Shown: positions 1 through 64,000 of the stretch, one piece after another | Numbering within the stretch: position 1 is the first letter of the stretch | Layout: each line of letters begins with the position of its first letter | Assembly: GCF_001528665.1 (NCBI RefSeq) | Contig: NZ_BBYJ01000010.1 | Coordinates: forward strand, 248,001 to 312,000 | Origin: Microtetraspora malaysiensis | GTDB taxonomy: Bacteria > Actinomycetota > Actinomycetes > Streptosporangiales > Streptosporangiaceae | Length of the DNA: 64,000 nt | Direction: 5' to 3' | Notes under the pieces: generated by a model | The model's input: the letters and a program-made list of their open reading frames with translations, nothing else | Told to the model about the DNA's origin: nothing | The model's database searches: none | Made by a program: the position numbers and the translations under genes

Positions 1-2
1 CG

Positions 3-1001
3 GGCGCCTACGACGAGAAGCAGGGCGGACACAGCCGGGAGGCCGCCTTCTTCGCCTACACGGTGATGACTACCGTCGATGACATCTCGCTGCATGACGC
101 GACCCGTGTCCACCTTGGGGAACTCGCCGGTTCGTACGCCCCGGAGATCACCCTGGGCGCCGACATCGAAGCCGTGGACGCGACCATGGACAGCGCTCGG
201 TTGCCCTCCCCCGGAGTGTTCGAGCCTGTTCTCGTTCCAGGGTTGCGGGGCGCGTTCCGGCTAAGCCCCAAGGACACGTTCCGGTTCCTGACCACCTTCG
301 CGGCCCAGGCCGAATCGCGAGTTCCGTTCGACGCGGGGATGGGCGAACTCACCCAACGGCTCCTTCCCAGGGTGTCCCAACTGACAAAGAAGGGAGACCC
401 CTCTGCGATGCACGCTCTCTTCAAAATGCTCGGCAACACCCGAGGTTTCGAACTTGCCGCCGCCGTACGGGTGCTCACGCCGAAAGATAAGGCGGCCAAG
501 AGCGCACACGACGCAGAGAGCTTTGTGATCGGCACGGCGATGGGAATCGTCGGTTTTGCCCCTCCGTTCGGTGCCGTGATCTGGACCGGGCTCTCCACCG
601 GAGCGTCCGCGTACTACACGTGGATGCACGAGCCGGAAAAGGATACAGAAGAGCTCCAGAAGCTCATCTCATTCGAAGTACTGGGCCGCAAGCACAACAT
701 CACCGGCCTCCTCATGGAGCAAGGTTTCACACCACGGGTTCCTCCTGCCCAGACCTCCCACGGCAAGGGGTCTCTTATCACAGACAAGAACGGCTCTCTC
801 TTGCCTTTCGTTGAGATCAACAAGCATGGCGAGAATGGCCGTCAGGCTCTCGATCAATGGTTGATCGACAATGGGATGGGAACTTCCCAGACCCACACCC
901 TGGGCTACCTGTCAAGCACCGAAGCAGACTTTTTCGAGGGGAACAGGAACACCGGATACCAGCGGGCGCTCGCCTACGAGGGAAAACTTACGACAGACTG
1001 A
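3..1001 (+). CDS. C-terminal part of a large protein of a WXG100-type locus (partial)
   Basis: The frame is open through the left window edge (it reads GAYDEKQGGHSREAAFFAYTV before the first methionine), so the real start lies outside. About 333 residues are visible. They hold a hydrophobic helix pair (near VIGTAMGIVGFAPPFGAVIW) followed by a charged tail. In style this resembles the C-terminal halves of long actinobacterial proteins encoded near WXG100 proteins (DUF6571/TPR-region type); a WXG100-like gene lies 0.5 kb downstream. The family assignment is only a resemblance. The stop overlaps the tail of the opposing lipoprotein gene by 14 bp. Confidence 0.6.
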   Translation, partial: GAYDEKQGGHSREAAFFAYTVMTTVDDISLHDATRVHLGELAGSYAPEITLGADIEAVDATMDSARLPSPGVFEPVLVPGLRGAFRLSPKDTFRFLTTFAAQAESRVPFDAGMGELTQRLLPRVSQLTKKGDPSAMHALFKMLGNTRGFELAAAVRVLTPKDKAAKSAHDAESFVIGTAMGIVGFAPPFGAVIWTGLSTGASAYYTWMHEPEKDTEELQKLISFEVLGRKHNITGLLMEQGFTPRVPPAQTSHGKGSLITDKNGSLLPFVEINKHGENGRQALDQWLIDNGMGTSQTHTLGYLSSTEADFFEGNRNTGYQRALAYEGKLTTD

Positions 1002-1443
1002 GACACTCCGTCTCCCCCCGGACCACGTACCGCCCTGTCACCGAATCCAAGACCAGAACAGTCCTGGTCACCTCATTCACCAAACGGAACGGCTTCGCCA
1101 TAGGATCCGAAAAATGGTACTTATGGTCGGCTGTGCGTCCTAACGCGCCGACCAGCAAATCGTTCATAGAGCCAGGGTCCATCTCCGGCTCAGCGCCCTC
1201 TCCGGTGGCGGCGAAGGTGCGTTTCGCCCTGTCCTCTCCGCAGGGGATGTCCTTCCCGCCGGGATCCGTTACCCGGACATTCAGCGCACCGCGTTCCTTG
1301 AGAAGTCGCAAAACGTGGGTTTGCAGGGTCGCCGCGGCTTCGGCCACCGTGGGTTCCCGCTCCCCGCAGGCGACCACGAGCAGGGCGAGCACCGAGACCG
1401 CTCCAACGAGCCGCGCGGGAGAGCTGTGACGAGAACGGGACAT
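988..1443 (-). CDS. Small lipoprotein of unknown function
   Basis: 151 residues. The N-terminus has basic residues, then a hydrophobic stretch ending in a lipobox (LLVVAC, lipidated Cys at residue 26), so the product should be tethered to the outer face of the membrane. The start is fixed by a GGAGG ribosome site eight bases upstream. The mature part has no family I recognise; it contains a CGEDRAKR segment that may form a disulfide with the late Cys in ETECLSLS. It is convergent with the preceding large gene and divergent from the WXG100-like gene, so it may belong to the same secretion-type locus. Confidence 0.72.
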   Translation of the reverse strand: MSRSRHSSPARLVGAVSVLALLVVACGEREPTVAEAAATLQTHVLRLLKERGALNVRVTDPGGKDIPCGEDRAKRTFAATGEGAEPEMDPGSMNDLLVGALGRTADHKYHFSDPMAKPFRLVNEVTRTVLVLDSVTGRYVVRGETECLSLS

Positions 1444-1525
1444 GAAATATCCTCCGAGTCTGGCCGCCTGAGCGCACGATCTCATATGGGCCGGGGGACT
1501 GCACACGCCATTCCGGAGAGGAAAG

Positions 1526-1825
1526 GTGAGGTGTTTGACGGCGAACCCTGATGACATGGTGCCGAACCCTCGCAAGCAGGAACTTTTGCGAGCGCTGGAA
1601 AAGGTGCGCATGCATGCCAGGCAACTGGAGGCGGCGCTCGACCCGCCGCATGCGACCTTCACCGGGAAGACGGTCTGGGTGGGGCCGCAGGCGCGGGCGT
1701 TCGCGGACGAACTGACCCAAAGGCGGGCGCGACTGCGGTCGCTCATCCAGCGGATCGTCAGCGACCTGGAGGCCGAGTTCATGGCCACGCCTGAGAAGGT
1801 GAGGCGATCGCCAACCGCGTACTGA
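1526..1825 (+). CDS. WXG100-like small helical protein
   Basis: About 99 residues, predicted to be two long helices separated by a turn containing VWVGPQA, which is the layout of WXG100/ESAT-6-like proteins (helix-WxG-helix). Such proteins are exported as dimers by type VII systems. The GTG start has GGAG seven bases upstream; a TTG at 1535 with GGTGAGG is the alternative. No partner gene or EccC-type ATPase is visible here, so secretion is inferred only. It lies 82 bp from the start of the divergent lipoprotein gene. Confidence 0.62.
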   Translation: MRCLTANPDDMVPNPRKQELLRALEKVRMHARQLEAALDPPHATFTGKTVWVGPQARAFADELTQRRARLRSLIQRIVSDLEAEFMATPEKVRRSPTAY

Positions 1826-1915
1826 GACCGGCAGAGCTCCCCCACGCAGCTTGATCTCGACGCTTCGTCTGTTCCATCGCGCTCCTCGCAGATAGGAACA
1901 GGCTGTCTCGGGTGG

Positions 1916-2212
1916 TCATCGGACATGACCAAGCAGGATGTTCGTCCACAGCCGCCGGGCAGGGACGGCGCGGAGCCACTCGCTCTCCGTGACAACGGCG
2001 CCGTCGGCGGCGCGATAGTGGCGGCGGACGAAGAGCAGGCCCCCGGCCTGGCACAGCTCATAGACGATGTCCTGGCATTCGCAGGTGTGCTCAAGCACCC
2101 GGATCCGAATCGCACGCGGGTGACACTCTCGCCATTCCAGCCTTTCCCCGCCGGCCTTCGGGTGTGCGGGGTGGACGCCGTGATACCCGGCGGGCAACTC
2201 GTCGATTGCCAT
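1916..2212 (-). CDS. Conserved hypothetical protein next to a GntR regulator
   Basis: 98 residues starting MAIDELPAGYHG, with an AGGAGGTGA ribosome site upstream. The body (ECHPRAIRIRVLEHTCECQ, then LCQAGGLLFVRRHYR) contains a CEC triad and two aromatic/basic beta-like segments. I recognise the type as small proteins that accompany HTH-only GntR regulators in streptomycetes and relatives, but no biochemical function is known to me. It shares its direction with the frameshifted small gene upstream and probably its promoter. Confidence 0.65.
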   Translation of the reverse strand: MAIDELPAGYHGVHPAHPKAGGERLEWRECHPRAIRIRVLEHTCECQDIVYELCQAGGLLFVRRHYRAADGAVVTESEWLRAVPARRLWTNILLGHVR

Positions 2213-2484
2213 GCCGGTCGTCACCTCCTCACTGTGAAGCGTCGTCGTAATCCGTGGTGGCCCCCGCAGAGAAGCACTCGGGGGCGGGCGGCTCTGCGGG
2301 GCGGCGCCCGCCGACGGGATAGGGAAGGCGCCGCCGGCAGGCGCGGTACAGCGGTGGCCTCCTCGCCCACCCCCAGTGCGCAGGGAGGCCACCAGTCCAA
2401 AAGCCCCGGCCAGCGGACCATCCCGCTCTTGGGGCCGAACTTCCAACTTGTGCGGCGCCTGAAAGCCAGGCGGTCTGCGTACGG

Positions 2485-2692
2485 TCACCGGCGAGCTTCT
2501 TGGGCGCGCAGGAGGGCGAGGAAGGCCGGAAGGTCATCAGCGCAGGCCGTCTGTTGAAGCCCGGTTCCGATCTCCGAAGGAGAGTCGCTCACCGCGCCTG
2601 GTGGCGTAGAAGGCGCCCGCATCGCTACGGAAGAACACCCATGCGGGGAAGCGGTCCCGCACCTCGTCGAGGTCGCAGCCGACTGTTGACAT
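2485..2692 (-). pseudogene. Small conserved hypothetical gene broken by a frameshift
   Basis: The first part reads MSTVGCDLDEVRDRFPAWVF then FRSDAGAFYATRRGERLSFG, and stops early at 2537. A second frame on the same strand continues with the expected ending, CADDLPAFLALLRAQEARR, and a stop at 2485-2487. Together they rebuild one small family member of the type '..RFPAW..SDAG..YATR..ADDL..LL'. The break lies near 2557-2562 in a GCCCGG run, so one extra base would explain it. It may be a real pseudogene or a sequencing error. No clear ribosome site precedes the ATG at 2692; it may be leaderless. Confidence 0.6.
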
Positions 2693-2724
2693 GAGACCAG
2701 AGTAGGAAGATTTGGCGAGCTTGT

Positions 2725-2744
2725 CTATAGGGCACCATAGGGCC
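2725..2744. promoter_or_regulatory. Direct-repeat element between the two divergent GntR-locus genes
   Basis: ATAGGGC occurs at 2727-2733 and again at 2737-2743, ten base pairs apart, that is one helical turn. It lies in the 95-bp gap between the frameshifted small gene and the GntR gene, so it could be the regulator's own binding site. There is no experimental support. Confidence 0.3.
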
Positions 2745-2787
2745 ATCCGGAAGACGATGGGGAATCACCGATTCCTACAGTGGTGCT

Positions 2788-3060
2788 GTGATCGAGTTCC
2801 GCGAGGATCAGCCCAGGTGGGAGCAGGTAGCCAGGGTGATCCGCGACCGCATCGTGGTGGGTGAGTACCGCCCGGGATCACGGGTGCCCAGCGAAAACGA
2901 CCTCATGCAAGAGTTCGGCATCGCCCGCATGACTGCCCATAAGGTGATGCGGGCTCTCCGCGCCGAAGGCACCATCTACACAGTCCGGGGCATGGGAAGC
3001 TTCGTCGCGCAACCGGACGGACAGACCGGTACCAACGACCCCGTAGAAGTCGACGAGTAA
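2788..3060 (+). CDS. GntR-family regulator, DNA-binding domain only
   Basis: 90 residues, almost entirely a GntR winged helix-turn-helix: an N-terminal helix (EQVARVIRDRIVVGEYRPG), then the recognition part SENDLMQEFGIARMTAHKVM and a wing (YTVRGMGSFVA). There is no effector domain, only an 18-residue acidic tail. Regulators of this short form are common on actinobacterial plasmids and islands. The GTG start has no ribosome site, and a TACAGT -10-like hexamer lies a few bases upstream, which suggests a leaderless transcript. Confidence 0.85.
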   Translation: MIEFREDQPRWEQVARVIRDRIVVGEYRPGSRVPSENDLMQEFGIARMTAHKVMRALRAEGTIYTVRGMGSFVAQPDGQTGTNDPVEVDE

Positions 3061-3318
3061 TCCACACCCGGCAACCGCAGCGGTCTGTGTAGGCCATCGT
3101 GAAGCGCCGTCGGCGGCAGCCAGCGCGACCTTGGGGCGCTGAACCAACTGCTATGACTGGGCGCGCGATCGGGCCGACTGCTCCAGCAACGTCTGTTGAT
3201 CGTCATTCCACGCCGCCGTGAATGGCTGCGCGTCGGCGTGCCCCTGGACGTGTCTAGCGCGGTTGATCATTGCGGCAGCGGGTGAGCGCGCCAGGTATGG
3301 GTACGGCAAGATGCCGTC

Positions 3319-3924
3319 ATGGCTTCCCCGCGCACAACCTCCAGTGCCCGAACGACCCTCACAGTCCACCAGATCAAGGTCACGCTGGCCGGGTCACGGC
3401 CGCCGATCTGGCGGCGTTTGGAAGTCCCGTCCGCGATCACGCTGCGCGCGCTGCACGACGTCATGCAAGCTGCCTTCGGCTGGGAGGACTACCACATGTG
3501 GGTCTTCGAAAGCCCGTTGGGCCGCTACGGCGCCACCGACCGCGAACTGCGGATCAACAGCGCCTCCGCCAAGCGACTCAACCAGGTAGCCCCCGGACAG
3601 GGAGACCGGCTCAGCTACACCTACGACTTCGGGGATGACTGGGAGCACACCATCGTCGTCGAGGCCGTCACCACACCCGAGCCCGGCATCGCCTACCCAC
3701 GTTGCCTCACCGGCCGCCGGGCCTGCCCACCCGAGGACTGCGGCGGTATCTGGGGCTACGACTACCTCCTTGAGATCCTCGCCGATCCCAAGCACGAAGA
3801 GCATGAGGATCGGCTGGAATGGCTCGGCCTCGACTCAGCCGACCAGTTCCACCCCGCCGCCTTTGACCTGGCTCGTACAAACGCCGCGGTATCCAGCCTG
3901 GCTGCAATCCTCATCAAGGAGTGA
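3319..3924 (+). CDS. Plasmid pRiA4b ORF-3 family protein
   Basis: 201 residues. The signature of the family is clear: VTLAGSRPPIWRRLEVPSA near the start, LHDVMQAAFGWEDYHMWVF, then YTYDFGDDWEHTIVVE, and a region with two cysteines (CLTGRRACPPEDCGG). The family was named from an Agrobacterium plasmid and is widespread on mobile DNA; its function is unknown. The neighbouring HTH-only GntR gene fits an accessory origin for this strip. Confidence 0.88.
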   Translation: MASPRTTSSARTTLTVHQIKVTLAGSRPPIWRRLEVPSAITLRALHDVMQAAFGWEDYHMWVFESPLGRYGATDRELRINSASAKRLNQVAPGQGDRLSYTYDFGDDWEHTIVVEAVTTPEPGIAYPRCLTGRRACPPEDCGGIWGYDYLLEILADPKHEEHEDRLEWLGLDSADQFHPAAFDLARTNAAVSSLAAILIKE

Positions 3925-4022
3925 TCGCGCCCCGGCCAGCCGGTAGGGGCCCTGGCACGATCAACCCGGCGCAGCACTGGCTCGCCCGCGTTCCGACATG
4001 GGGACGACGGTCTCCCACGAGG

Positions 4023-4054
4023 CCCGCTCTCCGACTACGGAGCCGGAGAGCGGG
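4023..4054. terminator. Hairpin between pRiA4b-type gene and aldehyde dehydrogenase
   Basis: Perfect 11-bp arms (CCCGCTCTCCG and CGGAGAGCGGG) with a 10-base loop lie in the 231-bp gap between convergent genes. There is no T-tract. It could end transcription from both sides. Confidence 0.4.
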
Positions 4055-4155
4055 TCGACAGGCATGCCCGGGTCGTGTTTCGTGGATCCATTTGGCCGGC
4101 CGCGGTCGCCCGGATGGCCCCTCGCGACGTGGCCGCCGAAGCCACGAAACCCTTC

Positions 4156-5553
4156 CTAGGCGGGGCGGAAGGAGTCCCTGGCCTGGGGGGCGGCGTGCTT
4201 GATCATGAGGTGCCGGGTGACCGAGTACTCCTGGACCGCCTCCTGGCTCATGTCCTTGCCGAAGCCGCTGCCCTTGACGCCGCCGTGCGGCGCCTCGGAG
4301 GCGATCGGCAGGTGGTCGTTGATCCAGGTGACGCCGACGTCGAGGCGGTGCGACACGCGCAGCGCCCGGGACACGTCCGTCGACCAGACCGACGAGGCCA
4401 GGCCGTACTGCGTGTCGTTGGCGAGGCGGACCGCCTCGTCCTCGGAGTCGAACGGCACCGCGACCAGCACGGGACCGAAGATCTCGCCCTGAACGATCTC
4501 GCTGGACTGGTCGGCGTCCGCGATGAGGGTGGGCGCGTAGTAGAAGCCCGGCCCGTCCAGCGGCGCGCCGCCGCAGACCACGCGGCCGGAGGCGCGCGTG
4601 ATGAAGCCGTGCACCCGGTCGCGGTGGGCCTGCGAGATCAGCGGGCCGATGTCCGAGCCCTCCTCCCACGGGTCGCCGGGCCGCACCCGGGAGAGCGCGT
4701 CGCGCAGCGCCTCGACGCCTTCGGCGTACCGGGAGCGCTCGATGTAGACGCGGGTGGCGGCGGTGCAGTCCTGCCCGGTGTTGTACGTGGCGCCCATGGC
4801 GACGCCGAACGCCATGTCCTCAAGGGAGGCGTCGGCGAACACCAGCGCGGGCGCCTTGCCGCCGAGCTCCAGGTGGACCCGCTTGAGACCGTCCACCGCG
4901 CCCTGCATGACGGCCCGGCCGGTCGCCGTGGAGCCGGTGACGCTGACCATGTCCACGCCGGGGTCGGTGACGAGGGCCTGCCCGACTTCGGCGTCGCCGG
5001 TCACCACCTGCAGCAGCCCCTCGGGGGCGCCCGCCTTGGCGAACAGCTCGGCCAGCCGGAGCGTGCTGCGCGGCGTCTGCGGCGCGGGCTTGATGACGAC
5101 CGCGTTGCCCGCGGCGAGGGCCGGGCCGATCTTCCAGATCCCCATGATGAAGGGGAAGTTCCACGGCGCGATCGAGCCGACGACGCCGACCGGCCGCCTG
5201 ATCAGCACGGACGTGTAGCCGGCGCTGAGCACACCCGCGCCGGTCCCGTCGAGCGAGCGTCCGGCTCCCGCGAAGAACCGCAGGTTGTCCACGCCGAACG
5301 GCAGCTCGCCATCACGGAACACTGGGGCCGGCTTTCCGGTCTCCTCGACCTCGAGCCGGGTCAGCTCCTCGGCGTCCTGCTCCACCAGGTCGGCGAAGCG
5401 CAGCAGCACCCGCGCCCGCTCGGCCGGGGTGGTCTCCCGCCACTCCTCGAAGGCAGCACGCGCGGCTCGTACGGCCGCCGCCACGCCCTCGGGCGACGTG
5501 TCCGGCACGTCCTCGACGGGCCGGCCGTTCGCGGGATTGATCAGGGTAGCCAT
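4156..5553 (-). CDS. NAD-dependent aldehyde dehydrogenase, aminoaldehyde type
   Basis: 465 residues, a full-length ALDH. General-base Glu229 lies in LELGGK, the nucleophile Cys263 in NTGQDCTAATR, and the NAD-binding turn is SVTGSTATGRAV. Start MATLINPANG is preferred because GAGGA lies six bases upstream; a farther ATG at 5568 lacks a site. It follows the FAD oxidoreductase gene by 96 bp, so the likely substrate is an aminoaldehyde such as 4-aminobutanal made by that oxidase, giving GABA. Substrate choice is inferred from context; betaine-aldehyde dehydrogenases look very similar. Confidence 0.85.
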   Translation of the reverse strand: MATLINPANGRPVEDVPDTSPEGVAAAVRAARAAFEEWRETTPAERARVLLRFADLVEQDAEELTRLEVEETGKPAPVFRDGELPFGVDNLRFFAGAGRSLDGTGAGVLSAGYTSVLIRRPVGVVGSIAPWNFPFIMGIWKIGPALAAGNAVVIKPAPQTPRSTLRLAELFAKAGAPEGLLQVVTGDAEVGQALVTDPGVDMVSVTGSTATGRAVMQGAVDGLKRVHLELGGKAPALVFADASLEDMAFGVAMGATYNTGQDCTAATRVYIERSRYAEGVEALRDALSRVRPGDPWEEGSDIGPLISQAHRDRVHGFITRASGRVVCGGAPLDGPGFYYAPTLIADADQSSEIVQGEIFGPVLVAVPFDSEDEAVRLANDTQYGLASSVWSTDVSRALRVSHRLDVGVTWINDHLPIASEAPHGGVKGSGFGKDMSQEAVQEYSVTRHLMIKHAAPQARDSFRPA

Positions 5554-5594
5554 GCCATCCTCTTTCATCGGTCACGATGGACCTGCGGACATTC

Positions 5595-5621
5595 GCCACA
5601 AATGCGGCAAATGTCGCAAAT
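5595..5621. repeat. Three 9-bp direct repeats upstream of the aldehyde dehydrogenase gene
   Basis: GCCACAAAT, GCGGCAAAT and GTCGCAAAT follow each other without a gap. They lie about 40 bp upstream of the aldehyde dehydrogenase start, in the 96-bp gap after the FAD oxidoreductase. A TATAAC hexamer lies just upstream on the minus strand. They may be regulator sites or a leader element for a second promoter. Confidence 0.45.
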
Positions 5622-5649
5622 TGCCTAAGTTATACGTTCACCGTGGATA

Positions 5650-7023
5650 TCAACTGTCGAAACCGACGCCGAAGCGGTCGAGCAGGCGCAGCCACGGCCC
5701 GCGACGACCCGCGTTCTCGTCCGCCCGGGCCAGCGCCCGCCGGGTGACCTCGACCACCGGCCAGCGCAGCGGCTCCGGCGGGAACGGCACCGGCAGGCGG
5801 CGCACCATCCGCAGCCCGGTCCGCCTCGTCGAACGGCGGGCCAGCAGGTCGAGACCGACCAGCGCGCCGAACCGGGAAGCGCCGACACCGAGCCCCGTGT
5901 AGCCCAGCGCGTACGCCACCCTGCCGCCCATGGCGGTGCCGAAGAACGGGGTGAACCGGCTGGTCGAGTCGATCGCTCCGCCCCACTTGTGGGTGAACCG
6001 CACTCCGTCGAGCTGGGGGAACGTCTCGAAGAAGTGCCGCGCGAGCACTTCGTGCGTGGCGTCGCGCTGTTCGCTCCCCGAGCCGCCGAAGTTGTAGATG
6101 GCGTCGTAGCCGCCCCACAGGATCCGGCCGTCGGACGTCAGCCGGTAGTAGTGGAACTGGTTGCCCGCGTCGGTGAGGCCCTGCCCCTCCGCCCAGCGCA
6201 GCGACGCGCGCTGCGACTCCGACAGCGGCTCGGTGGCCAGCACGTAGTCCCAGACCGGCAGCACGAAGTTGCTCAACCTGCGCAGCGGCGGCGGATACGC
6301 GTTGGTGGCCAGCAGCACCTGCGCCGCGTCGATCACGCCGGAGCCGGTGGTGACATGGATCTTGGCTCCGGAACGTTCCAGACCCGTGACCGCCGTCTTC
6401 TCGTAAACCCGGACACCGAGCCGCTCGGCCACTCTGACCAGGCCCCAGGCCAGCTTGGCCGGGTCCAGGATGCCGCCGGTGCCGCGCAGCCGCAGCCCGC
6501 CGAGGTACGTCGGCGAGTCCACGTCGGCGCGCATCTCGTCACGGTTGAGGAAGACCGCGTCCTCACCGTGCTCGCGGTGCAGCCGCTCGGCTTCCTTGAG
6601 CTCGGCGACGTGGTGCGCGGCGACCGCGACCGTCGTCTTGCCCAACAGGCGCAGGTCGGCGTCGATGTCGTGGGCCTCGACGAACGCGGCGATGGCCGCG
6701 AGGTTCTCCCGGCCGAGGGCGAGCAGCGTACGCATCTCGTCGGGCCACAGCTTCAGCCCCTGGCTGAGCCCGTGGGTGAGCGAGTCGGAGATGAACCCGC
6801 CGTTGCGCCCGGTCCCGCCGTACGCGATCGACTTCGCCTCGACCAGGACCACGTCACAGGCCGGGTTCTCCTCCTTCGCCAGCACGGCGGCCCAGAGGCC
6901 GGTGAAACCACCGCCGACGATGAGCAGGTCGGCGGTGGTCCGTCCGTCAAGCGGGTGATACGCCGGCGCCCCGGGCCTGTCGGTCCAGAAGACCCGGGGA
7001 GCGGCGTCCTTCAGTGCTTTCAC
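5650..7023 (-). CDS. FAD-dependent amine oxidoreductase (DAO/PuuB-like)
   Basis: 457 residues. An N-terminal dinucleotide fold has VGGGFTG at residues 36-42, and a GGTGRNGGF motif follows, as in gamma-glutamylputrescine oxidase and related DAO-fold enzymes. The C-terminal part has GGAIDSTSRFTPFFG and GYTGLGVGASRFGA, the FAD-contacting end. Such enzymes oxidise an amine to an aldehyde with release of ammonia and H2O2. Its ATG overlaps the stop of the upstream glycosyltransferase (ATGA), so the two are translationally coupled. The exact amine substrate is unknown. Confidence 0.85.
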   Translation of the reverse strand: MKALKDAAPRVFWTDRPGAPAYHPLDGRTTADLLIVGGGFTGLWAAVLAKEENPACDVVLVEAKSIAYGGTGRNGGFISDSLTHGLSQGLKLWPDEMRTLLALGRENLAAIAAFVEAHDIDADLRLLGKTTVAVAAHHVAELKEAERLHREHGEDAVFLNRDEMRADVDSPTYLGGLRLRGTGGILDPAKLAWGLVRVAERLGVRVYEKTAVTGLERSGAKIHVTTGSGVIDAAQVLLATNAYPPPLRRLSNFVLPVWDYVLATEPLSESQRASLRWAEGQGLTDAGNQFHYYRLTSDGRILWGGYDAIYNFGGSGSEQRDATHEVLARHFFETFPQLDGVRFTHKWGGAIDSTSRFTPFFGTAMGGRVAYALGYTGLGVGASRFGALVGLDLLARRSTRRTGLRMVRRLPVPFPPEPLRWPVVEVTRRALARADENAGRRGPWLRLLDRFGVGFDS

Positions 7024-8297
7024 TTGGCGGCGATCTTCTCAATCACGTCGGCGGCGACGCGCAGGCCGTCCCGGCGCCGGATCTCCGCGCCGTGGGCGGC
7101 CAGCCGCTCACGCAGCTCGGTGTCGCCCAGCAGGCGGTCGAGGGCACCGGCCAGCTGCTCGTCGGTGAACTTGTAGGTGTCGAGGCGGACGCCGTAGCCC
7201 TTCTCGTGCACCCGCTGGGCGTTGTCGTACTGGTCCCAGAACAGCGGCAGCAGGATCATCGGCTTGCCGAAGTGCAGCGCCTCGGTGGTGGTGTTGTTGC
7301 CACCGTGGGTGATGACGAGGTCCACCTGCGGGATGATCGCCGCCTGCGGCACGAACTCGGCGCCCCACATGTTCGGGGCCAGCTCGATCTCCTCGTGCAG
7401 CGGGCCCTTGGAGACGATGAACCGGTACGGCGTCTTGGCCAGCACCGAGATCACGCGACGCATCAGCTCGACGTCGGCGGAGCCCAGCGAGCCGAGCGAG
7501 AAGTAGACCCAGGGGCCGTCCCCCGGGATCTCGGGGAGGGTGAACTCGTCATCCGTCTCACGCACCGACGAGTCGAGCCGGGTCCACGTCGGGCCGAGGG
7601 GACGCTCGTCGGTATAGTCCACGATCTCCGGGAACACGTACAGGTTCGCGTCTCCCTCCTGGATGAACTCCAGGTCGGGCAGCGGCGGAGCGCCCTGTTC
7701 GACGACCCACTCGTTGAACGCGGTGTAGATCTCGCGGTGGGTCCGGTCGTACTCGGCGCGGAAGGCGTCCCACTCGCTCCTGTCGTCGGCGGGCAGGCCG
7801 GAGTAGGCCGGAGCGATGTCGGCGCCCTTCACCTCAAGCGGGTTGCAGGAGACGATGCGCACGAACGGCTTGCCGGCCGTGAGCAGCGCGGGGAAGGAGA
7901 TGACGTTGTCCTCGACGATCACGTCCGGCTGGACGCGCTCGATGATGGCCTTGAGCTGCGGCTCGCAGTACTTCACGCCGTCGATCAGTGCGTCCCAGAT
8001 CGGCTTGGTGACCGTCTCCTGCTGCGCGAAGGTGCTCTTCCGGTACTCCGGCGCGGTGTCGCGGATGAAGTCCTTCCAGAACTGGCCCGCGTCCTGCTCC
8101 TCCTCGGCCGGCGGCGCGAGGTCGACCAGGTCCTCCTCGAAGCCGAGGGCCTCCAGCTTGCCCTTCCACGACGCCTCCGCCGCGAAAACCACGCGGTGAC
8201 CGCGCTTGCGCAGGACGTCTCCGATGCCGATGCAGTTGTTCGTCGGCCCGTACGCGCTCTCGGGCATGAAAAGGATAGTCAGCTGCTTGTCTGTCAT
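7020..8297 (-). CDS. GT1 (MGT/UGT-like) glycosyltransferase
   Basis: 425 residues, GT-B fold. The C-terminal nucleotide-sugar signature is at about residues 323-358: PQVDLVITHGGNNTTTEAL, then FGKPMILLPLFWDQYDN. The N-terminal acceptor half starts LTILFMPESAYGPTNN. Relatives include macrolide glycosyltransferases and UDP-glucuronosyltransferases. A GGGAG ribosome site precedes the ATG. It is the first gene of the leftward operon with the FAD oxidase and aldehyde dehydrogenase, which is an unexpected partner set. It might glycosylate an amine, or detoxify a compound; neither is shown. Confidence 0.88.
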   Translation of the reverse strand: MTDKQLTILFMPESAYGPTNNCIGIGDVLRKRGHRVVFAAEASWKGKLEALGFEEDLVDLAPPAEEEQDAGQFWKDFIRDTAPEYRKSTFAQQETVTKPIWDALIDGVKYCEPQLKAIIERVQPDVIVEDNVISFPALLTAGKPFVRIVSCNPLEVKGADIAPAYSGLPADDRSEWDAFRAEYDRTHREIYTAFNEWVVEQGAPPLPDLEFIQEGDANLYVFPEIVDYTDERPLGPTWTRLDSSVRETDDEFTLPEIPGDGPWVYFSLGSLGSADVELMRRVISVLAKTPYRFIVSKGPLHEEIELAPNMWGAEFVPQAAIIPQVDLVITHGGNNTTTEALHFGKPMILLPLFWDQYDNAQRVHEKGYGVRLDTYKFTDEQLAGALDRLLGDTELRERLAAHGAEIRRRDGLRVAADVIEKIAAK

Positions 8298-8316
8298 CTC
8301 CGGACTCCCTGGCTTG

Positions 8317-8332
8317 TTGAACCGTGATTCAA
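8317..8332. promoter_or_regulatory. Operator palindrome between glycosyltransferase and TetR genes
   Basis: TTGAACC-GT-GATTCAA, with six of seven arm bases matching. It lies 20 bp upstream of the glycosyltransferase start, downstream of a TTGACG -35-like hexamer on the minus strand, so binding would block the promoter. An almost identical site lies before the sugar kinase gene at 12856-12871. The adjacent TetR protein is the likely binder. Confidence 0.65.
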
Positions 8333-8414
8333 ATAGGTATCTAGCGCGCCGTCAATAGCTGGGACATTATGGGTGGGCCAGTTGTTGTCGTACGTTCAAA
8401 TCGGATGGGATGGA

Positions 8415-9023
8415 ATGGCCCAGCGCAAGAGCAGAGCGGACCGGCGGATGGATCTCATCGATGCCGCCCGCCGGGCGATGATCCAACACGGCGCGGAGGG
8501 TGTCCACCTCAACCAGATAGCCGAGGAGGCCGGGCTCACCTCCGGCGCCGTGCTGTACCACTATCCCGACCTGAGGGACCTGCTGATCGAGGCCCACCAC
8601 GCCGGGATGGAACGCTTCTACGAGCAGCGGATCAAGAAGATCCGAGGCATCGCCGACCCCGCTCAGAAGCTCATCACCACGATCAGGTCCGGCCTGCCCG
8701 AGGGGCCCGAGGACGCCGGCGTGCGCCTGCTCTGCGAGCTGGGCGGCGCCGCCGGACGCAACCGGGTGTACGGCACGCTGCTGACGACCCTGTTCGACCG
8801 GCAGGTGTCGATGTACCAGACGATCCTCGAAACCGGGGCCGCCCAGGGCATCTTCACGCTCGCCCAGTCGTCCGAGACGATCAGCCGCACGCTCGTCGCC
8901 CTCGAGGACGCCTACGGCTACCGCATCATCGCCCGGCATCACTCGATCGGGCCGGACGAAGCCGTGGAGCTCATCCTCGACTACGCCCGCCTCGCGACAG
9001 GACACGAACTCAGGCCGGAATGA
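8415..9023 (+). CDS. TetR-family repressor of the amine/amino-sugar locus
   Basis: 202 residues. The helix-turn-helix is [20 protein letters not shown] near the N-terminus, followed by an all-helical ligand domain. The start [11 protein letters not shown] gives the usual family length; an upstream in-frame ATG at 8373 would add 14 odd residues. It is divergent from the glycosyltransferase operon with a palindrome between them, and tail-to-tail with potA (14-bp overlap). It probably represses the flanking operons; the inducer is unknown. Confidence 0.85.
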
Positions 9024-11085
9024 GCACGGCGTCGGCGGCGTCCCAGCCGATCGCGACCTCGGTGCCGGGCTTGACCCGCGCCGACCCCTGGGTCGCCGCC
9101 AGCACGTGCCCCTCGTGCCCCTCCACGCGCAGCACGATGTGCGACGTGCCGCCGTAGAAGCTCACGTCCACGACCGTGCCGCGCAGCGCGCCCTCGGTCC
9201 CGGGCTCGGCGTCCGCCTCGTCCTCGTTGCCGGACTCGGCCACGGCTCCCTGCTCCTGGGCGGGGACGGCCTCGGCCACAGTCTCGACCACGGTCTCGGG
9301 GGCGTCGGCCGTCTCCGGCGCGGGCTCCTGAGCGGTCTCGGTCTCGACGGCGGCCCCGGTCTCAGGCGCTGTCTCGGCCACGGTCTCGGGCGCGGTCTCG
9401 TCCCGCTCCTCGGCCTTGGCCTTGGCGTCGTTGTCGGCGAGGACCTCGGTCACGACCTCCGCGACCACCTTGGCCACGACTCCGGCGACGGCCTTGGCGA
9501 CCACCTCGGCCATCGCCTCGGCGGTGACCTCGCCGGTCATGGCGCTCTTCACGACGGCCCGGAGGTCCTCCCCGTCACCGGCCTCGGCCTCGGCGGGGGC
9601 CTCCCCCTCCGCGGAGTCGGCGTCCTCGGCCTCCGGCTTCGGCTCGGCTTCGGACACCGCGTCGCCCTGAGATTCAACCTCGGACACCGCGTCGCCCTGA
9701 GATTCGCCCTCGGACACCGCGTCGCCCTGAGGCTCGGCTTCGTCCGCGACGGCGGGCTCGCTGTCGGCCTCGGCGTCGGCTTCGCCCTTGGGCTCGTCGA
9801 CCTGAGCCTCGGCGGCCGGCTCCGCGGGCTTGGGAGCCTTGGGCTCGGCGCCCTCGTCGGTCCTGACCGCGCCCTCCTTCACCTCCGCCTCGGCGGCAGA
9901 CTCGGCGGTCTCCTCCGACTTCGCCTCGTCCTTGGTCTCGGACTCATCCTTCGACTCATCCTTGGCCTCGGACTCATCCTTGGACTCGGACTCATCCTTG
10001 GACTCGGACTCATCCTTGGGCTCGGCGTCGCTCTCAGCCTCAACCTCAGCCTCAACCTCAGCCTCGGCATCGGCCTTCGCCTCGACGGCTTCGGCAACTT
10101 CGGCGGCGGCTTCCTCCGTCTTGGGCTCGGCGCCCTCGCCGGTCGTGACCGCGTCGTCCTTCACCTCGGCCGCGTCCGTCACCTCGGCGGCGTCCTTCGC
10201 CTCAACGGCGGCGTCGGCGGCGTCCTCTTCCTTGGGCGCGATCTGGGTGAGCCGGATGTTCTCCGGGCGTACGGCGAGGAGCGCGGCGTCGCCGTCCGCG
10301 CCCTTCGGCGCGGGCAGCAGGCCGAGGCCGTCCACGTGGAGGCCGCCCTCGGTGACCTTGCCGGAGAAGATGTTGTTGGCGCCGATGAAGCCGGCCACGA
10401 ACGGCGTGCGCGGCTGGTCGTACAGCGCGATGGGCGCGTCCACCTGCTCGACCTTGCCGCCCTGCATGACCGCGATGCGGTCCGCGAGTGACATGGCCTC
10501 CTCCTGGTCGTGGGTGACGACCACGAAGGTGATGCCGACCTCGTGCTGCAGCCGCTTGAGTTCGAGCTGCATCTCGGCGCGCACCTTCTTGTCCAGTGCG
10601 GACAGCGGTTCGTCGAGCAGCAGCAGGCGCGGACGCTTGACGATCGCGCGGGCGAGGGCGACGCGCTGGCGCTGGCCGCCGGAGAGCTGGTGCGGCTTGC
10701 GGCGGGCGTGCGCGGAGAGGCCGACGGTCTCCAGGACCTCGGCGACGCGCTCCCCGATCTCCTTCTTCGGCAGCTTCTCCCGCTCCAGGCCGTAGGCGAT
10801 GTTCCGCTCCACCGTCATGTGCGGGAACAGCGCGTACGACTGGAACATGAGGTTGATCGGGCGGCGGTGCGCGGGGATCTGGAGCAGGTCCTCGCCGTCC
10901 AGGCGGACCGCGCCGTCGTCCGGCTGCTCGAACCCGGCGAGGATGCGGAGCAGCGTGGTCTTCCCACAGCCGGAGGGGCCGAGCAGCGCGAAGAACTCGC
11001 CCTGCTGGATCTCCAGGCTGACCGAGTCGAGCGCGGTCACCTCGCCGAAGCGCCGGCTCACGCCATCAATGGAGATAAGTGTCAT
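9010..11085 (-). CDS. potA: PotA-type ABC ATPase with a ~350-residue acidic insertion
   Basis: 691 residues, about twice the usual PotA length. Residues 1-280 are a normal polyamine-importer ATPase: Walker [10 protein letters not shown] (36-44), LSGGQ (134-138), Walker B LLLLDEP (154-160), His in THD (191-193), then the first TOBE strand region ([13 protein letters not shown]). Residues about 283-632 are low-complexity Glu/Ala/Asp/Lys/Val sequence with internal repeats. The last 59 residues resume a TOBE-like fold ([20 protein letters not shown]). The frame is unbroken. The ATG overlaps the potC stop by 4 bp. The ATPase should energise the two permeases encoded upstream. Confidence 0.9.
9651..9740. 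repeat. Three 30-bp tandem repeats inside the potA insertion
   Basis: Three exact-length units begin at 9651, 9681 and 9711, each starting CGGACACCGCGTCGCCCTGA and differing only near the end. They encode the repeat (E)SQGDAVSE(V/G) in PotA. In-frame 30-bp units suggest growth of the insertion by tandem duplication. Confidence 0.9.
9971..10024. repeat. 18-bp tandem repeats inside the potA insertion
   Basis: Units GACTCATCCTTGGACTCG begin at 9971, 9989 and 10007, with degenerate copies starting near 9929. They encode a KDESES-type repeat on the minus strand. Confidence 0.88.
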
Positions 11086-11870
11086 GAGAGTGCCTCGGTG
11101 AGCTTGGTCATGCGCTGGGCCGCGATCACGACGGTGAAGCTCACCGCGAGCAGCAGGGTGGCCAACGCGTTGATCTCGGGAGTGACGCCGAACCGCACCA
11201 TGGAGTAGATGACGATCGGCAGGGTCGGTTGGGTGGGCGCGGCGGTGAAGAACGCGATCACGAACTCGTCGATGGAGAGCGTGAACGCCAGCAGGGCGCC
11301 CGCCAGGATGCCCGGCGCCAGGGTCGGCAGCGTGATCCGCATGAACGTCGTCACCGGGGTCGCGCCGAGGTCGCGGGACGCCTCCTCCATCGAGGTGTCG
11401 GCGTGGTTGAGCCTGGCCCGTACGACGGCCGTCACGAAGGCCATGCCGAACACGGTGTGCGCGATCAGCACCGAGTGCAGTCCGAGCGTCATCTTGACCG
11501 CCGCGTAGAAGATGAGGAGGCCGATCGCGAGGACCAGGTCGGGCAGGAGCGCGGGCATCGTCGAGAGCGCGTCGAGCATCCGCGACTTGTTGTACCGCGC
11601 CAGGCCGACCGCGAGCAGCGTGCCCAGCACCGTCGAGAGGACCGTCGAGCCGAACGCCACGATCAGGGTGTTGATCAGGCCTTCGCGGATCTTCTCGTTC
11701 TCGAGGAGCTGGCCGTACCAGCGCAGCGAGAACCCGCCCCACGCGTACGGCGACTTGTTCCGGTTGAACGACATGAGTACGACGACGGCGATCGGTACGT
11801 ACAGGAAGACGTACGTCAGCCAGAAGGGGAGGCGCAGCCAGCCGTTCCCCTGCTTCCGGTTCTTACGCAT
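11082..11870 (-). CDS. potC: Polyamine-type ABC permease PotC
   Basis: 262 residues with about six membrane segments. The cytoplasmic coupling loop carries the permease motif [20 protein letters not shown]. The pattern and length match PotC, one of the two channel subunits of spermidine/putrescine importers. Its start overlaps the end of potB by 8 bp, and its stop overlaps the potA start by 4 bp, so potB-potC-potA are one tightly coupled operon. No substrate-binding protein gene is in the operon. Confidence 0.88.
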
Positions 11871-12717
11871 CGCGGCCCACCCTCCGGCTGGCCCAGGCCT
11901 GGGCGAAGAGCAGGAGCACCAGGACGCCGATCACGGACAGGGCCAGCACCGAGCCGAACGGCCAGTCGCGGGCCTTGAGGAACTGGTCGCGGATCAGGTT
12001 CCCCACCATGATCCGGCGACCGCCGCCGAGCAGCTCGGGGATCACGAAGTTGCCCAGGCTCGGGACGAAGACGAAGACGCAGCCGGTCAGCACGCCGGGC
12101 AGCGAGAGAGGCAGGGTGACCGACCAGAAGGTCCTGATGGGGCGGGCGCCGAGGTTCGCCGACGCCTCGCGGAGCTGCGGGTCCAGCCGCTCGATGGCCG
12201 AGTACAGGGGCAGGATCATCAGCGGCAGGTACGCGTAGAGCAGGCCGGCGACGATGGCGCCATCCGAATAGAGGAGCTCGATCTTGCCGAGACCCAGTGC
12301 GTCGAGTCCCGAGTTGACCAGGCCTTCCGAGTTCAGCAGCACGATCCAGGCGTACGTGCGGATCAGGAAGTTCGTCCAGAACGGCAGCACGACGGCGACC
12401 AGCGCGATGACCTTCCACTTGGCCGGAAGCCGGGCGATCATGTAGGCGGTCGGGTACGCGAGCAGCAGGGCGAGAAGCGTGGTGATCGTGGCCAGCTTCA
12501 CCGATCCGATGACCACGTCGAGGTAGAGCGGGTCGATCAGCCGGGTGAAGTTCTCCCCCGTCGCCTCATAGACGACCCCGCCGAACCTGCCGCGGCGGAA
12601 CACCGTGTAGCTGAGCACAAGGGCGAGTGGGACCGCCAGGAAGACGATCAGGAAGCCGAAGCCTGGCCCCATGGTGGCGAGTCGACCGACCACCCGTGCT
12701 CGTACGGTGGACTTCAT
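11863..12717 (-). CDS. potB: Polyamine-type ABC permease PotB
   Basis: 284 residues with about six hydrophobic segments and the coupling motif LREASANLGARPIRTFWSVT. It matches PotB/PotH, the partner of PotC. It is the first gene of the leftward importer operon; the 157-bp gap upstream is shared with the divergent sugar kinase gene and contains the TTGAATC palindrome, so importer and kinase may respond to the same regulator. Confidence 0.86.
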   Translation of the reverse strand: MKSTVRARVVGRLATMGPGFGFLIVFLAVPLALVLSYTVFRRGRFGGVVYEATGENFTRLIDPLYLDVVIGSVKLATITTLLALLLAYPTAYMIARLPAKWKVIALVAVVLPFWTNFLIRTYAWIVLLNSEGLVNSGLDALGLGKIELLYSDGAIVAGLLYAYLPLMILPLYSAIERLDPQLREASANLGARPIRTFWSVTLPLSLPGVLTGCVFVFVPSLGNFVIPELLGGGRRIMVGNLIRDQFLKARDWPFGSVLALSVIGVLVLLLFAQAWASRRVGRDA

Positions 12718-12855
12718 GGTGCCATCGCCCCAAAGGCGGGCACGCGAAATGACATGCGAGAGCTTCCTTCCGGTGGGGAGCTTAGAGTGTTGCAGGATAA
12801 GTCAACTTAGACAAGACTTTCCCAGGCATTGTGAGCATTGGCGATACAAGCCTTA

Positions 12856-12871
12856 TTGAATCGAGATTCAA
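12856..12871. promoter_or_regulatory. Operator palindrome upstream of the sugar kinase
   Basis: TTGAATC-GA-GATTCAA, perfect 7-bp arms. It ends three bases before the kinase ATG and lies in the gap shared with the divergent potB gene. It matches the site at 8317-8332 in 15 of 16 positions when the spacer is ignored or nearly so, which argues for one TetR regulon. Confidence 0.65.
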
Positions 12872-12874
12872 CAG

Positions 12875-14008
12875 ATGCAGGTCGAAGCGCGGCATTGGCC
12901 AACCCTTCACGAGGAACCGGACGGTTCGCTCACGTTGGCCGTGGGAGAAGGCGTCACCGGAGCCGTCGTCCGGGCGCTCGCGGAGGGCGTCACGCCTCCG
13001 CGTCCCTTCTCCGTCCGCGCCTTCCGCCCGCTGCCCATGCCGCCTCCCGGCGAGCGGGCGATCACGGTGGACCAGACGAACCACTCGGTGATCGCCGGCG
13101 AGAGCGTGGTCGTCAAGTGGTTCCCGCGGCCGTCCCGCGCGCCGCAGCCGGCGCCCGACCTGCTGGCGCATCTGTCCGCTTTCTCCCGCACCGCCACGCC
13201 GTACGCCGCCGTCTACTGGGAGGGCGCGCTGGTCGCGCTGGTGACCGCGTACCTGCCGGAGGCCCGGGACGGCTGGGAGTGGTGCGTGGACGAGGCCGAG
13301 GCCGGGCACACCGGTTTCGCCGCCGACCTGGGCACGCTGGCCGCCGAGCTGCACCTCGCCATGGCGACCCCGTCCCCCGTGTTCCCCGAGCCGGTACGGC
13401 TCACGCCCGACGGCAACGGCGACGCGTGGGCGGAGCGCGCGGAGGAGGCGCTGCGCGACGCGCTCGCGCTGACCGACGGCGAGGACGGCGCGTGGCTGAC
13501 CTCCCGGGCCGGGGAGCTGCGCCGCGAGCTGGCGCCCCTGGCGACGGCCGGCCCGACCCCGCTGATCCGCATCCACGGCGACCTGCACGTCGGCCAGATC
13601 CTGCGGTGGCGCGACGGCTACGCGGTGGTGGACTTCGACGGGAACCCGACGGTGTCGGCCGAGGCGCCGGGCGGCGGCGCCTTCCAGCCGGCCGCCCGAG
13701 ACCTCGCCCAGCTCACCACGAGCGTCGACCACGTCGGCCAGGTGGCGATCCTCCGCAGGGGCGCCGACCCCGAGCGTGTCGCGGAGTGGGTCGCCGAGGC
13801 ACGGGCCGCGCTCACCGCCGCGTACGCCGCCGGGCTCGCGGAGGCGGGGCGCTCCGACCTGCTCGACCGGTCGCTGGTCCGGCCTTTCGAGGTCGAACAG
13901 GAGTGCCGCGAGCTGATTTACGCCGCCCGGCACCTGTTGCGCTGGCGGTACGCACCGATGGGCGTGCTCCGCACCTGGTACGACACCGACGCCGCCTTTA
14001 CCAAGTAA
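12875..14008 (+). CDS. Maltokinase/APH-fold sugar kinase, glucosamine-kinase type
   Basis: 377 residues. The phosphotransferase core is visible: VVKWF for ATP-binding Lys, IHGDLHVGQIL for the catalytic Asp (HGDxH), and VVDFDGNPT for the metal ligand. Near the C-terminus is QECRELIYAARHLLRW; a QxxCRE..YA..L..W element resembles the fingerprint reported for actinobacterial glucosamine kinases of the maltokinase-like family. The SIS gene 41 bp downstream supports an amino-sugar role. The ATG directly follows an operator and lacks a ribosome site, so translation may be leaderless. Maltose or another sugar remains possible. Confidence 0.75.
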   Translation: MQVEARHWPTLHEEPDGSLTLAVGEGVTGAVVRALAEGVTPPRPFSVRAFRPLPMPPPGERAITVDQTNHSVIAGESVVVKWFPRPSRAPQPAPDLLAHLSAFSRTATPYAAVYWEGALVALVTAYLPEARDGWEWCVDEAEAGHTGFAADLGTLAAELHLAMATPSPVFPEPVRLTPDGNGDAWAERAEEALRDALALTDGEDGAWLTSRAGELRRELAPLATAGPTPLIRIHGDLHVGQILRWRDGYAVVDFDGNPTVSAEAPGGGAFQPAARDLAQLTTSVDHVGQVAILRRGADPERVAEWVAEARAALTAAYAAGLAEAGRSDLLDRSLVRPFEVEQECRELIYAARHLLRWRYAPMGVLRTWYDTDAAFTK

Positions 14009-14049
14009 GTCACGACAAAATAGGACAAAAAGAAAGATAGGAGTGCATT

Positions 14050-15000
14050 GTGGACGCGGCGCTGTTCAAGGCCGACCTGCTGACCAAACCGGAGGCGCTG
14101 GGCGCGCTGGCCGACTCGCTGGAGGCCGGTGACCCGTTCGAGGGTCTGCCCGAGCGCATCGACCGGGTGGTCTTCCTCGGGATGGGCAGTTCCCGGTACG
14201 CCGCCGGCGTCGTCGCGTCGCGGCTGCGCGCCTCCGGGATCGACGCCGTGGCCGAGTACGCCTCCGCCGCGCACACCGTGCCGGGGCCGGGGACGCTGGT
14301 GGTCGCCATCTCCGCGACCGGCGGCAGCAGGGAGACCCTCGACGCGCTCACCCGCTACACCGGCACCTCGTTCGTCGTCGCCATGACCAACAAGCCGGGC
14401 TCCGCGGTGACCGAGGGCGCCGACCTGGTCGTGCCCATGTCCGCCGGCGAGGAGCGCGGCGGCGTCGCGTGCCGGACGTTCCAGCACACCCTCGCCCTGC
14501 TGCTCGCGCTGAAGTCCCGGCTCACGGGCGGCGGCGACGTCCCCGCGCTCGTCCGCCGCGTGGCCGAGGCCACCGCGGACCTCCTCGACCGGCGCGACGA
14601 CTGGCTGAAGACGGCCTCCGACGTACTCGACGGGCCGCACGGCGTGTACGCGATCGCCCCCGCGGAGCGGCTCTCGTCGGCGGAGCAGTCCGCGCTGATG
14701 TTCCGCGAGGGCCCGCGCCGCCAGGCGGACGCGTGCGAGACCGGCGACTGGGCGCACGTGGACGTCTACCTCACCAAGACCTACGACTACCGCGCGCTGA
14801 TGTTCCCCGGCTCCCGTTATGACGAGCAGGCCATGGAGTGGATCCGGCAGCGGGGCTCCACGGTGCTCGCGGTCGGCGGCGAGCTGGACGGCCAGGCCGC
14901 GTCCATCCGGTACCGCCACGACGACGACCCGGAGGCCGCCCTGCTCACCGAGACGCTGGTCGCCGAACTGCTCGCCGCCTCCTGGTGGGCCCGGGCCTGA
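14050..15000 (+). CDS. Double-SIS sugar isomerase/deaminase (GlmS-isomerase-like)
   Basis: 316 residues, two SIS domains. The first has VFLGMGSSRYAAGVVASRL and the phosphate-contacting ISATGGSRETLDAL; the second has FREGPRRQADACETGDWAH. This is the fold of the isomerase half of GlmS and of sugar-6-phosphate deaminases such as AgaS, without a glutaminase domain. AGGAG precedes the GTG start. Paired with the upstream kinase, it may convert glucosamine-6-phosphate to fructose-6-phosphate and ammonia. FrlB-like deglycase activity is an alternative. Confidence 0.78.
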   Translation: MDAALFKADLLTKPEALGALADSLEAGDPFEGLPERIDRVVFLGMGSSRYAAGVVASRLRASGIDAVAEYASAAHTVPGPGTLVVAISATGGSRETLDALTRYTGTSFVVAMTNKPGSAVTEGADLVVPMSAGEERGGVACRTFQHTLALLLALKSRLTGGGDVPALVRRVAEATADLLDRRDDWLKTASDVLDGPHGVYAIAPAERLSSAEQSALMFREGPRRQADACETGDWAHVDVYLTKTYDYRALMFPGSRYDEQAMEWIRQRGSTVLAVGGELDGQAASIRYRHDDDPEAALLTETLVAELLAASWWARA

Positions 15001-15119
15001 GATCGGCTCACCGTCGGCGGGCATACGTCCGGATTGCACCTTCTTCCGGATAAGGACGGAAAAGACGTGGTGTGCATGGTAGATAGGTGATCCACATCAC
15101 CCGTCGAGAGTGAACAACC

Positions 15120-16961
15120 GTGGTCAGCACGATGCGCGCCGGGTTCTCCCTCGCCATGCTCGCCGGCTTCTTCCTGGTCGCGGCCGCCCAGGTCGCGGCC
15201 GCCGTCGCACTCACCTTCTGGCTGTCCACGGTGATCGCCGGCGCCCTCGCGGTGAAGCTCGTCTGGTCCTGCTTCGCCGCGAGCACGCTGGCCGTCGGGC
15301 GGGGCACATGGCGGGCGATGCGGTCGCGCCCCGAGCCGCCCACCGGGCTGCCGCTCACCGCCCGAGAGGCCCCGCTCCTCTGGGCGACCGTACGGGAACT
15401 GGCGGCCGAGGCGGGCATCCGGGCGCCGGACGAGATCTGGCTGATCCCCGAGGTGAACGCCGCCGTGCAGGAGGAGTCGCGTTTTCTCGGTCTGGTCGGC
15501 GGGCGGCGCCGCCTCTGCCTCGGGCTGCCGCTGCTGCACACGATGACGGTCGCCCAGGTGCGCGCCGTACTCGCGCACGAGCTGGGCCACTACTCCGGCA
15601 AGCACACGCGACTGTCCGCGCCCGCCTACCGTGGCCGGCTGGTGATCGCGCACACGCTGCGGCAGATCGGGCCCTACAACCCGTCCGGATGGATCTTCAA
15701 GGGGTACGCCCGGCTCTACCTGCTGGCGGACAACGCGGTCTCACGGAGGCAGGAGTTCGAGGCCGACCGGGCGTCGGCACGGGTCGCCGGGATCGAGGCC
15801 GCGGCGACCGCGCTGCACGAGATCCGCGTCCTGGACGCCGCGTGGCACTTCTTCCTGAACGAGTACGTCCAGCTCGGCTGGGAGTCCGGCTTCGCCCCTG
15901 ACGACCTGTTCGCCGGATTCGGCGCGCTGGTCGCGGGCCGCGGAGGCGAGCTGGACGCGTTGCGCGCGAGCACTCCGGAGGAGAAGGGGTCCCGGTGGGA
16001 CACGCATCCGCCGCTGAATGAGCGGATCGCCGCCATCCGCGCGCTCCCCCGCACGCCGGTCCTGCCCGATGAACGGCCCGCGGCCGTACTCGTCGGCGAT
16101 CTGGCCGGGGCGGGGCGGGCGTTGCAGGAAGAGGTGGTCGAGACCGGTGAGCGCACGGTGCTCCCCTGGCCGATGTTCACCGCGGCGGCGCTGGGCGCGG
16201 CGCTTCAGCGGGACGCCGACGCGATCTTCCGTATGGTCGCGCGGACCTCCGGGCGCCCGGAGGTCGGGCTGGCCGACGTGTTCGACCTGATCGCCGCCGG
16301 CCGGCTCGCCGAGATCGCCCAGCCGTTCTTTCCCACCGCCACCCGCCGCGAGGTCGGCGAGCTGTTCGGCGGCCCGCTGAACACCGTGCTGCGACTCGCC
16401 GCCGTACGGTCCGGCGTCGCCGGGTGGCGGCACTTGTGGAGCGGCCCCGCCGAGTTCGCCGGGGCGGAGGGAGTCGTCCCCGCCCTGGAGGAGGTCGCCA
16501 GGCTGGCCGTCTCCCCGGGCGGTGCCGGCAAGGCCCGGACCGAGCTGGAACGGCTCGGCGTCGACGCCGGCCGGGCCACTCAGGCCGAGCGGGCGCCGAG
16601 CACGTTCGGCTCCGCCGTCCTCGCCGGCCTCGCCAACGTCCGGGTGGACGGCACGGAGTACGACCTGATCGTGCTGAACACGGGCCTTGTCCTGGTGGCC
16701 GGCCCGGGCTCCGCCGGCGAGGGCAGACAGCGGATGCTCCGGCTCGTCGAGTCGGCGCCCGCGGCCAAGCTCGCCGAGTGGTACCGCTTCCTGTCCTACG
16801 AGGAGATCGCCGCCGCGAAGGTGACCACGCAGACCCCGCTGCGCGCCGACCTCACCCTCCACGGCGGCGCGACCGTCTCGATCGAGCAGGGGTGGACCGG
16901 CGAGGAGATCGGCAAGGGCAGCCGGGAGCGCCTCGCCCGGGTTCTGGCCGAGATCGGCTGA
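15120..16961 (+). CDS. M48-family membrane metallopeptidase with long C-terminal region
   Basis: 613 residues. Two hydrophobic segments span about residues 8-55. The zinc site is HELGH (153-157) with the third ligand in RQEFEADRAS, as in M48 (HtpX/Ste24-type) peptidases. The remaining 300 residues are a helical cytoplasmic region and a final beta-rich domain (VRVDGTEYDLIVLNTGLVLV) of unknown role. The GTG start has GAGAG upstream. It stands alone between the SIS gene and an acetyltransferase. Targets are probably membrane proteins, but this is family inference. Confidence 0.85.
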   Translation: MVSTMRAGFSLAMLAGFFLVAAAQVAAAVALTFWLSTVIAGALAVKLVWSCFAASTLAVGRGTWRAMRSRPEPPTGLPLTAREAPLLWATVRELAAEAGIRAPDEIWLIPEVNAAVQEESRFLGLVGGRRRLCLGLPLLHTMTVAQVRAVLAHELGHYSGKHTRLSAPAYRGRLVIAHTLRQIGPYNPSGWIFKGYARLYLLADNAVSRRQEFEADRASARVAGIEAAATALHEIRVLDAAWHFFLNEYVQLGWESGFAPDDLFAGFGALVAGRGGELDALRASTPEEKGSRWDTHPPLNERIAAIRALPRTPVLPDERPAAVLVGDLAGAGRALQEEVVETGERTVLPWPMFTAAALGAALQRDADAIFRMVARTSGRPEVGLADVFDLIAAGRLAEIAQPFFPTATRREVGELFGGPLNTVLRLAAVRSGVAGWRHLWSGPAEFAGAEGVVPALEEVARLAVSPGGAGKARTELERLGVDAGRATQAERAPSTFGSAVLAGLANVRVDGTEYDLIVLNTGLVLVAGPGSAGEGRQRMLRLVESAPAAKLAEWYRFLSYEEIAAAKVTTQTPLRADLTLHGGATVSIEQGWTGEEIGKGSRERLARVLAEIG

Positions 16962-17026
16962 CGGCCCGCGTTCCCGGCGGGAAATCCGGGTGCGCCGAGA
17001 CGGGGCCGGCTGAGAAAGTGGCCGTC

Positions 17027-17491
17027 ATGACCATGGACGATGTCACCCTGCGCCGGGCGACCGGCGCCGACGCCCCCGCCGTGGCCGACGTGTGGCTGCG
17101 CTCGTACGACGCCGCCCTGCCGGGGGTGCGCCGGGCGCACACCGACGACGAGATCCGGGCCTACTTCCGCGAGGTTGTCGTGCCCGCGCGCGAGACCTGG
17201 GTCGCCACGCTGGACGGCACGGTGGTCGGGATGATGGTGCTCGGCGACGGCCTCCTCAGCCAGCTCTACCTCGATCCCGACCGGCGCGGGCGCGGCATCG
17301 GCGACCGGTTCGTGGCGCTGGCGAAGGAACGCCGCCCGGACGGGCTGGAGCTGTGGACGTTCCAGGTCAACGGCCCGGCCCGCCGCTTCTACGAGCGGAA
17401 CGGGTTCGTCGCGGTCGAGCACACCGACGGCCGCGACAACGAGGAGCGCGAGCCGGACGTCCGCTACGTCTGGCGGCCGGACGCGACCTGA
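17027..17491 (+). CDS. GNAT-family N-acetyltransferase
   Basis: 154 residues. The acetyl-CoA loop is visible as LYLDPDRRGRGIGDRFVALA, followed by the C-terminal RRFYERNGFVAVEHTDG, typical of GNAT enzymes. The acceptor cannot be read from sequence. The start could also be the ATG at 17033. It lies 65 bp after the M48 gene and is followed by a 24-bp tandem repeat array. Confidence 0.85.
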   Translation: MTMDDVTLRRATGADAPAVADVWLRSYDAALPGVRRAHTDDEIRAYFREVVVPARETWVATLDGTVVGMMVLGDGLLSQLYLDPDRRGRGIGDRFVALAKERRPDGLELWTFQVNGPARRFYERNGFVAVEHTDGRDNEEREPDVRYVWRPDAT

Positions 17492-17516
17492 GCGGCGCGC
17501 CGACCGCCGCACGCGG

Positions 17517-17680
17517 CGCGACCCCGGCCATCGTGGGCGGTGGGAACCCGGCCATCGTGTGCGGCGCGACCCCGGCCGTCGCGGGCGGCGGGCACCCGGC
17601 CATCGTGGGCGGCGCGACCCCTGCCGTCGCGGGCGGCGGGCACCCGGCCGTCGCGGGCAGCGCGAGCCCGGCCGTCGTAC
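17517..17680. repeat. 24-bp tandem repeat array (about 6.8 units)
   Basis: Units start at 17517, 17541, 17565, 17589, 17613, 17637 and 17661 (last partial). They alternate between two versions, CGCGACCCCGGCC... and YGGGMACCCGGCC..., so the higher-order period is 48 bp. The array fills the gap between the acetyltransferase stop and the end of the opposing 82-residue gene. It has no spacers, so it is not CRISPR. Confidence 0.92.
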
Positions 17681-17681
17681 C

Positions 17682-17930
17682 TCATTCCTGCCAGCCGAGC
17701 CGGAAGGCGGCGTCGTCCGGGACGTAGCCGTCGAGCCCCGCCTCGCCGATCCACAGGATGTCGTCGTACTCGGTGACCGGCCCGATGACGTAGCTCATCG
17801 GCAGCCGGGGCTGGACCGCGAACCGGACCTCCAGCTCGGGGTCGAACCGCTCCAGGGTCTCGATGAGATCGGCCACGGTCTCGATGCCCGTCCCGCCGCG
17901 TCGGCTCCTGTCGCGCCTGTGCCTGCCCAT
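17682..17930 (-). CDS. Small conserved acidic protein
   Basis: 82 residues with a basic N-terminus (MGRHRRDRSRR) followed by VADLIETLERFDPELEVRFA and a beta-rich end. The pattern 'L.E.L...DP..EVR.A.QP' is common in small actinobacterial and phage proteins of unknown function. GGAG lies before the ATG. Its end abuts the 24-bp repeat array with one base between. Confidence 0.65.
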   Translation of the reverse strand: MGRHRRDRSRRGGTGIETVADLIETLERFDPELEVRFAVQPRLPMSYVIGPVTEYDDILWIGEAGLDGYVPDDAAFRLGWQE

Positions 17931-18056
17931 GGCTGCTTCTCCGTGCTCCGGTTGACCGGTGGTGTGCCGAACCTGTACGGAGAGTAACTCAATGACATCG
18001 CGGCGCGACAGATCCTTGACTCCGGGTTCACGATCACCTCGGGAGGCCGATCGGCG

Positions 18057-18512
18057 TCAGCGGAGACCGGCGAGCCGTTCGGCCGCCCTGTCGCCGATCT
18101 TGTTGGTCGGGACCAGCTCACCCGCCCCGCCGAGGCCGAACGGCGGCATGTTGACGTAGACCGTCTCGTATCCGCTCACCGTGTACGTCTCGTGCCAGAC
18201 ACCCACGGCCTCGCTCTTGTACGCCTCACGGAAGAAGCGCTTCCAGGCGGGCCAGTGGGTCGCCTCGCGGTTCTTCGCGTAGGCGATGAGGTGATCGGTG
18301 CTGCGCCAGTACTGGACCATCAGCGTGGTGCGCCCGTTGAAGAAGCTCTCGAAGCCGAGCAGGCCGTGCGCGGGGTCCGCTCGCAGTTCCTTGACCATCG
18401 GCGGCATGGCCATTGCGACCGGCAGCCACTTGCGCAGGGACCGGAACCTGTTGATCCGCATACCGATCAGAAAGACGACGAAGTCGCCCTCCATGCGCGC
18501 ACTCATGCGCAT
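18057..18512 (-). CDS. DUF4188 (monooxygenase-like) protein
   Basis: 151 residues. It starts MRMSARMEGDFVVFLIGMRI, contains LLGFESFFNGRTTLMVQYWR and ends in a GYETVYVNMPPFGL segment. This is the DUF4188 family, a dimeric alpha+beta barrel-like fold related to small monooxygenases; its substrate is unknown. GGGAGG precedes the chosen ATG. It is divergent from a MerR gene over an 84-bp gap with repeated GATAGT half-sites, so it is the likely target of that regulator. Confidence 0.8.
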   Translation of the reverse strand: MRMSARMEGDFVVFLIGMRINRFRSLRKWLPVAMAMPPMVKELRADPAHGLLGFESFFNGRTTLMVQYWRSTDHLIAYAKNREATHWPAWKRFFREAYKSEAVGVWHETYTVSGYETVYVNMPPFGLGGAGELVPTNKIGDRAAERLAGLR

Positions 18513-18525
18513 GACGCCTCCCATT

Positions 18526-18592
18526 GGATAGTCCTGCTACCTAATAATTGGATAGTAGAACTATCGAGTGATATTGGCAAGCAGTACTATCC
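18526..18592. promoter_or_regulatory. MerR-type operator cluster (GATAGT half-sites)
   Basis: GGATAGT occurs at 18526-18532; GATAGTAGAACTATC, a near-perfect palindrome with arms GATAGT/ACTATC, at 18551-18565; and AGTACTATCC at 18583-18592. All lie between the DUF4188 and MerR starts. Repeated, spaced half-sites suggest cooperative control of both promoters. Confidence 0.55.
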
Positions 18593-18596
18593 AGCC

Positions 18597-19259
18597 ATGC
18601 GAATCTCCCAGCTCAGCGCCGAATCCGGGGTCCCGATCCCGACGATCAAGTACTACCTGCGCGAGGGACTGCTCCCCCAGGGCGATCAGACGTCGGCCAC
18701 GCGAGCGGAGTACGGCCAGGAGCACCTGCGCCGGCTACGGCTGATCAGGGCGCTGCTGGAGGTCGGCCGGCTGCCGGTCGCGGCGATCCGCAAGGTCATC
18801 GCCGCCGTGGACGACGAGCGGATCGACTTCCACGACATGCTCGGCACCGCGCACTACGCGCTCTCCACACCGGTCGAGCCGCCCCCCGAGGACGAGGACT
18901 GGCGCGAGGCCAGAGAGCTGGTCGACCGCATGATCGCGGGCCTCGGCTGGAGCGTCCACCCGCTCGCCCCCACGCGGGACGAGCTGGCGCAGAGCGTCGT
19001 CACGCTGAAGCGCCTCGGGATGCCCACCTCTCAGGAGGACCTGCTGCCGTACGCGTCGGCCGCGCTCGACCTCGTCCGCGACCTCGACATCACCAAGATC
19101 CCCTTCGACGGCCCCCGAGATGTCGCCGTCGAGACGCTGGTGATCTGCGAGGTGCTGTACGGCAAGGCGTTCGACGTACTGCGCCGCCTGGCCCAGGAGT
19201 CGGAGTCCACCCGCATCCTCGGCGCCCGTCCCTGCCCGAGCGGCGACACGACCCGGTGA
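18597..19259 (+). CDS. MerR-family regulator
   Basis: 220 residues. The N-terminal winged helix is RISQLSAESGVPIPTIKYYL then REGLLPQGDQTSATRAEYG, the MerR layout. A long effector region follows without the Cys cluster of metal sensors, so a small organic ligand is more likely. It is divergent from the DUF4188 gene and the gap carries repeated operator-like half-sites, which suggests autoregulation. Confidence 0.87.
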   Translation: MRISQLSAESGVPIPTIKYYLREGLLPQGDQTSATRAEYGQEHLRRLRLIRALLEVGRLPVAAIRKVIAAVDDERIDFHDMLGTAHYALSTPVEPPPEDEDWREARELVDRMIAGLGWSVHPLAPTRDELAQSVVTLKRLGMPTSQEDLLPYASAALDLVRDLDITKIPFDGPRDVAVETLVICEVLYGKAFDVLRRLAQESESTRILGARPCPSGDTTR

Positions 19260-19510
19260 CCCGCCAGGGCGGCCGCTCCGGCGCACCGCGAGCGGCACAA
19301 TAGGGAAAAGTCGCCTTACCGGACAACTTCCCAGATTTCCCCCCAAGAGCCCATATTTACCTTTTCGCGCTTATTACGGAATGCCGCTTATTGACGGAAC
19401 TCGGAATGTTTTCCTCGGTCGGATCTGTGACCCCAGGAGATACTTCCCGACCTCTTTATACAGGCTCACGGGGCGGCGTTTTTGTCGGTGGCGGTTGTTA
19501 GCGTTGCGGC

Positions 19511-21832
19511 GTGATTGTCGAACGGCAGCCGATACCCGACACCCTGGGCGAGATGGCCCCGGGCGTCGAACTGGCCGCCGTGCTGGCCGAGATCGACATC
19601 GCCAGGCTGGACGGCTACGACGCCGTCACCGTCCTGCAAGCCTACGCCCGCCTCGAAGCACACGTGCAGGCCCGGAAAGCCGTCGTGATGGCCGAAGTCG
19701 GACTGTACGAAATTTCCGCCAGCGGCATGGAGAAAATGTCCGAACCGGACAATAACTCACCCGACGAAATCCGAGCGGCTTTGCGGCTCACCCGCCGTGC
19801 CGCCGAGCGTGAATACGGCATCGCCTACGACTTGAAAGTCCGTCTCCCCGCCGTCAGGGACGCGTTGTCGGCGGGATTGATCGACAAGGCGCGGGCCGTG
19901 GTGTTCTGCGACTGGCTCGAAGACGTCCCCGTCGAACTGGCCCGCGCTGTGGCGGCTCATCTGCTGCCCAAGGCGGGGAAGTGGACGACGACCGAGCTGC
20001 GGGAGAAGATCAGGAAGCTGCTGATCGCCGCCGATCCTGCCTGGGCCCGCCGCAAGTACGAACGGGCCGTCCAGCAACGGCGGGTGATCGGGGTCCGGCA
20101 CGCGGATGGCTCGGCCAGCATCATGGGCCAGCAGTTGCCGGTCGACCAGGCCGCCGCCGCGATCGCCCGTGTGGACGCCATCGCCGTACGAACCAAGAGG
20201 TCCGGCCTGCACGCCCCGATCGATCACGTGCGGGCGGATGTGTTCCTCGGTCTGCTGGACGGGAGCATGTCCGGCCTGGACGACGACGCCATCATCGCCG
20301 TCCTGTTCGAGGAGGCCGCCCGCAAGGCGGCGGGTGATGAGGACGACCACGACGACCAACTCTCCGACAACCCCTTCAGCACCGTCGACCTCGACGACAC
20401 CGGCGATGCCGAGGCAAATGCTGAGGACGCCACCGGCCTCCACACCGGCAGCGGCGACCCCGACGACACCGCCGGCGACATCGACGATGACGCCAGCCAA
20501 GCCAGGACTGCCGACCCGACTGACAACGACGACGACCTCGGCGACACCGGTCCTGATCCAGGCCCCACCCCTGGCGCAGGCCCCGGCTCTGGCCCCGGCT
20601 CTGCTCCCAGCTCTGGCGATGGTGGCCCTGTCGGCCCGGCCTCGGGGACGGGTGCTGAAGGCGGTTCCAGCGGTCCAGGTCCAGGCCCCACCCGCACGAC
20701 AGGCGTCGGGACCAACATTGAGAGGGGCAGGGCGGGCCCGGTTGGGTTCGCGGCGGGTGAGCTGCGGGTCCAGGTGTCCACATTGATGCACTTGGACGAC
20801 CTGCCCGGCGAACTCGCCGGGTGGGGACCCGTCCACGCCCAATTGGCACGCAGGCTTGCCAAACACCAGATCAGCGGCGAGTGGCGCTTCGCCGTCTGCG
20901 ACGAGGAGGGCCGGCTTCTCTTTGCTGGGATTACCCGGCGACGCCCCAGAGGGTGGGCCCGTCCCGCGGGATGGCCCCGCCGCCCTGTACCCGGCCCAGC
21001 ACCCGGTCCTCGTTTGCCTCCCGGTCCTTGGTTGCCTCCCGGCCTTTCCTCCCCACCCGGCGATGGGGACGGGACAGACCCGGCGGGCCCGGCCGGGACG
21101 GGGGTGACGCCTGCCCGCACATCGGCTGCCGGTCAGGAAAAGGACGACCGGCCAAGTGACGACCGGCCAAGTAGGGACCTGCGCGCCAGGTCGGGGTCGC
21201 TTCGCCGCCGCGGGATCGTCGAGCTTCAGCTCCCGTTGTCACTGCTGCGCGCACTGTGCGCGGACATGTACGCCCAGGGTGGCTGGGCCGGTGTAATCGC
21301 CGACATCATGCGCCAATACGACGAAGCCGTCGATGAGGCGGCTGACCACGCGCGAGGATCCGTGACCGGACGCCGAACCGCTGCCGGGGATGAGCGGCGG
21401 CGGTTCCCGAAAGCTGGGCTGCGGCGGCGGATCGAGGTCCGAGACAGAGTGTGCTCGCACCCTGGATGCCGTGCTCCGGCCACGCGCTCGGAGATGGATC
21501 ACACCCGCCAGCACGCGAACGGCGGCCCCACGACCGACAGCAACCTCGCCGCCGCATGCGCGCATGACCATGACCTGCGGGACAACGGCTGGCAGGTCGT
21601 ACAAACCAGCTCAGGGCACCTGACCTGGATCAGCCGGACCGGCCACAGCTATCCGGTCCAACCGCCACCGATCATCGAACCGATGCCCGAACCTTTCGCT
21701 CCCAACAGCTGGCCCCAGACAGAAACAGACCACCACGAGGTGGACGAAGTGCCCGCTCCGGCGCCGACAGCAGGTGCGGGGTCCGTGGGCTCGGACCCGC
21801 CACCTGATCCGGCGCACGACATCCCGCCCTGA
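19511..21832 (+). CDS. DUF222/HNH endonuclease (REP13E12-type) with long low-complexity inserts
   Basis: 773 residues; typical members are about 400-550. Residues 1-270 are the helical DUF222 domain. Two inserts interrupt it: an Asp/Thr-rich then Gly/Pro/Ser-rich stretch (about residues 275-400) and a Pro-rich stretch (about 480-545). The C-terminal HNH motif is present (VCSHPGCRAPATRSEMDHTR, then HANGGPTTDSNLAAACAHDH). The family is repeated in actinobacterial genomes and linked to mobile DNA, but a nuclease role here is inference. A GTG start follows TTGTTAGCGTTGCGGC, as in leaderless relatives. Confidence 0.87.
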   Translation: MIVERQPIPDTLGEMAPGVELAAVLAEIDIARLDGYDAVTVLQAYARLEAHVQARKAVVMAEVGLYEISASGMEKMSEPDNNSPDEIRAALRLTRRAAEREYGIAYDLKVRLPAVRDALSAGLIDKARAVVFCDWLEDVPVELARAVAAHLLPKAGKWTTTELREKIRKLLIAADPAWARRKYERAVQQRRVIGVRHADGSASIMGQQLPVDQAAAAIARVDAIAVRTKRSGLHAPIDHVRADVFLGLLDGSMSGLDDDAIIAVLFEEAARKAAGDEDDHDDQLSDNPFSTVDLDDTGDAEANAEDATGLHTGSGDPDDTAGDIDDDASQARTADPTDNDDDLGDTGPDPGPTPGAGPGSGPGSAPSSGDGGPVGPASGTGAEGGSSGPGPGPTRTTGVGTNIERGRAGPVGFAAGELRVQVSTLMHLDDLPGELAGWGPVHAQLARRLAKHQISGEWRFAVCDEEGRLLFAGITRRRPRGWARPAGWPRRPVPGPAPGPRLPPGPWLPPGLSSPPGDGDGTDPAGPAGTGVTPARTSAAGQEKDDRPSDDRPSRDLRARSGSLRRRGIVELQLPLSLLRALCADMYAQGGWAGVIADIMRQYDEAVDEAADHARGSVTGRRTAAGDERRRFPKAGLRRRIEVRDRVCSHPGCRAPATRSEMDHTRQHANGGPTTDSNLAAACAHDHDLRDNGWQVVQTSSGHLTWISRTGHSYPVQPPPIIEPMPEPFAPNSWPQTETDHHEVDEVPAPAPTAGAGSVGSDPPPDPAHDIPP

Positions 21833-21962
21833 CATCCCGCCCTTCTGAAGCCCGACGACGCAGTACCCGTTTGCTCCCGGGCAGTCGTCCAGCCCTCTAG
21901 GAGGGAGGGGGTGCCCTTGTTAAGGTCGGTTGCCGAGCGAGCGCTTCTGAACAGGGACGGCC

Positions 21963-23210
21963 ATGACAGTCGGCGATCACCCCGTGACCACGTCCGGACA
22001 CTGCGACCCGCGATTCTCCCGGGTACGCGAGGTCTTCGACCGGCATTTCTCCGACGGCGAGGAGGTGGGCGCCGCCTTCGCGGTCTTCCTCGACGGCGAG
22101 CCCGTCGTCGACCTCTGGGGCGGCGTGGCCGACCGGCACACGGGTCGCCCCTGGGAGGCCGGCACACCTGTGCTCGCCTATTCGTGCACCAAGGCCGTCG
22201 CGGCCACCGCCATGCTGCTGCTCGTGGAGCGGGGTTTGGTCGACGTCCGCTCTCCCGTGAGCGCGTACTGGCCGGAGTTCGCCCGCGACGGCAAGGCCCG
22301 TGTCACCGTCGAACACGTCCTCACCCATCAGGCCGGCCTGCCCGCGATCGAGGAGCCGGTCCCCCTGGAGGAGTTCGAGGACCTGCCCGCGATCGCGGAC
22401 CGGCTCGCCGCACAGGCACCACTCTGGGAGCCCGGAACGGCGCACGGCTACCACGCCGTGACGTACGGCTTCCTGATCGACGAGCTCATCCGCAGGGTAA
22501 CCGGCATGTCCACAGGGGAGCTGGTCGCGGCGGAGATCGCCGGGCCTCACCAGCTCGACCTCTGGCTCGGTGCCCCACCCGACGTTGCGGCTCGCGCCGC
22601 CCGCCTCTCCGCCGGAGAGCGTACGGCCCGAGCGGGAGAGCATGCGGCCCGGACCGGAGAGCGTGCGGCCCCTGCGGGCGGAGCCGGTGTCGCGGAGCCC
22701 CCCGCCGGGGACGGCCCGGTGGCGGCGATGGCCGCCGCGACACGGGACAAGGACAGCCTGATGAACCGGGCGCTCGGCAACCCACCCATCCATAAGCTGC
22801 CCGGCGGCGGAAACCACCCGGTGATCCTGCGCGCGGGCTGGCCCGCCCTCGGCATGGTCACCACCGCGCGGGCGCTGGCCGGCTTCTACCGTGCTCTGGT
22901 CGCCGGCGAGATCCTCGCACCCTCCACGCTGGGCGACGCGATGCGCCCGCGTGTCGGCGGTCCCGACCGGGTCCTGTACCTGGACAGCGCCTTCGGCCTC
23001 GGCTACATGCGTCCGGCGATGACCTTCCTCACTCCCGCTCGCGGAGTGGAGTCGGCGTTCGGCCACACCGGCTTGGGTGGCTCCCTGGGCCTCGGAGACG
23101 TCGAGCACGGTCTCGCCATGGCGTACACGATGAACCGCATGGTCGGGTCGGTGGCCGGCAGCCGCCGGGCCTACCGTCTCGCTGAAGCCGTCTACGGCTC
23201 GCTCACCTAG
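21963..23210 (+). CDS. Class C beta-lactamase-like serine hydrolase (EstB type)
   Basis: 415 residues. The nucleophile motif SCTK is at 74-77, a Tyr-containing second motif (GYHAV) near residue 163, and FGHTGLGG near the C-terminus. There is no signal peptide, so a cytoplasmic esterase is more likely than an antibiotic-hydrolysing enzyme. An Ala/Arg/Glu-rich repeat (around residues 215-245, GERTARAGEHAARTGERAA) is inserted between the second motif and the rest. It ends 14 bp before the opposing MarR gene. Confidence 0.84.
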   Translation: MTVGDHPVTTSGHCDPRFSRVREVFDRHFSDGEEVGAAFAVFLDGEPVVDLWGGVADRHTGRPWEAGTPVLAYSCTKAVAATAMLLLVERGLVDVRSPVSAYWPEFARDGKARVTVEHVLTHQAGLPAIEEPVPLEEFEDLPAIADRLAAQAPLWEPGTAHGYHAVTYGFLIDELIRRVTGMSTGELVAAEIAGPHQLDLWLGAPPDVAARAARLSAGERTARAGEHAARTGERAAPAGGAGVAEPPAGDGPVAAMAAATRDKDSLMNRALGNPPIHKLPGGGNHPVILRAGWPALGMVTTARALAGFYRALVAGEILAPSTLGDAMRPRVGGPDRVLYLDSAFGLGYMRPAMTFLTPARGVESAFGHTGLGGSLGLGDVEHGLAMAYTMNRMVGSVAGSRRAYRLAEAVYGSLT

Positions 23211-23224
23211 AAAGACCCGGCTGA

Positions 23225-23773
23225 TCAGGTCGGCCGCGCTCTCCGGCGGGGCGTGTCGTCGGGCCGGTCCCCGAGGGCGAGCAGGACGTCGCGCAGCACG
23301 TCGGCGAGGGCGCGCGCGGTCGCCTCGGGAACGTCCGCGAACAGGTCCTTGTGCGCCTCCGTGGTGGCGAGGGACAGTTCCTCGGCCCTTTCCACCCCCT
23401 GTGGAGTGAGCCGGACCCATGAGCTGCGACCGTCGGAGGGGTCGGGTTCGCGCTCGACCAGGCCCGCGGCCAGCAGCCGCTGCAGGATGTTGCTGGTCCC
23501 GCCGGTTGTGAGCATCAGTCGCGCGGCGAGCGTGCTGGGCTTGACTCGGTACGGATGCCCGGCCCGCCGGAGCGTCGCAAGAACGTCGAATTCCGCATAG
23601 GTCAGGCCGTATCCGGCGAGCACGGCCTGGGTGACCGTCTCGATCCGCGCCTTGAGCCGCCCGACCCGCTTGACGATCTCCAACTGCGTCGTGGCCGCCT
23701 CCGGCAGCTCGGCCCTCCAGGCCTCGATCATCGCGTCGACGCGATCCCGGCCGGTCACCCGCCCCTCGTTCAT
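23225..23773 (-). CDS. MarR-family regulator
   Basis: 182 residues. The winged helix is STLAARLMLTTGGTSNILQR then LLAAGLVEREPDPSDGRSSW, with the DxRS wing of MarR proteins. Helical ends form the dimer interface. No good ribosome site precedes the ATG. It is divergent from the amidohydrolase gene, with a perfect palindrome between them, so it probably controls that gene and itself. Confidence 0.86.
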   Translation of the reverse strand: MNEGRVTGRDRVDAMIEAWRAELPEAATTQLEIVKRVGRLKARIETVTQAVLAGYGLTYAEFDVLATLRRAGHPYRVKPSTLAARLMLTTGGTSNILQRLLAAGLVEREPDPSDGRSSWVRLTPQGVERAEELSLATTEAHKDLFADVPEATARALADVLRDVLLALGDRPDDTPRRRARPT

Positions 23774-23812
23774 GCGCTTGAGGATATCCGCGCCTCTTGA
23801 TAGCTTTCCAAC

Positions 23813-23830
23813 AAGCTTTTTCAAAAGCTT
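23813..23830. promoter_or_regulatory. MarR operator palindrome
   Basis: Perfect 8-bp arms AAGCTTTT and AAAAGCTT with a 2-bp spacer. It lies in the 78-bp gap between the divergent MarR and amidohydrolase starts and contrasts strongly in base composition with the high-GC surroundings. Confidence 0.65.
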
Positions 23831-23851
23831 TCTGAAATGGAGTCTTTGCCC

Positions 23852-25129
23852 ATGAGCCTGCTCATCAGGAACGGCATCGTGATCGACACGGAGCCGGACG
23901 TACGCGTCCACCGGGGAACCGACGTCCTCATCACTGGCGGAGCGATCGCCGCGGTCGGCCCCGATCTGCCCGCCGACGGCGCGGAGGTGATCGACGCCAC
24001 GGGCCGGATCGTACTTCCCGGCTTCGTCGACACCCACCGCCACGTCTGGCAGAGCGTGCTGAGGTCCGTTTCCGCCGACGCCACCCTCGGCGACTACCTG
24101 GCGATCGTTCTCGGCCGGCTCGCCCCCGCGTTCCGGCCCGAGGACGTCTACGCCGCGAACCTCTGGGGCGCCATCGAGGCGCTCAACGCGGGGATCACCA
24201 CCGTGTACGACTGGTCGCACATCCAGCTCACCCCCGCGCACACCGACGCCGCCGTCGAGGGCCTCCGCGACTCCGGCGCCCGCGTGGTCTTCGCGTACGC
24301 GCATCCGGGCACCGACGACGCGTCCAGGGACGAGGCGGAGGCACGGCGGGTCTTCGCCCGGCACTTCCCCTCGGGGGATTCCGGCCTGGTCACCCCCGCC
24401 TTCGCGGCGTGGGGACCGGTGTACGGCTCCGTCGAGGCGGCCGTGGCCGACTGGCGGCTCGCCCGCGAACTCGGGCTCCGTATCAGCCTGCACGCGACCG
24501 GGGAGGAGCCGGTGGAGCGGCTGCACACGGCCGGGCTGCTCGGCCCCGACGTCATGTTCGTGCACGCCAACGGCTTCACCGACCGGTCGATGAAAATGGT
24601 CGCCGACAGCGGGGGGACGGCCTCGATCGCGCCCGCTGTGGAGTCGCAGATGGGCCACGGCTCCCCCGAGACGGGCCGGTTACGCGGGTTCGGCATCCCG
24701 ACCGGGCTCGGCGTGGACACGGTGGCCGCGGTGCCGGGAGACATGTTCGGCGTCATGCGCGCCGCGCTCGCCGCCGCCAGGCTCCGGCACTTCGAGGACG
24801 GCGTCGGCACGCGGCCGACCGCGGCCGACATCCTGCGCATGGCCACCATCGAGGGCGCCACCGCCCTCGGCATGGCCGACCGGATCGGATCGCTGCGTCC
24901 GGGCAAGCGGGCGGACCTCGTCATGCTGGACACGAACCTGCCCAATCTCGCGCCGGCGCACGACCCGGTCGGGGCCGTCGTGACGGCCGCCGACGTGAGC
25001 GACGTCGACATGGTGATCGTCGGTGGCGAAGTGGTCAAGCGGGGCGGCCGCCTGGTCCGCGCGGACCTGCCGCGCGCGCTCGACCTGGCCCGCCGCTCGG
25101 GCGAGCGGCTGCTCCCCACCGCCGTCTGA
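23852..25129 (+). CDS. Metal-dependent amidohydrolase (ATZ/TRZ or cytosine-deaminase-like)
   Basis: 425 residues. The first metal-binding motif is VDTHRHVWQ, later ligands are in SLHATGEEP and FVHANGFTD, and an Asp near GLGVDTVAA. The ends (LIRNGIVIDTEPDV; IGSLRPGKRADLVMLD) form the beta-sandwich of the superfamily. Hydrolysis of a ring or amidine nitrogen is expected; no substrate can be named. A GGAG lies nine bases upstream of the chosen ATG. It is tail-to-tail with the GntR gene. Confidence 0.85.
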   Translation: MSLLIRNGIVIDTEPDVRVHRGTDVLITGGAIAAVGPDLPADGAEVIDATGRIVLPGFVDTHRHVWQSVLRSVSADATLGDYLAIVLGRLAPAFRPEDVYAANLWGAIEALNAGITTVYDWSHIQLTPAHTDAAVEGLRDSGARVVFAYAHPGTDDASRDEAEARRVFARHFPSGDSGLVTPAFAAWGPVYGSVEAAVADWRLARELGLRISLHATGEEPVERLHTAGLLGPDVMFVHANGFTDRSMKMVADSGGTASIAPAVESQMGHGSPETGRLRGFGIPTGLGVDTVAAVPGDMFGVMRAALAAARLRHFEDGVGTRPTAADILRMATIEGATALGMADRIGSLRPGKRADLVMLDTNLPNLAPAHDPVGAVVTAADVSDVDMVIVGGEVVKRGGRLVRADLPRALDLARRSGERLLPTAV

Positions 25130-25135
25130 TCCGGG

Positions 25136-25834
25136 TCAGGCGGAGCGCTCGTCATACGTCGCGAGAAGCTGGGCCTCGGCGGCGTCGAGATAGGCGAGCA
25201 GCTCGTCCGCCGCCCGCTCGTACTTCCCCTCGGCGAGCAGGGCGGCGATGCGCGCGTTGCCGTCCAGGTACGGCTCGTGGAACGGCCGGGGCTCACCCAC
25301 CGCGTGGAAGGCCAGCCGCAGCTCGGCCAGGACGCGGGCCATCGCCTCGTCCACCCGGCGGCTGCCGAGCAGCGCGGCGAGCGCGCCGTGGAAGCGCATG
25401 TTGGCCGTGCCGACCCCGCCCCAGTCGCCCGCCTCAGCCGCCGCCCGGCCCTCCTCGACCCGGCGCGCCACCTCGCGTACGGCCTCCGCCGGGGCGGAGC
25501 CGGCGGCGCGCAGGCCGGCGGTTTCGAGCGGGCGCCGCATGCGATAGATGTCGGCCACGTCGGCGGCGGTCAGCCTGCGCACGAACATCCCGCGATGGAA
25601 CTCGTGGACGAGCAGGTTCTCGTGGGAGAGCAGCCGGAACGCCTCGCGGAGCGTGTTGCGCGAGACGCCGAGCGCCTGGCCGATGACCTCTTCCGACAGG
25701 CGCGTGCCCGGGGGGAGCGAGCCCTCGATGACGCTCTCGCGCAGGACGCCGGCGACCAGCTCGGCGGTGCTGGCCCGTTCGAGCGCCGGCCTGGCGGCGC
25801 TCAGCCGGCTCGCCCACTCCGCCGTCGCGGTCAT
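25136..25834 (-). CDS. GntR regulator of the FadR/FCD subfamily
   Basis: 232 residues. The N-terminal winged helix has RLSEEVIGQALGVSRNTLRE; the C-terminal FCD domain has DIYRMRRPLETAGLRAA and the metal/ligand histidines in NMRFHGALAALLGSRR and FHEPYLDGN. FCD regulators usually sense small carboxylates. It is divergent from pxpABC, and a palindrome fitting the FadR-family consensus lies in the gap, so control of 5-oxoproline use is likely. Confidence 0.86.
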   Translation of the reverse strand: MTATAEWASRLSAARPALERASTAELVAGVLRESVIEGSLPPGTRLSEEVIGQALGVSRNTLREAFRLLSHENLLVHEFHRGMFVRRLTAADVADIYRMRRPLETAGLRAAGSAPAEAVREVARRVEEGRAAAEAGDWGGVGTANMRFHGALAALLGSRRVDEAMARVLAELRLAFHAVGEPRPFHEPYLDGNARIAALLAEGKYERAADELLAYLDAAEAQLLATYDERSA

Positions 25835-25945
25835 CACCGCAGCCCTTCTCTCGGGAAACGCGCAAGACCTGGGACACCGAGCTTAGGACGCGACGGGTCT
25901 CCCCGACAGCAGACGATCGACAGAATCTACCCGCGAAGGATTGCC

Positions 25946-25962
25946 GGATTGTTCAACAATCC
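25946..25962. promoter_or_regulatory. FadR-type operator upstream of pxpA
   Basis: GGATTGTT-C-AACAATCC, perfect 8-bp arms. Its core TTGTTCAACAA fits the FadR-subfamily consensus TNGTNNNACNA. It lies between the divergent GntR/FCD gene and pxpA, 54 bp upstream of the pxpA start. Confidence 0.68.
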
Positions 25963-26015
25963 TTACGTTCTCCCTGAGGGCGATCCATCCGAAAAGCCGC
26001 CCTCTGGAGCTGATC

Positions 26016-26792
26016 GTGCCTGACCCCATCGTCCGCATCGACCTCAACTCCGACCTCGGCGAGGGCTTCGGCCGGTGGCCGCTCGGCGACGACGACGCCC
26101 TGCTGGGGATCGTCACCAGCGCCAACGTGGCCTGCGGCTTCCACGCCGGCGATCCGTCGATCATGCGCCGTACGTGCGAGACCGCGGTCGAGCGCGGCGT
26201 GGCGATCGGCGCCCAGGTCGGATACCGCGACCTGGCCGGATTCGGCCGACGCTTCATCGAGGTGCCGCCCGGCGAGCTCGCCGACGACGTGCTGTACCAG
26301 ATCGGCGCCCTCGAGGCGTTCGCCCGCGCGGCCGGCGGCCGGGTCGGGTACGTGAAGCCACACGGCGCGCTCTACAACGCGATCGTGCGGCACGAGGAGC
26401 AGGCCGCCGCCGTCGTGGCCGCCGTACGCGCCTTCGATCCCGGGCTGCCGGTGCTCGGCCTGCCCGGCTCCGCCTGGCTGCGTCGCGCCGAGCAGGCCGG
26501 GCTGACCGCGGTCACCGAGTGCTTCGCCGACCGGGCGTACACGCCGGAGGGGACGCTGGTGCCGCGTGACCGGCCGGGCGCCCTCGTCCACGACCCCGGC
26601 GTCGTGGCCGGGCGGTGCGTGCGGATGGCGCGCGGCGAACCCATCACCGACGTGGCCGGAGACCCGCTGGTCGTGCGCGGCGACTCGATCTGCGTCCACG
26701 GCGACAGCCCCGACGCGGTGGCCATCGCGCGCGGCGTCCGCGCCGCCCTGGAGGCGGCGGGCGTCGCCCTCATGCCGTTCAGCCAGGTCTGA
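26016..26792 (+). CDS. pxpA: 5-oxoprolinase subunit PxpA (LamB/YcsF family)
   Basis: 258 residues. [14 protein letters not shown] at the start, [15 protein letters not shown], and [12 protein letters not shown] are the family hallmarks. With PxpB and PxpC it cleaves 5-oxoproline (pyroglutamate) to glutamate using ATP. A GTG start is preferred because GGAG lies eight bases upstream and the family begins at this point. The three subunit genes follow each other closely. Confidence 0.92.
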
Positions 26793-26803
26793 GGGGAGGC
26801 CCG

Positions 26804-27436
26804 ATGCGCCTGCGCCGCTGCGGCGACCGCGCCCTCCTCGTCGAGCTGGACGACCTCGGCGAGGTCCTCCCGTTCTACGACGCCCTCGCCGCGAGCCCAC
26901 CGGAGGGCGTCGTCGACATCGTCCCGGCGGCGCGCACGCTCCTAGTCCGGTTCGAGCCCCCGGCGACGCCGCACGCGATCGAGTCCGCGCTCCGTTCCGT
27001 ACGGCCCGTGCCCGGCGCGCGCGGCGAAACGGGCGAGGTGCGGATCCCGGTCGTCTACGACGGCGCGGACCTGAAAGACGTGGCCGCGCTGACCGGGCTG
27101 GCGGAGCGCGAGATCGTGGCGGCGCACACGGCCACCCCCTGGACGGTCGCGTTCTGCGGCTTCGCTCCCGGTTTCGGGTACCTGACCGGCGGCGACCCGC
27201 GGCTGGCCGTCCCCCGGCGGGCCGAGTCGCGGGTCCGCGTGCCCGCCGGATCGGTGGCGCTGGCGGCCGGGTTCAGCGCCGTCTACCCGCGCGAGTCCCC
27301 GGGCGGCTGGCAGCTCATCGGCCGTACGGAGGCGGTGGTGTGGGATCTGGACGCCGACCCGCCCGCCCTGCTGCGTCCGGGCACCAGGGTCAGGTTCACG
27401 GAGGCGGCGAGGAACCGGCATGAACCGGCTGCTTGA
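26804..27436 (+). CDS. pxpB: 5-oxoprolinase subunit PxpB
   Basis: 210 residues of the KipI/allophanate hydrolase subunit 1 family: RRCGDRALLVELDD at the start, and FCGFAPGFGYLTGGDPRL with VPAGSVALAAGFSAVYP in the middle. It forms the kinase part of 5-oxoprolinase with PxpC. GGGGAGG precedes the ATG. It overlaps pxpC by 17 bp. Confidence 0.92.
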   Translation: MRLRRCGDRALLVELDDLGEVLPFYDALAASPPEGVVDIVPAARTLLVRFEPPATPHAIESALRSVRPVPGARGETGEVRIPVVYDGADLKDVAALTGLAEREIVAAHTATPWTVAFCGFAPGFGYLTGGDPRLAVPRRAESRVRVPAGSVALAAGFSAVYPRESPGGWQLIGRTEAVVWDLDADPPALLRPGTRVRFTEAARNRHEPAA

Positions 27437-28316
27437 GGTGGTGGCGACCGGGCCGATGACCACGGTGCAGGATCTCGGGCGGCCGGGACGCGGCGATCTC
27501 GGCGTGGGGCGCTCGGGTGCCGCCGACCGGGGCGCGCTGCGGCTGGCCAATCGGCTCGTCGGCAACCCCGAGGGCGCGGCCGCGCTGGAGGTGACGTTCG
27601 GCGGCCTGTGCGTGCGGGCGCACGGGAACCTGCTGATCGCGCTCGCGGGCGCCGCCTGCCCGGCGACCGTGACCGGCCCGCTGGGCGCCCGGTGGCCGAT
27701 CGGGCACCACTCGGTCGAACGCCTGCCGTGCGGGGCCACACTCCAGCTCGGGCCCCCGGTTCGCGGCGTGCGGACGTACCTCTCCGTGCGGGGCGGCCTG
27801 GACGTGCCGCCGGTGCTGGGCTCCAGGGCCACGGACGTCCTCGCCGGCCTGGGGCCCGACCTGCCCGCGCCGGGAGAGCTGCTGCCGGTCGGGCCACTGC
27901 CCGACGTGTTCCCCGCCGTCGACCTCGCCCCGGTTCCCGAACCCGCCGACGGTGACCTCGTCCTGGAGATCCTGCCCGGCCCGCGCGACGACTGGTTCAC
28001 CCCCGACGCGCTGCGCGTGCTGTGCGCCGAGCCGTACCAGGTGACGACCGACAGCAACCGGGTGGGCATCCGGCTGCGCGGGCCGATCCTCGAACGGGCA
28101 CGCGAGGGAGAGCTGCCGAGCGAGGGCATGGTGCCGGGGGCGATCCAGGTGCCTCTGTCGGGGCAGCCCACGCTCTTCCTGGCCGACCATCCGCTGACGG
28201 GCGGCTATCCGGTGATCGCGGTGGTCCGCAGCGACGACGTGGATCGCGCCGCCCAGGCCCGCCCCGGCCAGCGGATCCGCTTCCGGGTGGCGTCCGCCAC
28301 TACAACCCCGAGGTGA
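27420..28316 (+). CDS. pxpC: 5-oxoprolinase subunit PxpC
   Basis: 298 residues of the KipA/allophanate hydrolase subunit 2 (biotin-dependent carboxyltransferase-like) family. It starts LLEVVATGPMTTVQDLGRPG and contains the family end VPLSGQPTLFLADHPLTGGY. It overlaps pxpB, so the complex is probably made in fixed ratio. The following kinase gene starts 13 bp later and may be partly co-transcribed. Confidence 0.92.
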   Translation: MNRLLEVVATGPMTTVQDLGRPGRGDLGVGRSGAADRGALRLANRLVGNPEGAAALEVTFGGLCVRAHGNLLIALAGAACPATVTGPLGARWPIGHHSVERLPCGATLQLGPPVRGVRTYLSVRGGLDVPPVLGSRATDVLAGLGPDLPAPGELLPVGPLPDVFPAVDLAPVPEPADGDLVLEILPGPRDDWFTPDALRVLCAEPYQVTTDSNRVGIRLRGPILERAREGELPSEGMVPGAIQVPLSGQPTLFLADHPLTGGYPVIAVVRSDDVDRAAQARPGQRIRFRVASATTTPR

Positions 28317-28329
28317 CATTACTCAATCG

Positions 28330-30657
28330 GTGACAAACCCCCCTTCCGATGAGAAGTTCGGAAGGATGAATGCCTGGACGGTTCCGGGATACCGGGAGGT
28401 GCGCGAGCTCGGCGCCGGCGGCGCCGGGCGGGTGGTGCTGGCGACCTACAAGACGACCGGCGCCCTGGTCGCGGTCAAATACCTCCGCCCCGAGCTCCGG
28501 GAGGACCCGCGCTTCCTGGCCGGGTTCCGCAGCGAGGCCCGGGTCATGGTCGAGATCAACGACCCCAACATCGTCCGGCTCTACGAGTACGTCGAGACGG
28601 CGGCCGGGGCGGCGATCGTCATGGAACTGGTCGACGGCGTCTCGCTGCGCCGGATCCTCGCCGAGCACGGCACGACCAGTCCCGAGGCGGCGCTCGTCGT
28701 GTTGAAGGGATCGCTGGCCGGCCTGTCCGCCGCGCATTCGTCCGGGGTCGTCCACCGGGACTACAAGCCGGAGAACGTGCTGGTCCAGGCGGACGGCACG
28801 AGCAAGCTGTCCGACTTCGGCATCGCGGCCCCGAGCGGCGTCCCCGGACTGCCCGCCGGGACGCCCTCGTACATGGCGCCGGAGCAGTGGGAGGGCGCCC
28901 CGGCCGGTCCGGCGGCCGACGTGTACGCCGCGACCTGCGTGTTCTTCGAATGCCTGACCGGGCACAGGCCGTACCGCGCGGAGCACGCGGCGGGGCTGCG
29001 GCGCCTGCACCAGAACGCGCCCGTGCCCGTCTCGGAGGTGCCCGCCTCGGTGCGCGGGCTGGTCGGGCGGGGCCTGGCCAAGAACCCGGCGGACCGCCCG
29101 CCCACCGCCCGCGCGTTCATCGCCGACCTGGAGGCCGCCGCCGCGGCCGCGTACGGGCCCGAGTGGGAGCAGCGCGGACGGCGGCACCTCGCCGAACTGG
29201 CGACCCTGCTCGCTCTGCTGTTCCCGCTGGCGCAGCCGGCCGCGCCGTCCGAGGCGGGCACCTCGCTGGCGCGTACCGTGCTGTCGGACCGGTTCGCCCA
29301 CTTCGCCCCCAGGTTCGCGATCGGCGCGACGGCGCTGTCCGCGGTCATGGTGGCCACGGTGGTGGCGGCGAACCGGCAGGCGACGGTGGCGGACGACAGC
29401 CGCCTGCCGCCCGCCTCGGCGACGCCCGCCCCGTCCGCCCCGTCCGCTCCGGCCGTGCCGCGCACGCCGAAGGCGTCCCCGCGGCCGCCTTCGCCGTCGA
29501 CGGAGGAGCCTTCGCGAGAGCCACCGGGCACACCGACCGGCAACACGACAGGCGGCAGCGTGACGGGTGGCGCGGACGGCAGGCCGACCCCGCCGGACAC
29601 GGGTCCGACGCCGCGCCCCGCGCCGCCCTCCGTCACCGATCTCGGCGTCTCCGGGTGGAACGGACGGACGGCCGTCGTCCGGGTGCGCACGACGACCGGC
29701 GGGGCGGTGGCGCTGAGCGTCCGGTTCTCCGAGGGGCCGACGCCGGACGACCTGCGCCCGGTGACGGCGCAGACCGTGCCACTGGAGGGCGCGACCGCCT
29801 ACTCCCCCGCCGTCCAGCACGCCTTCGCCGACCCCGCCTGCGGCATGTCCGTCTACCGCCGCGTCGAGGCGGCGACCGTGCCCAGAGCGCGCGGAGGCGC
29901 CGCCACCGCGACCGTCCGGGTGAAGGGCCCGGCCTGCCCGGCGCCCGCCGTACGGAGCGTGGCGATCACCCGCTGGGACGGTGTCGCGGCGGCTGTCGAG
30001 GTCGGCACCGAGGGAGCCGGAGGAACCGGGCCGGTCAAGCTGGTCGCCGAGTTCACCCGGGACGGCACGACCGTGGCACGCGAGACGCGCACCCTGTCGG
30101 GACACACGTCGTACGCCGTCGAGCTGACACCCGATCCGATCAAGGTGGAGTGCGGTACGACCGCCGTGCTGGGGGTGCGGATCCGGACCGAACCCGCCGC
30201 CGCCGACGGCGCGCAGACGAAGGAGACCCGCGTCACCGGCCCCGCGTGCGCCCCGCCGTCCGTCTCGATCAGCTCCTGGGACGGCACGGCGCTGCGCCTG
30301 GGGGTCACCTCCGGCTCCACCGGGCCGGTGACCGTCGTCGCGACGTTCACCCAGCGGCTGCGCGGCGCGGAGGGGACGACGACCTCCGAGCAGACCCGGC
30401 GGGAGATCCTGGAAGGGGACAAGGTCTACACGCCGTCGTTCTCGGTGTCCTTCAAGCAGGCGGGGTGCGACGTCGAGGATGTCAGGAGCGTGAGCGTCAC
30501 CCTGTCGCCCGGCGGGAGCGGCGCGACGAGGTCGGTCACGCTGCACGGGCCGCCGTGCACGGAGCCGGAGGAGACGCCGGGCGCTGACACACCGGGCGCC
30601 GACACGCCGGGGGACGGCGCGCACGCGGATCTTGTCCGTCAACCAAGCGTTCGCTAG
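28330..30657 (+). CDS. Receptor-like Ser/Thr protein kinase with three extracellular repeats
   Basis: 775 residues. The kinase domain has Lys50 in VAVK, HRD at 142-144 (HRDYKPENV) and DFG at 162-164. One membrane helix lies near residues 330-347, followed by a Pro/Ser/Thr linker. The outside part holds three beta-type repeats of about 100 residues that start with a W(N/D)G motif (VSGWNG, ITRWDG, ISSWDG), each with a mid-repeat Cys and ending GP(A/P)C, so one disulfide per repeat is likely. No PASTA domain is present. The ligand is unknown. Confidence 0.88.
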   Translation: MTNPPSDEKFGRMNAWTVPGYREVRELGAGGAGRVVLATYKTTGALVAVKYLRPELREDPRFLAGFRSEARVMVEINDPNIVRLYEYVETAAGAAIVMELVDGVSLRRILAEHGTTSPEAALVVLKGSLAGLSAAHSSGVVHRDYKPENVLVQADGTSKLSDFGIAAPSGVPGLPAGTPSYMAPEQWEGAPAGPAADVYAATCVFFECLTGHRPYRAEHAAGLRRLHQNAPVPVSEVPASVRGLVGRGLAKNPADRPPTARAFIADLEAAAAAAYGPEWEQRGRRHLAELATLLALLFPLAQPAAPSEAGTSLARTVLSDRFAHFAPRFAIGATALSAVMVATVVAANRQATVADDSRLPPASATPAPSAPSAPAVPRTPKASPRPPSPSTEEPSREPPGTPTGNTTGGSVTGGADGRPTPPDTGPTPRPAPPSVTDLGVSGWNGRTAVVRVRTTTGGAVALSVRFSEGPTPDDLRPVTAQTVPLEGATAYSPAVQHAFADPACGMSVYRRVEAATVPRARGGAATATVRVKGPACPAPAVRSVAITRWDGVAAAVEVGTEGAGGTGPVKLVAEFTRDGTTVARETRTLSGHTSYAVELTPDPIKVECGTTAVLGVRIRTEPAAADGAQTKETRVTGPACAPPSVSISSWDGTALRLGVTSGSTGPVTVVATFTQRLRGAEGTTTSEQTRREILEGDKVYTPSFSVSFKQAGCDVEDVRSVSVTLSPGGSGATRSVTLHGPPCTEPEETPGADTPGADTPGDGAHADLVRQPSVR

Positions 30658-30661
30658 GTTG
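30640..30661. promoter_or_regulatory. Palindrome upstream of the short-chain dehydrogenase
   Basis: Imperfect palindrome with arms CAACCAAGCG and CGCTAGGTTG, of the kind bound by TetR proteins. It overlaps the last codons of the kinase gene and lies 35 bp upstream of the dehydrogenase start. The regulator is not evident in the window. Confidence 0.4.
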
Positions 30662-30695
30662 AGACCACAGAGCGGGCGCTACGCGGGAGGAAGCC

Positions 30696-31445
30696 ATGGG
30701 CATGCTCGACGGCAAGGTCGCGCTGATCACCGGTGGGGCGCGCGGGATGGGCGCGTCACATGTCCGGCTCTTCCTCCAGGAGGGCGCCCGCGTGGTCTTC
30801 GGCGACGTGACCGACGAGGAGGGCAAGGCACTGGCCGACGAGACCGGCGCGCTCTACCTCCACCACGACGTCACCCAGCCCGCCGACTGGGACCGCGCGG
30901 TGCAGGCGGCGGTCGAGACGTACGGCCGGCTCGACGTTCTGGTCAACAACGCCGGCATCCTGATGTTCCGCCGGATCGCCGACATGACGGTCGAGGAGTA
31001 CCAGCGGGTCCTCGACGTGAACCTCAAGGGCACGTTCCTCGGCGTCAAGTCGGTGATCGAGCCGATGAAGGCGGCCGGGTCCGGCTCGATCGTGAACATC
31101 TCCTCGATCGAGGGCTTCATCGGAGCCGCCGGACTGTCGGCCTACTCCGCGTCGAAGTTCGGCGTACGGGGCCTCACCAAGGCGGCGGCGCGCGAGCTGG
31201 CCCCCTTCAAGATCCGGGTCAACTCGGTGCATCCCGGCGCGATCAACACGTCCATGACCAGCAACCCCGAGCTCATGGCCGAGGTGGACGGCGAGCAGTT
31301 CGTGAAGGCGATGGTGATCAAGCGCTTCGCCGAGCCGGTGGAGGTCTCGCACGTCGTGGCGTTCCTCGCCTCCGACCGGGCCGGATACTGCACCGGCAGC
31401 GAGTTCACGATCGACGGCGGCCTCCTGACCGGCGCCGGCTACTGA
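30696..31445 (+). CDS. Short-chain dehydrogenase/reductase
   Basis: 249 residues. Cofactor loop TGGARGMG at residues 12-19, NNAG at 84-87, and catalytic Ser137, Tyr150 and Lys154 (YSASK). An Asp in FGDVTD after the second strand favours NAD over NADP. It resembles 3-alpha/20-beta-hydroxysteroid dehydrogenases and FabG-type enzymes; the substrate is unknown. It is convergent with the thioesterase gene 13 bp away. Confidence 0.87.
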   Translation: MGMLDGKVALITGGARGMGASHVRLFLQEGARVVFGDVTDEEGKALADETGALYLHHDVTQPADWDRAVQAAVETYGRLDVLVNNAGILMFRRIADMTVEEYQRVLDVNLKGTFLGVKSVIEPMKAAGSGSIVNISSIEGFIGAAGLSAYSASKFGVRGLTKAAARELAPFKIRVNSVHPGAINTSMTSNPELMAEVDGEQFVKAMVIKRFAEPVEVSHVVAFLASDRAGYCTGSEFTIDGGLLTGAGY

Positions 31446-31458
31446 CGCCCTCGCCGGC

Positions 31459-32118
31459 TCACTCGGGGATCGCGTTCACCCAGGGAGTCGGCGTGATGAA
31501 CAGACCGGTCGCCTCCACCAGCACGGTGCCGTCGGGCAGGCTGATCGTGCCGTCCACCCACGTCTTGCGCCCCTCCGCGCGGGTCGCGGCGGCCCGGCCG
31601 ACGACCGGCTGCCCGTACGGCACGCGCCGGCGGTAGCGGATCGACAGCGTGCCGGTCATGCCCGCCCGGCCCGCCGCCGCGACGGCGTCGCCGAGCAGGT
31701 GGTCGAGGATCATGGCGCTGACGCCGCCGTGCACGCTGTCGGGCGGCCCCTCGTGCGTGGGCCGGAACTCCAGCTCGGCGCGGGAGCCGCCCTCGGGGTC
31801 GCGCTCGATCACAAGCGGCAGCGCGTGCGGGTTGCACGCGCCGGTGACGGCGTTGCCGAGGTGCCGGAAGCCGTTCCGCGTGAGCTCCGGGACCGGCGGG
31901 CGGTCGCGGCGGGCCGCGTTGAGCCGTTCGGTGAGCGCCACGAGTTCGGCGGTGACGGCGGTCATCTCGTCCTCGGACACGTCGGTGAGCACCACCGCGT
32001 CCATCAGCTCTCTGACCTGCTGGGCGAGCACGGCCTGAGCCGAGAGCCGCGCCTCCTCGTCGTGCTCGGGGGCGAGATCCATCGTCATGCCGGTGATTGT
32101 AGAACGTGTTCCATCCAT
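31459..32118 (-). CDS. Hotdog-fold thioesterase (PaaI-like)
   Basis: 219 residues. The C-terminal 130 form a hotdog domain with VHGGVSAMILDHLLGDAVAA, which is the PaaI-type active-site helix, and TGTLSIRYRRRVPYGQPV. The N-terminal 80 residues are helical and not part of the core fold. It should hydrolyse an acyl-CoA; chain type is unknown. The start may be ten residues further in (ATG at 32088). Confidence 0.8.
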   Translation of the reverse strand: MDGTRSTITGMTMDLAPEHDEEARLSAQAVLAQQVRELMDAVVLTDVSEDEMTAVTAELVALTERLNAARRDRPPVPELTRNGFRHLGNAVTGACNPHALPLVIERDPEGGSRAELEFRPTHEGPPDSVHGGVSAMILDHLLGDAVAAAGRAGMTGTLSIRYRRRVPYGQPVVGRAAATRAEGRKTWVDGTISLPDGTVLVEATGLFITPTPWVNAIPE

Positions 32119-32259
32119 CTCAGCATTTGGGGTGATTTCACCATGTTTAGGTAAAGAACCTTGGGTTTGTCCATATCTGGCGTTGAATATCCCTTTTGAG
32201 ATGGCTAGCCTCCGACGTCACGTAGGACATCAAACGACCGAACAGAGGCCCCTATCCGC

Positions 32260-32919
32260 ATGAGCCCCGAGATGACGAAGCTGCTGGAACTGCTGCGCTC
32301 CCAGGTCGGTTACAGCGCGCAAGGCAATGGCCACACCAAGTTCGGCCAGTGGTACAACAACGTGGAGCAGGACGCCGACTACTCCGGCCAGCCCTGGTGC
32401 GACATGTTCCTGTCCTGGGGCGCGCGCCAACTCGGCTACGACGACTGGTTCGGCCAGTTCGCCTGGACCGTCCGCCACGCCGAGTGGTTCAAGGAGCAGG
32501 GCGCCTGGGGCAACCGGCCCACTCCCGGCGCCCTCGTGTTCTACGACTGGGACGGCACCGGCACGATCAGCGGCATCGACCACGTGGGCATCGTGACCAA
32601 GGTCATGGGAAGCAAGATCCAGACGATCGAGGGCAACATCGACGGCGGCCGGGTGAGCATCAAGGTCCGCGGCCAGAACTCCGTCGTCGGCTACGGCTAC
32701 CCCGAGAAGATCAAGGAACGGGTGGAGCAGGGGAAGACGATCTCCGCGACCAAGGCGTCGGCGCAGCAGCTCGCCACAACCCCTCCGTACGACGTGAGCG
32801 CGCAGGCGGTCGTCGCCTCCGTCGCGGTCGCCGCGCTCGCCGTCGGCGTCATGCGGGCCCGCCGCCGCGTCCGCGCCCGCATCCTCGGCGGGCGGCCGTC
32901 GGCACGCTCCCGGATGTGA
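32260..32919 (+). CDS. CHAP-domain peptidoglycan amidase with C-terminal membrane anchor
   Basis: 219 residues. Catalytic Cys47 is in SGQPWCDMFLSWG, His108 in GIDHVGIV, and the third residue in TIEGNID. A hydrophobic segment lies at about 181-199, followed by a basic tail. No N-terminal signal is seen, so topology is odd: either the start is misplaced or the C-terminal helix serves as the export and anchor signal. CHAP enzymes cut peptide bonds in the cell wall. Confidence 0.84.
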   Translation: MSPEMTKLLELLRSQVGYSAQGNGHTKFGQWYNNVEQDADYSGQPWCDMFLSWGARQLGYDDWFGQFAWTVRHAEWFKEQGAWGNRPTPGALVFYDWDGTGTISGIDHVGIVTKVMGSKIQTIEGNIDGGRVSIKVRGQNSVVGYGYPEKIKERVEQGKTISATKASAQQLATTPPYDVSAQAVVASVAVAALAVGVMRARRRVRARILGGRPSARSRM

Positions 32920-33005
32920 CTCCCCGGACTCTGTGACATCTCGCGCACCCCGGTCGATGACTACCTAGACCGCCTCATCGCCCGGGAGCCGTCGCATAAG
33001 TTCGA

Positions 33006-33253
33006 ATGCCGTTCACCGACCACACCGACGACGTGGTCGCGGTCGCGTTCGGCCCGGACGGCCGCACGTTGTCCTCGGTCGCCGCCGACGGCACCGTCAT
33101 GACCCGGAACCTCGACCCGGACGACGCCGTCCGCGCCCTCTGCCTGCGCGCCGGGACCAGTCCCCCTCGGAGGGGGACTGGTCCCGGCGCGTCCCCGACG
33201 TGCCGTATCGCGCGACGTGCGAGCCGGGGGTCAGTGCCGCCCGGCCGTCGTGA
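33006..33253 (+). pseudogene. Remnant of a WD40-repeat protein
   Basis: One WD40 blade is readable (VVAVAFGPDGRTLSSVAADG), followed by DPDDAVRALCLRAG, the usual C-terminal lead-out of bacterial WD40 proteins. The frame then shifts inside a 33-bp palindrome; the next frame gives the expected tail (DWSRRVPDVPYRATCE) and stops at 33251-33253. A stop codon lies just before the blade, so only the last part of the gene remains. The tail runs 23 bp into the end of the opposing MMPL gene. Confidence 0.6.
33153..33185. repeat. Perfect 33-bp inverted repeat in the WD40 remnant
   Basis: Two 16-bp arms (GGGACCAGTCCCCCTC and its complement) around one central G. It sits exactly where the WD40 frame breaks. 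It could have arisen as a palindromic insertion, or may serve as a terminator hairpin for the MMPL gene. Confidence 0.9.
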
Positions 33254-35477
33254 GGTCCCGGTCCGGCGCGACCTCCGCCGGCTCGTCCTCGTGGCCCTCG
33301 ATCGAGATGTTCGGCAGCACGCGGTCCAGCCAGCGCGGGATCCACCAGTTGAGCCGCCCGAGCAGGACCATCGTCGCGGGCACCAGGAAGCCGCGGATGA
33401 TCGTGGCGTCCACGGCGATCGCCACCGCCAGCCCGACGCCGAACACCTTCACCAGCGGGTCGGGGTAGGCGACGAACGCGGTGAACACCGCCACCATGAT
33501 CAGCGCCGCGGAGGTGATCACCCGACCGGTCGAGCCCAGACCCTCGGCCACGGCCGCCCGGTTGTCCCCGGTCCGCGTGTACGCCTGCCGTACCGCGGTG
33601 AGCAGGAACACCTCGTAGTCCATCGACAACCCGAAGAGGACCGCGAACAGCATCAGCGGGACGTAGTTGTCGATCGGCACCGAGAAGAACAGCGTCTTCA
33701 CGAAGGTGCCGTCCGGCGAGAAGGGCGGGTCCATGCCGACGAGCCGGCTGCCCAGGCCCATCGAGAACACGACGGCCAGCGCCCCGAACGCGGTGCCGAG
33801 GGACACCAGGTTCATCACGGCCGCCTTGATCGCCACCAGCGGGGCGCGGAACGCGAGCAGCAGGAGCAGCGCGCTGAGCAGCACGACGACCGCGACCACC
33901 AGCGGGGTCCGGCCCATGATGCGGTCCCCCGCGTCCGCGAGCCCGGCGACCTCGCCGCCCACATGGACGTGTACGCCCGGGATCCGGATCGCGCGCACCT
34001 GGGACACGACGTCGAGGGCGCGCGGGTCGCTCGGCGCGTACTCGGGGATCACCTGGACGAGCACGGACCTGCCGTTCTCGTTGACCTTGTGCGGTGACAC
34101 GTGCGCGACGCCGGAGGCGTCCCGCAGCCTCTGGGTCAGCTCCCGCACGAGAGGGTCGGCCGGCTCGGTGTCGGCGATCGCGCGGTCCAGCTCGGCGACG
34201 ACGATGAGCGGCCCGTTCGCCCCGGGCCCGAACCCGACCGACACCAGCTCGTACGCCCGCCGCTCGGCGGTGCCCTGGTCCGAGTAACCCTGGTCGAGCG
34301 CGCCCAGCTTCAGCGCCGCCGCCGGGACGGCCAGCGCGGCGAGCGCGACCACGGTGGCCGTGAGCACGCGCCACGGGCGCTTGGCGACCCAGGCGCCGAG
34401 CGCGGCCCAGCCGGTGGCGGGCCCGTCTCCGCGACGGCTCGCCACCCGCCCCACCAGCGGCAGCCGCAGCGCGTTGACGCGGTGCCCGAGCAGGCCGAGC
34501 AGCGCGGGCACCAGGGTGATCGACGTGAGCACGGCGCACACGACGGAGATGCCGGTGATCCAGCCGAGCGTGCGCAGCAGCGGGAACCCGGCCAGCATCA
34601 GCGCGCTCAGCGCGATGACGACCGTGCCGCCCGCGAAGAGGACCGCGCCGCCGGAGCTCGCCACCGTGCGCCGGACCGACTCCCGCACCGGAACGCCGTC
34701 GGCGAGCAGCCGGCGGTGCCGCGACAGCAGGAACAGCGCGTAGTCGATGCCGACGCCGAGCCCGATCATCGTGGCCATGATCGAGGCGGACTTGGGGACG
34801 TCGACCAGGTGTCCGAGCAGGCCGATCACGCCGAGCCCGACGCCGATGCTGATCAACGCGGTGAAGATCGGGATCAGCGCGGCGACCAGCGTGCCGAAGG
34901 CGAACAACAGGACCAGCAGCGCCACGGCCACGCCGATGATCTCGCTGACACCGGTCTTGATCTCCTTGTCGGCCGGCGAGCCGGAGGTCGCGGCCACCAC
35001 CTCGATGCCCGCCTCCGCCGCGGGTGCCGCCGCCGTGACGAGCTCGTGCGCGGTCTCGCCCTGCTTGGCGCCGTCCTGGCCCGCCAGCTTCACACTGATC
35101 ATGCCGATGCGCTGGTTGGACGACATGCCGCCCATGCGGTACGGCGTTTCCGCCTCGACGACGTGGGGGACCTGCCGTATCCGCGCGAGGGCGTCGCCGA
35201 CCGCCTTCTCACGCTCCTTCGACAGGAGCGTGCCCTCCTCGGTGTACAGGACGAGCTGGACGGTGCCGCCCGCGTCGTAGCCGGGGCCGAACCCTTCTCG
35301 CATCAGCTCGTGCGCGCGCTGCGCGTCCGTTCCGGGGATGGCGACGTCGTTGCTGACCGGGCTGCCGAAGACCATGGTGAGGCTGGTCAGCAGGCCTGCC
35401 GCGAGCACCCAGAGAGCGAGTACGAGCCGCCCGTGCCGGGCGCACCAGCCGCCGAGACGTCCTAGCAACGAACTCAT
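33231..35477 (-). CDS. MMPL-family (RND-type) membrane transporter
   Basis: 748 residues with about 12 membrane helices in two halves, each preceded by a large outside loop. The family features are present: IGLGVGIDYALFLLSRHRR in the first half and FGLSMDYEVFLLTAVRQAY in the second, both holding the proton-relay Asp. MMPL proteins export lipids or drugs. It is divergent from a TetR gene with a perfect operator between them, so drug- or lipid-induced export is likely. Confidence 0.9.
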   Translation of the reverse strand: MSSLLGRLGGWCARHGRLVLALWVLAAGLLTSLTMVFGSPVSNDVAIPGTDAQRAHELMREGFGPGYDAGGTVQLVLYTEEGTLLSKEREKAVGDALARIRQVPHVVEAETPYRMGGMSSNQRIGMISVKLAGQDGAKQGETAHELVTAAAPAAEAGIEVVAATSGSPADKEIKTGVSEIIGVAVALLVLLFAFGTLVAALIPIFTALISIGVGLGVIGLLGHLVDVPKSASIMATMIGLGVGIDYALFLLSRHRRLLADGVPVRESVRRTVASSGGAVLFAGGTVVIALSALMLAGFPLLRTLGWITGISVVCAVLTSITLVPALLGLLGHRVNALRLPLVGRVASRRGDGPATGWAALGAWVAKRPWRVLTATVVALAALAVPAAALKLGALDQGYSDQGTAERRAYELVSVGFGPGANGPLIVVAELDRAIADTEPADPLVRELTQRLRDASGVAHVSPHKVNENGRSVLVQVIPEYAPSDPRALDVVSQVRAIRIPGVHVHVGGEVAGLADAGDRIMGRTPLVVAVVVLLSALLLLLAFRAPLVAIKAAVMNLVSLGTAFGALAVVFSMGLGSRLVGMDPPFSPDGTFVKTLFFSVPIDNYVPLMLFAVLFGLSMDYEVFLLTAVRQAYTRTGDNRAAVAEGLGSTGRVITSAALIMVAVFTAFVAYPDPLVKVFGVGLAVAIAVDATIIRGFLVPATMVLLGRLNWWIPRWLDRVLPNISIEGHEDEPAEVAPDRDLTTAGRH

Positions 35478-35508
35478 GGGAACCGCCCCGCCATGTCCCT
35501 GAAACGCC

Positions 35509-35530
35509 GTCCTGTACGGTCGTACAGGAC
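35509..35530. promoter_or_regulatory. TetR operator between MMPL and TetR genes
   Basis: Perfect 10-bp arms GTCCTGTACG and CGTACAGGAC with a GT spacer. It lies 32 bp upstream of the MMPL start and 54 bp upstream of the divergent TetR start. Confidence 0.72.
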
Positions 35531-35583
35531 GAGCGTAAGACGCAAATCACTTCGAATGCCGCGCCTCGCTAGAAAATGAGACG

Positions 35584-36126
35584 ATGACCACATTCGACCC
35601 CGGGAACGACACCCGATCCCGCATCCTGGCCGCCGCCCGCGAGCTGTTCGCGGAGCGGGGGTACGCCGCCACATCGCTGGCCGACATCGCGGCGGCGGTG
35701 GGCCTGACCAAGACCGCCGTGGCCTACCACTTCCACCCGAAGGACCGCCTGGCCGCCGAGCTCATCACACCCGCCGCCGAGGACGTGCTGCGGCTGCTGG
35801 GCACGGACTTCGGCGATGACCGAGCCGCCTACATCCGCGCCTTCGTCTCCTTCGCCGTACGGCACCGCGCCGTCGTCCGGCTGCTCATGGAGGACATCAG
35901 CGGCGCCGACGATGCCGCTCCCGGCACCACCGGCGAGGCGATCAGGACCTTCCGCGACGAGCTGTACCGGCGGCTGGCGGGAGACGATCCGGACCCCGCC
36001 ACCCAGGTGCGCGCCTGGGCGGTGCTCGGCTGCGTGCAGGCCGCCGTCGTCAAGACCACCGAACTGCCCTCCGAGCAGGTCGAGGAGGCCGTCGCCCGCG
36101 CCGCGCTCGCGATCGACGAATCCTGA
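35584..36126 (+). CDS. TetR-family repressor of the MMPL transporter
   Basis: 180 residues. The helix-turn-helix is SLADIAAAVGLTKTAVAYHF, followed by a helical ligand domain of the usual length. The gene is divergent from the MMPL transporter across a palindromic operator, so its target is clear by position. It converges with the kinase gene, 37 bp away. Confidence 0.88.
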   Translation: MTTFDPGNDTRSRILAAARELFAERGYAATSLADIAAAVGLTKTAVAYHFHPKDRLAAELITPAAEDVLRLLGTDFGDDRAAYIRAFVSFAVRHRAVVRLLMEDISGADDAAPGTTGEAIRTFRDELYRRLAGDDPDPATQVRAWAVLGCVQAAVVKTTELPSEQVEEAVARAALAIDES

Positions 36127-36163
36127 GACCGGGACGCCCGCATGTGCTCGACGGTGTCGATGG

Positions 36164-37453
36164 TCAGGAGTCGCGGGCGAGGCGGCCGGTGTAGGCGACC
36201 TCGTCCGACCCGTTCTTGATCACATCGACCGTGGCCGACCGGTCGTCCTTCGTCCGGAACACCACGGTCGCCGGATGGCAGCTCGTCCCCGTCACCTCGT
36301 CCAGCCGCAGGACGAGGTCGCCTCCCGTCTCCTCGCGCCGGGTGAGCCGTCCCTCGCAGTGCAGGTCCGCACCCCACCGCATTCGGGACGCCCCGGACAG
36401 ATAGATCTCGATCGGGAACGTCCGGGAGGCCGCGGGATAGCGGGCCACCCCGATCCACATGCCGTCGGCCGTGCCGCCGTCGTCCCCCTGCGCGCCGCCG
36501 CCTCGCACCAGGAGGACCGCGCCCCCCGCGATGACGGCCGCCACGGCGATCCCGGTCACCAGGACGGGCCACCGCCGCCGGAGCCCGCCCGGCCGCCGCG
36601 CCGGAACGCCCTCCGGGACAGCCGGAGAGCCCGCCTGACCCGCCGCCTCTCCCCCTCCGAGCAGCCGGCCGAGCACCTCCTCCGCGGTCGGCCGGTCGCG
36701 CGGCTCGCTCGCCAGGCAGGCGACCACGATCTCGCGGAGCGGGCCGTCGAGAGGGCCGAGGTCCGGCGTGCCGTACAGGATCCGGGCGAGGATGGCGCCG
36801 TACGTGTCAGCGGCGAAGGCGTGCCGCCCGCTCGCGGCGAACGCCACGGTGAGCGCCCAGCCGAACATGTCGCTCGCGGGTCCGACGGGCTCGGCTCTGA
36901 GCTGCTCGGGCGCGAGATAGGCGGGCGTGCCGACCGGACCGCCGGTGGTCGCGGTGGCGTCGAGCAGGCGCGAGATGCCGAAGTCGATGACGCGCGGCCC
37001 GTCCGCGCCGATGAGGACGTTCGCCGGCTTGAAGTCGCGGTGGATCACACCCGCCCGGTGGATGGCGGCGAGCGCCGTCGCGGTCCCCACCGCGACCCGG
37101 TCCAGCGCGCCGTCCGACCTCGGGCCGTACATCCTGACGTGCTCCTGGAGCGAGACGCCGTCGATGTACTCGCTGACGATGTAGGGCCGGTCGCCGTCGA
37201 GGTCGGCGTTCAGGACCCGCGCGGTGCAGAAGGGGGCCACCCGCCGCACGGCCTGAACCTCCCCGACGAACCTGCGCCGGTCGCCGGCCTCGCCGGTCAG
37301 GCGGGCGCGGAGCAGTTTCACCGCCACCGGCGAACCGTCGGGTCCGGTGGCGTGGAAGACCACGCCCTGCCCACCCGCGCCGATGCGACCGTTCAGGAGG
37401 TAGCCGCCAAGCCGCTGCGGATCCTCGGGCCGTAAGGGGGAGAGCCGCGACAC
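36164..37453 (-). CDS. Transmembrane Ser/Thr protein kinase
   Basis: 429 residues. Kinase domain: Gly-rich loop GAGGQGVV, Lys46, HRD with Asp140 (HRDFKPANV), DFG at 157-159. A linker leads to one membrane helix (about 292-314). The small outside domain of about 110 residues has two Cys (LHCEGRLTR, TSCHPATVV) that likely pair. It reads as a short sensor kinase; the signal is unknown. The GTG start gives an N-terminus that begins close to the kinase fold. Confidence 0.88.
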   Translation of the reverse strand: MSRLSPLRPEDPQRLGGYLLNGRIGAGGQGVVFHATGPDGSPVAVKLLRARLTGEAGDRRRFVGEVQAVRRVAPFCTARVLNADLDGDRPYIVSEYIDGVSLQEHVRMYGPRSDGALDRVAVGTATALAAIHRAGVIHRDFKPANVLIGADGPRVIDFGISRLLDATATTGGPVGTPAYLAPEQLRAEPVGPASDMFGWALTVAFAASGRHAFAADTYGAILARILYGTPDLGPLDGPLREIVVACLASEPRDRPTAEEVLGRLLGGGEAAGQAGSPAVPEGVPARRPGGLRRRWPVLVTGIAVAAVIAGGAVLLVRGGGAQGDDGGTADGMWIGVARYPAASRTFPIEIYLSGASRMRWGADLHCEGRLTRREETGGDLVLRLDEVTGTSCHPATVVFRTKDDRSATVDVIKNGSDEVAYTGRLARDS

Positions 37454-37567
37454 CCGCCATGCCTACCACGATCGCCCCAGACGCCCCCAATCAGGACGGC
37501 CCCCTCTCCTCAGCGCCGGATTCGGCGGGCGCCGGGAACGGAGCCGGCAGCCGATAGCCTTTACGGC

Positions 37568-38392
37568 GTGCTGGAACAGATCACGGCCACGCGATACGTG
37601 ACGCCGCTCAGGGAGGGCGGGTCGCTTCCCGGCGTCGTGGAGGCCGACGATCTCGGCACCTACGTCGTGAAGTTCCGGGGAGCCGGGCAGGGGCGGCGGG
37701 TCCTCGTCGCCGAGATCGTCTGCGCCGAGCTGGCCCGGAGCCTCGGCTTCGCCACCCCCGAGCTGAAGATCATCGACATCGACCCGCAGCTCGGCGCGCG
37801 CGAGCCCGACGAGGAGATCCAGGACCTGCTGACCGCGAGCGCCGGCCACAACCTGGCGATCGACTTCCTCCCCGGCGCGCTCGGCTTCGACCCGCTCGGC
37901 TGGCGGCCCGACCCCGGCTTCGCCTCCCGCCTGCTCTGGTTCGACGCCCTGATCCACAACGTCGACCGGAGCTGGCGCAACCCCAACCTGCTCGTCTGGC
38001 ACGGCGACGTGTGGCTGATCGACCACGGCGCCGCCCTCTGGTTCCACCACAACTGGCGGTCCGCCAACCCCCGGCGCGCCTTCGACGGGAGCGACCACGT
38101 CCTCGGGCCGTACGCCACCGAGATGGACGCGGCCGACGCCGATCTGGCCCCGCGCGTCACCCGCGACCTGCTCGACAAGGTGACCGCGCTGATCCCCGAC
38201 GAGTGGCTGGAGGACGAGCCCGGCTTCGACGGCGCGCAGGCCGTACGCGACGGATACGTCGAGCACCTCCTCGCCCGCGTGCACGGCCCGCGCGACTGGC
38301 TGCCGAGCCCGGCCGTCGCGCCTCCGCCGGACCGCGGACGGCAGGGCTCGATCGGCCGCTTCTGGCGGGCGGCGCGGGAGGAGGGCCGATGA
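37568..38392 (+). CDS. HipA-like kinase-fold protein
   Basis: 274 residues. YVVKFRGAGQGRRVLVAEIV holds the ATP-lysine region, and FDALIHNVDRSWRNPNLLVW and WLIDHGAALWF correspond to the catalytic loop and metal ligand of HipA-type kinases. It is much shorter than HipA toxins and lacks a HipB antitoxin; instead a DUF3037 gene overlaps its stop (ATGA). The two genes are a conserved pair in actinobacteria, of unknown role. Confidence 0.8.
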   Translation: MLEQITATRYVTPLREGGSLPGVVEADDLGTYVVKFRGAGQGRRVLVAEIVCAELARSLGFATPELKIIDIDPQLGAREPDEEIQDLLTASAGHNLAIDFLPGALGFDPLGWRPDPGFASRLLWFDALIHNVDRSWRNPNLLVWHGDVWLIDHGAALWFHHNWRSANPRRAFDGSDHVLGPYATEMDAADADLAPRVTRDLLDKVTALIPDEWLEDEPGFDGAQAVRDGYVEHLLARVHGPRDWLPSPAVAPPPDRGRQGSIGRFWRAAREEGR

Positions 38393-38775
38393 GCCGCGAC
38401 GTCTACGAGTACGCCGTGATCCGGGTGATTCCCAGCGTCGAGCGGGGCGAGCTGATCAACGTGGGAGTGATCCTCTACTGCCAGCCCCGCGGCTACCTGT
38501 GCGCCCGCGTCGAGCTGGACGAGGCCCGGCTGCGCGCGCTCAGCCTCTCCGTCGACCTCACCGGCGTACGGCACGCGCTGGACGCCTACGAGCTGGCCTG
38601 CACCGACGACGCCGGACCGCTCGACGGCGAGGCCCCGGGCAGCAGGTTCCGATGGTTGACCGCCCCGCGCAGCACGATCGTGCAGACCGGCCCGGTCCAC
38701 GCGGGCCTGACCCTCGACCCGGCGGCCGAGCTCGACCACCTGATGGAGCGGCTGGTCAGAACAGCACGGACATGA
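38389..38775 (+). CDS. DUF3037 protein, partner of the HipA-like gene
   Basis: 128 residues: YEYAVIRVIPSVERGELINV near the start and RFRWLTAPRSTIVQTGPVHA near the end are the DUF3037 marks. Its ATG overlaps the stop of the HipA-like gene by four bases, so the two are translated together and may form a complex. The 3' end overlaps the opposing acetyltransferase gene by 20 bp. Confidence 0.84.
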   Translation: MSRDVYEYAVIRVIPSVERGELINVGVILYCQPRGYLCARVELDEARLRALSLSVDLTGVRHALDAYELACTDDAGPLDGEAPGSRFRWLTAPRSTIVQTGPVHAGLTLDPAAELDHLMERLVRTART

Positions 38776-39601
38776 ACGTGTCGACCTCGCGGAAGCCGAC
38801 CCGGCGATAGACCGCCCGCGCGGGCAGGTTGTAGTCGTTCACATAGAGGCTGACCAGCGGCGCGAAGTATTTCAGTGCCTGCTCCACGACGGCGGCCATC
38901 CCGGCCGAGGCGTGACCGTGCCCACGCAGCTCCGGGTCGACCCAGACGCCCTGGATCTGGCACGCCTGCGGCGTGACCGCGCCGATCTCGGCCTTGAAGA
39001 CCACCCGGCCGTCGTCGATGCGGGCCAGCGACCGGCCGATGCGGATCAGCTCGGCGACCCGCGCGCGGTAGAGCGCGCCGCCGTCCCCGTTGTCCGGGGA
39101 GACGCCCACCTCCTCGGTGAACATCGCCACGCAGGCGGGCAGCAGAGTGCCGAACTCCTCGGGCTTGACCCGCCGTACCAGCGGGTCCGGCGTGACGGCG
39201 GGAGCGGAGCTGGTGGCCATCACCGGCTGGGCCCAGCGGATCGCGCGGGCCGGACCCCAGTGCGGCTCCAGCCGCTCCCAGAGCTGCTCGACCGCGGTCG
39301 AAGGGCCGACGATCGACGAGCAGCGGCGGCCCTGCTTGCGGGCGCGGTCGGCGAACGCGTGCACGGCATCGCGACCGGCGTTCACCGGGACCAGGTTGGC
39401 CCCGGCGTAGCAGAGCGAGACCAGCCCGCCGCGCGGGCCGTACCCCCACATCTGCCCCCCGAGCCGGGACGGGCTCAACCCGACGGACCTGATCCGGGAG
39501 GCGACGAAGACGTTGGCGACGGGATCGGAGTCGAGGAGCGCCAGCACCTCTTCGCGATCGTTGTCGTCGAGGACGCGCGACGCCGAAGTACGCAGCATCA
39601 C
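38756..39601 (-). CDS. GNAT acetyltransferase with N-terminal DUF4081
   Basis: 281 residues. The N-terminal half is the DUF4081 region (VANVFVASRIRSVGLSPSRL); the C-terminal half is a GNAT domain (VWVDPELRGHGHASAGMAAV). In many actinobacteria this gene lies just downstream of ispG, as it nearly does here with one gene inserted. Its acceptor is not known. Confidence 0.86.
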   Translation of the reverse strand: MMLRTSASRVLDDNDREEVLALLDSDPVANVFVASRIRSVGLSPSRLGGQMWGYGPRGGLVSLCYAGANLVPVNAGRDAVHAFADRARKQGRRCSSIVGPSTAVEQLWERLEPHWGPARAIRWAQPVMATSSAPAVTPDPLVRRVKPEEFGTLLPACVAMFTEEVGVSPDNGDGGALYRARVAELIRIGRSLARIDDGRVVFKAEIGAVTPQACQIQGVWVDPELRGHGHASAGMAAVVEQALKYFAPLVSLYVNDYNLPARAVYRRVGFREVDTFMSVLF

Positions 39602-39637
39602 GGGGCCAAGCCTACGCGACTGCCTCGATTTTGGAAG

Positions 39638-41338
39638 TTAGCGGACGCGCCCCATCAACAGCTCGGTGAGGAGCGCGTGCCCGCTCGGCCCGCCCGCCGC
39701 CATCGGGGTGATGGGACGCGGCTCGGTCGCGCCGTCGCACGCGGCGTCGGCCCCCTGGCCGATCCGGCGCGGCGGCGTGGTCCCGTCCCGCAGGTAGGCG
39801 GCGAGATAGCGGTCCACGCAGCCGTTCCCGGCCAGCGCCACACCGTGGTCGCCGCCCGGCACGGTGACCAGCCGCGCGGTCGGGAACAGGCCGCGGACGC
39901 GCAGCGCGCCCGCCTGCGGCGTGGCCGCGTCGTGCCGGGCCTGGAACAGCAGGACCGGCGGCAGCTTCGCCGTCCCCACCGCGGGCGGAGTCCCGCCGCG
40001 CTCCGACCAGAAGGCGCACGGCGCGTTGTAGACGGCGTTCGGCCAGGTGAGGAACGGCGCTTGCTTGGCGGCCCGCGTCGTGTCCGCGTGCCAACGGGTC
40101 CAGTCGCGCGGCCACGCGGCGTCGCGGCACTGGACGCCCAGGTAGACGGCGTAGCTGTTCTCCTCGGCGGCGTCGTTGTCGACCAGCGCGCGGTAGGCGG
40201 AGACGAGCCCCGCGGTGTCGCCCTTCTTGACGTAGTCGGAGAACACCTGGGCCAGGCGGGGCCAGACGGAGCTCGAATAGCCGCCCACGGTGTACAGGTC
40301 GTCCAGCTCGCTCGGCCCGACCACGCCGCCCGCCGGACGGCTCCGCAGCCGGGAGCGCATGGAGTACCAGGCGAAGCCGAGCCCGGACCTGGTGCGCCCC
40401 AGGCCGTACACGTCGTCGTGCCGGGCGACCCAGTCGAGGAAGTCCCGGTGGCGCCGGTCGAAGGCGTAGTCCTGCGCGATGTTCGTGTCGTACCACACGC
40501 CCGCGGGATCGACGACGCTGTCGAGCACCAACCGCTTGACCCGCTGCGGGAAGAGCGTCGCGTAGACCGCCCCCAGATAGGTGCCGTACGAGTAGCCGAG
40601 ATAGCTGACCTTGTCCTCGCCGAGGGCGCTCCGGATGGCGTCCATGTCGCGCGCGGAGTTCTCGGTCGTGAGGTAGGGCAGGAACCAGGCCCAGCGGTTG
40701 CCGCACGCGTCGGCGTACTCGCGGGCGCGGCCGACCAGCGCCCGCTCCTCTGCGGCGTCGCGCGGCACGTTGTCCAGCCGCGGCGGGGCGAAGAAGCGCT
40801 CGGGGTCCACGCAGCTCAGCGCGGGCTCGCTGGCCCCCACCCCGCGCGGGTCGAAGCCGATCACGTCGTACCGCGCGGCCACGTCCGGCGGGAGCGAGCC
40901 CGCGACGAACCTGGCCAGCGAGCGCCCGGACGCGCCGGGCCCGCCCGGGTTGACCAGCATCACGCCGAGGTGGTTGCCGTCGCGCGAAGCGGTCCCCTTG
41001 ATCCGGTTGAGCGCGAGCGAGATCTGCTGCCCCTCCGGCACGGTGTAGTCGAGGGGGACGCGCAGGGTGCCGCACTCGACCTCGCCGACGGGCGCCTGCC
41101 GCCGCCCGGCCACCGGCCGGGTGACGTGCGCGCCCGCGTCGCCGATCCGGCCGAGCGCCTGGCCGAGCGCGCCGGTGGCCGGCCTGGCCTCCTCACACGA
41201 CCCCCACGTGATCGCTTCCGGCATCGCCGTGCGGGTCCGGGCGCTCGTCGCCCCGGCCCCGCCGGCTCCGGTGACCGCCGCTCCGGTGACGAGCACCGTC
41301 GCACCCGCGACCATCCCGATGATTCGCCTCACCCGCAC
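39638..41338 (-). CDS. Secreted alpha/beta-hydrolase peptidase (tripeptidyl-aminopeptidase type)
   Basis: 566 residues with a signal peptide (basic start, hydrophobic VAGATVLVTGAAV, then Ala-rich). Nucleophile Ser250 is in LGYSYGTYLG, the oxyanion strand in NPGGPGASG, and the late His in GGDHGVAL. This matches the SlpD/TAP family of secreted exopeptidases of streptomycetes. It lies 112 bp downstream of ispG. Confidence 0.87.
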   Translation of the reverse strand: MRVRRIIGMVAGATVLVTGAAVTGAGGAGATSARTRTAMPEAITWGSCEEARPATGALGQALGRIGDAGAHVTRPVAGRRQAPVGEVECGTLRVPLDYTVPEGQQISLALNRIKGTASRDGNHLGVMLVNPGGPGASGRSLARFVAGSLPPDVAARYDVIGFDPRGVGASEPALSCVDPERFFAPPRLDNVPRDAAEERALVGRAREYADACGNRWAWFLPYLTTENSARDMDAIRSALGEDKVSYLGYSYGTYLGAVYATLFPQRVKRLVLDSVVDPAGVWYDTNIAQDYAFDRRHRDFLDWVARHDDVYGLGRTRSGLGFAWYSMRSRLRSRPAGGVVGPSELDDLYTVGGYSSSVWPRLAQVFSDYVKKGDTAGLVSAYRALVDNDAAEENSYAVYLGVQCRDAAWPRDWTRWHADTTRAAKQAPFLTWPNAVYNAPCAFWSERGGTPPAVGTAKLPPVLLFQARHDAATPQAGALRVRGLFPTARLVTVPGGDHGVALAGNGCVDRYLAAYLRDGTTPPRRIGQGADAACDGATEPRPITPMAAGGPSGHALLTELLMGRVR

Positions 41339-41450
41339 GCTCCCTCTGCTCAGACGGCAGAGGACAGCTTGGCGTGGGTCACCGTTTGGTCACGCAGCGC
41401 ATCCGAGGATGCCTGTCACGCTGTAATCGAGATATTGCGGAGTGTAATGA

Positions 41451-42614
41451 TCAGCTGACGACGACCTGGGGGCCCGGGGCGTCGTCGTCGAGGTCGACGT
41501 CCACGCCCATCTCCTCGGCGAGGCGCAGGGCCTCCTCGATCAGGGTCTCGACGATCTGCGACTCGGGCACGGTCTTGATGACCTGCCCCTTCACGAAGAT
41601 CTGGCCCTTGCCGTTACCGGAGGCGACACCGAGGTCGGCCTCCCTCGCCTCGCCGGGGCCGTTGACGACGCAGCCCATCACGGCCACCCGCAGCGGGACC
41701 TTCAGGCCGTCGAGACCGGCGTGGACCTGCTCGGCCAGGGTGTAGACGTCCACCTGGGCCCGACCGCAGGAGGGGCAGGAGACGATCTCCAGGCCGCGCT
41801 CGCGCAGGTTCAGCGACTCCAGGATCTGGCAGCCGACCTTGATCTCCTCGACCGGCGGGGCCGAGAGCGAGACGCGGATCGTGTCGCCGATGCCCTCGGC
41901 GAGCAGCGCGCCGAACGCCACCGCGGACTTGATCGTGCCCTGGAACGCCGGACCGGCCTCGGTGACGCCGAGGTGGAGGGGGTAGTCGCACTTCTGCGCG
42001 AGCAGCCGGTACGCCTGGATCATGACGACCGGGTCGTTGTGCTTCACCGAGATCTTGATGTCGCGGAAGCCGTGCTCCTCGAACAGCGAGCACTCCCACA
42101 GGGCCGACTCGACCAGCGCCTCGGGAGTGGCCTTGCCGTACTTCTTGAGAAGGCGGGGGTCGAGGGAGCCCGCGTTGACGCCGATGCGGATCGGGACGCC
42201 GTGGTCGGACGCCGCCTTGGCGATCTCGCCGACCTTGTCGTCGAACTTCTTGATGTTGCCCGGGTTGACGCGTACGGCGGCGCAGCCGGCCTCGATGGCG
42301 GCGAAGACGTACTTGGGCTGGAAGTGGATGTCGGCGATCACCGGGATCTGCGACTTCCTGGCGATCATGGGGAGCGCGTCGGCGTCGTCCTGGGACGGCA
42401 CGGCGACGCGGACGATCTGGCAGCCCGACGCGGTGAGCTCCGCGATCTGCTGGAGGGTGGCGTTGACGTCGGCGGTGAGCGTGGTGGTCATCGACTGCAC
42501 CGAGATCGGGGCGTCCCCTCCGACCGGGACCGAGCCGACCATGATCTGCCGTGACACCCGCCGCTGGGCGATCGGCTGGGTCCTTACGGTGGGAATCCCG
42601 AGATCAACAGACAT
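41451..42614 (-). CDS. ispG: 4-hydroxy-3-methylbut-2-en-1-yl diphosphate synthase
   Basis: 387 residues. The 4Fe-4S ligands are Cys280 and Cys283 ([10 protein letters not shown]) and Cys315 ([12 protein letters not shown]). The N-terminal TIM-barrel part has [10 protein letters not shown] and RVNPGN. The enzyme makes HMBPP in the MEP isoprenoid pathway. The dxr gene of the same pathway lies 1.5 kb upstream on the same strand, but rseP, usually between them, is absent. Confidence 0.95.
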
Positions 42615-42981
42615 TTCAGCACCTTGGGTTCTGGGTCGACGGCCGCGTGCGGGCTCTCCCAGTCTAGGGAGTCCGCCAAGATCTCCAGCCCGGCGGCCGG
42701 ATTGTCCGGTTCGGCGGAGCGCGCGCGGCCAATGAAGGTTTCATCACCCGGCGCCCGCGCACGACCGCCTGAGCTGCGGGGACGCGGAGCGGCCGGTACG
42801 GCGGCCGCCGCCTTCCTGGGCGGGCGCGCGGGCCCGGGTTAGTGTCCGGAGCGCGTGAGCGCTTACGCGCAAATAGTCCGGTATGTCAGCGGCTGTCCTC
42901 CGGCCGGCGGGCGTCGCATCGTACGGCGATGCCGTGCCGCGCCACGCGTGCGGCAGCCTTGACCACGCGAAAGGGTAATCC
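42615..42981. other. Intergenic region between ispG and the LPMO gene
   Basis: This 367-bp gap separates divergent genes. It must hold both promoters. The only clear structure is a 20-bp near-palindrome at 42851-42870. No ORF with plausible family content was found. Confidence 0.6.
42851..42870. promoter_or_regulatory. LacI-type operator upstream of the LPMO gene
   Basis: GCGCGTGAGC followed by GCTTACGCGC is palindromic at 18 of 20 positions, with the central CG typical of LacI-family sites (compare GTAAGCGCTTAC). It lies 112 bp upstream of the LPMO start. A sugar-responsive repressor is a likely binder, but no such gene is in the window. Confidence 0.5.
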
Positions 42982-44103
42982 GTGGGAGCACCACGAAGAA
43001 CACGGTCACGATTGACCGTCGCCACCGTCGTCGCCGCCTTGTCCGCCCTCGTCGCCGCCGTGCTCGTCGCCTCCCCCGCGTCCGCGCACGGGGCGCCGAT
43101 GGTCCCGGGCAGCCGCACCTACCTGTGCTGGAAGGACGGCCTGACCTCGAGCGGCGGCATCGTCCCCAACAACCCGGCCTGCGCGGCCGCGGTCGCCCAG
43201 AGCGGGACGAACTCGCTCTACAACTGGTTCGCCGTCCTGCGCTCGGACGGCGCGGGCCGCACGTCGGGCTTCATCCCGGACGGCAAGCTGTGCAGCGGCG
43301 CCGCGGTCGTGTACGACTTCAGCGGCTTCGACCTGGCACGCGCCGACTGGCCGGTGACACACCTGACCTCCGGCGCGACCCTGCGGTTCACGTACAACAA
43401 GTGGGCGGCCCACCCCGGCTCGTTCCGCTCGTACATCACCAAGGACTCGTGGAGCCCGACCAGGCCGCTCGCCTGGAACGACCTCGAGTCCACGCCCTTC
43501 TCCAACGTCACCGACCCGCCGAGCGTCGGCTCCCCCGGCAATGAGGACGCGTACTACTACTGGAACGCCACGCTGCCGTCGGGCAAGAGCGGTCGCCACA
43601 TCATCTACACCGTGTGGCAGCGGTCAGACAGCAACGAGACGTTCTACAGCTGCTCGGACGTCGTGTTCGACGGCGGCTCCGGCGAGGTGACCGGGGTGGG
43701 ACCGGGCGGCTCGACCCCCTCCCCCAGCCCGTCGGCCAGCCCCTCCACGAGCCCCAGTCCCTCCGCGTCGCCGAGCCCCTCGACGTCTCCGGGAACGGGC
43801 GGCTGCACCGCGACGTACGCGATCACGAACCAGTGGCAGGGCGGCTTCCAGGGCGAGGTGACGGTGCACAACGCCGGGACCTCGTCGATCGGAGGCTGGA
43901 CGGTCGGCTGGACACTCCCGTCCGGCCAGACGATCACCCAGGTCTGGAACGGCATCGGCAGCCAGGCGGGTGCCTCGGTGACGGTGAAGAACGAGAGCTA
44001 CAACGGCTCCCTGGCCCCGAACGCCTCGACGACGTTCGGCTTCCTGGGCAACGCCTCGGGCACCGTGACCGCTCCTTCGAGCGTCACCTGTACGGCGGCC
44101 TGA
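42982..44103 (+). CDS. AA10 lytic polysaccharide monooxygenase with CBM2
   Basis: 373 residues. A signal peptide ends ASPASA, so mature residue 1 is His36 (HGAPMVPGSR); with His144 (NKWAAHPGSF) it forms the copper histidine brace. A Ser/Pro linker (about 240-272) leads to a C-terminal cellulose-binding CBM2 domain (YAITNQWQGGFQGEVTVHNA). It cuts crystalline cellulose or chitin oxidatively outside the cell; CBM2 favours cellulose. AAGGG precedes the GTG start. Confidence 0.92.
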   Translation: MGAPRRTRSRLTVATVVAALSALVAAVLVASPASAHGAPMVPGSRTYLCWKDGLTSSGGIVPNNPACAAAVAQSGTNSLYNWFAVLRSDGAGRTSGFIPDGKLCSGAAVVYDFSGFDLARADWPVTHLTSGATLRFTYNKWAAHPGSFRSYITKDSWSPTRPLAWNDLESTPFSNVTDPPSVGSPGNEDAYYYWNATLPSGKSGRHIIYTVWQRSDSNETFYSCSDVVFDGGSGEVTGVGPGGSTPSPSPSASPSTSPSPSASPSPSTSPGTGGCTATYAITNQWQGGFQGEVTVHNAGTSSIGGWTVGWTLPSGQTITQVWNGIGSQAGASVTVKNESYNGSLAPNASTTFGFLGNASGTVTAPSSVTCTAA

Positions 44104-44121
44104 CCGCCTGACGGAGGCGCG

Positions 44122-44158
44122 GGGGCCCGGGACGGGCGCGAGACCGCTCCCGGGCCCC
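44122..44158. terminator. Bidirectional hairpin between LPMO and dxr
   Basis: Perfect 11-bp arms GGGGCCCGGGA and TCCCGGGCCCC, 15-base loop, between convergent genes and ending one base before the dxr stop codon. No T-tract. Confidence 0.65.
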
Positions 44159-45364
44159 TCAGGCCGTCAGCTCGGCGGCGCGGGAGCGGGCCCACTCGTC
44201 CGCCGCCAGCACCTCTTCCACCGTGGACGCCTGGCCGGTCACGTGCTCGGACACCACCTGGGCGACCGTGTCCACGATCCCGGGGAACGGCAGCGCACCC
44301 TTCAGGAACGCCTCCACGCACACCTCGTTGGCCGCGTTGTAGACGGCGGGGGCCGTACCGCCCTGGGCGCCGACCTGGCGGGCCAGCGAGACGGCCGGGA
44401 ACGCCTCGTCGTCGAGCGGCTCGAAGGTCCAGGTGTGCGCCCGGGTCCAGTCGACGGGGAACGCCGCGCCGGGCACACGCTCCGGGTATCCCAGGGCCAG
44501 CGAGATCGGCAGCCGCATGTCGGGCGGACTCGCCTGCGCGATCGTCGAGCCGTCCACGAACTCGACCATCGAATGGATCACCGACTGCGGGTGGACCACG
44601 ACATCGATGCGGTCGAACCCGATGTCGAAGAGCAGATGCGCCTCGATCACCTCAAGGCCCTTGTTGACCAGGGTGGCCGAGTTGATCGTGATCACCGGCC
44701 CCATGTTCCAGGTCGGGTGGTCGAGCGCCATCTCGGGCGTGACGTCCCACAGCTCCGTGCGCTTCCTGCCACGGAACGGCCCGCCGCTCGCCGTGACGAC
44801 GAGCCGCCGCACCGTCCGCGCGTCCGCTCCCGACGGACCGGCCGCCCACAGGCACTGCGCGAGCGCCGAATGCTCCGAGTCGACCGGGAGGATCTGGCCC
44901 GGCTTGGCCAGCCGCTTGACGAGCGGCCCGCCGACGATCAGCGACTCCTTGTTGGCCAGGGCCAGGTCCCGGCCTGCCTCCAGTGCGGCCAGCGTCGAGG
45001 TCAGGCCGAGCGCGCCGGTGATCGCGTTCAGCACGATGGGCCGGTCTCCCTCGTCCGCGCCGCCGGACGGCCACGCGGCGACCTCGGCCACCCCCTCGGC
45101 GCCCGCGAGGACCGTGGGCGCCGCTCCGTGCGCGGCCAGCGCCTCCTTGAGAGCCGGTACGACCGACGGATCGGCGACGGCCACGGCCTCCGCGCGGAAC
45201 TCGGCGGCCTGGCGGGCGAGCAGCCCGACCCGACCTCCGCCTGCGGCGAGCGCGGTGATCCGGAGCCTCTCGGGGTTCCGGGCGATGACGTCGAGTGCCT
45301 GGGTGCCGACGGAGCCGGTGGAGCCGAGAAGGACGACGGGGCGCGGGCTGCATTCAGGAGTCAT
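44159..45364 (-). CDS. dxr: 1-deoxy-D-xylulose 5-phosphate reductoisomerase
   Basis: 401 residues. The NADPH fold starts [28 protein letters not shown] and [14 protein letters not shown] hold metal and substrate residues, and [20 protein letters not shown] with the His loop [15 protein letters not shown] complete the active site. It makes MEP from DXP in the isoprenoid pathway. It is the only gene in its run here; ispG lies beyond the inserted LPMO gene. Confidence 0.95.
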
Positions 45365-45460
45365 CGTCCCATTGTCCCGCCATCGCCGTCGCCCGGGACG
45401 TCAGGGGAACGGAGGCGCGACGACGCACCGATGTTCACCAAAAGTAGCGACAGAAATACA

Positions 45461-46492
45461 ATGCGTAGTGCAAAATCGCGTTTCATGACCCCGAGCCTCA
45501 TCCTCTTCACCATCTCCACCCTCGTCGCCGAGCTTCTCGGGTCGCCCGCCCCGGCGAGCCCGCCCGCCGGCGTCGTCGATCACACCGCGGCCGCCGCGCC
45601 CGCCGCGTACTGGACGCCCGAGCGGATGGCCGGGGCGCTCCCGATCGACCTGCTCTCCTCCACCGTCGCGCGCGTCGGCGCGCTCGCGGAGCGGCTGGTC
45701 TCCCCGCGGTCCGTCCCGCTCAGCGCGGTGCGCCCGTTGGGCGTGGACCAGCGGACAATCGTCCGGCGCTCCGCCGTCGGCAGCCCGGCGAGCATGGCGG
45801 TGAACACGGCGACCAGCGGGACCCCGTGGCCCGGCGGCGGGACCATCACGACGACCGTCGGCCGGGTGTTCCTCACGCTGAGCGGTGTCGACTTCGTCTG
45901 CTCGGGCACCGCGGTGCGCAGCGCCAACAGAGACGTCGTGGCGACCGCCGGCCACTGCGTCAAGGACGGCACGGGCGCCTGGGCGGACAACTGGACGTTC
46001 GTCCCCGGCTACGAGTCGGGGCGGCGGCCGTACGGCAGCTATCCGGCGCGGCGGATGTTCGTCGCCGGGCCGTGGGCGCGGGACGCGAACGACGGCTACG
46101 ACGTCGGCATGGTGGCGGTGAGCGACCGCGGGGGGCGGCACCTCGCGGACGCGGTCGGGGCCCAGACCATCGGCTGGAACGCCGCGCGCGGCCGGCAGAC
46201 GTACACCTTCGGATTCCCGGCGGACCCGCCCTACAACGGCGAGCACCTGCTCTACTGCGCTGGCGTGCCGTCCGACGACCCGTACAAGAAGACCCAGGAC
46301 CAGGGGCTGAAATGCGATCTCACGGCCGGGGCGAGCGGGGGGCCGTGGTTCAGCGGCTTCGACCCCGTGACCGGCCAGGGCCAGCTGACCTCGGTGAGCA
46401 GCTTCAAGTACAGCAACGACACCGGCAGCATGTACGGCCCGTACTTCGGCGACGAGGTCAAGCAGGTCTTCGACACCGCCCAGCGGGCGTGA
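45461..46492 (+). CDS. Secreted trypsin-like serine protease
   Basis: 343 residues with an N-terminal signal (basic start, then TPSLILFTISTLVAELLG). The triad is His165 (ATAGHC), Asp214 (GYDVGMVA) and Ser292 (GASGGPW), with four mature Cys available for two disulfides. It resembles the V8/glutamyl-endopeptidase-like S1 branch. A pro-region of about 90 residues probably lies before the catalytic domain. An alternative ATG is at 45431. Confidence 0.86.
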   Translation: MRSAKSRFMTPSLILFTISTLVAELLGSPAPASPPAGVVDHTAAAAPAAYWTPERMAGALPIDLLSSTVARVGALAERLVSPRSVPLSAVRPLGVDQRTIVRRSAVGSPASMAVNTATSGTPWPGGGTITTTVGRVFLTLSGVDFVCSGTAVRSANRDVVATAGHCVKDGTGAWADNWTFVPGYESGRRPYGSYPARRMFVAGPWARDANDGYDVGMVAVSDRGGRHLADAVGAQTIGWNAARGRQTYTFGFPADPPYNGEHLLYCAGVPSDDPYKKTQDQGLKCDLTAGASGGPWFSGFDPVTGQGQLTSVSSFKYSNDTGSMYGPYFGDEVKQVFDTAQRA

Positions 46493-46525
46493 GCAGCGGG
46501 CGGAGAAGAGACGGGCTGGGCGTGC

Positions 46526-46571
46526 CGCGCCTGGAGATCGGACGGATCTTCATGAAGGATCTCCAGGCGCG
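46526..46571. terminator. Bidirectional hairpin between protease and aldehyde dehydrogenase
   Basis: Perfect 14-bp arms CGCGCCTGGAGATC and GATCTCCAGGCGCG around an 18-base loop, between convergent genes. No T-tract. Confidence 0.65.
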
Positions 46572-46582
46572 TCTCCCGAGAT

Positions 46583-48031
46583 CTAGAGGGTCACGCCGGT
46601 GATGACCATGACCTTCTCGTAGGTGAAGTCGTTCATCGCGGAGAGCACGCCCTCGCGGCCCACACCCGACTGCTTCACCCCGCCGTACGGCATCTGGTCG
46701 GCGCGGAACGACGGGACGTCGCCGATGACCACACCGCCGACCTCCAGCTCGCGGTTGGCCCGGAACGCGATGTCGAGGTTCCGGGTGAAGATGCCCGCCT
46801 GCAGGCCGTACTTGGAATCGTTGACGGCGGCGAACGCCTCGTCCACCGAGGCCACCGGCTGGATGATCATGACGGGGCCGAAGACCTCCTCGCAGGCCAG
46901 CTTGGCGTCCGCGGGGACGTCGGCGAGCACGGTCGGGGCCACCGCCGCGCCATCCCTGGTGCCGCCGGCGAGCACGCGGGCGCCGCCTTCTACGGCCTCC
47001 TTCACCCACTGCTCGACCCGCTCGGCGGCGGCGACCGACACGAGCGGCCCCACCTGGGTCTTCTCGTCGGACGGGTCGCCGGTGACGAGGGCGTCCACGG
47101 CGGCGAGAAGCTTCTCGGTGAACGGCGCGAGCACCGACTCCTCGACGATCACGCGCTGCACGGAGATGCAGCTCTGCCCGGCCTGGTAGTTGGAGAACAG
47201 CGCCGCCCGCGCCGCGGCCCAGTCGAGGTCGGCGTCGGCCAGCACGACCGCGGCGCCGTTGCCGCCCAGCTCAAGCGTCACGTGCTTGCGCGGGACCTGG
47301 TCCATGAGGGCGTAGCCCACGGGGCCGGAGCCGGTGAAGGAGACGACCGGCAGGCGGGGGTCCTCGACGAGCGCGCCGGCCCGGTCGTTGGGCACGGGCA
47401 GCACGGAGAACATGCCCTCGGGCAGGTTCGTCTCGGCCAGGATCTCGCCGAGCACCAGCGCGGACAGCGGCGTCGCCGGGGCGGGCTTGACGATGAACGG
47501 GGCGCCGACGGCGATGGCCGGGGCGACCTTGTGGGCGACCAGGTTCAGCGGGAAGTTGAACGGCGTGATCGCGAGCACCGGGCCGTGCGGCACGCGCGAG
47601 ACGTAGGCGATGCGGCCCTGGGCGGCGGGCTCGGTGTCGAGGCGCTGGACGGCGCCGCTGAACCGGCGGGCCTCCTCGGCGGCGAACCGGAACGTGGAGA
47701 TCGCCCGGTTGACCTCGCCGCGGGCCCAGAAGATGGGCTTGCCGTTCTCACCGCTGATCAGCTGCGCGATCTCCTCGGCACGCTCGGCAAGGCGGCGCGC
47801 GACGTGGGAGAGCGCGTCGGCGCGGACGTGGATGGGCAGCGCCGCCGCCTGCCTGCGCACGGCGTCCGCGGCGGCGACGGCCTGCTCGACCTGCTCGGCC
47901 GTCGGCACGGAGTAGACGCCGACGACGCGGCCGTCATGGGAGTTGGTCACCTCCAGCTCGGCGTCTCCCGTCGCGGGACGACCGGCCAGCCAGAAGGGGA
48001 TCGGTGAGGTGGCGTTCGCGCTGCTGTCCAT
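46583..48031 (-). CDS. Aldehyde dehydrogenase family protein
   Basis: 482 residues. Glu254 (LELGGN) and the nucleophile Cys288 (AGQSCISV) are present. Features such as AITPFNFPLNLVAHKVAPA and FRADQMPYGGVKQSGVGREG resemble the lactaldehyde/glyceraldehyde-3-phosphate-like branch. The start MDSSANATS gives the usual length. The divergent TetR gene 224 bp away may regulate it. The physiological aldehyde is unknown. Confidence 0.84.
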   Translation of the reverse strand: MDSSANATSPIPFWLAGRPATGDAELEVTNSHDGRVVGVYSVPTAEQVEQAVAAADAVRRQAAALPIHVRADALSHVARRLAERAEEIAQLISGENGKPIFWARGEVNRAISTFRFAAEEARRFSGAVQRLDTEPAAQGRIAYVSRVPHGPVLAITPFNFPLNLVAHKVAPAIAVGAPFIVKPAPATPLSALVLGEILAETNLPEGMFSVLPVPNDRAGALVEDPRLPVVSFTGSGPVGYALMDQVPRKHVTLELGGNGAAVVLADADLDWAAARAALFSNYQAGQSCISVQRVIVEESVLAPFTEKLLAAVDALVTGDPSDEKTQVGPLVSVAAAERVEQWVKEAVEGGARVLAGGTRDGAAVAPTVLADVPADAKLACEEVFGPVMIIQPVASVDEAFAAVNDSKYGLQAGIFTRNLDIAFRANRELEVGGVVIGDVPSFRADQMPYGGVKQSGVGREGVLSAMNDFTYEKVMVITGVTL

Positions 48032-48255
48032 GCCGACGACGCTATGCGAACCGGTGGGGGACGGCCCTACTCCGGGGCGCACAATCACCGGGCCATGACT
48101 GGCCAATGTGGACAACACCTTGCCGCCACGCTATGTCACAGATATGGCGCGATTTCGTGATGAATTCAGTTTCGGAGCGGTTTGAAAGCGCAACGGCATG
48201 GTTAAGTCTCAACCGGGTCCGTAACGGACCCCATCGATGGAAGGGCTCGTCGCTG

Positions 48256-48903
48256 ATGGGTACGCCGGCGCCTCTGGGACTTCAGGGCGCCTACGCCCTC
48301 GGGCAGCGTAGTAATAACGACGAGCTGCGCACCCGGCTCCTCGACGTCGCGAGCAAGCTGCTCGCCACCACCGGCCCGGAAAGCCTCACCGTCCGCAGGA
48401 TCGCGGCGGAGGCCGGCTGCTCGACGACCGTGATCTACACGATGTTCGGCAGCAAGGAGGGGTTGGCCGAGGCGCTCTACCTCGAAGGGTTCGAGCGGTT
48501 TCGCCGCCGCCTGGCCGCCGTCCCGCCGCGCGCCGACCCGCTCGAGTTCCTTGTCGCGCTCGGGCCCGCATACCGGGAGGCCGCGCTCGCCGACCCCGGG
48601 TACTACAGCCTGATGTTCGAGCAGGCGATCCCCGGTTTCGCGCCGAGCGAGCGGGCGAGGACGCTGGCCCGCGCCGCGCTGAACATCCTCGACCGGGTGA
48701 TCGCGGACTGCATCGCCGCCGGGTATCTCATCCCCACCCAGCCCAGGAAGATCGCCGACGCGGTGTGGGCGGCCGCCCAGGGAGCGCTCAGCTTGGAGCG
48801 TGCCGGGCACCTGCGCGACACCAAGACGTACGAGACCGTGACCACCGCCACGATCACCTCTTTCCTGGCCCGCCGGCCCGGCGAGCCGCGGTCGTCCCGC
48901 TGA
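48256..48903 (+). CDS. TetR-family regulator
   Basis: 215 residues. The helix-turn-helix is TVRRIAAEAGCSTTVIYTMF, then a helical domain with a TetR_C-type (WHG-like) region (ADAVWAAAQGALSLERAGHL). It is divergent from the aldehyde dehydrogenase gene and tail-to-tail with the PucR gene (25 bp gap). No strong palindrome was seen upstream. Confidence 0.82.
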   Translation: MGTPAPLGLQGAYALGQRSNNDELRTRLLDVASKLLATTGPESLTVRRIAAEAGCSTTVIYTMFGSKEGLAEALYLEGFERFRRRLAAVPPRADPLEFLVALGPAYREAALADPGYYSLMFEQAIPGFAPSERARTLARAALNILDRVIADCIAAGYLIPTQPRKIADAVWAAAQGALSLERAGHLRDTKTYETVTTATITSFLARRPGEPRSSR

Positions 48904-48928
48904 TCTCGCCCGACCCCATCAGGCGAGG

Positions 48929-50344
48929 TCAGGCGGATCCGTAGCTGAGCGCGATCCACAGCTCGGCGCGCGCGGCGGGGTCGTCGAGGTCCCGCCCGAG
49001 CAGCTCGCTCACCCGCTTCATGCGGTAGCGCAGCGTGTGCCGGTGGACGCCGAGCCGCTGCGCGGCCGCGTCCCAGTGCCCGTTGCAGGCGAGGTACGCC
49101 CGGAGCGACTCGATGAGATCGGCGCGCGAGCCGTACTCGCGCAGCGGCGCGAGCAGCGCGGCGGAGAACGCCGCGGCGGCGGCCGGGTCGAGCAGGGAGA
49201 GCACACCCTGCCCGGCCAGCTCGGGGAACCGGGCGACCGGAGCGGCCGACGCCAGCGCGCGTTCCGCCTGGTCGAGCCCCAAGGCCAGCTCCGCGTACGC
49301 CACCGGCCCGCTGGCGCCGACCCGTCCCCGCCGGGCCACCCGCGCGATCACGCCCTCGGCCTCCGCCTGGCCGGCCAGCGTCACGGTCAGCCCCCCGTAC
49401 GGGAAGCCGTGGGCGAGAGGCTCGTCGGTGTCGCAGGCGAGGACGACGAACGGCTCGGCGGGCAGCTCCTCGCCCATCGCGGCGACGGTCTCGCCCGCCG
49501 CCGCGCGCTCCCCCGCGAGCAGCAGCCGCAGCACGGCGGCGCGCACCCGCCGCTCGGCCGCCCGCTGCTCGCGCCCCTGCTCCAGCCCGAGAGTCAGCAA
49601 CGATCCGGCCGCGTTGACGATGGTGTGGCCGACGGGGGTGAACGGCCGCGCGGAGCCCACCGCGAAGAAGCCGCGACGACCGAGCGGCTGCACGATCACG
49701 TGCTCGCCCGGCACGGACAGGGCGATGCTGGAGGGAGCTCCGGGGGCGCGCAGCCGCGCCAGCTCCGGCTCCAGCGCGTGGGCCCGCGCGGCCGGCTGTC
49801 CTGTGCGCGCGGCGTGGCGCACCGCCCCGGCGGGGTCGAGGAGCAGCGCCCAGCCGTCGATCTCACGGGCGAGCCGCTCGATCACGGCGCTCATGCCCTC
49901 CGGCTGGAGCGCGGCCCTGGTGAGCCGGCCCTGAGCGGCGAACGCGCGGCTGATCTCCTCGTACTGCTCGGCCGCGAGCAGCTCGCTGACCGCCTTGCCG
50001 ATCGCGATGAACGGCGTGTCCCTCGGCACCTCGATGAGCGGAAGCCCGGCCGCGGCCGCCGCCTCGACCAGCTCGGCGGGCACGTCCTCGTGGGACAGGC
50101 CGACGCCGAAACCGAGCCCGGTGACGCCTCTGACGACCAGCCGCGACACGTACGGCAGGGCGTTGCCGGCGTCGAGCCGCATGCCGGTGGTGAGGACCAG
50201 TTCTCCGCCCTCAAGGAAGGGTGTGGGATCCTCGAGCTCGCTCACCGCCACCCAGCGGACCTGCCGGTCGAGCGCCGCCGCGCCCGCCAGGACCTCCAGA
50301 TGGAGCGGGGCCATCGCCGTCACTCTGCGCAGCGTCGGCGCCAT
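48929..50344 (-). CDS. PucR-family regulator next to gabT
   Basis: 471 residues. An N-terminal PucR domain (GGELVLTTGMRLDAGNALPY) is followed by a GGDEF-like middle and a C-terminal helix-turn-helix of the HTH_30 type (LACNGHWDAAAQRLGVHRHT). Such regulators act in purine and amine catabolism. It is divergent from gabT over 96 bp, so it is the likely activator of gabT. GABA itself may be the inducer. Confidence 0.88.
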   Translation of the reverse strand: MAPTLRRVTAMAPLHLEVLAGAAALDRQVRWVAVSELEDPTPFLEGGELVLTTGMRLDAGNALPYVSRLVVRGVTGLGFGVGLSHEDVPAELVEAAAAAGLPLIEVPRDTPFIAIGKAVSELLAAEQYEEISRAFAAQGRLTRAALQPEGMSAVIERLAREIDGWALLLDPAGAVRHAARTGQPAARAHALEPELARLRAPGAPSSIALSVPGEHVIVQPLGRRGFFAVGSARPFTPVGHTIVNAAGSLLTLGLEQGREQRAAERRVRAAVLRLLLAGERAAAGETVAAMGEELPAEPFVVLACDTDEPLAHGFPYGGLTVTLAGQAEAEGVIARVARRGRVGASGPVAYAELALGLDQAERALASAAPVARFPELAGQGVLSLLDPAAAAAFSAALLAPLREYGSRADLIESLRAYLACNGHWDAAAQRLGVHRHTLRYRMKRVSELLGRDLDDPAARAELWIALSYGSA

Positions 50345-50366
50345 GTCGTCCTCGACTTATCCACCT

Positions 50367-50393
50367 GGTACAAACGAACATCACCATTGTGCC
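50367..50393. promoter_or_regulatory. Possible PucR binding element upstream of gabT
   Basis: GGTACAA and TTGTGCC form an inverted repeat (one mismatch) with a 13-bp gap in the space between the divergent PucR and gabT starts. It could be a regulator site. Support is positional only. Confidence 0.3.
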
Positions 50394-50440
50394 ACGGCGA
50401 CACATCGGCAGGCCGGGACGTGGGCCGTACCGTCGATGGC

Positions 50441-51796
50441 ATGAGCACTGCCCCGCACGGCGGCCCCGGACTTCCCCAGGAGCGCCGCCTCGTCACCGAG
50501 ATCCCCGGCCCCAAGTCGCGCGAGCTGTTCTCGCGCAAGCAGTCCGCCGTGCCCTCCGGCGTCGGCACGACTCTGCCCGTCTTCATCACCCAGGCCGGCG
50601 GCGGCGTGGTCGTGGACGTGGACGGCAACTCCCTGATCGACTTCGGTTCGGGCATCGCCGTGACGAGCGTCGGCAACGCCGCGCCGCGCGTCGTCGAGCG
50701 GGTCCAGAAGCAGGTCGCCGACTTCACCCACACCTGTTTCATGGTCACGCCATACGAGTCGTACGTCGCGGTGTGCGAGAAGCTCAACGCGCTCACCCCC
50801 GGAGACCACGAGAAGCGCACGTTCCTGGTGAACAGCGGCGCCGAGGCCGTCGAGAACGCCGTCAAGGTCGCCAGGAACGCGACCGGCCGCCAGGCGGTCG
50901 TCGTGTTCGACCACGGCTACCACGGCCGGACGCTGCTCACGATGACGCTGACCGCCAAGAACATGCCGTACAAGCACGGGTTCGGGCCGTTCGCTCCCGA
51001 GGTGTACCGGGCGCCGCTGGCCTACCCCTTCCGTTGGCCGACCGGTCCGGAGAACTGCGCCGACGAGGCCGCCGCCCAGGCGATCGACATGATCACCAAG
51101 CAGATCGGCGCCGAGAACGTCGCCGCCGTGGTCATCGAGCCGATCGCCGGTGAGGGTGGCTTCATCGAGCCGGCGCCCGGCTTCCTGCCCAAGATCGTCG
51201 AGTTCTGCAAGGCCAACGGCATCGTCTTCATCGCCGACGAGGTGCAGACCGGCTTCGCCCGCACCGGCGACATGTTCGCCTGCGAGCACGAGGGCATCGT
51301 CCCGGACATCATCGTCACGGCCAAGGGCATCGCGGGCGGCCTCCCGCTGGCGGCTGTGACCGGCCGGGCCGAGCTGCTCGACGCCGTCCACGGCGGCGGC
51401 CTCGGCGGCACGTACGGCGGCAACCCGCTCGCCTGCGAGGCGGCGCTCGGCGTGCTGGAGACCATCGAGGAGGAGAAGCTCGTCGAGCGCGCCGCGCACA
51501 TCGGCGAGGTCATGCTCTCCCGCCTCAACGCGTTCAAGGAGCGCTTCGAGATCGTCGGCGAAGCCCGCGGCCGGGGCGCCATGGTCGCGATCGAGCTGGT
51601 GCAGCCCGGCGGCAAGGAGCCGAACGCGGCCGCCACCGCCGAGATCGCGCGCCGGTGCCACGCCGAGGGCCTGCTCGTGCTGACCGCCGGCACGTACGGG
51701 AACGTCCTGCGCTTCCTGCCGCCGCTCGTCATCTCCGACGAGCTGCTGGAGGAGGGCCTGTCCATTCTGGAGAAGGCCATCGCCGCGGTCGCGTAG
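50441..51796 (+). CDS. gabT: 4-aminobutyrate aminotransferase
   Basis: 451 residues. PLP-lysine 295 is in IVTAKGIAGG and the PLP-ring Asp266 in ADEVQTGF. VNSGAEAVENAVKVAR and GGTYGGNPLACEAALG are class III aminotransferase marks, and sequence style matches actinobacterial GabT. It moves the amino group of GABA to 2-oxoglutarate, giving succinic semialdehyde. A succinic semialdehyde dehydrogenase is not adjacent; one of the window's aldehyde dehydrogenases could serve. A strong terminator follows. Confidence 0.9.
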   Translation: MSTAPHGGPGLPQERRLVTEIPGPKSRELFSRKQSAVPSGVGTTLPVFITQAGGGVVVDVDGNSLIDFGSGIAVTSVGNAAPRVVERVQKQVADFTHTCFMVTPYESYVAVCEKLNALTPGDHEKRTFLVNSGAEAVENAVKVARNATGRQAVVVFDHGYHGRTLLTMTLTAKNMPYKHGFGPFAPEVYRAPLAYPFRWPTGPENCADEAAAQAIDMITKQIGAENVAAVVIEPIAGEGGFIEPAPGFLPKIVEFCKANGIVFIADEVQTGFARTGDMFACEHEGIVPDIIVTAKGIAGGLPLAAVTGRAELLDAVHGGGLGGTYGGNPLACEAALGVLETIEEEKLVERAAHIGEVMLSRLNAFKERFEIVGEARGRGAMVAIELVQPGGKEPNAAATAEIARRCHAEGLLVLTAGTYGNVLRFLPPLVISDELLEEGLSILEKAIAAVA

Positions 51797-51813
51797 GAAG
51801 CAAGGTTTACGGG

Positions 51814-51850
51814 GGGACACCCGGCTTCACGCCGGGTGTCCCTTTTGTTG
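51814..51850 (+). terminator. Rho-independent terminator after gabT
   Basis: Perfect 12-bp stem (GGGACACCCGGC and GCCGGGTGTCCC), loop TTCAC, followed by TTTTGTTG. It lies 17 bp after the gabT stop and is the clearest intrinsic terminator in the window. Confidence 0.9.
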
Positions 51851-51959
51851 TTATACGGTCTGCCACATGCCTGCGATTTAACCCGTGCTTGACATCTCCC
51901 TAATCGATCACACGCCGTAACCGCGTTATAACGGTTCGGGTATGCGAAGGGGGAACGCG

Positions 51960-52205
51960 ATGGGGTGGGATCCGAAAGGGGCCGGAAGGCTCGTGCCGAC
52001 GTTCGACCCCGCGGGCCTGACCGCGACCCAACTCGAAGGTGACGCCTGCGTGGTGTGCCACAAGAAATGGCCGCGACCCCGGGTTCTGGTGGGCCGGCTT
52101 CCCGACGACGCGCCCGTCCACGCGTGCGACGACTGCGCCGAGGCGCTGCTGCCCGTCCCGGAGGGCGCGGTGCCGCTCCAGCGCCGCAGCCGGGCGTTCT
52201 CCTGA
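51960..52205 (+). CDS. Small zinc-ribbon-like protein
   Basis: 81 residues. Two CxxC pairs (CVVCHKKW and CDDCAEAL) separated by about 26 residues form a likely zinc site. AAGGGGGAA precedes the chosen ATG; an in-frame ATG at 51942 lacks a site. It resembles small actinobacterial hypothetical proteins with the same Cys pattern; no role is known. It lies between the gabT terminator and the opposing PotD-like gene. Confidence 0.72.
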   Translation: MGWDPKGAGRLVPTFDPAGLTATQLEGDACVVCHKKWPRPRVLVGRLPDDAPVHACDDCAEALLPVPEGAVPLQRRSRAFS

Positions 52206-52226
52206 GCGCTCCCCGAAGGCCGGGGA

Positions 52227-53600
52227 TCAGCCCACGAGGCGCTTCCAGCGCTCGACCCACTGGCCATAGGGCACGCACACCCCGTCCCCGCCCGCGCAGT
52301 TCTTCGCCGGGCGCGAGGCGAAGTGAACATCGTCGAACGACTCGTCGTCCGCGCAGATCCGCCGCGTACGGCCGGCGCACGCCTCGCTGTTGGCCGGGGC
52401 CAGCCCCACCCACTCGGCCGCGTCCTTCTGCACCGCCACCGAGCTGACCCAGTCGAGCCACTCGTACGCGCACGAGGGGTGGGCGGCCGCCGAGGAGACC
52501 ATCCACGCGTCGGCCCAGCCGGTCACCGGCCCGCTCGCCGCCTTCACCGGCCGGCCGCCTCGGGCCAGCACGTCCCGCTGGTACGGCGTGCCCTGGGCGA
52601 GCCGTACGGACCCGGAGGCGAACCCCTGGACGACCTCGATGGGGTCACGCCAGTAGACGCGGCCGGCCGGCTTCCCAAGGGACAGCAGCTTGACCGCGTC
52701 GTCGAGCTGGGACGGCGTGAGCTGGAAGGGGTCCTCGATGTCGGCTCCGCGCCGCTTCAGCACGAGGGCGGCGTCGGCGATCGTCAGCGGGCTGTCCTTG
52801 AGCATGACCTTGCCGGTGCCGCCGTAGAGTGCCGCCGCCGTCCTCGGCCCCTCCTTGGAGGAGTCGTAGAGGACCTCGTTGACCCCCCACAGGTACGGCA
52901 CGCCGTACGCGTCGCCCTTACGCGTTTCCAGCCGGCGCAGCCGCTTGGGGATGTCGGGGTAGGCCGCGATCAGCGAGGTGTTCAGCGGGGCGACGGAGCC
53001 TTCGTCGATCAGCTTGCCCGCCACCTCGGGTGGGGCGGCGACCACGTCGAACGATCCGGGGTCGAGCGGCCGCGCCCCGGCGGCCGTCGCGGCGGCGTCG
53101 TAGGTGCGCAGGTTCACCTTGCAGCCGGTCCTCGCCTGGAACGGCGTCACCCAGTTGACCTTGGGGTCGGTGCCGCCCCATTCGACGTATCCGGGGAGCG
53201 CGAGGACGTTGACCGCGCCCTCCCCCGGCCCGGTCGAGGCGATCGGCGTGGGTGCCTTCTCCGGTTTGGACGGCGTGGCCGAGGTGGGGCTCGGCGACGG
53301 GCCGGTAGCGCGCGCCCGCGGCACGGCCCCGGATCCGGCCGCCGGGGTCCCCGCTCCCTGGGAGTGCGGCGTCGCCGTGGCTGTCGCCGTCGTGGCGGCG
53401 GTCGTGGTGACAGCCGTGGCGGCGGGGGTGGTCGAGGGGGTGGTCGCGGCCATCCCGGCCGTCGTCGGCTCCGTCGCGCCGCAGGCCGCGGCGAGCAGTC
53501 CGATGAGGGCGATGGTGGCGCACGGCACGGCGGTGCGCGGGCGCCGGGGAGCGCGGGCGGGGTGGGCACGGCGGGAAGGGCGGGCAGGACGGATCGCCAC
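52227..53600 (-). CDS. PotD-like substrate-binding lipoprotein
   Basis: 457 residues. The lipobox is LLAAAC (Cys40). A Thr/Ala/Pro-rich linker of about 85 residues follows, then a periplasmic-binding fold typical of spermidine/putrescine receptors (VNVLALPGYVEWGG, FDVVAAPPEVAGKLIDEGSV, GVPYLWGVNEVLYDS). AAGGGGG precedes the GTG start. No permease gene is adjacent, so it may serve the PotABC importer at 9-12.7 kb, which has no binding protein of its own. Confidence 0.85.
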   Translation of the reverse strand: MAIRPARPSRRAHPARAPRRPRTAVPCATIALIGLLAAACGATEPTTAGMAATTPSTTPAATAVTTTAATTATATATPHSQGAGTPAAGSGAVPRARATGPSPSPTSATPSKPEKAPTPIASTGPGEGAVNVLALPGYVEWGGTDPKVNWVTPFQARTGCKVNLRTYDAAATAAGARPLDPGSFDVVAAPPEVAGKLIDEGSVAPLNTSLIAAYPDIPKRLRRLETRKGDAYGVPYLWGVNEVLYDSSKEGPRTAAALYGGTGKVMLKDSPLTIADAALVLKRRGADIEDPFQLTPSQLDDAVKLLSLGKPAGRVYWRDPIEVVQGFASGSVRLAQGTPYQRDVLARGGRPVKAASGPVTGWADAWMVSSAAAHPSCAYEWLDWVSSVAVQKDAAEWVGLAPANSEACAGRTRRICADDESFDDVHFASRPAKNCAGGDGVCVPYGQWVERWKRLVG

Positions 53601-53703
53601 TCGGACCCCCTTAGGAAACGGACGTCCCGAGCCTACTGGCGCGGCGGCGGGACGACCCCGTTCGCGCGCCGCCGTCCCGTCCCGCCTTCCCTGAGGCCGC
53701 CCC

Positions 53704-55041
53704 TCAGACCGTGGTGAGCGCCTCGTGCGCGGGCCCCTCGTCGGCCCTGGCCTTGATGCGGTGCCGTACGACGAGGCCGAAGACGGCGACGAGCAGGCCG
53801 AAAACGCCGGCGACCACGAACGGCCCCGCGGGACGCCACGCGTCGTGGAGTGCCCCGCCGAGCGCCGAGATGATCATGACGCCGAGGGCGCCGCAGAGCG
53901 TGTGCACCCCGAACGCCGCCCCTCGCACCGCGGCGGGAACCTGCTGCGCCAGCATGGGCCCCGCGGTCGTGATGCCGGCGATCTCGCCGATGCCGATGAG
54001 CACGGCGACGATCATCATGCCCGGACCGAGGGGATCGCTGACGAGCAGCGTCGACAGGTAGGCGCCCGCGCCGATGAACTGGGCCAGGATGAGCAAGTCC
54101 TCGCGGCGCATGCGGTCGCCCAGCCAGCCGAAGAGGGGCGCGAACACCAGCGCGACGGTCTGCGAGATGCCGACCACCGCGCCCGCCTTCGCCAGCGCCT
54201 CGGCGCTCGACAGCCCGCCTTCGGCGGTCGCGTACTTGACGATCCAGAGCGACAGGAAGCTCACGACGATGGCGAGGTCGGCGCGCGCGACGAACGAGGC
54301 GGCGTAGGAGAGCGCGACGCCGGGATCGCGTCCGAGCACGAGCCCTTCGCGGACCAGACGGGTCAGCGGCGTGCGCTCGGTGGTGGCCGCGGCGGGAACC
54401 CGGGAGAGCGTCGCCCAGAGGAGGCCGGCCACGAGCAGGATGCCCGCCGCGATCAGCAGGAACGACACCCGGGTCGCCGCCACCGGATCCAGGCCGCGCT
54501 TCTCCATGGTCTGCGGCAGTTTGGCCACGGCCAGCACCGCGATCAGCGCGCCGAGCCCGCCGAAGACGCCGATGAGCCCGTACGACTTGCCGCGCGACCG
54601 TTCACGCACGTAGTCGATGGCGATCGTCGAGAGCATGGCGTTGATGGCCGCGACACCCAGCCCGAAAATCACCCTCAGGGCGACGAGGGCCGTGGTGTTG
54701 CCGGCGAAGGGGAACAGCAGTGCACCGATCGCGCACAACGCCAGACCGCCGACCACGATGAGGCGGCGGCCGAATCGGTCGGCGAGCGCGCCGTACCAGG
54801 CCAGGCTGAGGATCATCGCGAGCTCGGCGGACGAGGTCAGCAGGCCGACGATCGTGCCCTGCTCCGACTCGGGCACGCCGAGGATGGTGGTGAGGATGTG
54901 CGGCTGGGTCGACGGCAGGAAGGAGACGACTGCCGTCCCCGCGGTCGCGAGGAACAGCAGAGCCCACATGTTTCCTTTGGAGATGCCGTCCGCAAGCTGT
55001 GCGCCCAGCACGCGAGGCGGGGAAGTCACGGACCCGATCAT
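53704..55041 (-). CDS. MFS transporter
   Basis: 445 residues, about 12 membrane helices. The MFS loop motif is YGALADRFGRRLIVV between helices 2 and 3, and a related one is FGWLGDRMRREDLL in the second half. It resembles sugar/aromatic-acid:proton symporters. Transport substrate is unknown. The gene is divergent from the methyltransferase gene. Confidence 0.84.
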   Translation of the reverse strand: MIGSVTSPPRVLGAQLADGISKGNMWALLFLATAGTAVVSFLPSTQPHILTTILGVPESEQGTIVGLLTSSAELAMILSLAWYGALADRFGRRLIVVGGLALCAIGALLFPFAGNTTALVALRVIFGLGVAAINAMLSTIAIDYVRERSRGKSYGLIGVFGGLGALIAVLAVAKLPQTMEKRGLDPVAATRVSFLLIAAGILLVAGLLWATLSRVPAAATTERTPLTRLVREGLVLGRDPGVALSYAASFVARADLAIVVSFLSLWIVKYATAEGGLSSAEALAKAGAVVGISQTVALVFAPLFGWLGDRMRREDLLILAQFIGAGAYLSTLLVSDPLGPGMMIVAVLIGIGEIAGITTAGPMLAQQVPAAVRGAAFGVHTLCGALGVMIISALGGALHDAWRPAGPFVVAGVFGLLVAVFGLVVRHRIKARADEGPAHEALTTV

Positions 55042-55157
55042 GGCACCACAAAACCCCGATAAGCTAGCTTTTCCTCAGATATCCAGATATCTCAGCTTTT
55101 CCAGTGAATTCAGCCCGATACGCGGCGCGCGAGGATCAGCGATGAATAGGGGACGTG

Positions 55158-55949
55158 ATGGGCGTCGAGTTTGATCCGAATACTCCCAATGCGGCACGGA
55201 TGTACGACTATTACCTGGGCGGAAAGGACAACTTCCCCTCCGACCGCGCGGCGGCCGACCAGGTCCTGCGCTACGTGCCGGAGATCCCGATCGGGATCAG
55301 GGAGAACCGCGCCTTCCTGCAGCGCGCGGTGCGGTTCCTCGCCGAGCAGGGCGTCCGCCAGTTCCTCGACATCGGCGCCGGCCTGCCCACCCAGCAGAAC
55401 GTGCACCAGGTGGTCGCCGAGGTAGCCCCCGAGGCCCGTACGGTCTACGTGGACAACGACCCGCAGGTGCTCGTCCACGCTCGCGCCCTGCTGCAGGACA
55501 GCCCCCAGGTGCTCGTCGTGGAGGGCGACCTCCGGCAGCCGGACGAGATCATGAACCACCCCGAGGTGCGCGGCCACCTGAACTTCGACGAGCCGATCGC
55601 CGTGCTGTTGCTGGCGATCGTCCACTTCATCCCGGACTCCGACGACCCCCTCGGCATCATCGCCCAGGTCCGGAGCGCGCTGCCCCCGGGCAGCCACATG
55701 GTCATCTCGCACGTGGCGGTGGACGAACGTCCCGAGTCCGCCCCCCCGGTCGAGGGCATCTACCGGAGCGCGTCCGCGCAGTTCGTGGCGCGCGTGTCCA
55801 GCGAGATCGAGCCGTTCTTCGACGGCCTGGACATGGTCGAGCCGGGCGTGGTCAACCTGCACGAGTGGCGGCCGGACAGCCCGGTGCTCGCGCCGCGCCT
55901 GGAGACGGTGAAGTCCTACTTCCTCTGCGGCGTCGGCAGCGTCAAGTAA
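55158..55949 (+). CDS. SAM-dependent methyltransferase, DUF574/Methyltransf_19
   Basis: 263 residues. FDPNTPNAARMYDYYLGGKD at the start is the family hallmark; FLDIGAGLPT is the SAM-binding loop, VYVDNDPQVLVHARALL follows it. The family is abundant in actinobacteria, often in many copies, and is of unknown acceptor. GGGGA precedes the ATG. A strong hairpin follows the stop. Confidence 0.9.
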   Translation: MGVEFDPNTPNAARMYDYYLGGKDNFPSDRAAADQVLRYVPEIPIGIRENRAFLQRAVRFLAEQGVRQFLDIGAGLPTQQNVHQVVAEVAPEARTVYVDNDPQVLVHARALLQDSPQVLVVEGDLRQPDEIMNHPEVRGHLNFDEPIAVLLLAIVHFIPDSDDPLGIIAQVRSALPPGSHMVISHVAVDERPESAPPVEGIYRSASAQFVARVSSEIEPFFDGLDMVEPGVVNLHEWRPDSPVLAPRLETVKSYFLCGVGSVK

Positions 55950-55952
55950 GGC

Positions 55953-55992
55953 GACGCGCGCCGGGGCGTGTTCCCACGCCCCGGCGCGCGTC
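55953..55992. terminator. Strong bidirectional hairpin between methyltransferase and mmsA
   Basis: Perfect 18-bp arms (GACGCGCGCCGGGGCGTG and its complement) with a TTCC loop, between convergent genes. No T-tract, as is common in high-GC genomes. Confidence 0.82.
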
Positions 55993-56008
55993 CGGCCGGT
56001 ACGCCCCG

Positions 56009-57514
56009 TTACTTGTTGGTCGGGAAGCCGAGGTTCACGCCCCCGTGCGAGGGGTCGAGCCAGCGCGACGTCACGACCTTGCCCCGGGTGTAGAAGTGCA
56101 CGCCCTCGGTGCCGTGGACGTGCGTGTCGCCGAAGAGCGACGCCTTCCAGCCGCCGAAGCTGTAGAACGCCATCGGCACGGGGATCGGCACGTTGATGCC
56201 GACCATGCCGACCTCCACCTCGTTCTGGAAGCGCCGGGCCGCGCCGCCGTCGTTGGTGAAGATCGCGGTGCCGTTGCCGTACTCGCCGGTGTTGATCAGC
56301 TCCAGGCCCTCCTCGTACGACTTGACCCGCACGACGGACAGGACCGGGCCGAAGATCTCCTCGCGGTGGACCCGGGAGTTGGCCGGGACGTGGTCGAGCA
56401 CGGTGGGGCCGAGCCAGAAGCCCGGGGTCTGCGCGGCGGCCGCCCCACCCTGGACGGGCGTCTCGCGGCCGTCGACCACGAGCTTGGCGCCCTCCTCCAG
56501 GCCGAGGTCGATGTAGGAGGCCACCTTGTCGCGGTGGACCTCGGTGACCAGCGGGCCCATCTCGGACGTCGGCTGGTCGCCGGGGCCGATGGTGAGCTTC
56601 CCGACCCGCTCGACGATCTTGCTCACCAGCTCGTCGCCGACCGGGTCCACGGCGAGCACGACGGAGATCGCCATGCACCGCTCGCCGGCCGAGCCGAAGC
56701 CCGCCGACACGGCCGAGTCCGCGACCAGGTCCAGGTCCGCGTCGGGCAGCACGAGCATGTGGTTCTTGGCGCCGCCCAGCGCCTGGACCCGCTTGCCGTG
56801 CGCGGTCCCCGTCTCGTACACGTACCGGGCGATCGGGGTCGAGCCGACGAAGGAGACGGCCGCGACGGAGGGGTGCTCAAGCAGCCGGTCGACGGCGACC
56901 TTGTCGCCCTGGACGACGTTGAACACGCCGTCGGGCAGGCCCGCCTGCTTCCACAGCTCGGCGATCAGCAGCGACGCGGAGGGGTCGCGCTCCGACGGCT
57001 TGAGGATGAACGTGTTCCCGCAGGCGATCGCCACGGGGAACATCCACATCGGCACCATCGCCGGGAAGTTGAACGGCGTGATCCCGGCGACCACGCCGAG
57101 CGGCTGCCGGATGGAGTACGAGTCCACGCGGGTGGAGACGTTCTCGGAGAAACCGCCCTTGAGCAGGTGCGGGATGCCGCAGGCGAACTCCACGACCTCG
57201 ATGCCGCGGGCGACCTCGCCGAGCGCGTCGGAGTGCACCTTGCCGTGCTCGGCGCTGATCAGCGCGGCCAGCTCGTCGCGGTTCCGGTCCAGCAGCTCGC
57301 GGAAGCGGAAGAGGATCTGGGCCCGCTTGACCAGCGACGCGTCGCGCCAGGCGGGGAACGCCGCCTTCGCCGCCTCGACGGCGGCGTCCACGTCCTCGAC
57401 GGCCGCGAGCTCGACGGCGCCGCCGACCTCGCCCGTGGCCGGGTTGAAGATCTCGGAGGTGCGGCCCCCGCCGGAGACGCGGGTCCCGTTGATCCAGTGG
57501 TTAACGTGCTTCAT
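56009..57514 (-). CDS. mmsA: Methylmalonate-semialdehyde dehydrogenase (acylating)
   Basis: 501 residues. The nucleophile is Cys280 (GERCMAIS). The usual general-base Glu is replaced (QALGGAKNH), which is characteristic of the CoA-dependent MMSDH family. [16 protein letters not shown] and [18 protein letters not shown] complete the signature. It converts malonate or methylmalonate semialdehyde to acetyl- or propionyl-CoA. It overlaps the aminotransferase gene by 14 bp, so beta-alanine or a beta-amino acid is the likely source. Confidence 0.92.
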
Positions 57515-58796
57515 CGTTGACGGTCTCCAGAGCGGTGATCATGATGTCCAGGCCCTCCCGGGCCTCGTCCTCGGTCAAGGTGAGCGGCGGGGCCATGCGG
57601 AGCGCGCTGCCCTGCAGGCCGCCCTTGCCGACGAGCAGACCGAGCTTGCGGGTCTCCTCCATGAAGCGGACGGCCAGCGCGGGGGCGGGCGCCTTCGTGC
57701 CCGGGTCCATGAGTTCGATCGCGAACATCAGGCCCTTGCCGCGGACCTCCTTGACGATCGGCAACCGGGCCGCGGCCTCGCGCAGGCCGGAGATGATGAT
57801 CTCGCCCGTCTTGGCGGCGTTGGCCTGCAGGTCGTTGTCGAGGACGTAGTCGAGGGTAGCCCTCGCCGCCGCCATCGAGATGGGGTTGCCGCCGAAGGTG
57901 GCCACGCCGAGCGCGTGCGGCCCGTCCATCAGGTCGCGCCGGGCGACGACGCCGCCGACCGCGAAGCCGTTGCCGAGCCCCTTGGCGAAGGTCATCATGT
58001 CGGGCGTCACGCCGTGGTTCTGGATGCCGAAGAACGCGGAGCCGGTCCGGCCCCAGCCGGTCTGGACCTCGTCGGAGATGAGGAGGATGCCCTCCTCGTC
58101 CAGGACCTCCTTGTACGCCGCGAACAGGCCGTCGGGGGCCATGGTGAAGCCGCCGACCCCCTGGATCGGCTCGGCGATCAGCGCCGCGACGTTGTTCGAC
58201 ACGCCGGTGGAGAGCACGTGCCGCAGGTCGTCGACGCAGGCCTCGATGTAGGCGGCGTCCGACATCCCGCGGAACTGGGCGAGGTGCCGGTCGGTTCCGT
58301 GCAGGAAGTGCACGTTGAGCGGCGAGAGCGAGTTGTTCTTCCACGACCGGTTGCTGGTGACGCTGATCGCGCCGAAGGAGCGGCCGTGGTAGCTCTGCCG
58401 CATGGCCAGGACCTGGTCCGACTTGCGCGCGTAGGTGGCGAGCAGCAGCGCGGTCTCGTTCGCCTCGGTGCCGGAGTTGGTGAAGAAGACCTTGGCGTCC
58501 TCGATGCCGGAAAGCTTGGCGATCTTCTCGGCCAGCTCGATCTGCCCGCGCAGCAGGTACGCCGTGGACGTGTGGACCACACCGGTGGCGAGCTGCCGCT
58601 CGACGGCCTCGCGCACCTCGGGCACGTCGTACCCGATCATGTTGGTCAGGATCCCGATGAAGAAGTCGAGGTAGCTCTTGCCGGAGGAGTCGACGACACG
58701 GTTGCCCTTGCCGCTGACGATCTCGAGGGGCTCTTCGTAGTTCAGAGCGAGCCAGTTGGGCATTACCGCGCGGTGGCGGGCAAGAAGGTCCGACAT
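57501..58796 (-). CDS. Class III omega-amino acid aminotransferase
   Basis: 431 residues. PLP-lysine 272 is in [15 protein letters not shown] and Asp242 in [30 protein letters not shown] is the PLP-phosphate loop. It resembles alanine-glyoxylate/beta-alanine-pyruvate aminotransferases. Coupling to mmsA fits beta-alanine to malonate semialdehyde to acetyl-CoA. The start at 58796 matches family length; no ribosome site is obvious. beta-Aminoisobutyrate is an equally likely substrate. Confidence 0.87.
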
Positions 58797-58961
58797 GGTG
58801 TCGAGTATCCCGCCTCGCGTCCTCCGCTCCCACCCGCACCATGTCGGCGTTCTCATGTTCCGCCTTACATGATGAAACCTCCGAAAAGACATCCGCATGT
58901 CCGGACAAATAGAGGTACGGCCGCCGGGGCGCAGCGGCCGTACCTTGGGCGAAGCGACAGG

Positions 58962-60449
58962 TCAGGCCGGCGTGCCCGCCGTGGGCGCCCCCGCGACGGG
59001 CGCATCGGCCGCCGGCGTCCCCGCCGCGGCCGAGCGGCGTAGCACCAGCAGAGCCACCACCGCGGCGGCCAGCGAGCAGCCGACCCCGACGAGGGAGCCG
59101 ACGGACATGGCCGACACGAACGCCTCCTTGGCCGTGGCCACGATCGACGGATCTCCCAGAGCCAGCGCTCCGCTGATCGAGTCGCGCGCCGCCTCGGGCG
59201 CCGACTCCGGCATCGCCGCGGTGTACGCCCCGGCCAGCACGCTGCCGAGCACGGCCACCGACAGCGCCATGCCGACCTGCTGGACGGTGTCGTTCAGCGC
59301 GGACCCGACGCCCGCGTGCTCGGCCGGCACCGCGCCCATCAACGTCGCGTACGCCGCGGGACCGGCGAGACCGCCGCCGACGCCCATGACGATCAGGCCG
59401 GTGATGAGCGTGCCATACCCGCCGGTGAGCGTGGAGAGCACGCCGAACCCGGCGGCCATCACGAACAGGCCGACCACGATCAGCGTGCGGTTGCTGACCT
59501 TCTTGCCCAGCCCGGCGCCGAGCCCGTTGAACACGAGCGCGGCCACGACGTACGGCAGCAGCGCGAGCCCCGCGCGCATCGGCTCGTAGCCGAGCACGAA
59601 CTGAAGGTACTGCGTGAGCGCCAGCATCAGCGCGCCCGAGCCGAAGGAGAGCAGCACGATGGAGAAGCAGGCGCCGCTGAACGACCGGTCGCGGAACAGC
59701 CCGAGCGGAAGCATGGGGTGCTCGGCCCGGCGCTCCCAGAACACGAACCCGGCGAGCGCGATCACCGCGACCGCGAGGGAGAGCGGGTCCAGGCCGTCGG
59801 TGGGCAGGACGATGACGACCCACACCAGGGCGGCCATGCCGACGACCGACAGGACGACGCCCACGGGGTCGATCTTCCGGGTCGAACCGCGCGTCTCGGG
59901 CATCAGCACCACGGCGGCGATGACGGCGAGCGCGGCGATCGGCACGTTGAGCAGGAAGACCGAGCCCCAGTAGTAGTGCTGGAGGAGGAACCCGCCGATC
60001 GTCGGCCCCGCGATCACGCCGAGCATCGCGACCGAGCTCCAGGCGGCGATGGCCTTGCGCCGCTCCGACTCGTCGAAGACGGTGATCAGGATCGAAAGCG
60101 TGGACGGCATGATGAACGAGCCGCCGACGCCCATCAGCGCCCGCGCGCCGATGAGCTGCCACGGCTGCCCCGCGAGCATCGCCAGCACGGAGGCCCCGCC
60201 GAAGAAGACCAGGCCGACGATGAGCATGCGGCGCCGGCCGTATCGGTCGGAGAGGCTTCCCGCGGTGAGCAGCAGGCCCGCGAACACCAGGACGTACGAA
60301 TCGATGATCCATTGAACGTCCGACGGACTGGCTCCCAGGTCCCGCATGAGCGCGGGGATCGCCAGGTTGAGCACGGTGTTGTCCACGACGAGGACAAGCA
60401 GGCTCAGGCAGAGAACGCCGAGGATCCACCACCGGCGCGGATGTGACAT
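58962..60449 (-). CDS. MFS multidrug exporter, DHA2 (EmrB/QacA) family
   Basis: 495 residues, about 14 membrane helices. It starts WWILGVLCLSLLVLVVDNTV and has the DHA2 marks LAIPALMRDL, SDVQWIIDSYVLVFAGLLL and SLSDRYGRRRML. Members export drugs and antiseptics. It is divergent from a TetR gene across three copies of one operator, so induction by a transported compound is likely. Confidence 0.9.
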   Translation of the reverse strand: MSHPRRWWILGVLCLSLLVLVVDNTVLNLAIPALMRDLGASPSDVQWIIDSYVLVFAGLLLTAGSLSDRYGRRRMLIVGLVFFGGASVLAMLAGQPWQLIGARALMGVGGSFIMPSTLSILITVFDESERRKAIAAWSSVAMLGVIAGPTIGGFLLQHYYWGSVFLLNVPIAALAVIAAVVLMPETRGSTRKIDPVGVVLSVVGMAALVWVVIVLPTDGLDPLSLAVAVIALAGFVFWERRAEHPMLPLGLFRDRSFSGACFSIVLLSFGSGALMLALTQYLQFVLGYEPMRAGLALLPYVVAALVFNGLGAGLGKKVSNRTLIVVGLFVMAAGFGVLSTLTGGYGTLITGLIVMGVGGGLAGPAAYATLMGAVPAEHAGVGSALNDTVQQVGMALSVAVLGSVLAGAYTAAMPESAPEAARDSISGALALGDPSIVATAKEAFVSAMSVGSLVGVGCSLAAAVVALLVLRRSAAAGTPAADAPVAGAPTAGTPA

Positions 60450-60460
60450 CGTTCTTCCTC

Positions 60461-60517
60461 TCGTACAGTGTGCGATTCAGCTCGCACACTGTACGATAAA
60501 CCTCGTACGCCGTGCGA
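60461..60517. promoter_or_regulatory. Three phased operator copies between exporter and TetR genes
   Basis: TCGTACAGTGTGCGA (60461-60475), its exact inverse (60482-60496) and TCGTACGCCGTGCGA (60503-60517). Starts are 21 bp apart, two helical turns. Each 15-mer is itself a near-palindrome, so each can bind one TetR dimer on the same face of the DNA. Confidence 0.82.
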
Positions 60518-60531
60518 GGAAATATCCTGTG

Positions 60532-61329
60532 ATGATGTCAGCGAAGCCCTTCACCTCCGTCTGGACCCGGGAACGCAAGGGGCGGCGTGAGCAGGGGCTC
60601 AGCCGCGACCAGATCGTTCGCGCCGCCATCGAACTGCTCGACGCGGAGGGGCTCGACGCGCTGAGCATGCGCAAGCTCGGCGCCCGGCTCGGCGCGGGGG
60701 CGACCAGCCTCTACTGGCACGTCGCAAACAAGGACGAGCTGCTCGAACTCGCCATGGACGAGGTCTACCGCGAGGTGCCGACACCCGTCGGGGCGAGCTG
60801 GCGCGAGACCGCGGGGGCCATCGCGTGGGGCCTGCGCGGGGCGATCCTCGCGCACCCGTGGTCCGTCGGGCTCATCGGAGTGCTGCCGGGCATCGGGCCG
60901 AACGCGCTGGTGATGTCGGACCTGCTGGTCAAGGCGTGCAAGGAGGCCGGGTTCCAGGGCGTCGACATCGACTTCGCCGTCGGGGCCGTCGTCGCGTACA
61001 CCCTCGGCTCCGCCGTACCCGAGGCGGCATGGCGCGGCATGCTGAACCGTTCGGGCGACTCCCCGTGCGAGGTCCAGACCGAGATGATGCCGACGATCGA
61101 GGGACTGGCCGCCGGGCACCCCGACCTGCTCGAACAGTACAAGGACTACACCGCCAGCGGCATCGATCCCTTGATCGGACGGCAGATCGCCTTCGACTAC
61201 GGCCTGGTCGCACTGCTCGACGGTCTCGACGCGCGCCGGCCCCGGCCCGACACCGGCCCAGAAGAGCGCGGGACCGAACGGGTCCGCGGGGAGCGGGCAG
61301 CTCAGGACGCGCCCAGGACCAGCCCTTAG
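60532..61329 (+). CDS. TetR-family repressor of the DHA2 exporter
   Basis: 265 residues. The helix-turn-helix is SMRKLGARLGAGATSLYWHV, which with the following KDELLELAMDEV is typical of the TetR(C_1) subfamily close to TetR itself. GAGGA precedes the start; GTG at 60529 and ATG at 60535 are also possible. The unstructured last 30 residues are Arg/Pro-rich. Three operator copies lie directly upstream, so autoregulation is likely. Confidence 0.87.
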   Translation: MMSAKPFTSVWTRERKGRREQGLSRDQIVRAAIELLDAEGLDALSMRKLGARLGAGATSLYWHVANKDELLELAMDEVYREVPTPVGASWRETAGAIAWGLRGAILAHPWSVGLIGVLPGIGPNALVMSDLLVKACKEAGFQGVDIDFAVGAVVAYTLGSAVPEAAWRGMLNRSGDSPCEVQTEMMPTIEGLAAGHPDLLEQYKDYTASGIDPLIGRQIAFDYGLVALLDGLDARRPRPDTGPEERGTERVRGERAAQDAPRTSP

Positions 61330-61336
61330 TGGCGGA

Positions 61337-61357
61337 GACGCGGGTCGACTCCGCGTC
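61337..61357. terminator. Weak hairpin after the TetR gene
   Basis: Seven-bp arms GACGCGG and CCGCGTC with a seven-base loop, 8 bp after the TetR stop. No T-tract. It separates this gene from the PucR gene. Confidence 0.35.
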
Positions 61358-61407
61358 ATCCTGTCAGGCTGGCCCGCATCGGCCTTACATAATGATCAGG
61401 TAGCCTC

Positions 61408-63024
61408 ATGGGCATGCTTCCGACGGTCGCCGACGTGCTCGCGCTCGACGCCGTCCGGCGTGGCAACCCACGGGTGGTGGCCGGCTCGGACCGGCTGGAC
61501 ACCCGCGTGCGTTGGGTCCACGTCGGCGAGATCAGCGACATCGCCACCATGCTGCGCGGCGGTGAGCTGGTGCTCACCACCGGCGTCGCCCTGCCCGACG
61601 AGCCCGACAAGCTCGCTGACTACATCGCCGACCTGGCCTCGGTCGGCGCCTCCGGCCTCGTGGTCGAGCTCGGACGCAAGTTCGTGCGCGAGCTGCCCCG
61701 CCTGGTCGTCAAGGCGGCGGAGGAACACGGCCTGCCCCTGATCGTGCTGGCCCGCGAGACGCCGTTCGTGCAGATCACCGAGTCGGTGCACGCCCGGATC
61801 ATCGACATCCAGCTCCAGGAGCTGCGGGCGTCCGAGCAGTTGCACGAGGTGTTCACCGAGCTGTCGGTCGAGGGCGCGCCCCCGGCCGAGGTGCTCGGCC
61901 AGGTCGCCCGCTTCTCCGGCCGGCCGGTCCTGCTGGAGAACCTCGCCCACCAGGTGCTCGCCTGCGACACCGCCGGCCGCGACACGGGAACACTGCTGGC
62001 GAGCTGGGAGACCCGCTCCCGCGGGGTCGCCCCCGACGAGCGCACCGCGTACGACGCGGCCTCGGGCTGGCTGATCACCACGGTCGGCGCCCGGGGACAG
62101 GACTGGGGCCGGCTGATCCTGCTCTGCGACGGCGAGCCCAGCCCCCGCGACATCGTGCTCGCCGAGCGGGCCGCCACCACGCTCGCGCTCAGCCGTCTGC
62201 TCGAACGCCACCAGGAGTCCCTGGAACGCCAGGCCCACGGCACGATCATCACCGGCATCCTGACCCACGCGTACGCCGACCCGGAGGAGGCGGCCGCCCG
62301 GGCCCGCGCCGTCGGCGTGCCGCTCACCGGGCGGAAGCTGGTCAGCGCCGTCATCCGGCTGACCGGCCCCACCGACACGGCGCTGGGCGAGCAGGCCCAG
62401 CTCGGAGAGCTGGCCGAGGCGGGCGCGGCGGCGTGCCGCGACGCCAAGCTACCCGCCCTGGTCGGCACACTGGACCAGCACCACGTCGGCCTGCTGATCC
62501 CCCTGCCTCCGCGCCTCACGGCCGAGGCCGCGCTCAACGCGCTCGCCGACCGGCTGCGCACCTCCTACACCGGCACGTTCGTGCTCGCCGCCGGCTCCGT
62601 GGTCGAGTCCATCAGGGACGTACGACGCAGCTTCCTCGAAGCCGAGCAGGTGGCGGACGTGGCGGTGCGCCAGCCCGACGGGCGGGCCTTCTACCGGCTG
62701 CCCGACCTGCGGCTGCGCGGCCTGCTCCACCTGCTGCGCGACGACTCCCGGTTGCAGACCTTCGCCGAGCGCGAGCTCGGCACGCTGCTCGCCCACGACG
62801 CCCAGCGCAACGGCGACCTGACCCGCATCCTGCGGATCTATCTGGACGCCGGGCGCAACAAGGCCGTCGCCGCGCAGAAGGCCCACCTGTCCCGGCCGGC
62901 GTTCTACGACCGGCTGCGCCGCCTCGAACGCGTTTTGGACACAGACCTGGACGATGTTGAATCGTGCCTGTCACTTCACGTGGCACTGCTTGCCTTGGAA
63001 TCCTTTCGAAGGGAGGCCCGTTGA
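61408..63024 (+). CDS. PucR-family regulator coupled to a P1 peptidase
   Basis: 538 residues. The N-terminal PucR domain has MLRGGELVLTTGVALPDEPD; the C-terminal helix-turn-helix is RNKAVAAQKAHLSRPAFYDR. The middle has a GGDEF-like fold. Its stop overlaps the TTG start of the peptidase gene, so they are co-translated. A catabolic inducer linked to the peptidase product is likely. It differs clearly from the PucR beside gabT. Confidence 0.88.
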   Translation: MGMLPTVADVLALDAVRRGNPRVVAGSDRLDTRVRWVHVGEISDIATMLRGGELVLTTGVALPDEPDKLADYIADLASVGASGLVVELGRKFVRELPRLVVKAAEEHGLPLIVLARETPFVQITESVHARIIDIQLQELRASEQLHEVFTELSVEGAPPAEVLGQVARFSGRPVLLENLAHQVLACDTAGRDTGTLLASWETRSRGVAPDERTAYDAASGWLITTVGARGQDWGRLILLCDGEPSPRDIVLAERAATTLALSRLLERHQESLERQAHGTIITGILTHAYADPEEAAARARAVGVPLTGRKLVSAVIRLTGPTDTALGEQAQLGELAEAGAAACRDAKLPALVGTLDQHHVGLLIPLPPRLTAEAALNALADRLRTSYTGTFVLAAGSVVESIRDVRRSFLEAEQVADVAVRQPDGRAFYRLPDLRLRGLLHLLRDDSRLQTFAERELGTLLAHDAQRNGDLTRILRIYLDAGRNKAVAAQKAHLSRPAFYDRLRRLERVLDTDLDDVESCLSLHVALLALESFRREAR

Positions 63025-64000
63025 GGGCTCGCGAGCACGGCATCGTTATCGGCACGGGAACGCCTGGGCCGCACAACGCCATCACCGACGTCGCCGGAGT
63101 GCGTGTCGGCCACACAACGCTGATCAGTGGCGAGGGAGCCCGGGTCACCGGTCAGGGCCCGGTCCGCACCGGAGTGACGGTCATCCTCCCTCACGGGGAT
63201 TCGACCTTCGACGAGCCCCTGTACGCCGGCCTCCACTGGCTCAACGGCTGCGGCGAGATCACCGGCATGCCCGTCCTGGAGGAGTTCGGGGTGCTCACCT
63301 CCCCGATCGCCCTGACCAACACCGCCTCGGTGGGCGTGGTCAGGGACGCGTTGGTGGAGCTTGAGATCGCCGCCACCGGCAAGCCGGCGTGGTCGCAGCC
63401 GGTCGTGGGTGAGACCTGGGACGGTCGGCTCAACGACATCAGCGGCCAGCACGTCCGGCGTGAGCACGTCCACCAGGCGTACCGCGAGGCCAGTGGGGGC
63501 CCGGTCGCCGAAGGCTCGGTCGGCGGCGGCACCGGCATGATCTGCCACGGTTTCAAGGGCGGCATCGGCACGGCCTCACGCGTCGTGGACGGCTACACGG
63601 TCGGCGTCCTCGTCCAGGCCAACCACGGCAAGAGGGAACGGCTGACGGTCAACGGGGTCAACGTCGGCGAGCGACTGCCCGCCAAGCCGGTGGCCAACGA
63701 GGGCGCCGGTTCGATCATCGGCATCGTGGCGACCGACGCGCCGCTCCTCCCCCACCAGTGCAGGCGGCTCGCGCAGCGCGCCGGGCTCGGCGTCGCCCGG
63801 ACCGGTGGCGCCGGCGAGAACTTCAGCGGCGACGGCTTCCTGTGCTTCTCCACCGGGAACAGGAACATCCCCTCTGCGGCGCTGGACTCGGCCACGCCGC
63901 GCACGTACCAGGTGACCGCACTCTCCGACGAGTACATCGACCCGTTGTTCTACGCGGTCATCGAGGCGACCGAGGAAGCCATCGTCAACGCGCTGGTCGC
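63021..64000 (+). CDS. P1-family peptidase (DmpA/BapA type), partial at window end
   Basis: 326 residues are visible and the frame runs off the edge. It starts with TTG, overlapping the regulator stop, with GGGAGG before it. IGTGTPGPHNAITDVAGVRV and TNTASVGVVRDALVELE mark the family. The autocleavage/nucleophile residue is Ser231 in NEGAGSIIG. P1 enzymes are self-processing aminopeptidases that release D- or beta-amino acids from peptides. Such a product would suit the nearby beta-amino acid catabolic genes. Confidence 0.88.
   Translation, partial: MRAREHGIVIGTGTPGPHNAITDVAGVRVGHTTLISGEGARVTGQGPVRTGVTVILPHGDSTFDEPLYAGLHWLNGCGEITGMPVLEEFGVLTSPIALTNTASVGVVRDALVELEIAATGKPAWSQPVVGETWDGRLNDISGQHVRREHVHQAYREASGGPVAEGSVGGGTGMICHGFKGGIGTASRVVDGYTVGVLVQANHGKRERLTVNGVNVGERLPAKPVANEGAGSIIGIVATDAPLLPHQCRRLAQRAGLGVARTGGAGENFSGDGFLCFSTGNRNIPSAALDSATPRTYQVTALSDEYIDPLFYAVIEATEEAIVNALV

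Follow-up and report, generated by a model that had tools for sequence, protein, structure and literature searches.

A PotA-like ABC transporter ATPase of Microtetraspora malaysiensis carries a long acidic loop inside its regulatory TOBE domain. The loop is real, restricted to a clade, recurrent in three groups of genera and specific to PotA. It lies in a stretch of 64,000 nucleotides of the genome, here called the window. We tentatively read it as an enlarged electrostatic, substrate-responsive brake on a probable polyamine importer, a picture in which transport, binding, braking and docking are all steps that we infer. We found no description of such an insert in the openly licensed PubMed Central literature searched.

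The potA-like gene spans 9010-11085 on the minus strand and encodes 691 residues, as called from the open reading frame list, Pfam and TIGR01187. Its start ATG at 11085 overlaps the 3′ end of the upstream PotC-like permease gene, and its stop codon ends at 9010. The ABC_tran match covers residues 19-161, and the columns that we take to be Walker A, LSGGQ and DEP are invariant in a 36-row alignment. The protein passes the TIGR01187 potA model with 365.2 bits (cut-off 355.6) and fails the spermidine/putrescine PotA equivalog NF006987 with 366.4 bits (cut-off 482), a score that the split TOBE may depress. Its top equivalog match, PhnT2, also stays below the cut-off (373.5 versus 457.7 bits). Neither equivalog model thus assigns an exact substrate.

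The TOBE_2 profile (PF08402) matches in one stretch with 48.6 bits (cut-off 21), profile positions 16-75 aligning to residues 631-688. The RPE motif that opens TOBE_2 stands before residue 280 and the rest of the domain after residue 633. As the match is confined to positions 16-75, the insert between them splits TOBE_2, just as the initial annotation had claimed for an insert of about 350 residues. The 59 normal residues that it counted at the C-terminus are in fact 58. A site of spermidine inhibition is said to have been placed in the C-terminal domain by an older study of PotA's ATPase activity and functional domains.

With loop boundaries defined as in every orthologue, the expanded loop comprises 354 residues, 280-633 (9187-10248, minus strand). 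Counted from residue 283, the insert has 351 residues (283-633; 10239-9187), including 85 Ala, 82 Glu, 36 Val, 32 Asp and 22 Lys, the five amino acids in which it had been called rich. Its net charge is -89, from 114 Asp and Glu and 25 Lys and Arg, and the remaining 340 residues of PotA are near neutral, with 42 and 38, respectively. Both in-frame tandem repeats reported earlier are found on the minus strand, an 18-bp repeat of KDESES units at 9925-10025 (5.9 copies, 83% matches) and a 30-bp repeat at 9650-9731 (2.7 copies, 96% matches). Elsewhere in the window, a strong 48-bp tandem repeat lies at 17513-17678 (3.4 copies, 90% matches).

The frame is intact and its GC content at the third codon position is 0.80-1.0 in every 50-codon block, in the core, the insert and the C-terminus alike. 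This periodicity marks the minus-strand frame as coding, in line with the initial decision to keep the insert as coding sequence. A plus-strand open reading frame at 9106-10491 is most simply a by-product of the minus-strand coding. An antisense gene there was considered and rejected, as the third-position GC favours the minus frame and the potA of L126 has no listed antisense frame that long.

Structurally, AlphaFold2 with the 36-row alignment predicts the PotA core at pLDDT 82-97 by blocks and residues 311-368, 370-505 and 564-630 of the insert at less than 50. Within the insert, confidence is higher for a helix at its start (286-303) and for a long one at 522-561. By its pLDDT and the lack of any Pfam match, the insert is not a folded substrate-binding accessory domain of the MetNI or ModABC type. 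Its first description as acidic and disordered holds for the charge and, by prediction, for most of the length, and gives way at residues 505-560, which are conserved and predicted to be helical.

No other copy of the insert was found in the window's genome at E ≤ 0.001 among the 150 scored of 644 first-look candidates. In a 344-kb sample of that genome containing the window, no stretch listed in any of the frames is more net-acidic than the insert (net -91), and the runner-up reaches -48. This ranking comes from the unfiltered listing, the filtered one being without potA. The listing contains spurious frames, and its coding-like entries alone were interpreted.

The window's potA sits in a transporter gene run on the minus strand. 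Two permease genes with PF00528 lie upstream, PotC-like at 11082-11870 and PotB-like at 11863-12717, and their best NCBIfam matches, PotC with 239.6 bits and PotB with 248 bits, fall below the cut-offs of 326 and 348. The run also holds an FAD-dependent oxidoreductase of the DAO family (5650-7023, PF01266) and an aldehyde dehydrogenase (4156-5568, PF00171, 525.7 bits), and another aldehyde dehydrogenase lies near potA at locus L137 (PF00171, 540.7 bits). A TetR-family regulator gene on the plus strand (8373-9023, PF00440) is convergent with potA and overlaps its end by 14 bp.

The window's operon has no binding-protein gene. In one genome of genus g58, a PotD/PotF-like binding protein heads the potA cluster (L137), and most of its matches in PDB carry the name of a polyamine-, spermidine- or putrescine-binding protein (best 1.1e-36). 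The window's genome encodes a 68% relative of this protein on another contig (L221; G000 C4:81593-82732). Polyamine import by the window's transporter is likely, as judged from the PotB/PotC-like permeases, the two enzymes of the run and the g58 binding protein. The equivalog cut-offs missed by both permeases and by PotA count against it, as does the operon's lack of a binding-protein gene.

The next same-strand gene after potA resembles a macrolide-type glycosyltransferase (7020-8297, minus strand; PF00201 and PF06722, TIGR01426 below cut-off). Such a gene follows potA in four of the five relatives examined (L017, L018, L126 and L137) for no apparent reason, and at L019 none was seen in the interval from potA to the oxidoreductase. 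L017 to L021 are loci read from a list of at least 80, and L019, L020 and L021, being outside the family set, are omitted from the tree and the length tally.

Among 341 genomes of the family, 118 orthologues were taken at E ≤ 1e-115, the window's genus being represented by the window's genome alone. The loop length was read in 73 of them and is at least 30 residues in 16 and 4-24 residues in the other 57. In the 45 unread orthologues, 44 from g39 and one from g52, the open frame does not exceed 382 residues (377 in g39), which is too short to contain a loop of more than about 50 residues but would allow one of 30-45. An order search of 345 genomes, four beyond the family's 341, added no orthologue, and at E ≤ 1e-105 the 396 genomes sampled across the phylum yielded a single additional PotA, whose loop is short. 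A PotA relative of another family (L226, G608) has a short loop and an acidic low-complexity C-terminal tail.

In the nearest genus, g31, all four orthologues found carry the insert, with loops of 302, 306, 309 and 343 residues and net charges of -48 to -76. The case foreseen at the outset, in which a comparison of PotA lengths finds the closest relatives without the insert and so exposes an artefact, does not hold. In g58, with all 15 orthologues read, the loop is long in eight (43, 71, 129, 149, 153, 191, 204 and one of at least 132 residues) and 5-24 residues in seven. In g39, it is long in three of the ten read (31, 85 and 92 residues), and three genomes with nearly identical PotA cores have loops of 13, 31 and 92 residues. 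The acidic loops at the same site in these two other genera had been missed earlier, together with the conserved helix-forming element and the rival idea of growth by repeats.

Each of the 15 long loops read to the end has a negative net charge, from -9 to -89, and one of six loops of 13-24 residues checked for charge is basic. This 24-residue loop at L146 (G300), with a net charge of +5, is the sole clearly positive one read, and a close relative of L146 has a 43-residue Asp-rich loop. At L139 (G307), the contig ends inside an acidic loop, as if repeats broke the assembly; the locus is scored as long and left out of the charge tally. The otherwise acidic inserts of G083 and G081 (L127 and L129) contain a Lys/Arg-rich patch of the KRKRKTKSKAKAEP type, followed by EVREIAVVTEP.

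On an IQ-TREE tree of 75 rows with the loop excluded, the long state needs at least six changes, and strongly supported branches force six. Such counts cannot distinguish repeated gain from frequent loss of an ancestral long loop. Our reading is that the loop was probably gained independently in three lineages, and the differing repeat units help this reading. The rows of Sphaerisporangium fuscum and Nonomuraea deserti fall within g52 and g39, respectively, and both are Streptosporangiaceae, the family that the initial annotation had named for the relatives.

The long loops may instead have grown nearly neutrally, an explanation that we regard as possible though rather doubtful. An exposed TOBE loop would tolerate in-frame repeat slippage, and its acidic, Ala-rich units would be tolerated cytoplasmic disorder with no specific function. 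In its favour, tandem repeats whose every period is divisible by 3 make up 46-96% of the length in 13 of the 15 long loops and are absent from the other two. The length changes between the near-identical genes are, moreover, very recent. The insert flanks of the conserved element also have a high dN/dS (means of about 0.6-0.8, some pairs about 1), which counts against selection on their sequence. In the same 344 kb, an RNase E/G-family protein and a sigma-70 factor have long acidic low-complexity coding stretches as well.

Restriction to one ATPase speaks against such neutral growth. In 12 long-loop genomes, the window's and 11 of the 15 others, there are 83 TOBE_2 matches, and exactly one per genome is truncated, at profile positions 12-15, always in the orthologue of the window's PotA. 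None of the other 71 is interrupted at the loop site, all beginning at profile positions 1-4, whereas growth in paralogues too might be expected if the TOBE loop were simply permissive. The loop is also kept in all five g1 and g31 orthologues.

The retained charge is a further point against it. The scarcity of Arg and the presence of Lys follow partly from which codons are one substitution away from those of Glu and Ala, and neutral substitution was therefore simulated from the window's insert flanks (-0.285 per residue) under eight mutation settings with 200 runs each. At 40% identity, the simulated flanks average -0.03 to -0.09 per residue with 5-8.5% Arg, and at 64% identity, the level appropriate to the closest relative, they average -0.15 to -0.18 per residue. 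The real flanks of four relatives, 34-69% identical to the window's, have -0.293 (closest), -0.174, -0.293 and -0.244 per residue with 0.4-2.5% Arg, a contrast that would be softened by duplications, which help to keep composition, as the simulation has substitutions alone. On this model, the acidity seems to be kept by selection, beyond neutral drift.

Near-neutral growth also sits poorly with residues 505-560 (9406-9573, minus strand), which are far better conserved than their flanks. Across the five g1 and g31 species, 39 of 56 alignment columns are invariant in this element and its identity is 83%, versus an average of 42-43% with about 30% gaps in the flanks. The element has a mean dN of 0.095, between that of the core (0.041) and those of its two flanks (0.51 and 0.47). 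The element's dN exceeds its dS in one of ten species pairs, the window versus L126 (0.12 versus 0.09).

AlphaFold2 predicts two helices in the element. One at 506-516 is of low confidence, spanning blocks of pLDDT 49 and 66, and the other at 522-561 spans blocks of 74 to 86 (49, 66, 74, 83, 86 and 83 in 10-residue blocks over 501-560). The long helix is a series of VVA(E/K) tetrads, under which lies a diverged 12-bp repeat at 9434-9532 on the minus strand (period 12, 65% matches). It is hydrophobic, the best 19-residue window scoring 1.81-2.09 on the Kyte-Doolittle scale in three species, and its helix moment peaks at 90 degrees among the angles tried.

The element has no relatives in Pfam or among PDB sequences at E ≤ 1. 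In the 341 family genomes, its five strong matches (E ≤ 1.6e-29) all fall in the window's PotA and its orthologues, and ten weaker ones of 3.7e-4 to 7.9e-3 were taken as chance. One g58 PotA loop modelled with AlphaFold2 has no helix and nearly all of it at pLDDT under 50. Hence, the acidity is common to the lineages and the element is not.

The element raises another alternative, which we consider unlikely, that the loop is a tether or docking arm. The element would bind a partner, such as the second PotA, the membrane or an operon enzyme, and the acidity would keep the chain soluble and extended. A conserved, hydrophobic helix between long disordered linkers, found strongly in the window's PotA and its orthologues alone, suits such an arm, as do the co-encoded FAD oxidoreductase and glycosyltransferase. 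However, the acidic loops of the other two lineages lack such an element, as judged from their sequences and, for one loop, from a model, and the element's lack of a known relative in Pfam or PDB sequences tells against it too.

Generic sensing of ionic strength or osmotic change, or an entropic bristle, unrelated to polyamines in either case, is very improbable. Osmosensory transporters such as OpuA, ProP and BetP do use extra cytoplasmic segments (PMC10710835), but in each of the 12 genomes the loop is confined to a single TOBE_2 ATPase, which argues against a generic role. An assembly, frameshift or annotation artefact, for which the contig ending inside the L139 loop is the sole point, has a negligible chance and was rejected, as five separate assemblies of five species share the insert with diverged sequence and a conserved element, and the codon periodicity runs through it.

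The tentatively preferred reading, the enlarged brake, starts from the charge of the regulatory domain. With the loop, its net charge is -69 to -92 in four long-loop rows, and without it -4 to 0, similar to the -8 to +2 of 17 short-loop rows. A 2024 structural study of the E. coli importer (PMC11414716) bears on how cells stop polyamine import when sated. There, spermidine lowers the ATPase activity of PotABC, and the negatively charged regulatory domain of PotA is suggested to bind spermidine and lock the transporter, for which its authors call for further investigation. This proposal and the near-neutral family domain that turns strongly acidic with the loop are why we read the loop as an enlarged brake. 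The initial annotation's idea of an acidic polyamine sensor or brake thus has a published precedent in ordinary E. coli PotA, and the confinement of the loop to this ATPase agrees with it.

Mechanistically, a surface loop of about eight residues in the regulatory TOBE domain has grown largely via in-frame tandem duplication, which would convert a near-neutral domain into a polyanionic one. A PotA dimer would carry two such acidic chains, each leaving the regulatory domain directly behind the conserved RPE motif. As cytosolic polyamines, or cations generally, rise, they would neutralise and bind these chains, and the bound chains would bias the regulatory domain towards a resting, inhibited state. 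In the window's lineage, the element may in addition serve as a latch, docking in one of two states, and its target could be the partner chain, the ATPase or the membrane. Being absent from g58, the element cannot be required for a mechanism common to all lineages.

Several observations weigh on the brake reading, among them the basic loop at L146, the high dN/dS of the flanks and the missed equivalog cut-offs. The loop length is erratic, at 13, 31 and 92 residues in the near-identical g39 genes and 5-24 residues in seven of the 15 g58 loops, so a brake would be dispensable. In S. coelicolor, importer genes of similar predicted role are weakly inducible by polyamines, as stated in an excerpt of the source (PMC5403932), which counts against a brake.

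A broader version is that three lineages of one actinobacterial family separately made one and the same ATPase loop into a disordered polyanion, a polyamine gauge that reads the charge of its polycationic substrate instead of using a folded site, and that one of them added a helical latch. We think this somewhat unlikely in full. If true, it would mean that an ABC importer can sense its substrate through disordered charge, and in several lineages of soil actinobacteria a loop of up to 354 residues may let the importer sense its substrate and brake on it. These bacteria offer a natural series of orthologues that differ most in the length and charge of one loop (4 to 354 residues), including the near-identical genes with 13, 31 and 92 residues, so the brake proposal is directly testable.

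Among known systems, E. coli PotA (PDB 8Y5F and related) is the best Foldseek match, alike in the core and the regulatory domain. It has an acidic loop, VEEINDDNHAEG, after the same RPE motif (Glu297). That loop is about a dozen residues in a domain of net charge -17 (residues 241-378), whereas the window's is 354 residues, holds nearly all of its domain's net charge and adds a helix-forming element.

The S. coelicolor cluster SCO5667-5671, a predicted polyamine ABC importer, adjoins a predicted PuuB-like oxidoreductase (SCO5671) and a PuuC/PatD-like dehydrogenase (SCO5666), and resembles the window's cluster in the predicted gene roles (PMC5403932). The excerpted part of that source mentions no insert for SCO5667-5671.

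Accessory C-terminal ATPase domains are described (PMC10710835) in the trans-inhibited importers MetNI and ModABC, by which the cytosolic substrate inhibits transport, and extra charged ATPase features in OpuA, which tune its activity to osmotic change. The window's PotA is likened to both. However, MetNI and ModABC have folded binding domains with a defined site, and OpuA has a positively charged helix-turn-helix and further features of its nucleotide-binding domain, while the window's insert is a largely disordered polyanion inside the TOBE domain of a PotA-type ATPase.
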